From Chloroflexota bacterium (GTDB lineage Bacteria; Chloroflexota; UBA11872), in contig JAPPNP010000037.1 of the NCBI GenBank assembly GCA_028873795.1, positions 1 through 36,323 of the forward strand: a DNA stretch of 36,323 nt. Direction: 5' to 3'. A model generated the notes under the pieces. That model was not told the DNA's origin. It worked only from the letters and a program-made list of their open reading frames with translations, and did not search any database. This document shows positions 1 through 36,323 of this stretch, piece after piece. Both the position numbers and the translations under genes were made by a program. Positions within the stretch are counted from its first letter, which is position 1; each line of letters begins with the position of its first letter.

Positions 1-1148
1 GCGTGGTGATCGGGGACGCGATCGACGAGTGCCGGGCGCTCGCCGAGCGCCTCGACGCGCCGGTCTGCTCCGGCTACCAGCACAACGACAGCTTCCCCGG
101 CTCGCACCCGCTTGCCGTCGGCCCCCTCGGCTACAACGGCTCCAAGGCCGCGATGGAGCTGATCGCGCAGGCCGACGTGGTGCTGGCTCTCGGCACTCGC
201 CTCAACCCGTTCTCGACCCTGCCGGGCTACGGTATCGACTACTGGCCCAAGGATGCGGCGATCATCCAGGTGGAGCTGAACCCGGACCGCATCGGGCTTA
301 CCAAGACGGTCACCGTCGGGATCTGCGGCGATGCCAAGAAGGTGGCGCGGCAGCTTTGCGACCGACTCTCCAGCTTGGCCGGAGACACCGGCCGCGAGCA
401 GCGCCGGGCAGCGATCCACCAGACCCGGTCTGCCTGGCTCCAGACGCTCGCCAGCATGGACCACGAGGACGACGATCCTGGAACCACCTGGAACGTGGAC
501 GCGCGGACACGCGAGCCCGACCGGATGTCGGCGCGGATGGCGTGGCGCGCCATTCAGGACGGCCTGCCGAAGGACGCCATCATCTCGTCCGACATCGGCA
601 ACAACTGCGCCATCGGCAACGCCTATCCGACCTTCGAGAAGGGCAGAAAGTACCTCGCGCCCGGCCTCTTCGGCCCCTGCGGCTACGGCTTCCCCGCCAT
701 CCTCGGCGCCAAGATCGGCTGCCCCGACGTGCCGGTCGTAGGCTTCGCCGGCGACGGCGCCTTCGGCATCTCCATGAACGAGATGACGTCCATGGGGCGC
801 GAGGGCTGGCCCGCGATCACCATGGTGGTCTTCCGCAACTACCAGTGGGGCGCGGAGAAGCGCAACTCGATCCTCTGGTACGACAACAACTTCGTCGGCA
901 CGGAGCTCAATCCCGACCTGAGCTATGCCAGGGTCGCAGACGCGTGCGGGCTGAAGGGTGTGGCAGTGAGCACGATGGAGGAGCTGACCGCGGCGCTGCG
1001 CGAGTCGTGCGTGGCACAGGCCGATGGCGTCACGACCTTCATCGAGGTGATCCTGAACCAGGAACTGGGCGAGCCGTTCCGCCGCGATGCGATGAAGAAG
1101 CCGAATGTCGTGGCCGGCATCGAAGGCGCCGACATGCACCCCCAGTAG
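1..1148 (+). CDS. xsc: Sulfoacetaldehyde acetyltransferase, C-terminal two thirds (truncated by window edge)
   Basis: Thiamine-diphosphate enzyme that converts sulfoacetaldehyde plus phosphate to acetyl phosphate and sulfite, the desulfonation step of taurine, isethionate and sulfoacetate degradation. The frame is open from the left edge (first full codon at 3) and gives 381 residues; family members are about 590-600, so roughly 200 N-terminal residues are missing. The middle domain is followed by the pyrophosphate-binding domain with the ThDP motif GDGAFG...N (about residues 249-278, ending in [13 protein letters not shown]). The tail, [10 protein letters not shown] then a short [10 protein letters not shown] end, is typical of Xsc rather than of acetolactate synthase. 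Its stop overlaps the GTG of pta by one base (TAGTG), and the acetyl phosphate product is the substrate of Pta. The Xsc assignment is strong. It could only be overturned by seeing an aberrant N-terminal half. Confidence 0.93.
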
Positions 1149-2116
1149 TGGACATCGTTCAGCAGCTCATCGAACGTGCGAAGCAGCGTCATCGTACCGT
1201 CGTCCTGCCGGAGGGCGATGACCCGAGGATCCTCCAGGCGGCGAGACGACTGCACGACGAGGGCATCGCCCGGCCCATCCTGATCGGCGCGCGTGCGGCG
1301 CTGGAGGAGGCCGCCGAATCGGCCGGCGTGTCGCTGGATGCGATCGAGAGCGTGGCGCCGGCAGAGAGCGGCACGCTCGACGCCTACGCGGCGCTCTACG
1401 TCGAGGGCCGGCCAAAGGCGAACGAGCGGGTGGCCAAGCGCTTGCTCGCAAAGCCGCTGTTCTACTCCGCGATGGCGGTGAAAGCCGGCGATGCCGATGC
1501 GCTCGTGGCCGGCGCGAGCCAGCCCACGGCGCGGGTCATCGAGGCCGGGCTGATGTCGGTGGGCCTCGCGCAAGGCATCGCGACGCCGTCGAGCTTCTTC
1601 ATCATGGTGCCCAGCGACGGCGCGCCGCTCGTCTTTGCCGACTGCGCGGTCAACATCGACCCGGATGCGGAGGCGCTCGCGGACATCGCCGTCGCCTCGG
1701 CCGAGAGTGCGGAGCGGTTGGGGATTCCTGCGCGGGTCGCGATGCTCTCGTTCTCGACGCACGGCAGCGCCAAGCACGAACGGGTCGAGAAGGTCCGCCG
1801 GGCGGTGGAGATCGTGCGCGCAAGGGCGCCCGAGATCGCGATCGACGGCGATCTGCAGGCCGATGCCGCGCTCGTCCCGCGGGTCGCCGCGCTCAAGGTC
1901 AAGAGCCCAAGCGATGTTGCGGGGCGGGCCAACGTCCTCGTGTTCCCGGACCTCGACGCCGGCAACATCGGCTACAAGCTGAGCGAGCACCTCGGCGGCA
2001 TGCGGGCGATCGGCCCCTTCCTGCAGGGCTTTGCGCGTCCCTTGTGCGACCTCTCGCGCGGGGCGACGGTGGACGACATCGTGGCCGCAGCGGCGATCAC
2101 CGCGGCGATGGCGTGA
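1148..2116 (+). CDS. pta: Phosphate acetyltransferase
   Basis: Converts acetyl phosphate plus CoA to acetyl-CoA, here taking the product of the preceding Xsc. The 322-residue protein matches the short, single-domain Pta class. It opens with a family-typical segment ([17 protein letters not shown]) and contains the [17 protein letters not shown] and [17 protein letters not shown] blocks, ending with [21 protein letters not shown] chose the GTG at 1148 because it overlaps the xsc stop (TAGTG), which suggests coupled translation; the frame is open further upstream but that part is antiparallel to nothing sensible and lies inside xsc. The stop lies 4 bases before the stop of the convergent citrate synthase gene. 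Phosphate butyryltransferase is the main alternative and is less likely next to Xsc. Confidence 0.93.
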
Positions 2117-2120
2117 ACGC

Positions 2121-3263
2121 TTACCCCCGCTCGTCGATCGGGACGTAGTCGCGCGCCTCGGGTCCGGTGTAGAGCAGGCGCGGGCGGATCAGGATGTTGT
2201 TTTCAAGCTGCTCCATCGCCTGCACGGTCCATCCCGGAATCCGGCCGATGGCGAAGATCGGCACGAACAGGTCCTCCGGGATCCCGTGCAGGTAGTAGAC
2301 GACGCCCGCGTAGAAATCGACGTTCACGTTGACGCCGTGCCGGGCGTAGGGGCGCATCGCCTCGACCAGCGCTTCGAGGATCGCGTGCCAGTGGGGCTCT
2401 CCCATCTCCTCGGAGAGCCGTCTCACCCCCTCGCGCATGTGCCTGGCTCTGGGGTCCTCGGCCCGGTAGACCCGGTGGCCGAAGCCCATGATCGGCTGGC
2501 GCGCCTTCCGCTTGGCCTTGACGTAGGCCGCCGCCTCGGCCGGATCGCCGATCTCCTTGGCCATGCGCATCACGTTCTCGGCCGCGCCGCCGTGGGCCGG
2601 GCCGGAGAGCGCGGCCACCGCCGCGGTGATGCCCGCATGCAGGTTGGCATCGGTGCTGACCACGACCCGCGCGGTAAACGACGACGCGTTGGAGCCGTGC
2701 TCGGCGTGCAGCACCATGTCGGTGTCCATCAGCGCGCAGGCATCCCCGCTCGGCGCCTCGCCCTTGAGCATGTAAAGGAAGTTCGCGGCATGGCCGAGTG
2801 CCGGGCTTGCCGGCACCGGCTCCCGACCCTGGCGAATGTGGTGGTGCGCGGTGACGATCATCGGCACTTGCGAGGTCAGCCGGATGCCCTTGCGGCGGGT
2901 TGCCTCCAGTGAGTTGTCGCCCGTCTCGGGATCGTAGGCTGCGAGCGCGGAGACTGCGGTCCGCAGCACGTCCATGGGATGCGAATCCTTCACCGCGGCG
3001 ATGATGTCGTGGATCGCGCCGGGCAGCGTGCGCGCCTCTTTCAACGCGCCGTCGAAGGCATCGAGCTCGGATCGTGTCGGAAGCTCGTCATGCAACAGGA
3101 GGTAGGCGGTCTCCTCGAAGGACGAGTGCCGGGCGAGATCGTGGATGGAGTACCCGCGATATCGAAGCTCGCCGGCGCGGCCGTCGATGAGCGTGGTCGG
3201 CGAGCGGTCGAAGCACAGGTCCTTCAGACCGCGATGCACCTCGGGCTGGTTCGCGTCCGTCAT
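2121..3263 (-). CDS. Citrate synthase (short form, citrate/2-methylcitrate synthase family)
   Basis: Condenses acetyl-CoA (or propionyl-CoA) with oxaloacetate. The 380-residue protein has the family's catalytic elements: a His in LHAEHGSNAS, a His in IMGFGHRVYR and an Asp in VNVDFYAGVVYYLHGI, with the substrate-binding Arg in the C-terminal part. I chose the ATG at 3263 because GGAGGG lies about 10 bases upstream; a GTG at 3281 in the same frame would place that purine tract inside the gene. It is the last gene of the - strand operon after the SauS-like and SucCD-like genes, 69 bases behind the ligase alpha gene, so it may serve to drain acetyl-CoA made by Xsc/Pta. Sequence alone does not separate citrate from methylcitrate synthase activity; no prpB/prpD neighbours are visible, which favours citrate. 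Confidence 0.88.
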   Translation of the reverse strand: MTDANQPEVHRGLKDLCFDRSPTTLIDGRAGELRYRGYSIHDLARHSSFEETAYLLLHDELPTRSELDAFDGALKEARTLPGAIHDIIAAVKDSHPMDVLRTAVSALAAYDPETGDNSLEATRRKGIRLTSQVPMIVTAHHHIRQGREPVPASPALGHAANFLYMLKGEAPSGDACALMDTDMVLHAEHGSNASSFTARVVVSTDANLHAGITAAVAALSGPAHGGAAENVMRMAKEIGDPAEAAAYVKAKRKARQPIMGFGHRVYRAEDPRARHMREGVRRLSEEMGEPHWHAILEALVEAMRPYARHGVNVNVDFYAGVVYYLHGIPEDLFVPIFAIGRIPGWTVQAMEQLENNILIRPRLLYTGPEARDYVPIDERG

Positions 3264-3332
3264 GAGTTTCTCGCCCTCCACCGGTTGGGAAACTGAATCG
3301 TAGCCGACAAGGACGGCCAGGCAATCGCCTGC

Positions 3333-4202
3333 TCAGCCTAGCGCCGCGTGAAGAGCGCGTCCGAGCTCCGACGGCGTGTCGAGCACCTCGATCCCTGCCG
3401 CTTCGAGCGCGGTGCGCTTCGATGCGTAGGTGCCCTTGTCGCCCATCACGATCGCGCCCGCGTGCCCCATCTTCTTGCCCGGCGGCGACGCGCGGCCCGC
3501 GATGAAGGCCACGACGGGCTTCGACATGGTGCAGGCGTACTCCGCCGCGTCCTCCTCCATGGTCCCGCCGATCTCACCCACGATCACGACCGCATCGGTG
3601 CTCTCGTCGGCATCGAGTTCCTGTAGCGCATCGCGGGTGGTCGTCCCGACGATCGGGTCGCCACCGATACCGATGAAGGCAGACTGGCCGAAGCCCGCCT
3701 GCACGAGGTTGAGGCAGATCAGCGCGCCGAGGCTACCGCTGCGGGAGATCACGCCGACGCGGCCTGGTCGGAAAACGTCGCTCTCGAACGCCGGCATGAA
3801 GCCAACGAAGCATTCGCCCGGCGTGACCAGCCCCGCGGTATTGGGGCCGACAACGATGGCGCCGTTCGCGCGCGCCATCGCCAGCAACTCCATGACGTCC
3901 TGTACCGGCACGTGCTCGGTCAGGATGACGAGGCGCCCGCAGCCCGCCTCGATCGCATCCCGCGCCGCCGCCTTCACACCGAGCGGCGGGATGAACAGGA
4001 CGGACACGTCGAAGCCCGTCTCGCGCATAGCCTCGCCGGCGCTGGCGCAAACCGGTACGCCGCAATGCTCGGTGCCGGCCTTCTTCGGGTTCACGCCCGC
4101 CACGACGCGCGTGCCGTACGCCTGCATGCGCTCGGTCCAGTACGTGCCCTGCTTGCCGGTGATTCCCTGGACGAGCACGCGGTCTGCGTCCCGCACGATC
4201 AT
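3333..4202 (-). CDS. ADP-forming acyl-CoA ligase alpha subunit (SucD-like), probable sulfoacetate-CoA ligase
   Basis: CoA-binding, phospho-histidine subunit of an ADP-forming acyl-CoA synthetase. The 289-residue protein starts with a Rossmann CoA-binding domain ([18 protein letters not shown], about residues 9-26), then [40 protein letters not shown] and [16 protein letters not shown], and keeps the phosphorylated His in [10 protein letters not shown]. It overlaps the beta-subunit stop by ATGA (4199-4202), so the two are translationally coupled. The loop after SRSG differs from the SRSGTLTYEA of true succinyl-CoA synthetase, hinting at another acid. Because SauS-like dehydrogenase and Xsc are next door, I infer sulfoacetate as substrate, as for the two-subunit SauCD ligase reported from Bilophila. 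Succinyl-CoA or malate-CoA ligase are the alternatives. Confidence 0.8.
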
Positions 4203-5344
4203 GAGGGTCCGCCCGCTTCCCGAGCCGCGGCGATGGCGGCGACGATCGCCCCGTCCATCGTCTTGTAGGGGGACACGCCGAGGCGCTGGCGCAGCATCGC
4301 CTGCGCCTCGGCCGAACCGGTGCCGTGCACGCTGAAGTAGATCGGGAGAGTGGGCGACAGCGCCTCCCAGGCGTCGATCAGCCCGCCCGTCATCACGTCG
4401 GTGCGCGCGAAGGCGCCGCAGAAGTTCACTAGGAGACACTTGACCTTGGGGTTGTCGAGCACGAGCTCCAGGGCGGGCCTGGCCTTGGTGTATGCGTCAC
4501 CGCCGATTTCCAGAAAATTCGCGGGCCGCCCGCCGCGATGCGCGATCACGTCCATGGTGGTCATCGTGAGCCCGGCGCCGTTGCCAAGCACGCCGATGTC
4601 GCCGTCGAGCTCGATGTACCGCAATCCGAGGGCCTTCCCGCGCGTCTCCAGCGTAGTGAGCGTCTCTGGGCTCCCTCCACTCGACAATTCCTGTCTGCGC
4701 TGGATCCCGGAGTCGTCGAGTGCGAACTTGCAGTCGAGCGCGACCAGCCGCCCGTCCCCGAGCCTGGCGAGCGGATTCACTTCGAGCAGTTCACCGTCGT
4801 TGTCGCGATACGCGCGATAGAGCGCAACGAGGGTCTCGGCGACCGGCGCCTCATCGCTGCCGAGGCCAAGGCCGTCGATCATCGCGCGCGCGGCTTCAAG
4901 GTCGAAGCCTTGCAGGATATCGACGAGCGCCCGCCGCAGACGATCGGGCTTCGAGGCCGCAATCTCCTCGATGTCCATGCCGCCCTCGGACGAGGCCATC
5001 ACCAGCGGCCCCTTCGACGCCGCGTCGTTGACAACCGCCGCATAGTATTCCGCCGCGATCGTCGCGCGCTCTTCAACCAGCACCGCTTCGACGCGATGTC
5101 CCGCGATCTCCATGCCGAGAATTGCGTTGGCGGCCTTGCCCGCGGCAGCGGGGCCATCCGCCGCGAGAATTCCGCCGGCCTTGCTGCGCTTGCCCGCCGG
5201 CACTTGCGCCTTGACCACTACGGGCACTCCGAGCGCCGTTGCGGCGGCCTGCGCCTCGGCAACACTCCGGGCCAGGCACCCGCGCGGGATCGCGATTCCC
5301 GCCGCCTGCAGCAATGGCTTCGCCGCGTGCTCCTCGAAGTTCAC
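4199..5344 (-). CDS. ADP-forming acyl-CoA ligase beta subunit (SucC-like), probable sulfoacetate-CoA ligase
   Basis: ATP-grasp subunit partnering the SucD-like protein encoded next. The protein is 381 residues from a GTG at 5344, close to the usual 388 of SucC. It opens with [22 protein letters not shown], then [15 protein letters not shown], the metal/nucleotide site [20 protein letters not shown], and the [19 protein letters not shown] block. The C-terminal acid-binding loop reads [20 protein letters not shown], where E. coli SucC has an NIFGGIVRCD-type loop, consistent with a different carboxylate. The start is not supported by a good ribosome site; upstream in-frame sequence is unlike the family and overlaps the preceding gene. 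It lies 34 bases after the aldehyde dehydrogenase stop. ADP-forming ligation of sulfoacetate is an inference from context. Confidence 0.8.
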
Positions 5345-5378
5345 GATGCTTGGTTCCGTATGGCGCAGCCGGCTTCGC

Positions 5379-6800
5379 CTACTTGCCGTACTTCTCCCAG
5401 TAGTCGCCGAACAGCGCTTCCTCGCTGGGCCTGTCCTCGGGGATCGGCACCGCAAGATGCGTGATGTTGAGGAAGTGCCGGTAGTTCAGGTTCTCGCTGA
5501 TGCTGTTGCCCTGCCACGTCCCGCAACCCATGGAGAGCGTGAAGTTGAGCCCGCTGTCGAAGCCCCCTCCGTTGCCGAACGTGTGCGCCATGTTTACCAG
5601 AACGCGCGCCGTATCGAGTTCCTCGGCGAGCCGACGTGCGTGTGCCATCTCCTCGGTGTGAATGCCGACGGAGTGGCCCCGGCCTTTGACGCCCATGATC
5701 GCGCGGACCTTACCCACGGCGTCGTCGAAGGATTTCGCGCGGTAGACGGTGAGCACGAGGGCGAGCTTCTCATCTGAGAACGGATGCTCGGGGCCGATCC
5801 CGGTCTCCTCGACCATGACGAACCTGGACGTGTGCGCCCCATCGTCAAGACCGCATTCGGCCGCGAAGACTCCGAAATCCTTGGCGATGACCCGGCGGTT
5901 GAGCCTCCCGTCCACCCAGAGGGTACGCTGGATCGCGTCCTTCTCTGCCGCGTTCGCGAGGTAGCCGCCGACGCGCTGGAGCGCGGCCACTGCCTCGGCG
6001 TACACGTCGTCCAGGATGATCACCGCGTTCTCCGACGAGCACGACGTTGCGTTGTCGAAGCATTTCGACGCGGCAATCTTCGCTGCCGCCTCGTCGAGCC
6101 TCGCGGTGGCATCGATGATGACCGGTACGTTGCCCGCGCCGACCCCGATGGCTGGCGTTCCACTGCGGTAGGCGGCGCGCACATTGCTCTGGGAGCCGGT
6201 GACGACCACGAGGTCGCAGGCCGCCATCAGCGCGTTGGTGATGTCCTTGTCCACCGGCGGCGGTAGCACCTGCACCAGGTCCGCCGGTGCGCCGATCTTC
6301 TCGAGCTCCGCTCGCATCAGCGCCACCGCGCGGGTGGTCGTCGCAAGGCCCGCCGGTGACGGCGCAATGACGATCGCGTTGCGGCCCTTGATCGCCATCA
6401 TTGCCTTGTTCACCGGCGTTGCCGCGGGATTGGTGGAGGGCGTCACCGCACCAACCACGCCGACCGGCTTCGCGTATTTCACGAGCCCGAGCTCCGGCTG
6501 CTCCTCGATGATGCCGACGCTCTTCACCCGCATGAGATCGCGCAGCGTGCCGAAGGTCTTGCGCTGGTTCTTGATCTGCTTGTCCGCCGCATTGCCGAGC
6601 CCGGTGTCGTCGACCGCCATCGCGGCCAGCGCCTCGGCGTGCTCGGGCTTGTACAGCGACCACGCGAGCGCGGTCACGGCCTCGTCGACTCGCGCCTGAT
6701 CCGAGGCCGCGAAGGCCTCCATGGCCGCGCGCCCGCGGCGCACCAGCGTGTCGACGGTCGCGATCGGGTCGCGCCCGAAGAGTTCGGCGGGCTGGCTCAT
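5379..6800 (-). CDS. sauS: Acylating aldehyde dehydrogenase, probable sulfoacetaldehyde dehydrogenase
   Basis: CoA-acylating, NAD(P)-dependent aldehyde dehydrogenase. In sulfoacetate degradation SauS reduces sulfoacetyl-CoA to sulfoacetaldehyde, the substrate of Xsc. The 473-residue protein keeps the acylating-family features: GVVGAVTPSTNPAATPVNKAM (about residues 110-130), the ASKCFDNATSCSSENAVII block containing the catalytic Cys, and a C-terminal HTFGNGGGFDSGLNFTLSMG segment shared with AdhE/EutE-type enzymes. The ATG at 6800 has GAGGAG about 10 bases upstream; in-frame ATG at 6875 would add 25 unrelated residues. It is the first gene of the - strand operon with the SucCD-like ligase and citrate synthase. 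The substrate is inferred from Xsc and the ligase; acetaldehyde or another short aldehyde cannot be excluded from sequence alone. Confidence 0.82.
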   Translation of the reverse strand: MSQPAELFGRDPIATVDTLVRRGRAAMEAFAASDQARVDEAVTALAWSLYKPEHAEALAAMAVDDTGLGNAADKQIKNQRKTFGTLRDLMRVKSVGIIEEQPELGLVKYAKPVGVVGAVTPSTNPAATPVNKAMMAIKGRNAIVIAPSPAGLATTTRAVALMRAELEKIGAPADLVQVLPPPVDKDITNALMAACDLVVVTGSQSNVRAAYRSGTPAIGVGAGNVPVIIDATARLDEAAAKIAASKCFDNATSCSSENAVIILDDVYAEAVAALQRVGGYLANAAEKDAIQRTLWVDGRLNRRVIAKDFGVFAAECGLDDGAHTSRFVMVEETGIGPEHPFSDEKLALVLTVYRAKSFDDAVGKVRAIMGVKGRGHSVGIHTEEMAHARRLAEELDTARVLVNMAHTFGNGGGFDSGLNFTLSMGCGTWQGNSISENLNYRHFLNITHLAVPIPEDRPSEEALFGDYWEKYGK

Positions 6801-6843
6801 CGTCTGTGTCGCTCCTCGAGTCTCCGGGTATCGCGTCGAGGGC

Positions 6844-6862
6844 GGAACTTGCTGCAGGTTCC
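6844..6862. promoter_or_regulatory. Dyad-symmetric operator candidate in divergent spacer
   Basis: GGAACTTGCTGCAGGTTCC is a near-perfect 19-bp dyad (nine paired positions per side, one of them a G-T mismatch, around a central T). It lies in the 124-bp spacer between the divergent SauS-like gene (start 6800) and the small ORF at 6925. Such a site between divergent catabolic genes is typical of a transcription-factor operator, but no regulator gene is encoded in the window, so the binding protein is unknown. Confidence 0.4.
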
Positions 6863-6924
6863 GGCTTTGAATCAAGTATCTTACGTGCAGAACCGCAGTC
6901 GCGCAGCAGGGGAAAGGTCAAGCC

Positions 6925-7050
6925 ATGGGGAATCAGGCCTGGATGAACGAGTACCGCAACCATTGCGGGACAGGGAACACCATCGGCGTCCCCTTCGGGC
7001 TGATCGGCCCCAACGAATTCGGTGCGCGCACCGACATCTTCGTGGAGTGA
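6925..7050 (+). CDS. Small ORF of 41 codons coupled to the racemase-family gene
   Basis: An ATG ORF preceded by a strong purine tract (GGGGAAAGG, about 6 bases before ATG). The 41-residue product begins MGNQAWMNEYRNHCGTGNT and continues through IGVPFGLIGPNEFGARTDIF to a final VE. It has no signal peptide or membrane segment. The GGAG just before its stop doubles as the ribosome site of the next gene, whose ATG lies 3 bases after the stop, so translation of the two is likely coupled. I do not recognise the sequence. It may be a genuine small protein, a translational leader, or the C-terminal remnant of a lost gene. Confidence 0.5.
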   Translation: MGNQAWMNEYRNHCGTGNTIGVPFGLIGPNEFGARTDIFVE

Positions 7051-7053
7051 ACA

Positions 7054-8133
7054 ATGCGATCGAAACGCCTTGTGCAAATCGTCGGCTGCCATGCGGAAGG
7101 CGAGGTGGGTGATGTCATCATCGGAGGCGTCGCTCCGCCTCCCGGCGACACGCTCTGGGAACAATCACGCTTCATCGCCCGCGATCAGTCGCTGCGCCGC
7201 TTCGTGTTGAACGAGCCACGCGGCGGAGTGTTCCGCCACGTCAACCTGTTGGTGCCACCCAAGGATTCTCGCGCCGACATGGGCTTCATCATCATGGAGC
7301 CTGAGGACACGCCTCCGATGTCGGGATCGAACAGCCTCTGCGTCGCCACAGTGCTGCTGGAGACCGGCATCCTGCCGATGACCGAGCCCGAGACCGTAAT
7401 GGTTCTGGAAGCCCCCGGCGGCCTCATCCGGGTTCACGCCGCGTGCAGTGACGGGCGCGTCGAGTCCGTTCGCGTGCACAACGTGGCATCCTTCGCGGCG
7501 CGGCTCGGGGCCGCGCTCGAGGTCGAGGGGCTTGGAACGCTTTCCGCCGACACCGCTTACGGCGGCGACAGCTTCGTGCTGGTGGACTCTGAGGCGCTCG
7601 GCTTCGCGCTCCGCCCCGACGAGGCACACGACATTGTGGAGATGGGCATCCGCATTACCCGTGCGGCAAACGAGCAACTGGGTTTCGCCCATCCCGAAAT
7701 CCCTGACTGGCGCCATATCTCATTCTGCCAGATCGCCGCGCCACTCCAGGACGTCGAGGGCGTTCCGACGGGCCGCAATGCCGTGGTGATCCGGCCAGGC
7801 AAGATCGATCGATGCCCGACCGGCACCGGCTGCTCCGCACGCATGGCGGTGCTGCATGCGAGGGGCGAGCTTGGGGTCGGCGGCCGCTTCCGCGGGGTGT
7901 CGATCATCGACTCCGTCTTCGACTGCCGCATCGAGGAGAAAACCACATTGGGCGGGCGCCCGGCGATCCTGCCGTCGGTCTCGGGCCGTGCGTGGCTGAC
8001 CAGCACGACCCAACTTCATCTCGACCCGCGTGATCCGTGGCCGGAAGGCTATCGGCTCAGCGACACCTGGCCTCCCGGCGCGGAGGTCCCTGCCCCCGCC
8101 CCAAATGACGGCGCGCAAGGCAGCCACGATTAG
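7054..8133 (+). CDS. Proline racemase family protein with Ser/Thr catalytic pair
   Basis: Member of the proline racemase / hydroxyproline epimerase / trans-3-hydroxyproline dehydratase superfamily, 359 residues against about 310-350 in the family. In canonical racemases two Cys act as acid and base, in MCGH and DRSPCGTG. Here the first motif reads MSGSNS with Ser90, and the second DRCPTGTGC with Thr256 at the usual Cys place; Cys254 and Cys260 flank it. Thr at the second site is known from trans-3-hydroxy-L-proline dehydratase, Ser at the first from some epimerases. I do not know a characterised enzyme with both. HyuB and HyuA follow on the same strand, so the substrate may be a cyclic amino acid, lactam or hydantoin rather than proline. 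The fold assignment is firm; the reaction is not. Confidence 0.85.
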
Positions 8134-8304
8134 CGCGCAAGATCGGCATCGCACTCGCCCCCGACCCCACCACCCGGTGGATGGGCCCCTCACCCGCTCC
8201 ACCCATCGGGACATTCGCAGAGCGGGTATTGTGCATCGGCGACCCCGAAGCCTATCCTTTTCGCCTCCGTGTTCGGCACAGCTTCGATCGGGGGGAAGCC
8301 TGAG

Positions 8305-10047
8305 ATGGTGAATGCCAACGCCGCGCGGCACGCGGACGATCCGGTCACTCTCGAGATCATCTGGGGGAAACTGCAGGCCGCGGCCGACGAAATGGGCCTG
8401 ATGCTGGCGCGCTCAAGCATGTCGCCGGTCATCTACGAGGTTCTCGATTTCGCCTGCGGAGTCTGCGACGACAAGGCGCAGCTCGTTGCCCAGACCAACG
8501 GCATCACCGTGTTCACGGGCACTTTCCAGGGGCACGTGAAGGCGGTGATCGGTAAGTTCGGGGACAGGATGCGCCCCGGCGATATCTATATGGTCAACGA
8601 CCCCTACAGCGGTGGCACGCATCTCTCCGACGTCGGCATCGTCAAGCCGATATTCGTGGATGGTGAGCTGCTTGCGTTCGGTATCGCCGTCGCGCACTGG
8701 ACCGAGATTGGCGGCAGCGTCCCCGGCTCGCTTTCGCCCAAGGCGACCGAGATTTTCCACGAGGGACTGCGCTTCCCGGGGCTCCGCATCTATCGCGAGG
8801 GTGAACGACAGGACGATCTGTTCGACCTGATCGCAGCGAACGTGCGGCTGCCGAAAATGACGCTCGGCGATCTCAATGCGGAGATCGCAGCCGTCCGCAT
8901 TGCCGACACGCGCATCCAGGAGATGTGCACAAAGTATGGCGCTGAGACGATCCGCCGCAGCTTCTCCCACCTCATGTCCCAGAGCGAGAAGGTCAGCCGC
9001 GCCGCCATCGCAGCGCTGCCGGATGGCGTCTACAAGGCGAGCGACCTGATCGACGGCGACGGGTTCACAGACGAGCAGGTTCCCGTGCAGGTCGAGGTGC
9101 GCATCAGGGGGGATACCATCGCCTTCGATTTCACGGGCACGAGCGCCCAGCGCCCCGGGCCACTCAATTGCGCGCGCGGCGCGCTGCTCTCCGCCGTCAA
9201 GACCGTGTTCAAGGCGCTAGTCGACCCACAGGCACCGTCGAACGAGGGCTGGTTCCGTCCGATAGAAATCATCGTGCCCGACGGCACCGCGTTCAGTGCC
9301 ACCTATCCCCAGGCGGTCGGCTGGTATTTCGAGATGACCGGCCAGATCTCCGAGCTGGTCTGGATGGCACTGGCGCCGCTGGTGCCGGAGCGTTTCAGCG
9401 TCGGCAGCTTCATGAGCCTGTGCGCCACGTTCTTCTATGGCAAGGAGCCGCGAAGCGGAGACCAGTTCGTCCTGGTCGAGCCGCACATGGGCGGTTGGGG
9501 AGCCTCCCACGATCAGGACGGCACCAGTGTGCTGATCGGGACTGCCGACGGCGACACATACAACTATTCGATTGAGCTGCTGGAGGCGAAGTTCCCGATC
9601 CGCTGCAACCGTTACGCCATGAACGTCGAGGCCGGCACCGGCAAGGGGCGCTATCGCGGCGGCTTCGGCGTGGTTCGCGAGTATCAGATGCTGACCGACG
9701 ACGCGCACATGTATGCAAGCCTGGGCCGGTCGATCGAGCGACCCTGGGGTCTCGAGGGAGGCGGCCACGGCAGCAACAATTATGTCGAGGTCACGAGCAA
9801 CGGCGACAGCTGGCGCGGCGCGCGGGTGCCGACGACCGAGCTTGCGGAAGGCGCTCGCGTGGCGATCGTGACCGGCAGCGGAGGCGGTTATGGCGATGCA
9901 CATTTGCGCCCGCCCGAAGCCGTGCGCGACGACGTTCTCGACGGCTTCATCACCGTGGAAGCCGCGCGTGTCGACTACGGCGTGATTGTTTCGCAGGACG
10001 GGACGATCGACTCTGACGCGACCCAAGAATTGCGTCTACAGGCGTAA
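8305..10047 (+). CDS. hyuB: Hydantoinase B / oxoprolinase family protein
   Basis: HyuB-type subunit of an ATP-dependent cyclic amide hydrolase (N-methylhydantoinase, 5-oxoprolinase, caprolactamase) or of an acetone/acetophenone-carboxylase-like enzyme. The 580-residue protein has the family's opening DPVTLEIIWGKLQAAADEMG, then PGDIYMVNDPYSGGTHLSD (about residues 92-110), GIAVAHWTEIGGSVPGS and the glycine-rich C-terminal part including VTGSGGGYGD. The ATG at 8305 follows a GGGGGGAAG tract; the in-frame ATG at 8269 is less well placed. It lies 171 bases after the racemase-family gene and 4 bases before hyuA. The two subunits normally form one complex in the cytoplasm; the substrate here is unknown. 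Confidence 0.9.
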   Translation: MVNANAARHADDPVTLEIIWGKLQAAADEMGLMLARSSMSPVIYEVLDFACGVCDDKAQLVAQTNGITVFTGTFQGHVKAVIGKFGDRMRPGDIYMVNDPYSGGTHLSDVGIVKPIFVDGELLAFGIAVAHWTEIGGSVPGSLSPKATEIFHEGLRFPGLRIYREGERQDDLFDLIAANVRLPKMTLGDLNAEIAAVRIADTRIQEMCTKYGAETIRRSFSHLMSQSEKVSRAAIAALPDGVYKASDLIDGDGFTDEQVPVQVEVRIRGDTIAFDFTGTSAQRPGPLNCARGALLSAVKTVFKALVDPQAPSNEGWFRPIEIIVPDGTAFSATYPQAVGWYFEMTGQISELVWMALAPLVPERFSVGSFMSLCATFFYGKEPRSGDQFVLVEPHMGGWGASHDQDGTSVLIGTADGDTYNYSIELLEAKFPIRCNRYAMNVEAGTGKGRYRGGFGVVREYQMLTDDAHMYASLGRSIERPWGLEGGGHGSNNYVEVTSNGDSWRGARVPTTELAEGARVAIVTGSGGGYGDAHLRPPEAVRDDVLDGFITVEAARVDYGVIVSQDGTIDSDATQELRLQA

Positions 10048-10051
10048 AACC

Positions 10052-12100
10052 ATGGGTCGGTTGGCGGTCGATATCGGTGGAACCTTCACCGACCTGGTCC
10101 ATTTCGACGAGGAAAGCGGCAACCTCGAAGCGGAAAAGTCGCTGAGCACGCCGCGCGATCTGACCCAGGGCGTGCTCGATACCATCAATCTCTCCGGCAT
10201 TGAGCCGGACAGCGTCTCCTTCTTCGTGCACGGCGGCACCACCGTCATCAACGCCATCACCGAGCGCAAGGGCGTGCGCACGGCGCTGGTGACCACGAAG
10301 GGCTTTCGCGACATTCTGGAGATCGCACGGGGCAATCGCCCCGACATGTACAACCTGCGGTTCCAGAAGCCCGTCGCCTTTGTGCCGCGCCGGCGGCGCT
10401 TCGAGGTGCGCGAGCGGATCGATGCCGAGGGCTGCGAGATCGAGCCGCTCGAGCAGGAAGACCTCGAAGCGGTGGTCGAACAGTGCCGCAAACAGGCTGT
10501 CGAGGCGATCGCGGTCCAGTTCCTGCATAGTTACGTCGCACCGGAGCACGAGGCGGCGTGCGCGGCCTTCCTGCGTGAACGGTTGCCGGACGTGGCGGTC
10601 ACTGCATCGCACGAGATCACACGTGAATGGCGCGAGTACGAGCGCGGCAACACCGCCGTTCTGAACGCCTACGTTCAGCCCATCGTGCAGCGCTACTTCA
10701 CCAAACTGGAGGATGCGTTGCGGGCACTCGGGATCGAGTGCCCCTACACCGCCATGCAGTCGAATGGCGGCACTACCAGCTTCGGCTGGGCCAAGGCACA
10801 TCCGATCACGCTCATCGAATCGGGGCCTGCAGCCGGCGTGAACGGGGCGGCGCTCATCGGCGAGCTCTGCGACGAGCCCAACGTGATCTACCTGGATGTC
10901 GGGGGAACCACGGTCAAGTGCTCGGTGATCGAGGACGGCAAACCAAAGGTGACGACCGAGTACAAGCTCGAATGGTCGCGCCTTAATCCGGGTTATCCGG
11001 TTCGCGTGCCGGTGGCTGATCTTGTGGAGATCGGTGCGGGCGGGGGCTCCATCGCGCACTTCGACGCCGCGGGCTCGCTCCGTGTCGGCCCGCAGAGTGC
11101 CGGCGCCGATCCGGGACCCGCCTGCTACGACCTCGGTGGCACCGAGCCCACGGTCACCGACGCCAAGCTCCTTACCGGGGTCCTCAATCCGAAAAACTTT
11201 GCCGGCGGGCGCATCGCACTTGACGTGGGCCGGGCACGCAACGCGATGCAGATCATCGCCGACGGGCTGGGAACGACGGTCGAGGACGCGGCGGCAGCGG
11301 TCATCCGCGTCGTCGAGGCGAACATGAACAACGCGCTCAAGCTCGTCTCGATCCAGCGCGGACACGATCCACGCGACTTCGTCCTCGTCGCCGCCGGCGG
11401 CGGCGGCGCGATGCACGCGGCTCCACTCGGCCGCGAGCTCGGCGTCAAGGAGATCATCGTGCCGCGCTATCCGGGCTATTTCTCCGCATGGGGAATGCTG
11501 GCAACCGAGCCGCGCAGCGATTTCGCGATCACCGCGCTGACCCGCGCGGAGGACATCACCGTCGAACAAATTCACAGCGTCTTCTCGAACCTGGAAGAGG
11601 AGGCCGACGCATACTTCGGCGCCGCAGACGGCGTGGGAGGCAGCGGGCTCAGTTTCAGTCGCTCGGTCGACATGCGCTATTTCGGCCAGGAGCACACCGT
11701 GACCGTAGCGGTCGACAATGCGGCGGCCGATCTCGACGTGATATTGAGTGAGTTCCACGCGGCCCATGAGCGCGCCTACACCTTCAGCCTGACCGATACG
11801 CCTGTCGAATTCGTCACCTTCCGATTGACCGCCTCAGCCTCCGTCCCGCGCCCTCGGGTCAACCCCATGGACGACGAGCACCTCTCCGCCGACAGGGCGC
11901 GCGTGGGGCGGCGGATGGTCGGCTTCGGAGAGGACGGACGCCACGAGGCGGATATCTACGACCGCGAGGCGCTGCCCGCCGGCTTCGAGGCACCGGGTCC
12001 CCTGGTCGTCGAGGAGCCGTCGTCCACCACGCTCGTTCATCCTAACCAGCGGCTGTGGGTCGATCGGCTCGGCTTCCTCCACATCGGTGAGGCCGGCTGA
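10052..12100 (+). CDS. hyuA: Hydantoinase A / oxoprolinase family protein
   Basis: ATP-binding subunit partnering HyuB. The 682-residue protein begins with the actin-like phosphate-binding motif AVDIGGTFTDLVHFDEESG (about residues 5-23), has the second motif VIYLDVGGTTVKCSVIEDG (about residues 277-295), and GAGGGSIAHFD, SAGADPGPACYDLGGTEPTVTDA and the VAAGGGGAMHAAPLGRELG block typical of HyuA. The C-terminal third holds the family's small domain. The ATG at 10052 sits 4 bases after the hyuB stop; its ribosome site is weak, in line with coupled translation. The gene pair is followed after about 190 bases by a Dpp/Opp-type importer, which suggests that the imported compound is the substrate. 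N-methylhydantoinase, oxoprolinase and caprolactamase remain open. Confidence 0.9.
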   Translation: MGRLAVDIGGTFTDLVHFDEESGNLEAEKSLSTPRDLTQGVLDTINLSGIEPDSVSFFVHGGTTVINAITERKGVRTALVTTKGFRDILEIARGNRPDMYNLRFQKPVAFVPRRRRFEVRERIDAEGCEIEPLEQEDLEAVVEQCRKQAVEAIAVQFLHSYVAPEHEAACAAFLRERLPDVAVTASHEITREWREYERGNTAVLNAYVQPIVQRYFTKLEDALRALGIECPYTAMQSNGGTTSFGWAKAHPITLIESGPAAGVNGAALIGELCDEPNVIYLDVGGTTVKCSVIEDGKPKVTTEYKLEWSRLNPGYPVRVPVADLVEIGAGGGSIAHFDAAGSLRVGPQSAGADPGPACYDLGGTEPTVTDAKLLTGVLNPKNFAGGRIALDVGRARNAMQIIADGLGTTVEDAAAAVIRVVEANMNNALKLVSIQRGHDPRDFVLVAAGGGGAMHAAPLGRELGVKEIIVPRYPGYFSAWGMLATEPRSDFAITALTRAEDITVEQIHSVFSNLEEEADAYFGAADGVGGSGLSFSRSVDMRYFGQEHTVTVAVDNAAADLDVILSEFHAAHERAYTFSLTDTPVEFVTFRLTASASVPRPRVNPMDDEHLSADRARVGRRMVGFGEDGRHEADIYDREALPAGFEAPGPLVVEEPSSTTLVHPNQRLWVDRLGFLHIGEAG

Positions 12101-12294
12101 ATCAAGCCCCGCTCGCCGACATTTCCCACCAACGGCGCGACGGCCCCGCAAGAGGATTGAGGAGGCTTCTCCCCTTCCGATCTCCGGTTTGACGGGCATC
12201 GACCGGTCCCGATACGCTTACCGGTCAGCAGTCGCCTAACGCCGCTTAGTAGACGTGAGAACCGTGGTGGCGGCCAAGCTAGGGAGAAAACACC
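12101..12294. promoter_or_regulatory. Gene-free spacer before the ABC importer; possible promoter and operator
   Basis: No gene is visible here. A TTGACG hexamer at 12189-12194 is followed by the inverted repeat GACCGGT (12201-12207) and ACCGGTC (12220-12226) with a 12-base spacer, which could be an operator over a promoter. No good -10 box is seen, so the promoter is only a suggestion. An AGGGAGAAA ribosome site precedes the importer's first gene. Confidence 0.25.
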
Positions 12295-13896
12295 ATGAAA
12301 CGATTGGCCATGCTTCTGTCGCTGGCGCTAGCAGTTGTCGTTCTGCACGCCAGCGTCACCCTCGCCGCCGACAAGCGGATCTTTCGCCTCGAAGAGGCGC
12401 CCGTCGGCGAGATCGAGCCGGGGAAGGCGACCGATTTCGCCGACCTCATTCTGGTGTCGAACATCTATGACTGCTTGGTCGCGCCACGGGCGGGTGGCGG
12501 TGTCCAGCCGCACGTGGCCGAGAGCTGGACCATCTCCGAGGACGGCCTGACCTACATGTTCGCGCTTCGCGAGGGCGTCAAATTCCACGACGGCAGCACG
12601 ATGGACTCAGGCGACGTCGTGTTCTCCGTCGAGCGGATGATGACGATGAAGGAAGGCTTCTTCTTTCTCTTCGACGGCTGGATCGAGAGCTGGGAGGCAG
12701 TCGACCCGCAAACTGTGCGGATCACGCTGGCCAAGCGCTACGCTCCCTTCCTCGCGGCGCTGACGCGCCTGCCGCTGGTCAACAAGGATCTCGTAATGGC
12801 CAATCTCGCGGAAGGCGAGTACGGCGAGCTCGGCGACTACGGGGAAGGCTATCTCTCCCAGGCCGATGGGGGCTCCGGCGCCTATTCGGTGAAATCCCAC
12901 AACAAGCAGGACCTCACCGTCATGACGCGGTTCGATGACTATTTCTTGGGCTTTCCCGAGCACGCGCCTGATGAGGTGCGGATGCGTTACGGCCTCGAGG
13001 ATGCCACGCTCCGCGCAATGATGAGTCGTGGCGAGCACGACGTGTCGAGCATGTGGCACTCCTTCCCAGTCTACAAGGCGCTCGATCAACTCGACGGCAT
13101 CAGCGCCGTCATGGAGCCACAGGCCGGCGGCTACTACGTGAAGATCAACACCCAGCGGCCGCCGACCGACGACAAGCACCTGCGCCGTGCGCTGGCGTTG
13201 GCGCTGGACTATGACGCCCTCGCCGCGCTGATTACGGTGAAGGAGGGGGTCGCCGGCGGCACGGCGGCGCGGGGGCCGATCCCCGCCAGCCTGATGGGCC
13301 ATGACGAGAGCCTGCCGTTCCGTGGTCGCGATATCGAGGCGGCGAAGGCCGAGCTCGCCAAGTCGAACTACGACCCGGAGACCTCGGAGCCGGTGCGCAT
13401 TACCTCGCATCTGTGCTGCGATACTCATGCCAAGGTGGCGCTGCTGATGGCGGCAAACCTTGCGGAGATCGGGGTCAAGACCGAGTTGCAGGAGATGCCG
13501 TGGCCGCTCGTCATGGAGTCCGCCGCAACCATCGAGACGACGCCCAACCTCACGCCGATGGTGCAGATCACCTCGACGCCGGACGTCGATCCGCTGCTCT
13601 ACGAGCTCTATCATTCGAGCTCGACGGGCCAGTGGCACAACATGGAATGGCTGCTCGATGACGAGGTGGACAGCCTGCTCGCCGAGGCACGGGGCGAGAT
13701 GGACGAGGCCAAGCGGGAGGCGCTCTACAAGCAGGTGAACGCACGGCTGGTCGACCTTCAGCCGGACGTCTTCCTGTTCGATTCGGCGGGTGTCTTCGCC
13801 AAGCGGGACAACATCACCCTGCCCTTCGAGAACGAGGCCAAGCGCACAGGCGTAATCTGGGCGGACTTCAACTTCCGGCTTACCGAAGTCCGGTAG
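12295..13896 (+). CDS. Periplasmic substrate-binding protein of a Dpp/Opp-type ABC importer
   Basis: Solute-binding protein of the large SBP_bac_5 family that binds peptides, opines, nickel or small organic cations in the periplasm. The 533-residue precursor has a clear signal peptide (MKRLAMLLSLALAVVVLHAS, cleavage likely after VTLA, residue 24). Family elements include VAESWTISEDGLTYMFALRE (about residues 75-94), VKFHDGSTMDSGDVVFSVER and DKHLRRALALALDYDAL. AGGGAGAAAACACC precedes the ATG. It is followed by a stable hairpin and then two permease and two ATPase genes, making a full importer. The ligand cannot be told from sequence; the hyuAB neighbours suggest a cyclic amide, hydantoin or ureide rather than a common dipeptide. 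Confidence 0.92.
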   Translation: MKRLAMLLSLALAVVVLHASVTLAADKRIFRLEEAPVGEIEPGKATDFADLILVSNIYDCLVAPRAGGGVQPHVAESWTISEDGLTYMFALREGVKFHDGSTMDSGDVVFSVERMMTMKEGFFFLFDGWIESWEAVDPQTVRITLAKRYAPFLAALTRLPLVNKDLVMANLAEGEYGELGDYGEGYLSQADGGSGAYSVKSHNKQDLTVMTRFDDYFLGFPEHAPDEVRMRYGLEDATLRAMMSRGEHDVSSMWHSFPVYKALDQLDGISAVMEPQAGGYYVKINTQRPPTDDKHLRRALALALDYDALAALITVKEGVAGGTAARGPIPASLMGHDESLPFRGRDIEAAKAELAKSNYDPETSEPVRITSHLCCDTHAKVALLMAANLAEIGVKTELQEMPWPLVMESAATIETTPNLTPMVQITSTPDVDPLLYELYHSSSTGQWHNMEWLLDDEVDSLLAEARGEMDEAKREALYKQVNARLVDLQPDVFLFDSAGVFAKRDNITLPFENEAKRTGVIWADFNFRLTEVR

Positions 13897-13918
13897 AACG
13901 CCACGACGTTCCTAGCTA

Positions 13919-13951
13919 AGCGGCGGCTGCCACGGCCTGGCGGCCGCCGCT
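13919..13951 (+). repeat. Stable intercistronic hairpin between binding-protein and permease genes
   Basis: AGCGGCGGC (13919-13927) and GCCGCCGCT (13943-13951) form nine perfect GC-rich pairs around a 15-base loop. No U tract follows, so it is not a typical terminator. Hairpins in this place often protect the 3' end of the binding-protein message and help its higher expression relative to the permeases. Confidence 0.5.
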
Positions 13952-13973
13952 CCCCTTCAGCCCCGGGCAGCAT

Positions 13974-14999
13974 ATGGGCGTAGCCGGGTTCATTCTTCGG
14001 CGATCGGCAGCGGCGATCGTCGTCCTCGTGGGGCTCTCGATCCTGATCTTCGTGGTCGCCCGCATCATTCCGGGCGATCCCGCGCGCATGGCCCTCGGCT
14101 CCGTCGCAACGCCGGAGCAGGTCGAGAAGCTGCGCAACCGTCTTCATCTCGACGAGTCGCTGCCGATCCAGTACTGGGAGTTCATCAAGGGCCTCGCGAG
14201 GGGCGATCTCGGCGAATCGCTGGTCACCCGGCGCTCGGTCTCGCTGGACCTGATCGATACCTTCCCGGCAACGCTGGAGCTCGTTCTCGCGGCCGGGCTG
14301 ATCATGGTGCTGGTGGGCGTGCCGCTCGGCATCATCGCCGCGCGCTACCGTGACACTGCTGTCGACAATGTCGCCCGGCTCTTTGCGCTCCTCGGCGTCG
14401 TGACGCCGAGCTTCGTCTGGGCCGTCTTCCTGATGCTGCTGCTGAGCTTTGTTCTCGGCCTTTTACCGGTTGCGGGGCGGTTGAGCGAGGCCTTCGATCC
14501 GCCGCCGATGGTCAGTGGCATGTACACGCTCGACGCGCTGATCGCGGGACAGTGGCGCGCCTTCTGGGATGCCATCCAGCACCTGATCCTGCCCGCCCTC
14601 GCCCTTGCACTGGCGGGGATGGGCCAGGCGGCGCGCCTCACGCGCACGAACATGGCCGAGGTCTATGGCCGCCAGTATATCGAAATGGCGCGGGCCTTCG
14701 CCTTTCGCGAGCACGAAATCGCCCTCAAGTACGCGCTCCGTCCCGCGATGATCCCGACGCTCACGATCCTCGGCCTCGATTTCGCGGTGATGCTGGGCAA
14801 CGCCTTCCTGGTGGAAGCCGTGTTCGTCTGGCCCGGCATGGCCAAGTACGGCGTCTTCGCGATCCTGAGGAAGGATCTCAACGCCATCGTCGGCACGGTG
14901 CTCGTGATCGGCGCCATGTTCCTCATCGTCAACATCATCGTCGACATGTTGACTGCCTACATCAATCCGCAGATCCGGCTGGGGAGGCGGGTGGCATGA
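13974..14999 (+). CDS. Dpp/Opp-type ABC permease, first subunit (DppB-like)
   Basis: Inner-membrane permease of the peptide/opine/nickel importer family, 341 residues. The N-terminal membrane segment is about residues 8-28 (RSAAAIVVLVGLSILIFVVA). It is followed by the DppB-typical periplasmic region with IPGDPARMALG and QYWEFIKGLARGDLGESL, then five more membrane segments. The EAA-type coupling motif is in EMARAFAFREHEIALKYALR. The ATG at 13974 has only a weak ribosome site (CGGGCAG). The stop overlaps the next start by ATGA (14996-14999). Paired with the DppC-like protein it forms the translocation channel for the ligand delivered by the upstream binding protein. Confidence 0.92.
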   Translation: MGVAGFILRRSAAAIVVLVGLSILIFVVARIIPGDPARMALGSVATPEQVEKLRNRLHLDESLPIQYWEFIKGLARGDLGESLVTRRSVSLDLIDTFPATLELVLAAGLIMVLVGVPLGIIAARYRDTAVDNVARLFALLGVVTPSFVWAVFLMLLLSFVLGLLPVAGRLSEAFDPPPMVSGMYTLDALIAGQWRAFWDAIQHLILPALALALAGMGQAARLTRTNMAEVYGRQYIEMARAFAFREHEIALKYALRPAMIPTLTILGLDFAVMLGNAFLVEAVFVWPGMAKYGVFAILRKDLNAIVGTVLVIGAMFLIVNIIVDMLTAYINPQIRLGRRVA

Positions 15000-15844
15000 G
15001 GCGGCTGTTCCGCTCGCGCGCCTGGTACAAGTTCAGCCGCAGCTGGCTTTCGGTCGCCGGTCTCGCCACAATTCTGGTGATCGCACTGGTGACCGTTGTG
15101 GCGCCGCTGATCGCGCCGTTTCCCGAGCACGTCGGAATCTTCGTCGACTTCCGAAACACCGAACAACCGCCGGGCTGGCTCTACTTCTTCGGCACCGACG
15201 ACAACGGGCGCGACATCTTTACGCGAGTCCTCTACGCCTACCGCGTCTCCTTCGCGGTCGGACTTCTGGTGCTCGCGATCGCGGTGCCGGTGGGCGTCAT
15301 CCTCGGCCTGCTCGCCGGCTACTACGGCGGCCTGGTCGACACCGTCATCATGCGCACGACGGACGTATTCCTGGCGCTGCCGCCCCTCGTGCTCGCCATG
15401 GCCATCATGGGCTATCTCCAGCCCTCGCTCTTCAACATCATGCTGGCGATCTCCGTGATGTGGTGGCCGTGGTACACCCGGCTGATTTACAACCTCACGC
15501 GCTCGCTTCGCCACGAAGGCTACGTCCAGGCCGCCAAGGTCTCCGGCGCGTCGGACCTGCACATCCTGCTCAAGGAGATTCTGCCCAACTGCGTGCCGAG
15601 CCTGCTCACCAAGATGGCTTTCGACATGAGCTTCGTGATCCTGATGATCGCGGCGCTCGGCTTCGTCGGCCTCGGCATGCAGCCGCCGACGCCCGATCTC
15701 GGGCGGATGGTTGCCGAAGGCGTCCGCTTCATGCCGTTCGACTGGTGGATGTCGGTCTTCCCCGGCCTTGCAATCCTGATCCTGGTCCTCGCCTTCAACC
15801 TGTTCGGCGATGGCCTGCGCGACATGCTGGACGTGGACGTCTAG
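14996..15844 (+). CDS. Dpp/Opp-type ABC permease, second subunit (DppC-like)
   Basis: Second inner-membrane permease of the importer, 282 residues. A first membrane segment (about residues 17-39) is followed by the DppC-type motif FFGTDDNGRDIFTRVLYAYR (about residues 60-79), four or five further membrane segments, and the coupling helix in GYVQAAKVSGASDLHILLKE. The C terminus DGLRDMLDVDV is the usual family end. I chose the ATG at 14996 because it overlaps the dppB-like stop by ATGA and starts MRRLFRSRAWYKFSRS, a basic N terminus typical of the family; the open frame upstream is a shadow of the previous gene. Confidence 0.92.
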   Translation: MRRLFRSRAWYKFSRSWLSVAGLATILVIALVTVVAPLIAPFPEHVGIFVDFRNTEQPPGWLYFFGTDDNGRDIFTRVLYAYRVSFAVGLLVLAIAVPVGVILGLLAGYYGGLVDTVIMRTTDVFLALPPLVLAMAIMGYLQPSLFNIMLAISVMWWPWYTRLIYNLTRSLRHEGYVQAAKVSGASDLHILLKEILPNCVPSLLTKMAFDMSFVILMIAALGFVGLGMQPPTPDLGRMVAEGVRFMPFDWWMSVFPGLAILILVLAFNLFGDGLRDMLDVDV

Positions 15845-15847
15845 GCC

Positions 15848-16813
15848 ATGGCTCTCCTGGAAACCACGGACCTTCACGTTCGTTTCGAGCTCTTCGAGGG
15901 CATGTCGCACGTCCTCAACGGCGTCAACCTCAAGGTCGAGCGGGGCGAGCGCGTCGCCGTCGTCGGCGAATCCGGGTGCGGAAAGTCTCTTACGGCCCGC
16001 GCGGTGCTGGGATTGCTGCGCCACACCAACGCGCAAATCGACGGCAGCGTGCGCTTCGACGGATCGGAGCTTCTCTCGCTCTCGGAACGCGGCTGGCGAT
16101 CAATCCGAGGCCGGCGCATCGGCATGATCTTTCAGGACCCGACCGCTGCGCTCAACCCGACCTTCACTGTCGGCGACCAGTTGTTCAAGGTGATCATCAG
16201 GGGCGGCCGCGCCCGCACCAAGCGGCGGGCACGCGAGATCGCGCGTGAAGCTCTCCGCCACACAGCGATCGCCGATCCGGACCGCGTTCTGAATGCCTAT
16301 CCGTTCCAGCTCAGCGGTGGCCTCGCCCAGCGGGTGCTCATCACGATGGCACTGGTCAACGAGCCAGAACTCGTGCTCGCGGACGAGCCCGGCTCCGCCC
16401 TCGACGTCACCGTGCAGGAGCAGACGCTCCGCCTCATGCGGGCGCTCGGCGACGAGCTCGGCGCCGCCGTCCTGATCATCACCCACAATCTGGGCGTGGT
16501 CCGAGAATTCGCGCAGCGAGTCTATGTCATGTACGCCGGGTCGATCGTCGAGGAGGCCGATGTCGACACGCTGTTCCACGCACCGCGGCACCCCTACACG
16601 CGCGCCTTGCTGGAGGCCGTGCCGCGCCTGACTGGCGAGATGCTGCCACAGCCCATCGAAGGCGTGGTGCCGGACTACACCGCAGCGCCCGTCGGCTGCC
16701 GCTTCCACCCGCGCTGCCCCCACGCGCAGCCGGCCTGCCAAGAGCCGCCCCCGGTGGTCGACCTTGGTGGCGGCCATCGGGTTGCCTGCGTGTTGCCGGA
16801 GGCGGCACCGTGA
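15848..16813 (+). CDS. ABC importer ATPase (DppD-like)
   Basis: Nucleotide-binding subunit of the Dpp/Opp-type importer, 321 residues. Walker A is GESGCGKSLTA (about residues 39-49), the Q-loop lies in IGMIFQDPTAALNPTFTVG, the signature reads LSGGLAQRV with Leu-Ala where LSGGMRQRV is common, Walker B is LVLADEPGSALDVTVQEQ and the switch His is in VLIITHNLG. The C-terminal oligopeptide/dipeptide domain has the Cys-rich iron-sulfur-type pattern CRFHPRCPHAQPAC. It begins 3 bases after the permease stop and its own stop overlaps the start of the next ATPase by GTGA. Confidence 0.93.
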   Translation: MALLETTDLHVRFELFEGMSHVLNGVNLKVERGERVAVVGESGCGKSLTARAVLGLLRHTNAQIDGSVRFDGSELLSLSERGWRSIRGRRIGMIFQDPTAALNPTFTVGDQLFKVIIRGGRARTKRRAREIAREALRHTAIADPDRVLNAYPFQLSGGLAQRVLITMALVNEPELVLADEPGSALDVTVQEQTLRLMRALGDELGAAVLIITHNLGVVREFAQRVYVMYAGSIVEEADVDTLFHAPRHPYTRALLEAVPRLTGEMLPQPIEGVVPDYTAAPVGCRFHPRCPHAQPACQEPPPVVDLGGGHRVACVLPEAAP

Positions 16814-17769
16814 GTACGGCGCCGGTGCTCAGCGTTCGCGGACTAAGCAAGTACTACCGGGTCAAGGGAACGCGCGTCGACGCGCTCGCTGGCATCGACC
16901 TCGACATCCGGCGCGGCGAAACCATGGCGATCGTCGGCGAGTCCGGCTCCGGCAAGACGACGCTCGGCAACCTCATCCTCGGTCTGGAACGCGCATCCGC
17001 CGGCCAAGTCATCTTCGAGGGAGCGCCGCTTCAGATGAGGCGAAGTAGCGCGCTCCGCCGCCGCATTCAGGTCGTGCAGCAAAATCCCTTCTCGACGCTT
17101 AATCCGAAGCGGACCGTGCGGGCCACGATCGAGCTGCCCCTGCGTGCTTACAAGATGGTCTCGCGCGATCGCTATCGCGCGCGCGTCGGTGAGCTGCTCG
17201 ATATCGTCGGCATGTCGTCGACGCACATGAATCGCTACCCGGCCGCGCTTTCGGGCGGGCAACGCCAGCGGGTCGCCCTCGCCCGCGCATTGGCGAGCGA
17301 GCCCGAGATTATCGTGCTGGACGAACCGACTTCGGCGTTGGACGTTTCCGTTCAGGCGCGGGTTCTTGCGCTTCTGGTCGAATTGCAGCGGACATTCGAC
17401 CTCACTTACATCTTCATTACCCACGATCTCAGCGTGGTCCGGAACATCGCCCGCCGGGTGTCGGTGATGTATCGGGGGCGGGTCGTGGAGAGCGGCCCGA
17501 CCGAAAGCGTGTTCGCAGCCCCACGACATCGCTACACGTCCATGCTGCTGTCGTCGATCCCGGTGGTCTCCGACGCCGAACTCGCGGTCAAACCCAGCTG
17601 GACCTGGGATCCCGGTGCGATCGAAGGTCAGGGGCTGCATTCCGACGGTTGTCCCTTCGCCCCGCGATGCCCCCATGCGGTCGATGCCTGTTGGTCGGAT
17701 GTGCCTGAGCTCGAATCCCTGGAGACCGCGCATCTCGCCGCATGCCACCGGCCCGCCGGATCGTCTTGA
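16810..17769 (+). CDS. ABC importer ATPase (DppF-like)
   Basis: Second nucleotide-binding subunit of the importer, 319 residues, working as a heterodimer with the DppD-like protein. Walker A is GESGSGKTTLGNL, the Q-loop VVQQNPFSTLNPKRTV, the signature LSGGQRQRVALARAL, Walker B IIVLDEPTSALDVSVQAR, and the switch His in YIFITHDLSVVRN. The C-terminal Cys pattern CPFAPRCPHAVDAC is present. The GTG at 16810 overlaps the previous stop (GTGA). It ends the + strand importer operon; 178 bases separate it from the convergent hydrolase stop, and I see no convincing terminator there. Confidence 0.93.
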   Translation: MSTAPVLSVRGLSKYYRVKGTRVDALAGIDLDIRRGETMAIVGESGSGKTTLGNLILGLERASAGQVIFEGAPLQMRRSSALRRRIQVVQQNPFSTLNPKRTVRATIELPLRAYKMVSRDRYRARVGELLDIVGMSSTHMNRYPAALSGGQRQRVALARALASEPEIIVLDEPTSALDVSVQARVLALLVELQRTFDLTYIFITHDLSVVRNIARRVSVMYRGRVVESGPTESVFAAPRHRYTSMLLSSIPVVSDAELAVKPSWTWDPGAIEGQGLHSDGCPFAPRCPHAVDACWSDVPELESLETAHLAACHRPAGSS

Positions 17770-17947
17770 CGGTGGGGAAGTAGGGGTGATCAGCGAGACT
17801 CCCACAGAGCGTTGGGGCGTATCGGACTTTGCTGCGGCTTTGCACGCAGATGCCCTGAATTGCGACGTGACCGTGAATTGGGAGGAAGAGTTCGCCGAGC
17901 ATCACCGCCTGAACGTTCAGCCCGCTGCTCCGATGCGGCCGAAGGGT

Positions 17948-18742
17948 TCAAGCGACCGAGTCGAGAAAGTCCGCAACCGCACTGGCCAGCGCATCGCCAC
18001 GCGTCTCGGGCAGCATGTGGCCGCCGCCATCCAGCGCGAGGCGGGCCGCACCGGGGATCAACGCCGCGAGTTCCGTGCCGAACCAGGGCGGCATCAACTG
18101 GTCATCGGCCGCGGTCGCTATTAGGGTCGGGCAGGTCAGGCCCGTCGCCAGCGGCCGCGCGTCGAAAGCCAGGATTGCCTCCAGCCTGCCCTCGATCCGG
18201 TCGGCATTCTGCGGAGCGGCGTCCCTCGCCAGTCTCTCGAATGCCTCTAAGTGCGCGCGGCGGTAGTCGGACGGGAACAGCAGGCTGGCGTTGAACCAGG
18301 CGTATTGGTAGGGGTCAAGCGCCCGCGCGGCGGCCACTCGCAGACGTTGCATCGTCGTCAGATGCGCATCGCCGTGGCTCCACGGATTGGCCAGAACCAG
18401 CCCGGCAACCCGGTCCGGGAAAGCCGCGGCCAGCGACAGGCCGACGCCACAACCGGTGGAGTGGCAAAACATGTGGGCACTTTCGATCCCCAGCGCGTCG
18501 AAAAGCCCCGCAAGCTCCGCCGCGCGGCCCGCCATGGTCATGCCCTCGGGCGCCGCCGCGGGTGCGCTTCGTCCGGTGCCGCGCTGGTCGTAGCGGATCA
18601 CCCGGAAACGTTCCGCCAACCTGTCGTGGAACGGGCGCAGGCCGACTGGCCCGACACTCACCGGCAGCAGCATCGCGAGCACCGCGCCGCTGCCGCTCTC
18701 CTCGTAGTAGATGTCACCGCCTTCGATCTGCGCCAGGGGCAT
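17948..18742 (-). CDS. Alpha/beta hydrolase, RutD-like
   Basis: Alpha/beta-fold hydrolase, 264 residues from the ATG at 18742. The oxyanion-loop region is followed by the strand RVIRYDQRGTGRSAP, the nucleophile elbow reads CHSTGC (Ser95) where GHSMGG is usual, the acid is in TAADDQLMPP and the catalytic His in GGGHMLPET. The long cap stretch AWFNASLLFPSDYRRAHLEA and the order of motifs resemble RutD, the aminoacrylate hydrolase of the Rut pyrimidine pathway, and 3-oxoadipate enol-lactonases. It follows the ureidoglycine aminohydrolase-like gene on the same strand after 89 bases, so a role in nitrogen-compound breakdown, for example of an imino or carbamoyl product, is plausible. The exact substrate is not known. 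Confidence 0.82.
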   Translation of the reverse strand: MPLAQIEGGDIYYEESGSGAVLAMLLPVSVGPVGLRPFHDRLAERFRVIRYDQRGTGRSAPAAAPEGMTMAGRAAELAGLFDALGIESAHMFCHSTGCGVGLSLAAAFPDRVAGLVLANPWSHGDAHLTTMQRLRVAAARALDPYQYAWFNASLLFPSDYRRAHLEAFERLARDAAPQNADRIEGRLEAILAFDARPLATGLTCPTLIATAADDQLMPPWFGTELAALIPGAARLALDGGGHMLPETRGDALASAVADFLDSVA

Positions 18743-18831
18743 GTGCAAGGTGTCCGTCGTCCAGGACGAGGGGACAGTCGGCTCCGGGTGACTCTCGCCG
18801 AGGACTTCCGCCGGCGACGGATCGCCAAGCC

Positions 18832-19677
18832 CTACGCAGGCGCGGGCGCGCCCGGGACGGGGAGCGTCGGGATGCGGTTCACATCCTTGTACAGCAGGTA
18901 ACGAAACAACCCCGGTCCGCCGGCGTAGCAGGCCTGCGGACAGAAGGCGCGCAGCCACATGTAGTCGCCGGCCTCAACCTCCACCCAGTCCTGGTTGAGC
19001 CGGTACACCGCCTTGCCCTCGAGCACGTAGAGTCCGTGTTCCATGACATGGGTCTCGGCGAAGGGAATCGATCCCCCCGGCTGGAAGGTCACGATGTTCA
19101 CGTGCATGTCGTGGCGCATGTCTCCCGAGTCCACGAAGCGCGTCGTCGCCCACGCGCCGTCCGTATCCGGCATCGGCACCGGCTCAACGTCGTGGTCGGA
19201 CGTCACGAAGCACTCGGGCGCGTCGACACCGTCCAGAGGCTGATAGGCCTTTCGGATCCAGTGGAAGCTGGCGGGCTCGCGTCCCGCGTTCGTGATCGTC
19301 CAGCGCTTGCCCGGCGCGACATAGGCATAGCCGCCCGGAGAAAGCGTGTGTTCGGCATTGTCGAGCGCAAGCCGCAATTCCCCGGCCATGACGAACAGCA
19401 CGCATTCGACGTGCGTGCTTGGCTCGGGCTGGTCGCTGCCGCCTCCCGGCTCGATCTCGACGATCGACTGGGAAAACGTCGTCGCGAATCCTGCGACCGG
19501 ACGTGACAGCACCCACGCGCGCGTGCCCTGCCAGTGCGGGAAGTAGCTGGTGACGATGTCGCGCAGCACCCCTCGCGGAATGATCGTGTACGCCTCGGTG
19601 ATCACGGCGCGGTCGGACAACAGCGCCTGCTGCGGCGGAAGGCCGGCCACCGGCGTGAAGTAACGGTCTGTGCTCAT
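18832..19677 (-). CDS. allE: (S)-ureidoglycine aminohydrolase-like bicupin protein
   Basis: Manganese-dependent bicupin enzyme family that converts (S)-ureidoglycine to (S)-ureidoglycolate and ammonia in allantoin breakdown (AllE/YlbA, UGHY). The 281-residue protein has an N-terminal cupin (about residues 55-140, with ALDNAEHTLSPGGYAYVAPG) and a C-terminal cupin with the metal site THVMEHGLYVLEGKAVYRL and the family-typical WVEVEAGDYMWLRAFCPQAC then GLFRYLLYKDVNR end. The ATG at 19677 begins MSTDRYFTPVAGLPPQQALL; a longer in-frame start at 19713 is less likely. It leads a two-gene - strand unit with the RutD-like hydrolase. No allantoinase or allantoate amidohydrolase is in the window, so it may act on a related ureide. 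Confidence 0.87.
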   Translation of the reverse strand: MSTDRYFTPVAGLPPQQALLSDRAVITEAYTIIPRGVLRDIVTSYFPHWQGTRAWVLSRPVAGFATTFSQSIVEIEPGGGSDQPEPSTHVECVLFVMAGELRLALDNAEHTLSPGGYAYVAPGKRWTITNAGREPASFHWIRKAYQPLDGVDAPECFVTSDHDVEPVPMPDTDGAWATTRFVDSGDMRHDMHVNIVTFQPGGSIPFAETHVMEHGLYVLEGKAVYRLNQDWVEVEAGDYMWLRAFCPQACYAGGPGLFRYLLYKDVNRIPTLPVPGAPAPA

Positions 19678-19786
19678 CGGTCGGCCAAATCCTGCCCAAT
19701 GCTCATCGCGCACATTCCTCCTTCGACGTTGCCGCGCAGCGCCCGGCCGCGTGCCGCGAGAGCCGCACTGTAGCCGCTTGCGGAAA

Positions 19787-19816
19787 GGACTCCCAATACC
19801 GTTGTCTTGGGAGTCC
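19787..19816. repeat. Perfect 10-bp inverted repeat upstream of the ureidoglycine aminohydrolase-like gene
   Basis: GGACTCCCAA (19787-19796) and TTGGGAGTCC (19807-19816) are exact inverted copies separated by 10 bases. The site lies about 110-140 bases before the - strand start at 19677. Read on the - strand the hairpin is followed by TTTCC, so a weak terminator is possible, but an operator is at least as likely. Confidence 0.45.
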
Positions 19817-20271
19817 CATCAGAAAATGCTCGGTCCGGAAAATGGAAGGATGACGTTGTCTGAGTTCACCACGACGTAACAGGAGAGCTGCGCCGCGGCC
19901 GGCTCATGCCTCGCCCAGCCCCTTGCAGATCGCTGGTGTCGGGGATGTGTCGACGGGGCCAGAAAATTCTCCTCTTGGCAACTCGGCCGGCTCCCGCCAG
20001 TGAACCCGCCGGCCGGGCCGGGCGAAACCGGCCACATGCGCGAAATCTGGCCAGCTCGGGCCATTGTCTACCCCAGTGAAGCACAACCGGTACTGCTGCA
20101 ACATGCGGACTCGCGACGAGCCCCTCGAATTCGAAGCAGGAGATGTCGAGACGGGAAAGTTTCCGTCCCTCGCCAGCAGACGATGGTGTGGCGGGGATAC
20201 TGACCTGCTGCCGAGATGACTGTGGGCGCGGCGCTCGGCCATGGGCATCGATCCCTCGAACGCTCGACGCA

Positions 20272-20302
20272 CCGGACAAGTCATTTAAATCGACCTGTCC
20301 GG
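20272..20302. promoter_or_regulatory. Long inverted repeat around an AT-rich core, operator candidate
   Basis: CCGGACAAGTC (20272-20282) and GACCTGTCCGG (20292-20302) form an 11-bp inverted repeat with a single mismatch around ATTTAAATC, an AT-rich core that stands out in this GC-rich DNA. It lies about 400 bases before the binding-protein gene at 20705. The pattern fits a regulator-binding site; no regulator is encoded nearby. Confidence 0.4.
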
Positions 20303-20704
20303 CACAAGGGGGCCACTTCAATCCAAGGTCAATGTTCCACTCTTAACGACACACTGGTCAGATTTCCCGTCGCTCGTCGTCCGCGCTGTTAGCAACAATA
20401 TTTGCATCTGTATGTAGGAGCGTCGCCGAGCGCGCCTTTAGCCTTGGTCGTGCGAAGGGAGCGACCCGACGGCGGGCCGCTTTCTCCAGCAGGACGGCAG
20501 AATGTCTTGAGCCGGGGCTCCGGCCCTCCTGCGCCACCAGCTGAACGGGTCCTCTTTCGGCCGAACTCGTCAGCCTGGCGCGGGGACAGGTCGTGGCACC
20601 TTGGTCTCGGAGAAGCACAGTTCGGATGAGACCGAACAGACTGGCCAGCGAGCGAGGTGGGACGCGTAAGCGTCGATTGAAGAAACCATAGAGGAGGCAG
20701 CGCA

Positions 20705-21808
20705 ATGAGATGGTTGTTGAGTTCTACCGTAATCGCGGTAGGGGTCGCGCTTGCAGCGGGTAGCGCGCAGGCGGTCGATCTGACGGTCGTGTCCTGGGGC
20801 GGTGCCTACACTGCAAGCCAGCAGAAGGCGTATCACGACCCATACATGGCGGCGAACCCCGATGTAAACATCGTCAACGACGATTCCGCCAACGAGGGCC
20901 TGGCCAAACTGCGAGCCCAAATAGAGGCGAACAATATTACTTGGGACCTCGTCGACATGGTCGCCTCGGACGCGATCACCGCGTGTGACGAAGGGCTGGT
21001 CGAAGAGATCGACCCGGACACCTGGCTGGCGCCGGCACCCGACGGAACACCCGCATCCGAGGACTTCATCGCCGGTACACTGACACCCGGAGGCAGCAAC
21101 TGCTTCATCCCGCAAGTGGTCTATTCCACGACCTTCGGCTATCGCACCGATGCCTTCGAAGGCGAACAACCCTCGACGATTGCGGACGTGTTCGACCTGG
21201 AGAAGTTCCCCGGCAGGCGGTCACTGGAAAAAAGACCCATCAACAATCTCGAATGGGCGCTGCTGGCCGACGGTGTCGCTGCTGAGGATGTCTACTCCGC
21301 TCTCAGCACGCCGGAGGGTGTGGATCGGGCCCTTGCCAAGCTGGATACCATCAAGGATCAGGTGGTCTGGTGGTCGAAGGGGGCCGAGACCCCGCAGCGC
21401 CTGGCGGACGGCGAAGTCGTGATCGGATCGACGTACAATGGGCGACTCTTCTCGCTGATCGCTGAAAAGAACCAGCCGGTCGCCATGCTGTGGGACTGGC
21501 AGATCTTCGATCTCGACGGCTGGGCGGTACCGAAGGGCGGCAAGAACCTCGAGGACGTGAAGAAGTTTCTCTACTTCGCCACCGACACCCAGCGCCTGGC
21601 AGACCAGACGAAGTTCATCTCCTACGGGCCCGCCCGCACATCGTCGGGTCCGTTGGTGGGCACGCATGCCGAACTCGGCATCGACATGAAGCCCCACATG
21701 CCGACCAATCCGGAGAACACCACGAACAACTTCAATTTCGACTACGTCTGGTGGGCTGACCACAAGGCGGAAATGGACGAGATATTCAACACCTGGCTCG
21801 CGAAATAG
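20705..21808 (+). CDS. Periplasmic binding protein of polyamine type (PotD-like), lone gene
   Basis: Extracellular solute-binding protein of the spermidine/putrescine family, 367 residues. The signal peptide (MRWLLSSTVIAVGVALAAGS) is cut probably after AQA, residue 23. The mature protein starts VDLTVVSWGGAYTASQQKAY, as in PotD/PotF-like proteins, and has the ITWDLVDMVASDAI, FGYRTDAFEGEQPSTIADVFD and GSTYNGRLFSLIAE segments. A GAGGAGG ribosome site precedes the ATG. No permease or ATPase genes adjoin it, and a strong terminator follows 10 bases after the stop, so it is a single-gene unit. Its permease partner must be elsewhere or shared. Ligands of this family include polyamines, betaines, taurine-like and other small organic compounds; I cannot choose. 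Confidence 0.9.
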   Translation: MRWLLSSTVIAVGVALAAGSAQAVDLTVVSWGGAYTASQQKAYHDPYMAANPDVNIVNDDSANEGLAKLRAQIEANNITWDLVDMVASDAITACDEGLVEEIDPDTWLAPAPDGTPASEDFIAGTLTPGGSNCFIPQVVYSTTFGYRTDAFEGEQPSTIADVFDLEKFPGRRSLEKRPINNLEWALLADGVAAEDVYSALSTPEGVDRALAKLDTIKDQVVWWSKGAETPQRLADGEVVIGSTYNGRLFSLIAEKNQPVAMLWDWQIFDLDGWAVPKGGKNLEDVKKFLYFATDTQRLADQTKFISYGPARTSSGPLVGTHAELGIDMKPHMPTNPENTTNNFNFDYVWWADHKAEMDEIFNTWLAK

Positions 21809-21818
21809 CCGCATACAG

Positions 21819-21861
21819 CGGGGACGGAGGTGCGTTGACGCACGCCCGTCCCCGTTTCTTT
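21819..21861 (+). terminator. Intrinsic terminator after the polyamine-type binding protein
   Basis: CGGGGACGG (21819-21827) pairs perfectly with CCGTCCCCG (21846-21854), with an inner GTGCGT/ACGCAC stem, and is followed by TTTCTTT. It begins 10 bases after the stop of the binding-protein gene. Confidence 0.85.
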
Positions 21862-22687
21862 GTCTTCCGTGCCAATGAGCTGCGCTGACGCGTGCTTTGC
21901 AAGGGCGCGGGCCAAACCACGCACCGGACCCGAGCCTTCTACGACGAAGAAGACGATGTGGGACGACAAGCTGGAATTCAGTACAAAGCGAGAGCATGGG
22001 ACGCGTGTACTGCGTGTGTTGCGTATCGGGAGGCTGGCGGAGCCCACCCCTACACGGATGCAACAGGGACGAGGAAAGACCGAGCGTCACTAATCGCAAA
22101 TTGTCGTAGACGCATTTGGAAGAGCACCGCTCTGCGCGGGGCCTCGAAGAAGTCGCGGGCGCCGGAGGAGATATTCTCGGCGCCCGCGAACCCGCCGGCG
22201 TGGAGATAGCATGATGCTCTATGACGGCACCGGCCCGTCGATAGTCCGCAAGTGGCCTCGTGTCAGAGAGTATCGTCTGTTGCCACGCACCCCCTGGACC
22301 GCTCGCGTGTGCCGAGGCCAGAACGGCCGACACGCGCACCCATGCGCCGCTCCTCGCACAGAGCGCAAACGGTAGATGTCCACGGGGAGAAGCGCTATCT
22401 ACAGCTCGAAAATTTGCTGCGTACAGAGACCCGCTCGCACGCTGACCGGGATACAGCCGGCGACCCCTTCGGCGGCGCCCTCCACCCCATTTCAGTCCAC
22501 CCCCACCATGTCTTCCTGTCTTGTCCAGTTGATGGGCGATAGGGGCGCTGGGACTTGCGGGGACTTGACACGATGCAGACGCCGGCCGCCGGACCGATGT
22601 CTAAAGGCCCGGACTGCACCGAGCACTCGCCGGCGGCACATAGCCGATCATGGCTGTGCAGCCTCTGGCCTTGGGTTGGCAAGAAAA
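21862..22687. other. Gene-free region between the terminator and tRNA-Pro
   Basis: About 830 bases without a credible gene. Open frames here are short or are extensions of shadows of neighbouring genes, with Arg-rich translations and no ribosome sites. I see no transposase remnant or direct repeats. The only clear structure is the long hairpin at 22153-22189. A TTGACA at 22565-22570 has no matching -10 box. Confidence 0.5.
22153..22189. repeat. Perfect 12-bp GC-rich hairpin
   Basis: TCGCGGGCGCCG (22153-22164) and CGGCGCCCGCGA (22178-22189) are exact inverted copies with a 13-base spacer that is AT-richer than the arms. It is not followed by a U tract on the + strand; on the - strand CTTCTTC follows. 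It could be a terminator for leftward transcription from the tRNA or a small structured RNA. Confidence 0.4.
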
Positions 22688-22764
<77 letters not shown>

Positions 22765-22810
22765 ACCGGCCCGCACGGCGTCGGCGCACCGCCGCCGCAG
22801 GGCCGCGCGC

Positions 22811-22840
22811 ACTATAGCCTCCGCCTCCGGGCACGGCCAA
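22811..22840 (-). promoter_or_regulatory. Promoter of tRNA-Pro
   Basis: On the - strand TTGGCC (22835-22840) and TATAGT (22811-22816) are separated by 18 bases. Transcription would start about 40 bases before the tRNA 5' end. The -10 box is a near-consensus match in a very GC-rich context. Confidence 0.55.
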
Positions 22841-22880
22841 TCCTCCGTGCAGAGCAGGCGCCAGGATAGGACTGCAGCTT

Positions 22881-23687
22881 ATGAAAAGACCTCGCCCAGG
22901 GCCGGCAGATCCACTCTCGGATGCCGAGAAGCGGCGCTTCGTGAAGCAGGGCTTCCTGCTCGTTGCGTCCGCGGTCTCGGCTCGGCTCGTCCGCTGCGCC
23001 CGCCGGGCTATCAATCACTCCCTGGGTGCCGGTATCGACAAGCGCGACGTCGCGCGCCTGAACGCACAGTCGTTCTGCGAAGAGCTGGTCGAGGACCCGC
23101 GCCTGCTTCGCCTCGCGACGAGCCCCGGTGTCTGGTCCTATGTGCGCTCGCTGGTCGGGGAGCGCCGCGTCGAGAGGCCCAGGGAGTGCCAGATTGCCCT
23201 GCGCTTCCCGCGGTCCGAAGGAGCCTCCCGAAAGCTCGACCCTCCGCATCTGGACGGCTACCATACACCGTGGAACGGTCTTCCGGACGACGGCGTCGTG
23301 TACGCGCACACGCTCCTGCTCGGCGTGATGCTGAGCGACGTCGACCAGCCTCTGAGCGGAAACTTCACCGTCTGGCCGGGCTCTCACATGAAGCTCGAGC
23401 AGCACTTCCGGCAGCACGGCGTTCAGTCCCTCGAACGAGGCGACGTGACGACATCCGGAATTCGGCTCCCGCGCGCCCACCCCATCACGGGCAGGTCGGG
23501 CGACATCGTCCTCGCCCACTACCAGCTCGCGCACGCCGCATCACCGAACCTGTCCGGCGACATTCGCTACATGTGCTTCTTCCGGCTCTCGGTGCGCGGA
23601 CTGGCCAATCACCGCGTTGAATCGATGGTAGACATCTGGCGCGACTGGCCCGCACTCCGCAAATTCGTTGGGCGCAGCCCAGACTGA
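22881..23687 (+). CDS. Phytanoyl-CoA dioxygenase (PhyH) family Fe(II)/2-oxoglutarate oxygenase
   Basis: Non-haem iron, 2-oxoglutarate-dependent oxygenase of the PhyH family, 268 residues. The iron triad is visible: His and Asp in PPHLDGYHTPWNG (His123, Asp125), and the distal His in VLAHYQLAHAASPN (His213 or His218, the latter more likely). The following IRYMCFFRLSVRG supplies the 2-oxoglutarate Arg. The segment SDVDQPLSGNFTVWPGSHMK is typical of the family. The start codon at 22881 has a weak ribosome site. The gene stands alone between tRNA-Pro and the metZ leader. PhyH members act on acyl-CoAs, ectoine, phosphonates and many other small molecules, so the substrate is open. Confidence 0.85.
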   Translation: MKRPRPGPADPLSDAEKRRFVKQGFLLVASAVSARLVRCARRAINHSLGAGIDKRDVARLNAQSFCEELVEDPRLLRLATSPGVWSYVRSLVGERRVERPRECQIALRFPRSEGASRKLDPPHLDGYHTPWNGLPDDGVVYAHTLLLGVMLSDVDQPLSGNFTVWPGSHMKLEQHFRQHGVQSLERGDVTTSGIRLPRAHPITGRSGDIVLAHYQLAHAASPNLSGDIRYMCFFRLSVRGLANHRVESMVDIWRDWPALRKFVGRSPD

Positions 23688-23711
23688 GCAACTTCCGGAA
23701 GACGAGTTTGC

Positions 23712-23740
23712 TTGACGCGCGCCCTCTTGTAGTCTCTAGT
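23712..23740 (+). promoter_or_regulatory. Promoter of the metZ riboswitch leader
   Basis: TTGACG (23712-23717) and TCTAGT (23735-23740) are separated by 17 bases, a usual housekeeping layout for alphaproteobacteria. A start about 7 bases downstream would begin the transcript at the first stem of the SAM-II aptamer. Confidence 0.55.
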
Positions 23741-23744
23741 TCAC

Positions 23745-23806
23745 TCACGTGGCGATTTGAGCGACCGGCTTGCGGCCACGTTAAACAATCGCGCTAAAAG
23801 GTCGAA
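23745..23806 (+). promoter_or_regulatory. SAM-II riboswitch (metA-type element)
   Basis: The leader shows the SAM-II layout: stem CGTGGC (23748-23753) with GCCACG (23775-23780), the conserved GATTTGAGCGACCGGCTTGC between them, then GTTAAACAATCGCGCTAAAA and a pseudoknot pairing CGACC (23762-23766) with GGTCG (23800-23804). SAM-II elements are found mainly in Alphaproteobacteria ahead of methionine genes and switch them off when S-adenosylmethionine is abundant. Its place before metZ fits. Confidence 0.92.
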
Positions 23807-23814
23807 GGGAGGGA

Positions 23815-23840
23815 CCCCGGCCAGCGCGGCCGGGGTTTTT
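23815..23840 (+). terminator. Intrinsic-terminator-like hairpin between riboswitch and metZ start
   Basis: CCCCGGCC (23815-23822) and GGCCGGGG (23828-23835) form a perfect 8-bp stem with a 5-base loop, followed directly by TTTTT (23836-23840). The metZ ATG lies only 4 bases further on. The 3' arm GGGG is also the only purine tract near the start codon, so the hairpin could block both transcription and ribosome binding. Confidence 0.75.
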
Positions 23841-23844
23841 GCAT

Positions 23845-25044
23845 ATGGGGCGGAGGGAACACGAGAGAGCCTGGGCGCAGGCCACCCAACTGGTGCGGGG
23901 GGGAACAGAGCGCTCGCATCACGGCGAAACCAGCGAGGCGCTCTATCTCGCCTCGGGCTTCGTCTACGACACGGCAGCGCAGGGCAACGCGCGCACGGCG
24001 GGCGAAGAGGCCGGCTACGTCTACGGCCGCTTTGGCAACCCCACAGTCACCATGTTCGAGGACCGGCTCGCGCTGATCGAGGGCGCCGAAGCCTGCCAGG
24101 CGACCGCCACCGGCATGGCGGCGGTCTTCGCGGCCCTGATGAGCCAACTCCGCGCGGGCGACCACGTCGTCGCGTCTCGCGTCATGTTCGGCGCCTGCTA
24201 CATGGTGATCGACCAGCTGCTGCCGCGCTACGGCATCGAGACCGATCTCGTGGACGGCACCGACCTCGACGCATGGGAGCGCGCGCTCCGGCCGGAGACC
24301 CGCTGCATATTCCTCGAAAGCCCCGGCAATCCGACCATGCCGGTCGTCGACATCGCCGCGGTCTCCGAGCTCGCTCACGGTGTCGGCGCCCGCGTCGTCG
24401 TGGACAACGTGCTCGGCATGCCGACCGTGCAGCGCCCCCTCGCCCTCGGCGCCGACGTGGTCGTCTATTCCACGACCAAGCACATCGATGGCCAGGGCCG
24501 CTGTCTGGGCGGCGCCATATTGGGTGACGAAAAGTTCTTCACAGACGATCTCGTGCCCTTCATTCGCACCACGGGGCCGGTCATGAGCCCCTTCAACGCT
24601 TGGGTCATGCTCAAGGGTCTGGAGACCCTGGAGCTGCGCACCGCCCGCATGTGCGAGACGGCGGAGCGACTGGCGGCGTTTCTCGAAGGCCATCCTGCCG
24701 TGGATGCCGTGCACTTTCCGGGCCTCGCAAGCCATCCCCAGCACGCGCTTGCGACGCGCCAGATGAGCCGGGGCGGCAGCGTGATCGCCTTCGACCTCGC
24801 AGGCGGGTGGGACGCCGCCTTTCGCTTTCTCGATGCGCTGGAACTGATCGATATTTCCAACAACCTGGGCGATGCCAAGAGCCTCGCCACCCATCCCGCC
24901 AGCACCACGCATCAGAAGATCGGCGCCGACGCCCGCGCCGTGCTCGGGGTGGGCGACGGCCTCGTCCGCTTTTCGGTCGGTCTCGAAGCGGAGGCGGACC
25001 TGCGCACCGACCTGGAGCGCGCCTTGAGTGCGGCGAAAGACTGA
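23845..25044 (+). CDS. metZ: O-succinylhomoserine sulfhydrylase
   Basis: PLP enzyme of the Cys/Met metabolism family that makes homocysteine from O-succinyl- (or O-acetyl-) homoserine and sulfide in methionine synthesis. The 399-residue protein shows ATQLVRGGTERSHHGETSEA, GYVYGRFGNPTVTMFEDRLA, and the PLP lysine in YSTTKHIDGQGR (Lys212), then ISNNLGDAKSLATHPASTTH and VRFSVGLEAEADL, all typical of MetZ. The ATG at 23845 is the only suitable start; it has no separate Shine-Dalgarno sequence, the nearest being the GGGG in the terminator-like hairpin. Expression is predicted to fall when SAM is high, through the SAM-II leader. Sulfide rather than cystathionine chemistry is inferred from overall similarity to MetZ. 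Confidence 0.92.
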   Translation: MGRREHERAWAQATQLVRGGTERSHHGETSEALYLASGFVYDTAAQGNARTAGEEAGYVYGRFGNPTVTMFEDRLALIEGAEACQATATGMAAVFAALMSQLRAGDHVVASRVMFGACYMVIDQLLPRYGIETDLVDGTDLDAWERALRPETRCIFLESPGNPTMPVVDIAAVSELAHGVGARVVVDNVLGMPTVQRPLALGADVVVYSTTKHIDGQGRCLGGAILGDEKFFTDDLVPFIRTTGPVMSPFNAWVMLKGLETLELRTARMCETAERLAAFLEGHPAVDAVHFPGLASHPQHALATRQMSRGGSVIAFDLAGGWDAAFRFLDALELIDISNNLGDAKSLATHPASTTHQKIGADARAVLGVGDGLVRFSVGLEAEADLRTDLERALSAAKD

Positions 25045-25138
25045 GTCGCCGCTGCAGGCGATCTTATGTGGCGCAGCGCGCGGCGCGGGTTTAGGCTGCC
25101 GCGTGTCACGATAGCGAGTCTGATCCGCAGCGACGCCC

Positions 25139-25891
25139 ATGAGCCTGCTCGAAGTTCGCGAACTGTCTCGGCATTTCGGCGGCCTTGCCGCCGTGAACAA
25201 CCTCACCTTCACCGTGGATGAGGGCGCGATACACGGGCTGATTGGCCCGAACGGCGCCGGCAAGACCACCACCTTCAACGTCATCAGCGGCTTCTACAAG
25301 CCGACTGCCGGTGACGTCGTCTTCGGCGGGCGCAAGATATCCGGGCTGCGCCCGAGCCGGATCGCGGCACGGGGGGTGGTCCGCACCTTTCAAGCGACCA
25401 CGCTCTTCCAGGAACTCACCGTCCTGGAGAATGTGCTGATCGGCTGCCACATGCAGTCAAGAGTGGGGCCGTTCAGCGCGCTGTTGGGCACCAGTCGTCA
25501 CGCCGAACGGGAGTCGGAGGCGCGCGCCATAGAAATTCTCGAGTTCATGGGCCTAGGCGACCGCCGCGACGAAGAGACGGTCAACCTGCCGCACGGCCAC
25601 CAGCGGGCTCTCGGCATCGCGGTGGCGCTGGCGGCCGAGCCCAAGCTGATCTTGCTCGACGAGCCGTTCACCGGCATGAACCCCGAAGAAACGCGGCAGA
25701 TGATGGTGTTGGTCGAGCGCGTGCGCGGCCAGGGTGTCACCATCCTCCTGGTCGAGCACGATATGCAGGCTGTCATGGGGCTTTGCGACCAGATCACGGT
25801 GTTGAGCTTCGGCGAGTTGCTGGCGGAAGGCACACCCGACGAAATCCGGTCCGATCAGGCTGTGATCGAAGCCTATCTGGGTACCGCCTGA
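25139..25891 (+). CDS. livG: Branched-chain amino acid-type ABC transporter ATPase (LivG-like)
   Basis: Nucleotide-binding subunit of the HAAT importer family that moves branched-chain amino acids, urea, amides and other small molecules. The 250-residue protein has Walker A GPNGAGKTT, VVRTFQATTLFQELTVLENV, a signature of unusual form LPHGHQRALGIAVALA, Walker B LILLDEPFTGMNPEE and the switch His in LLVEHDMQAVMG. Its stop abuts the ATG of livF (TGAATG). No livH, livM or binding-protein gene is present on either side, so the permease must be encoded elsewhere. The name reflects family, not a proven substrate. Confidence 0.88.
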   Translation: MSLLEVRELSRHFGGLAAVNNLTFTVDEGAIHGLIGPNGAGKTTTFNVISGFYKPTAGDVVFGGRKISGLRPSRIAARGVVRTFQATTLFQELTVLENVLIGCHMQSRVGPFSALLGTSRHAERESEARAIEILEFMGLGDRRDEETVNLPHGHQRALGIAVALAAEPKLILLDEPFTGMNPEETRQMMVLVERVRGQGVTILLVEHDMQAVMGLCDQITVLSFGELLAEGTPDEIRSDQAVIEAYLGTA

Positions 25892-26599
25892 ATGCTGTTC
25901 CAGATCAAGTCGCTCTCGGTCCACTACAACAAGGTGAGGGCATTGCGCGCGGTCTCGATGGAGGTGGACGAAGGCGACATCGTGACCCTGATCGGGTCCA
26001 ACGGCGCAGGCAAGAGCACGACGCTGCGCACGGTCTCGGGCCTCGTGCGCGCAAGCGCGGGCGAGATCTGGTTCGACGGTACGCGCATCGACAAGCTCCC
26101 CCCCGACGAGGTGGTCAAGCGTGGCATCGCCCATGTGCCCGAGGGCCGGCATGTCTTCCCCGAGCTTACGGTCTTCGAGAACCTGAACACGGGCGCCTTC
26201 CTCCGGCGCGACAAGGACGGGATCAAGCAGGATCTCGAAGCCGTCTACGAGCGCTTCCCGCGGCTCAAGGAGCGCCGTACCCAGTACGGCAAGACCCTTT
26301 CCGGCGGCGAGCAGCAGATGCTGGCGATCGGCCGGGCGCTGATGGCGCGGCCCAAGCTGCTACTACTGGACGAGCCCTCCCTCGGGCTCTCGCCGGTGAT
26401 GGTGCAGGAGATTGCCAAGATCGTCGTCGATATCAACGCGCGCGGCGTACCCGTGGTGCTGGTCGAGCAGAACGCGGAACTCGCGCTCAAGCTCGCACGC
26501 TACGCCTATGTGCTGGAAACCGGCCGCGTCGCGCTCGAGGGCGAGGCTGAGCGGATTCGTGACGACCAGCACGTCCGCAAGGTGTACTTGGGCGGCTAG
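25892..26599 (+). CDS. livF: Branched-chain amino acid-type ABC transporter ATPase (LivF-like)
   Basis: Partner ATPase of the LivG-like protein, 235 residues. Walker A is GSNGAGKSTTLRTVSGL, followed by GIAHVPEGRHVFPELTVFEN, typical of LivF; the signature is LSGGEQQMLAIGRAL, Walker B LLLLDEPSLGLSPVMVQE, and the switch region VVLVEQNAELAL carries Gln-Asn where His is common, as in other LivF proteins. The start directly follows the livG stop. Thirty bases separate it from the ETF fusion gene on the same strand, which may be cotranscribed with it. Confidence 0.89.
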   Translation: MLFQIKSLSVHYNKVRALRAVSMEVDEGDIVTLIGSNGAGKSTTLRTVSGLVRASAGEIWFDGTRIDKLPPDEVVKRGIAHVPEGRHVFPELTVFENLNTGAFLRRDKDGIKQDLEAVYERFPRLKERRTQYGKTLSGGEQQMLAIGRALMARPKLLLLDEPSLGLSPVMVQEIAKIVVDINARGVPVVLVEQNAELALKLARYAYVLETGRVALEGEAERIRDDQHVRKVYLGG

Positions 26600-26629
26600 T
26601 GGCCGGGCCTCATAAGGCCGTGTGAGCGA

Positions 26630-29600
26630 GTGGAAACCCGCGAGCTTTTCTGGGAGATCACCTCCCTCGGTCATACGCTCTTCTTCGTGGTGGCGGGCGC
26701 GGCGATGGCGGTGGCTGCGGCCGGCGTCGCGTGGCACGTCTACCGGTACGCCCGAGCACGCAGAAGCCCGGTCCCGGTCCATCCGTGGCGCGGCTTTTGG
26801 CGCATGGTGTTCGACGTCTTCACGCAGCGGACCGTGCATCGGCGCGACCGTCGCGCCGGCCACGCCCACACGCCGATCATGTACGGCTTCCTCCTGCTGC
26901 TCGCCGCAACCAGCATCATCACGGTCGAGTACGACATCTCGGAGCCGTTCTTCGGCTTCACCTTCTGGCACGGTGACTTCTACCTCGCCTTCAGCCTGAT
27001 CGCCGATCTCGCTGGCCTCGGGCTCATCGTCGGCGTCGTCTACATGATGTGGCGCCGCTGGCAGGTCAGGCCCCCGAAACTCGCTTACCGGCGAGAGTAT
27101 CGTGGCGAGACGGAGACGCGGCCGGACGCCCGCGCCTGGGAATGGGACGACACGCTGTTCCTGTGGGCGCTGCTTCTGATCGGGGTGACCGGATTCCTGC
27201 AGGAAGGCGTGCGGCTCGCCATGGATCAGCCGCCGTGGGGGCCGTGGTCGCCCGTGGGCTGGGTGCTCGCCCAGATCTTTCTCGGGCTTGGCATGGACGA
27301 GGCGGCGGCCGCCGCCGTGCGCCGGGCCAACTGGTGGATCCACGGCATCGCCGCTCTGGCTTTCATCGCCGCCATTCCCTGGACCAAGGCGAAGCACATA
27401 ATCGCCGTGCTCGGCTCGCTGTCCACCCGCGATGCGCTGGCCCTGCGCCGCCTTCCAAAGCCTGCCCTTCCCCGCACGGCCGTCGCGGAGGATGCCGAGC
27501 CGGAAGTCGGTTTCGGCAGCATCGCCGAGTTCTCGTGGAAGGACCTGCTCAACCTCGACGCCTGCACCAAGTGCGGCCGCTGCCACGAGGCCTGCCCGGC
27601 CACCGCGAGCGGCGCACCGCTCAGCCCGCGCGACCTGATTCTCGATCTGCGCACTCATGCCGCGCGCAGCGCCTTCAAACCGGGAGCGAACGCTGCGGCG
27701 CTGATCGGCGACGTGATCGAAGCGGAGACCCTCTGGTCATGCCGCTCCTGCGGCGCCTGCATGGAGATTTGCCCGGTCGGTATCGAGCACCCGCCGATGA
27801 TCGTGCAGATGCGGCGCCAGTTGGTCGAGGACGGCGCCATGGAGCAGCAGCTCCGCGATACCCTCGACATGATCGCCAATCGCGGCAACAGCTTCGGCGA
27901 GAGCCCGCGCAGCCGCGGCGGCTGGACCGCGGCCCTCGAGTTCCCGGTCAAGGATGTCCGCGCCGAGCCCGCCGAGAACCTCTGGTTTGTGGGCGACTAC
28001 GCCTCCTACGACCCGCGCAACCAGGACGTCTCGCGCACGGTCGCGCGGCTGTTCCGCGCCGCCGGCCTCGACTTCGGCCTGCTCTACGAGAGCGAACGGA
28101 CCGCCGGCAACGACGTCCGCCGGGTCGGCGAGGAAGGCCTCTTCGAATCGCTAACCGAGCACAATCTGACGGCGATGGGTGAGGCTAAGCAGTTCGACGC
28201 AATCGTGACCACCGACCCCCACAGCTACAACACCATCCGCAACGAGTATCCCGACTTCGGCGATGTCGCGCCGATCCGCCACTACACCAGCGTCCTCGCC
28301 GAGCTGCTGGAGAGCGGGCGGCTGACCGTGGTCGAACCTCTCGGCAAGCGGGTGACGCTCCACGACCCCTGCCATCTCGGCCGGCTTAACGGCCACTACG
28401 ACGAACCGCGCCGGGTGCTGGAACTGATCGGCTGCGAGCTGGTCGACATGCCCCGCTGCCGCGACAACTCGTTCTGCTGCGGCGCCGGCGGCGGGCGCAT
28501 CTGGATACCCGATCCCGTCGGCAAGGAGCGCCCCGCCGAGAACCGGATGCACGAAGCGGCGTCTCTCGGTAATCTCGATACCTTCGTCGTCTGTTGCCCC
28601 AAGGACCTGACCATGTTCGAGGACGCCCGCAAGACCAGTGGCCACGAAGGCGACTTCGTCGTTCAGGACCTGGCGGAGCTGGTGGCCGAGGCCATCGACC
28701 TAAAGAGCCTTGATCTCAAGGAGGTGCCGGCGCTGGTCGATCGCATCACCGAGGCCGCTGCGACCCGTATCGCCGATACCGTGGCGGACCGGCTGGCCGA
28801 GCGCCTCGCCGAAACCGTGACGGAGCGGGTACTGAGCGAGCTCGCCACACGCGCCCCGACGCTCGCAGCAGCGCCGCAGCCCGCGCCAGCGGAGGAGCCG
28901 CAGGAGCAGACGGAGGCGACGCCAACCGCCGGGCCGTGGCGTGCAGCGCCGGCCAGCGCGGCGACGCTGCCTCCCTACGAAGTGCCGGCGAAAGAAGGCC
29001 CTCGCGTGCTCGTTGCGGTCAAGCGGGTCGGCGAGTTGAACCCCGACTTCGCCATCGACGAAGCCGGGGGAACGATCGCCGACGAGCATTTCGAGTACGA
29101 GCTGAACGAGTGGGACGAGGCGGCGCTGGAGGAAGCACTGCTGCTGACCGAGAAGCTCGACGCAGGCGAGGTCGTCGCCGTCACCATCGGCCCGGAGGAT
29201 GCCGAGGAGACCCTGCGCCGCGCGCTCGCCAAGGGTGCGCACCGGGGTGTGCGGGTGTGGGACGAAAGTCTGCGCGACGCCGACCCGGTGACCGTCGCCC
29301 GCGTCCTCGCCGGAGTCGCCTCGCAGGAATCGCCGGACATCGTGCTCACCGGCGCGCAATCGGCCGATCTCGGCCACGGCGCCACCGGCTCGGCGCTGGC
29401 CCGCATCCTCGGCCTGCCGCACGCGGCCGTCGTTCTCGGCATCGAGTGGGACGGCGCGGACGCGATGACCGTCACCCGCGAACTTGAAGGCGGCATGCGC
29501 CATCAGCTTTCGCTGCCGGCGCCGGCGCTGCTCACCGTGCAGACCGGCGGCAACACGCCGCGCTACGCCACCATGCGCATGATCAAGCAGGCCAAGAAGA

Positions 29601-29773
29601 AGCCGATCGCCGTAGTGGATGGCGCAGGTGTCGGTCTCGATCAGGCGGGCGCCGTCGTGCGCCGGCTCTACGAGCCGCCCAAATCCGGGCGCGCGGCGAT
29701 GATCGAAGGCGACGCCGAAGCGGTTGCCAAGGCGATCGCGGACATCATTCGAGACAAACGGGGAGAAGTGTGA
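26630..29773 (+). CDS. Membrane iron-sulfur oxidoreductase fused to ETF beta subunit
   Basis: A 1047-residue fusion. Residues 1-265 form a membrane domain of about five or six segments (e.g. 17-40, 84-104, 124-148, 181-203), like nitrate-reductase gamma-type subunits. Residues 300-400 carry two [4Fe-4S] motifs, CTKCGRCHEACP (Cys312 on) and CRSCGACMEICP (from Cys371). Residues 560-660 hold the CCG domain (VTLHDPCHLGR, NSFCCGAGGG, VVCCPKDL). After an amphipathic and Ala/Pro/Glu-rich linker (about 680-785), residues 790-1047 are a nearly complete ETF beta (VLVAVKRVGELNPDF, VLTGAQSADLGHGATGSALA). The first part resembles DgcB and ETF:menaquinone oxidoreductases, which pass electrons from ETF to quinone. 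GTG at 26630; the stop overlaps the etfA start (TGATG). Confidence 0.88.
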   Translation: METRELFWEITSLGHTLFFVVAGAAMAVAAAGVAWHVYRYARARRSPVPVHPWRGFWRMVFDVFTQRTVHRRDRRAGHAHTPIMYGFLLLLAATSIITVEYDISEPFFGFTFWHGDFYLAFSLIADLAGLGLIVGVVYMMWRRWQVRPPKLAYRREYRGETETRPDARAWEWDDTLFLWALLLIGVTGFLQEGVRLAMDQPPWGPWSPVGWVLAQIFLGLGMDEAAAAAVRRANWWIHGIAALAFIAAIPWTKAKHIIAVLGSLSTRDALALRRLPKPALPRTAVAEDAEPEVGFGSIAEFSWKDLLNLDACTKCGRCHEACPATASGAPLSPRDLILDLRTHAARSAFKPGANAAALIGDVIEAETLWSCRSCGACMEICPVGIEHPPMIVQMRRQLVEDGAMEQQLRDTLDMIANRGNSFGESPRSRGGWTAALEFPVKDVRAEPAENLWFVGDYASYDPRNQDVSRTVARLFRAAGLDFGLLYESERTAGNDVRRVGEEGLFESLTEHNLTAMGEAKQFDAIVTTDPHSYNTIRNEYPDFGDVAPIRHYTSVLAELLESGRLTVVEPLGKRVTLHDPCHLGRLNGHYDEPRRVLELIGCELVDMPRCRDNSFCCGAGGGRIWIPDPVGKERPAENRMHEAASLGNLDTFVVCCPKDLTMFEDARKTSGHEGDFVVQDLAELVAEAIDLKSLDLKEVPALVDRITEAAATRIADTVADRLAERLAETVTERVLSELATRAPTLAAAPQPAPAEEPQEQTEATPTAGPWRAAPASAATLPPYEVPAKEGPRVLVAVKRVGELNPDFAIDEAGGTIADEHFEYELNEWDEAALEEALLLTEKLDAGEVVAVTIGPEDAEETLRRALAKGAHRGVRVWDESLRDADPVTVARVLAGVASQESPDIVLTGAQSADLGHGATGSALARILGLPHAAVVLGIEWDGADAMTVTRELEGGMRHQLSLPAPALLTVQTGGNTPRYATMRMIKQAKKKPIAVVDGAGVGLDQAGAVVRRLYEPPKSGRAAMIEGDAEAVAKAIADIIRDKRGEV

Positions 29774-30738
29774 TGGCGGGGATTCTCATCGTCGCCGAGC
29801 ACTTCGACGGCGTCCTGCGCGACGTCACGCAGGAGATGATCGGCGCTGCCACGGAGGTCAGGGACGGCCTCGGCGGGCCGCTCGCCGTTCTCATCATCGG
29901 TCAGGATGTGGACGCGCTCGCCTCTGCAGCCAACCTGGAGGGAGTGGACGAGATCGTCACCATCGCGCAGCCCGATGGACACTTCGATCCCGCCCTCTAC
30001 GAGGAGGCAGTTTGCGCCGTCGCCGAGGCGCGGCAGGTCCGGCTGGTGCTGATCGGCCACACCGCCGCCGGTATGGCCTTCGGGCCGGCGGTTGCCGCGC
30101 GGCTCGGGTCGGGCTTCGCATCCGATGTCTTCGGGCTCTCGGTCGAGGGTAGCAAGCCCATCGCGACCCGCAGCGGCTACGGCGGCAAGGTCTCGATGGA
30201 CCTCGCCTTTCCGGACAAGCCCGTGATCGTGCTGACGCTGCGAGGCGCGACCTTCAAGGCGCCGGAGGCGGCCGGCAACGCGAGCATCCTTCCCTTCGCG
30301 GTCGATCTGGACACCGTGCCCGGCGCTGGCAACCACATCGATTATCTGCCGGCGCCGCCCGCTGACGTGGACATCGGCAAGGCCGAGTTCATCCTCTCGG
30401 TCGGGCGCGCCCTCGGCGAAGACAAGAACCTTCCTCAGTTCGCGGGGCTCGCAGAACGGCTCGGTGCCACCCTTGGCTGCTCGCGCCCGGTTGCGGATTC
30501 GGGCTGGCTGCCCAAAGCCCACCAGGTCGGCCAGTCAGGCACGATCGCGGGCAACTGCTCGCTCTATCTGGCTTTGGGTATTTCCGGCGCGGTGCAGCAC
30601 CTGGCCGGTATGAAGCACGTGGACACCATCATTGCGGTCAACACCGACCCGGAGGCGCCGATCTTCAACGTCGCGCACCACGGCGCCTGCGTGGACATCT
30701 TCGAACTCGCCGAGGCGCTCGAGCGCGAGTTCAACTAA
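29773..30738 (+). CDS. etfA: Electron transfer flavoprotein alpha subunit
   Basis: FAD-binding subunit of ETF, 321 residues, expected to pair with the ETF beta domain of the preceding fusion. The N-terminal domain begins AGILIVAEHFDGVLRDVTQE. The C-terminal FAD domain has FILSVGRALGEDKNLPQF, SRPVADSGWLPKAHQVGQSG, GISGAVQHLAGMKHVDTIIA and VNTDPEAPIFNVAHHGACVD, the standard signature of EtfA. The ATG at 29773 overlaps the fusion stop by one base and has GGGAGAAG upstream; a GTG three bases earlier is possible. The gene converges with the gamma-butyrobetaine dioxygenase-like gene, with 15 bases between the two stops. Confidence 0.94.
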   Translation: MAGILIVAEHFDGVLRDVTQEMIGAATEVRDGLGGPLAVLIIGQDVDALASAANLEGVDEIVTIAQPDGHFDPALYEEAVCAVAEARQVRLVLIGHTAAGMAFGPAVAARLGSGFASDVFGLSVEGSKPIATRSGYGGKVSMDLAFPDKPVIVLTLRGATFKAPEAAGNASILPFAVDLDTVPGAGNHIDYLPAPPADVDIGKAEFILSVGRALGEDKNLPQFAGLAERLGATLGCSRPVADSGWLPKAHQVGQSGTIAGNCSLYLALGISGAVQHLAGMKHVDTIIAVNTDPEAPIFNVAHHGACVDIFELAEALEREFN

Positions 30739-30753
30739 CCCGCCGCTCCGACT

Positions 30754-31869
30754 TCACTGCAGCGGCGCCGAGCGCTCCAGGACGCGAATGCGACTCAGCA
30801 ACTGGTCGCGGTCCACATAGCAGCCTTGTAGATGCCGCCCTCCGGTCGTGGGGTCGAATGCGGCGCGCCCGTGCAAGACCCGCCGGTTGTCAAAGATCAG
30901 AAGCTCGCCCGGATTGAGCCGGTAACAGCACTCCAATGCCGGGTCGCGAATCACCGCCGCAAAGGCACGCAGCGCCCGGCAGAGCGCTCCCATGCTCTTG
31001 GTCGGGGCGCTGATCGCATCCATCACAGCAAAGTTGAACCGTATCTCCGTGACCGCGCCAGTCTCGTCCAGGGCGATGGTGGGTGCCCTGAAGCGAATGT
31101 CCGAGTCACGGTCCTCAAAGTGGAAATCGATCGGGCATTGGCTGAGTAGCCGGAAGGCAGCGGGCTCCCGCCGGCGCAGCGTCTCCGCCGCTTGGAAGCC
31201 ATCCACCAGTATGGATTCGCCGCCGTCGGCGTCGTTCTTCAGGCAGTGCAGCAGCTGGTAGTCGGGCGGTCGCTCCCAGTTGGGCAAATCGGTGTGACAC
31301 GGTAGCCCGAGCGCCGTATAGGCGTTGCTGTTGGGCTCGAGCTTCGAGACGACATCGAAATGCTCGCCGAAATTGGTCGCCCGTGCGGGGCCAATGAGCC
31401 CCGCGAGGGCGAGGACACTGAGCGGCTCGCGCGGCGTGTTGCGCAGGACGGCGACTCCGAAGTCGCGCAGGAGACGGAGCCAGTCCAACAGAGTACCGTC
31501 GCTGCCCGCGACCGCGTCATGCTCCGCGCTCGGTATGGCTTCCGAAAGCTCGGCGCCCCACGTGGCAGGCGCTGGGCCGCATTGCGAAGCTTCGTCGGCG
31601 CCGCCGCGATGTCCCCTGAGCCAGTCCGAATCGTAGTCGCTGACATGGTCCTCGGGCCGCCATTGGACCCGCAGTCCGCCCGCCTCGGTAATCGAGACCG
31701 ACCCGGCATCGAGATCGGCCGGCACGGAGAGCGGATCGAGAATTCGTTCCAGGGTGTCCGGGTGCCGGCACAGCCGGCAACCGCAGTTGTCCCGCAGCCA
31801 TAGGTGATGGAAGGTCCCGGTGGTGCCGTCGTCCCAGGTGACGCGAATAGAGCGCGGCTGCCGCCTTAT
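30754..31869 (-). CDS. Gamma-butyrobetaine dioxygenase-like Fe(II)/2-oxoglutarate oxygenase
   Basis: TauD-fold oxygenase of the gamma-butyrobetaine/trimethyllysine hydroxylase family, about 371 residues. The N-terminal zinc domain has WLRDNCGCRLCRHPDTLERI with Cys in the same CxCxxC spacing as human BBOX1. The iron ligands are His and Asp in LPCHTDLPNWE and the distal His in NRRVLHGRAAFDP. The N terminus must lie near SIRVTWDDGTTGTFHHLWLR, yet no ATG, GTG or TTG is in frame there. I give the ATA at 31869, which overlaps the Rieske stop as ATAA and is followed by AAGGCGG; an ATT at 31848 is another choice. An in-frame ATG at 32178 would bury 103 unrelated residues in the Rieske gene. Substrate likely a betaine. 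Confidence 0.82.
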   Translation of the reverse strand: MRRQPRSIRVTWDDGTTGTFHHLWLRDNCGCRLCRHPDTLERILDPLSVPADLDAGSVSITEAGGLRVQWRPEDHVSDYDSDWLRGHRGGADEASQCGPAPATWGAELSEAIPSAEHDAVAGSDGTLLDWLRLLRDFGVAVLRNTPREPLSVLALAGLIGPARATNFGEHFDVVSKLEPNSNAYTALGLPCHTDLPNWERPPDYQLLHCLKNDADGGESILVDGFQAAETLRRREPAAFRLLSQCPIDFHFEDRDSDIRFRAPTIALDETGAVTEIRFNFAVMDAISAPTKSMGALCRALRAFAAVIRDPALECCYRLNPGELLIFDNRRVLHGRAAFDPTTGGRHLQGCYVDRDQLLSRIRVLERSAPLQ

Positions 31870-32942
31870 GCTGCGGAGTCGACGGCCTCCCGTACCAGCT
31901 CGTGAAAGTAGAACACGCCGTTCTCGTGCAGCGGGCTGAGCGGGCCCGCTTCGTATACGCCGGCCTCTAGGTTCTCCTGAATGATCGGCGTGATCCATTG
32001 GTCCTCCTTCGAAACCTGGACGCCGTATTCCAGCGTTGCCTCGAAGTCCTCCATGCTGATCGCGTCCGGCCGCCAGTAGTCGTAGACCAGACGTGTCTGG
32101 CGCGGTCCGACCGGCTCCATCCGCATGAAGGAAAGCCCGTCCGGATAAGAGTTGAACGCAAAATGAGGAAAACGCCAACCGAAAGCGCCGGGATGGGTCG
32201 AGCTCCCCTTCGCCGGAGCCTCATGCAGGCTGCCACCTTCGAAGTTGATGACCCTGTAGCGCTTCCAGTCGAGATCACGGTTCAATCCGGGGTGCAGCGG
32301 GGGGATGTGATAGCCCTCCTGGTAATTGTCTACGTAGGTCTTCCAATTGCAGTCGACAAGAAACTCCAAGCGCCGTCCGAAATCGACCTGCGCCGGCGCG
32401 GTTCGTTCCACCACGTCCTCGATCGGACCGAGCCACTCGATGAGCGGCGGCGCCTCCGGATCCAGGGAGACGAAGATCTGGCCACGCCAGACATCCACCG
32501 AAACTGGGAACAAAGACAGCTCGTCCTTCGGGAAGTCCGGCGCCTCGCCGAACAACGGCACATGGTCGAGCGCACCGTCGGAGCGGTAGCGCCAGCCGTG
32601 ATAAGGGCATTCGATGGCGGCGCACTGTCCGCTCGACTCCGTCAGCAGCTTGGAGGCCCGGTGCCGGCACACGTTGTGGAATCCGTGGAGCGTTCCATCT
32701 TCCGAGCGCCGCACGAAGAGCGGGAACTCCACCGGAGCGGCCGTGAAGTACTGCCCCGGCTCGGCCACTTCGCCCTCGCGCCCGATCCAGAGCCAATGGC
32801 GCGAGAAGATGCTTTGTCGTTCGATTTGATAAATGTCGGGGTCGGCGTACCACCGCGCCGGCAGCGCCCACACGGTGGCCGCTTCCATCCGTTCTTTGAT
32901 GCCACCGTCGGGGTCGTTGGCCGACCGTTCTGCAGACGCCAT
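31866..32942 (-). CDS. Rieske non-haem iron oxygenase alpha subunit (quaternary-amine monooxygenase type)
   Basis: Terminal oxygenase, 358 residues. The Rieske [2Fe-2S] site is CRHRASKLL...CPYHGWRY (about residues 92-117), and the mononuclear iron site is NWKTYVDNYQEGYHIPPLHPGL with two His and a Glu three residues before the first His. In CntA-type carnitine monooxygenases the bridging residue between the two centres is Glu rather than the usual Asp, and the same is seen here. Related GbcA demethylates glycine betaine. The ATG at 32942 has GAAGGGTGAGGG upstream. No reductase gene is adjacent, so an external ferredoxin reductase is needed. The gene is coupled to the gamma-butyrobetaine dioxygenase-like gene. 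Stachydrine or other betaines are alternatives. Confidence 0.85.
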   Translation of the reverse strand: MASAERSANDPDGGIKERMEAATVWALPARWYADPDIYQIERQSIFSRHWLWIGREGEVAEPGQYFTAAPVEFPLFVRRSEDGTLHGFHNVCRHRASKLLTESSGQCAAIECPYHGWRYRSDGALDHVPLFGEAPDFPKDELSLFPVSVDVWRGQIFVSLDPEAPPLIEWLGPIEDVVERTAPAQVDFGRRLEFLVDCNWKTYVDNYQEGYHIPPLHPGLNRDLDWKRYRVINFEGGSLHEAPAKGSSTHPGAFGWRFPHFAFNSYPDGLSFMRMEPVGPRQTRLVYDYWRPDAISMEDFEATLEYGVQVSKEDQWITPIIQENLEAGVYEAGPLSPLHENGVFYFHELVREAVDSAA

Positions 32943-32977
32943 CGCGCGCCCTCACCCTTCAGCCGCAGCGGTCGTCG

Positions 32978-33784
32978 TCACGCGTCAATTCGATCGAGCG
33001 CCCTGCCTTCGGAATCAAAGCAGGCAGCAGTCAAGGTGCCGCCGAACCCTGCGCCGCCATCCACCGTTGCCACATAGTCGTCGAGGCTGACACCGCCCTG
33101 ATAGGGGTCGAAGCCCCGAATGATCTTCTTGTATTCGGCATAGGGCGGCGTGAGTTCCGCGAGCTGATCGGCGCCCCACCAAAACGCGTCTCTCTGGGTA
33201 TCGAGCGGACGCGACGGATCGAGCCCCGAATTCACGAAGAGCAGCGCTCCATCGTGGGTGACGGCCGCCTGCCGCACGCTGGCGAGCAATTCCTGATGCC
33301 CCGGATAGAGCTCCATCCTTGCGCGCAATTCGCCAAGCCAGCGCGCGATTTCTTGAGACCCGTTGGTGACTCGCTCCTGCGCCTGGGCGGCCCCCCAACC
33401 GTAGGCCGCGAGAGTCTGCTGCACGCCCTGATCCATCATCCAGGCCAACACATCCGTCGGCTCGACGGAGAGGTGCAGGCGGAACAGCTTCTGCCACATC
33501 TCCTCCTGGCTACCGCGCAGGTAGGCCACGTCGCAGACGTTCATGTGCGGCACCGCGAGCAACGCGCTGCGGAAGGCCACCATCTCGTCGAGGGTGGCAG
33601 CAACGTCTCGGCCGCGGCCAAGAAAATTTCCGAGATAGACGATGCGGTCGCCAGCCTCGAATCGATCTTCGATCCCCGCGTGCAGCTCGGCGAGCCTCGA
33701 CGCTTCGCCATGGATGGCGCCGACAGCCCAAATCCGTCCGCCTCTGCGGATCGTTACGAACCGTTCGTTGGTGGCGCAGCCCAC
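32978..33784 (-). CDS. Metallophosphoesterase-fold protein with lost metal ligands
   Basis: Protein of 268 residues with the layout of PPP-type protein phosphatases but altered at each metal-binding motif. GDIHG reads VGAIHG (Ala23), GDxxDRG reads GNFLGRG (Asn53, Gly56), GNHE reads GSQE (Ser92, Gln93), and the later FVHAG reads FVNSGLDPSRPLDTQ (Asn for His). The spacing and the hydrophobic strands around the motifs are kept, so the fold is probably intact while dinuclear metal catalysis is not. The GTG at 33784 lies 22 bases after the carD stop with AGGAG at the carD end. It lies between carD and the Rieske gene on the same strand. I infer a binding or regulatory role; a divergent active enzyme is possible. 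Confidence 0.78.
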   Translation of the reverse strand: MGCATNERFVTIRRGGRIWAVGAIHGEASRLAELHAGIEDRFEAGDRIVYLGNFLGRGRDVAATLDEMVAFRSALLAVPHMNVCDVAYLRGSQEEMWQKLFRLHLSVEPTDVLAWMMDQGVQQTLAAYGWGAAQAQERVTNGSQEIARWLGELRARMELYPGHQELLASVRQAAVTHDGALLFVNSGLDPSRPLDTQRDAFWWGADQLAELTPPYAEYKKIIRGFDPYQGGVSLDDYVATVDGGAGFGGTLTAACFDSEGRALDRIDA

Positions 33785-33806
33785 GTGGCTGAGGGGAGGC
33801 CCGCTC

Positions 33807-34706
33807 CTACGCCGCGCGTAGGACGTCCTCGAGCTTGTTCGCGGCCTGCTCGGTATCGGTGTTGTCGACCGCGGCGAACTCCCGCGCCAACCGATCCAGC
33901 GCTGCCTCGTACATCTGGCGCTCGCTGTAGCTCTGATCCGGCTGGCCAACGTTGCGGTGCAGGTCCCGCACGACCTCCGCGATCGAGACCGGATTGCCGG
34001 AGTTCAGCTTCGCCTCGTACTCCTGGGCGCGCCGGCTCCACATGACGCGGCGCTGACGTGCCCGCCCTCGCAGGGTTGTAATCGCCGCATCCATGGTCTC
34101 TTTCGAGCTCAACCGGCGCATGCCGGCCGACTCCACCTTGTCGGTCGGGACCATGAGGGTCATCTTGTCCTTCTCGAAGGCCACGACGAACATCTGCAGG
34201 GTCTGGTCCGCGACCGCCCGTTCGTCGATCCCGGTGATCCGCCCGACCCCGTGGGCCGGATAGACCACGTAATCGCCCACAGAGAATCCGTTGATCTCGG
34301 TCGGGACCTTCTTCTTGCGCCGCGCTTCGGCAGTCGCGCTGGACGTGCTCGCGTCGCTTGCCTTAGTAACCCGCTTGGCCCTGGGCCCGCCCTTGGCCTT
34401 GGGCTCTTTGGCGGGCTTGGTGCTCTTGCCGGCTTTGGCGGCCTTGGCGCTCTTCGCGCGCCCGGCCGCTCCCTCAGGCTTCACCGTGTCCCCTTCCTGA
34501 ACCTCCGACTGCTTCGCCTCTGTCCGCGCCGCGGCGCGCCGCGCGCTGGACGCCGTGCCGGCCGTCTTCTTGGCTGCCGTCCGAGTGCGCGCCGATGCTT
34601 TCGTTCGCGCTACTGTACTCGGGGAGGGGGAAGACCGTTTGCGGGCCTTGGCGGAGGTCTGTTCTTTAGCGGAAGTCTTCGATTTCGACGGCGCCTTGCT
34701 GCTCAC
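33807..34706 (-). CDS. carD: CarD-family transcription regulator with long basic N-terminal tail
   Basis: RNA-polymerase-binding regulator that stabilises the open promoter complex. The C-terminal ~170 residues are a standard alphaproteobacterial CarD/CdnL: FSVGDYVVYPAHGVGRITGI, then MFVVAFEKDKMTLMVPTDKV, and a helical part ending with ALDRLAREFAAVDN. Ahead of it lies a tail of about 130 residues rich in Lys, Ala, Ser and Thr, resembling histone H1 tails (KSAKAAKAGKSTKPAKEPKA). The start is uncertain: GTG at 34706 has AGGA five bases upstream; an in-frame ATG at 34778 would add 24 residues without a clear ribosome site. A promoter is seen at 34830-34858. It follows fdxA on the same strand. 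Confidence 0.87.
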   Translation of the reverse strand: MSSKAPSKSKTSAKEQTSAKARKRSSPSPSTVARTKASARTRTAAKKTAGTASSARRAAARTEAKQSEVQEGDTVKPEGAAGRAKSAKAAKAGKSTKPAKEPKAKGGPRAKRVTKASDASTSSATAEARRKKKVPTEINGFSVGDYVVYPAHGVGRITGIDERAVADQTLQMFVVAFEKDKMTLMVPTDKVESAGMRRLSSKETMDAAITTLRGRARQRRVMWSRRAQEYEAKLNSGNPVSIAEVVRDLHRNVGQPDQSYSERQMYEAALDRLAREFAAVDNTDTEQAANKLEDVLRAA

Positions 34707-34829
34707 TTTGTCCTGAATTCCTTGTCCGATCGAGGTAAGGCCGTGCCCGAGGGGCCTTACGTCTGCGGCGGTCGCCATGCGCGCCGCCGCGTCCAGCCGG
34801 GCGCCGATCGCCCCGCTGCAATGGGAGGT

Positions 34830-34858
34830 ACTATACCAGAGTCGCGGTGCAATTTCCA
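34830..34858 (-). promoter_or_regulatory. Promoter of carD
   Basis: On the - strand TGGAAA (34853-34858) and TATAGT (34830-34835) are separated by 17 bases, in the spacer after the fdxA stop. The -10 box is near consensus. A start near 34823 would serve either of the possible carD start codons. Confidence 0.5.
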
Positions 34859-34875
34859 GGGTTTGCCCCGGGCGG

Positions 34876-35220
34876 TTAATCTCCTTCGCCCGGCTTGTCC
34901 GAAAAATACTTCTCGAACTTACCCGATTCGTCCTTGTAATCGTCCGCGTCCGCGGGCGGCTCGCCTTTGCGCGTGATGTTGGGCCAAATCTCGGCAAACT
35001 TTTGGTTGACCTCCAACCACTTCCCCTCGTCGTCGTCGCCTGCGGTATCGGGAATAATCGCCTCGACCGGACATTCCGGCTCGCACACGCCGCAGTCGAT
35101 GCACTCGTCCGGGTGGATCACCAGCATGTTCTCGCCTTCATAGAAGCAATCCACCGGGCACACTTCGATGCAGTCCATGTACTTGCACCGAATGCAGGAC
35201 TCGGTCACCAGGTACGTCAT
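34876..35220 (-). CDS. fdxA: 7Fe ferredoxin
   Basis: Small electron carrier with one [3Fe-4S] and one [4Fe-4S] cluster, 114 residues. Cluster ligands are in [14 protein letters not shown] (Cys9 to Cys21) and [12 protein letters not shown] (Cys40 to Cys50). The C-terminal extension [20 protein letters not shown] is typical of the FdxA type of Alphaproteobacteria. It starts [17 protein letters not shown], the usual N terminus. It sits between the TerB-like gene and carD, an order often kept in this class. Its partner enzyme is not defined here. Confidence 0.95.
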
Positions 35221-35268
35221 TCGCTTAGTGCTCCGTGCTTCGCTTGTGCGTGCGCCGCGGCCGGCTGC

Positions 35269-35748
35269 TCACGTGGTGGCCGCTCGCTCTGTTCCCTGTC
35301 CGACGCGGGCGAGGACACGTTTGCGCGCTTCCCCCCGTTCCCGGTCCGTGATGTGAAGCAAGCCGCCGACGCGGCGGATCAGATTGGCTTCGTATGCGTG
35401 AAGCCGACCGTCAGCATAAACCACCTCCCACAGCATCTCCATCACTGCAAGACGATCCGCATGGTCGTAGCGGTCGTTGATGGCCCGCGTGAAGCGGTGC
35501 AGATCGGTTGCCTCGTGGTGAACGGCCTCCGCCTCTTCGATCAGGGTGTCGGCTTCGGCTTCACTAAGCCCGAAGTGCGCGCCAAGGGCCGCACAAACCG
35601 CGTCGCGCTCGTCGCCGTCGAAGTGTCCGTCCATGCACGCCGCCTCGACCAGAAGCGCCGCCGCCGCGAGTTTCGGGACGTCGGGTTCGGCTGGCTCGGC
35701 GCCGACCGCATCGGCGCCGCTCAAAAGAGACTTGATTCTGTCGATCAC
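35269..35748 (-). CDS. TerB-like (tellurite-resistance family) protein
   Basis: All-helical cytoplasmic protein of the TerB/DjlA-N family, 159 residues. The family's paired acidic motifs appear in EAACMDGHFDGDERDAVCAA (about residues 35-54) and in WEVVYADGRLHAYEANLIRR, which in relatives bind metal. The start MIDRIKSLLSGADAVG is usual for these proteins. It lies 48 bases before fdxA and 73 bases after the S4 protein on the same strand. In this gene setting a link to tellurite is not supported; the function is unknown. Confidence 0.85.
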   Translation of the reverse strand: MIDRIKSLLSGADAVGAEPAEPDVPKLAAAALLVEAACMDGHFDGDERDAVCAALGAHFGLSEAEADTLIEEAEAVHHEATDLHRFTRAINDRYDHADRLAVMEMLWEVVYADGRLHAYEANLIRRVGGLLHITDRERGEARKRVLARVGQGTERAATT

Positions 35749-35821
35749 GGGCGCTGCGTATCATAACGACGGCGGCCGACTCAAGGGGTGCCAGGACGCG
35801 CCCCGCCATATCAGATCCGTC

Positions 35822-36106
35822 CTACTCCTGCTCGATTTCCTCGTAGAGTTTCCGCGCTTCGGGCGCAGGCCCCCGCCGCTCCGCCACTGCCAGGATTCGC
35901 ACGATTCTCACCATTCTGCCCTGCACGAACGTAAGAACGTCGCCAGGTCCGACGCTCCGGTGAGCTTTGGTGATGCGGCGCCCGTTGACGCGAATGCGTC
36001 CTGTTTCGCAGGCCTTCTGCGCGAGCCCCCGGGTCTTGAAGAAGCGCGCGTACCAGAGCCACTTGTCGAGCCGGCTCGCGGCGAAAGCGGGAGCGTCTCG
36101 CGTCAC
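35822..36106 (-). CDS. S4-domain RNA-binding protein (HslR/Hsp15-like)
   Basis: Small RNA-binding protein, 94 residues, with an S4 domain in residues 12-60: RLDKWLWYARFFKTRGLAQK then GRIRVNGRRITKAHRSVGPG. Its E. coli relative Hsp15 binds stalled 50S subunits. The GTG at 36106 overlaps the stop of the preceding reading frame by GTGA, which suggests coupled translation with a helicase-like gene, as is common in Alphaproteobacteria. Confidence 0.88.
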   Translation of the reverse strand: MTRDAPAFAASRLDKWLWYARFFKTRGLAQKACETGRIRVNGRRITKAHRSVGPGDVLTFVQGRMVRIVRILAVAERRGPAPEARKLYEEIEQE

Positions 36107-36264
36107 GACGGGCGCGCGGCGCCGCTTGCAAGCACGCGGAGTTTCGCGAAGGGAGAATCGGGGTCCACCCCCCTCCCCCTGTGGCGTCTCCTCTCTGCCG
36201 TCCGGCCCGGTCGCGTGCTGCTCCGCCCATAGCGCGGTAGACCGTCGGTGCCGAGTCCGACCAT
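36103..36264 (-). CDS. C-terminal tail of a DEAD/DEAH helicase-like protein, possibly disrupted
   Basis: The frame ending at 36103 gives a basic linker (RPGRTAERRRHRGRG) and then VDPDSPFAKLRVLASGAARP, which looks like the end of the large helicase that usually precedes the S4 gene in Alphaproteobacteria. The stop overlaps the S4 start (GTGA). In this frame a TAG is found at 36286-36288, so the tail is open only from there; the first ATG is at 36264. A run of five G, A and six G (36168-36179 on the + strand as C) lies in the linker; a one-base change there would connect the tail to another frame open to the window edge. Helicase identity is inferred from the tail only. Confidence 0.4.
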   Translation of the reverse strand: MVGLGTDGLPRYGRSSTRPGRTAERRRHRGRGVDPDSPFAKLRVLASGAARPS

Positions 36265-36323
36265 GGTGTAGTGTTGTTTCCCGCTCTAGGCCGATAGAAG
36301 CGCGCGCCTTTTGTTCACATTGA

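Follow-up and report, generated by a model that had tools for sequence, protein, structure and literature searches.

ETF is the textbook free electron shuttle, and the locus reported here raises the question of what becomes of such a shuttle when one of its subunits is part of the same polypeptide as a membrane oxidoreductase. The window, by which we mean the whole stretch of 36,323 nucleotides that was analysed, carries on its forward strand, as do all features below, a coding sequence (26630..29773, 1047 amino acids, GTG start) for a predicted EtfD/DgcB-type ETF:quinone iron-sulfur oxidoreductase, a linker and ETF beta. The initial annotation had described a single chain comprising a membrane domain, two [4Fe-4S] motifs, a CCG domain and ETF beta, and this description holds in an intact frame across 26630-29773; Pfam places a 4Fe-4S dicluster at residues 309-385, CCG at 575-657 and ETF at 815-997. 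The gene for the FAD-binding ETF alpha (29773..30738, frame 29770/29773-30738; best structure 1o94_D) follows with the overlap of stop and start that had also been noted, the junction reading GTGTGATGGCG, in which the fusion stop TGA (29771-29773) shares position 29773 with the etfA ATG (TGATG). A livG-like (25139..25891) and a livF-like (25892..26599) ABC ATPase gene belong to the same operon remnant as the fusion.

The same fusion is present in 34 of 79 related loci, from alpha-, beta- and gammaproteobacteria that include cultured isolates; among its carriers are Castellaniella defragrans DSM 12141, a Mesorhizobium isolate and a plasmid recorded for Shinella sp. PSBB067. In each of the three parts, the fused sequences group as a single clade. 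Against four relatives of 91-94% identity, the dN/dS of the linker is 0.15-0.23, compared with 0.06-0.11 in the flanking domains, and to judge from these rates the linker is under coding constraint. Since one frame is shared by these independent genomes and the linker is under purifying selection, a frame error and an overlooked stop can both be excluded without reads, and the frame across the iron-sulfur/EtfB junction can be regarded as sound. The possibility raised at the outset, that the fused form is already widespread and studied, is thus half borne out: it is widespread, in many genomes, but no paper describing it was found in the open literature searched, the coverage of which is incomplete.

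The iron-sulfur half matches EtfD (E 1.9e-67), and its sequence supports placing it with the EtfD/DgcB-type ETF:quinone oxidoreductases, quinone reduction by the fusion itself being predicted. In the AF2 model the membrane domain (26663..27373) has five long helices (residues 12-41, 74-108, 115-146, 165-199 and 224-248) and is matched by Foldseek to 9ojn with an E of 2.2e-35. The predicted heme-b ligands, His80 and His256, the latter lying just past the membrane domain in helix 254-266, align with His78 and His241 of EtfD and are invariant in 77/77 sequences; in the same alignment Arg143 and Arg317 are kept in the fusion and the equivalent of Arg150 is not. All eight cysteines of the two [4Fe-4S] motifs (Cys312/315/318/322 and Cys371/374/377/381; 27563..27772) are likewise invariant (77/77). 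Ligand alignment of the HdrB/EtfD-like region (residues 450-657; 27977..28600) reveals that D1, a linear [3Fe-4S] site with four cysteines, has lost all of its ligands (Asp456, Thr491, Asp529 and Ser532), and that D2 retains four of its five cysteines and its histidine (His531, Cys581, Cys616, Cys617 and Cys656). The fifth cysteine, which is the sixth ligand, is replaced by an invariant Asp659 in fused and split sequences alike, so the type of the D2 cluster is uncertain; invariance in the alignment extends to the ligands of the heme, D4 and D3 and to most of those of D2.

The ETF beta domain (residues 791-1047; 29000..29770), assigned to the TMADH-ETF (wETF) type from Pfam and structure matches, had been called nearly full; it is in fact full length, because residues 792-1045 align to residues 2-263 of the 264 of 1o94_C. 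For both ETF subunits the best structure is 1o94, the complex of trimethylamine dehydrogenase (TMADH) with its ETF, the CSRP arginine (FAD-domain Arg) is kept, and by these comparisons the ETF of the fusion system is of the TMADH type. The Leu194 signature of wETF is nonetheless replaced in the recognition loop (residues 977-991; 29558..29602), which reads T981-M982-R983-M984 where split relatives have S-L194-R-G (or S/T/A): Met982 stands for Leu194 and Met984 for Gly196 in 34/34 fused sequences, whereas all 43 split sequences have Leu, never Met. On the dehydrogenase side, the docking positions hold E344/R442 in 17/17 enzymes encoded beside a fusion and V/Y in 36/37 of those encoded beside split genes, and this co-segregation and that of the loop amount to one phylogenetic split. 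E344/R442 was rejected as a fusion-specific signature, and the dehydrogenase side is thus not specific to the fusion, since histamine dehydrogenases share the pair. What the initial annotation had missed was the pair of histidines predicted to bind heme b, the degeneracy of the first CCG domain, and that the ETF belongs to the TMADH type.

That annotation had also noted a long amphipathic helix in the linker, which we place at residues 696-737 (42 residues; 28715..28840) from the AF2 model and the helical moment. The moment is low at the plain 100 degrees and reaches 0.58 at 91 degrees per residue, nearer the amphipathic period, where none of 2000 shuffles is as high. A flexible Ala/Pro-rich stretch follows (residues 738 to about 765; 28841..28999; AF2 model and relatives' alignment) and ends in the conserved motif W..aP..a..LppYevPaKeGpR.

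There is no TMADH-type dehydrogenase gene in the window, and neither on the contig nor in close relatives does a dehydrogenase adjoin the fusion; the nearby Rieske and gamma-butyrobetaine-hydroxylase-like genes, considered as local partners, encode oxygenases of other families. Elsewhere, the gene immediately upstream is TMADH-like (1djn, E 7.5e-303) in most split loci and in at least 17 of the fused ones, and the operon livHM-livGF-TMADH-fusion-etfA-gcvT (loci L042, L040, L062 and L044) is broken in two in relatives G064 and G066. In relatives G061-G066 the fusion is the sole DgcB-like protein found and occurs once, together with a single canonical EtfAB and a single ETF-QO. TMADH-type dehydrogenases with the full covalent-FMN, [4Fe-4S] and docking signature number five in G066 and seven in G064, counts that come from two related MAGs of unstated completeness rather than from the window's own genome; the family signature (Cys30-FMN, the four Cys of [4Fe-4S], Y169/H172/D267) is present in L122 and L131 of these genomes (G066/G064).

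Because ETF beta is covalently fused to a membrane iron-sulfur oxidoreductase, the ETF would be tethered to the membrane, as was first proposed. That the two relatives combine a single fusion and no further DgcB-like protein with five to seven TMADH-type dehydrogenases suggests a shared tethered hub, and we consider it likely that the protein is an ETF:quinone oxidoreductase, tethered to the membrane, that acts in amine demethylation and serves several dehydrogenases. ETF alpha, a separate chain carrying FAD, would pair with the fused ETF beta domain, whose recognition loop would dock dehydrogenases of the TMADH family (6-S-cysteinyl-FMN and [4Fe-4S]) and so let the ETF FAD receive electrons. 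With its flexible arm the fusion may then return the FAD domain to its own D2-type cluster, from which electrons would pass through the two [4Fe-4S] clusters to heme b and quinone. The main client in the window's lineage is probably a TMADH-like enzyme whose gene lies elsewhere, together with SBP-livHM and gcvT; for some dehydrogenases the canonical EtfAB/ETF-QO could take the place of the fusion. Evenly balanced, in our judgement, is the further proposal that the ETF acts as a swinging arm in the manner of a lipoyl domain, its tethered FAD domain visiting several amine dehydrogenases through a re-tuned loop and returning to its own relay; the AF2 domain arrangement is one that cannot show swinging.

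The fusion might instead provide equal dosage and co-assembly only, with a docked ETF, an immobile linker and no kinetic role. Fusion of adjacent operon genes is a common event, and in split relatives etfB lies next to the iron-sulfur gene or close by; we nevertheless hold this to be unlikely, given that most fused members retain the helix-plus-disordered linker with its conserved end motif under purifying selection, and docking to a dehydrogenase as well would presumably be difficult for an ETF held fast against the iron-sulfur part. The initial suggestion of a dedicated wire, in which the fusion locks the ETF to one dehydrogenase, is plausible as one client per operon in those fused loci, at least 17, with a TMADH-like gene directly upstream, but it fits poorly where no dehydrogenase adjoins the fusion and where one fusion faces five or seven full-signature enzymes, and as a general account it seems decidedly improbable. 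A bifurcating or reverse (quinol-to-acceptor) system would have its precedent in EMO, a member of the wider family that runs in reverse in syntrophs in enoyl-CoA respiration (PMC8805022); with both ETF subunits much nearer to the TMADH ETF than to bifurcating ones, and in association with amine dehydrogenases, this is very hard to credit. An assembly or sequencing artefact that joined two genes, conceivable for a single MAG contig, is refuted to the point of negligible probability by the relatives already described, with their common frame, isolates, plasmid record and linker dN/dS. The contig is itself probably misbinned, a suspicion that arises because none of the sampled genomes, five from the window's own genus and others from the family, has the fusion gene, and over 20 kb of the contig they give only short matches of about 66-86%.

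The way in which ETF engages quinone oxidoreductases of the EtfD/DgcB type is a standing question, for which no structure of an ETF:EtfD complex exists (PMC13083937). A covalent fusion occurring in nature would supply structural studies with a complex that is stable and stoichiometric and, through linker mutants, makes the question of shuttle versus tether testable. It also connects sponge-type alphaproteobacteria, in which TMADH-type dehydrogenases are numerous, with a single likely route by which methylated amines enter respiration.

Among known systems, EtfD of Mycobacterium smegmatis (PDB 9ojn; PMC13083937) resembles the fusion in its five-helix bis-His heme b domain, two [4Fe-4S] clusters and CCG domains, and in acting as a wire from ETF to quinone, a role that the fusion would share. 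EtfD is, however, not fused to ETF, although its long C-terminal extension touches ETF in an AlphaFold3 model (PMC13083937), and it belongs to a beta-oxidation rather than an amine setting; the fusion differs further in lacking the D1 ligands, a loss reported for DgcB and FadF (PMC13083937), and in the Asp at one D2 cysteine. By description, the dgcAB-fixAB system of Pseudomonas and Vibrio (PMC12093977, PMC13083937) is also similar, DgcB sharing one operon (dgcA-dgcB-etfBA) with the flavin dehydrogenase DgcA and ETF, but there DgcB is a chain separate from ETF beta, whereas the fusion is joined to EtfB and has no adjoining dehydrogenase in the window. EMO of Syntrophus, an ETF:methylmenaquinone oxidoreductase, is by description likewise a membrane heme/iron-sulfur ETF:quinone oxidoreductase, reported to be diheme and to work with a separate ETF (PMC8805022), while the fusion carries its own ETF beta. 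A sister clade is formed by the TMADH-associated iron-sulfur protein, EtfB and EtfA in Methylophilus, Methylophaga and Paraburkholderia (L068-L110), with the same gene order and about 51-56% identity to the iron-sulfur part, but with separate genes, often an LRV-repeat protein between them, and a different recognition loop. The ETF of Methylophilus methylotrophus (PDB 1o94-1o97, 3clr-3clu) is the nearest solved ETF for both subunits: a free soluble heterodimer with L194/G196 in the loop, where the fusion has M982/M984.

The fusion gene (window 26630–29773, + strand) is an uninterrupted frame of 1047 codons, with its stop codon overlapped by the ETF alpha start, and encodes a 4Fe-4S dicluster (residues 309–385, Pfam, as for the other domains), a CCG domain (575–657) and an ETF domain (815–997). 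Among solved structures, the best match of the iron-sulfur half is Mycobacterium smegmatis EtfD (9ojn, E 1.9e-67), with heterodisulfide reductases otherwise matching only weakly; residues 792–1045 cover the entire ETF beta of the Methylophilus trimethylamine dehydrogenase (TMADH)-ETF complex (1o94_C, E 1.4e-59) and the window ETF alpha matches 1o94_D (E 1e-83). An AlphaFold2 model of the fusion (mean pLDDT 81.7, pTM 0.70; input alignment of 57 sequences from the window and the loci) recovers five long membrane helices, a 42-residue linker helix (696–737), a low-confidence segment (736–763) and a well-predicted ETF beta; in a Foldseek search the top match is 9ojn, followed by the 1o9x ETFs.

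The single chain read in the initial annotation recurs in other genomes. From a species-level genome collection, 79 loci were picked for their resemblance to the query; a single frame spans the iron-sulfur half and EtfB in 34 of them ('fused'), separate genes encode the two in 43 ('split'), and in two (L038, L065) the contig ends before the EtfB part. Isolates among the fused loci include Azoarcus sp. Aa7, Castellaniella defragrans, Mesorhizobium, Blastochloris and Tabrizicola, and a Shinella sp. PSBB067 plasmid record matches residues 1–1045 without a break. Substitutions in the linker follow a coding pattern (dN/dS 0.15–0.23 against 0.06–0.11 in the flanks, window versus four close relatives). 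In the trees built for each of the three parts (iron-sulfur, EtfB, EtfA), fused and split forms fall into fully separate groups (SH-aLRT 100). One fusion event is the simplest reading of this, within the limits set by a similarity-chosen sample and long outgroup branches. The fusion is uncommon in the class, at about 2%, since even samples gave strong matches in 3 of 142 other genomes (EtfB motif in-frame in all three) and, in a second draw, in 9 of 377, a figure that includes the centre genome itself, one apparently split case and one cut off by a contig end. Within the nearest relative's order the close form occurs in 14 of 22 genomes, in several of them truncated at a contig end; one further genome encodes an apparently unfused protein of 41% identity. 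Every component of the fusion is already known; we found no description of the covalent EtfD/DgcB-EtfB joint in the open-access literature searched, where coverage of key papers is incomplete.

The window is an entire contig (C30 of 89) of a 3.18 Mb MAG, and is probably misbinned (1–36323), because sampled congeners and family members lack the fusion gene and give only short DNA matches to its first 20 kb, whereas matches at 90–94%, with the same neighbouring genes (as at L148), come from MAGs of Rhodospirillales and other alphaproteobacteria; the fusion finding is unaffected. Going by isolate names alone, these relatives may be sponge-associated. The contig also carries genes for trans-3-hydroxy-L-proline dehydratase (7054–8133) and (S)-ureidoglycine aminohydrolase (18832–19713), both above curated cut-offs.

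Ligand positions were transferred by alignment from EtfD (PMC13083937) to the 34 fused and 43 split sequences. The predicted heme b ligands His80 and His256, the eight cysteines of the two [4Fe-4S] clusters, and, at positions that ligate the noncubane cluster D2 of EtfD, His531, Cys581, Cys616, Cys617 and Cys656 are invariant in all of both groups; the last D2 cysteine is replaced by an invariant Asp659, and the cysteines of the linear [3Fe-4S] cluster D1 are all absent. DgcB and FadF are likewise reported to lack D1, which was read there as the ETF FAD passing electrons straight to D2 (PMC13083937). A third membrane histidine, His238 (27341–27343), is invariant in all 77 sequences where EtfD has Glu, and may be relevant to a second heme of the kind described for EMO.

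In at least 17 loci the gene immediately 5' of the fusion is TMADH-like, as is the case for most split forms, and four loci (L042, L040, L062, L044) share the operon livH-livM-livG-livF-TMADH-fusion-etfA-gcvT. The window has no neighbouring dehydrogenase because this operon is broken in two in its lineage: the nearest relatives hold SBP-livH-livM, TMADH and gcvT at one site (L147; L122 with L146) and livG-livF-fusion-etfA, the window's arrangement, at another (L148). As the distal TMADH-like enzyme of these relatives retains the TMADH active-site set, its substrate may be trimethylamine or a comparable tertiary amine. Just downstream of etfA in the window (30754–32942, − strand), and kept in close relatives, gamma-butyrobetaine dioxygenase-like and GbcA-like Rieske oxygenase genes possibly represent another quaternary-amine pathway. 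In 28 of the 43 split TMADH operons an LRV (leucine-rich-repeat-variant) protein of about 477 residues (for example L079:5027–6460) is encoded between the iron-sulfur gene and etfB; it is absent from all fused loci examined.

The EtfB recognition loop distinguishes the two forms without exception, with Met982 in fused against Leu194 in split sequences and Met984 against Gly/Ser/Thr/Ala196, and five positions further along it has Lys/Arg against Ala/Ser. Positions 344/442 of the TMADH-like proteins, which lie at the TMADH electron exit, are E/R beside fused and V/Y beside split forms; histamine dehydrogenases likewise carry E/R. These differences form a single correlated split and are, alone, weak evidence for docking.

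The proposal that the fusion is a wire dedicated to one dehydrogenase is not supported by the related alphaproteobacterial MAGs G061–G066. Each has one fusion, one canonical EtfAB and one ETF-QO, with no second DgcB-like protein, and the TMADH family is expanded in them (8–16 matches per genome to the TMADH query). Five of these matches in G066 and seven in G064 have Cys30, four [4Fe-4S] cysteines and E344/R442, from which we infer, on MAG data, that a single fusion serves as a hub common to several dehydrogenases; some of the enzymes may use the canonical ETF instead.

In most fused members the linker has a helix followed by an Ala/Pro-rich stretch with a conserved terminal motif, LPxYxxPxKxG; it is shorter, with the helix partly or wholly missing, in L037, L042, L055 and L066. 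The long amphipathic helix expected in the window linker is present at residues 696–737, with a period of about 91 degrees per residue. Swinging-arm linkers known elsewhere show a comparable layout, and by analogy the linker would permit swinging of the ETF part. In M. smegmatis, EtfD's own C-terminal disordered tail is modelled in contact with ETF (PMC13083937).
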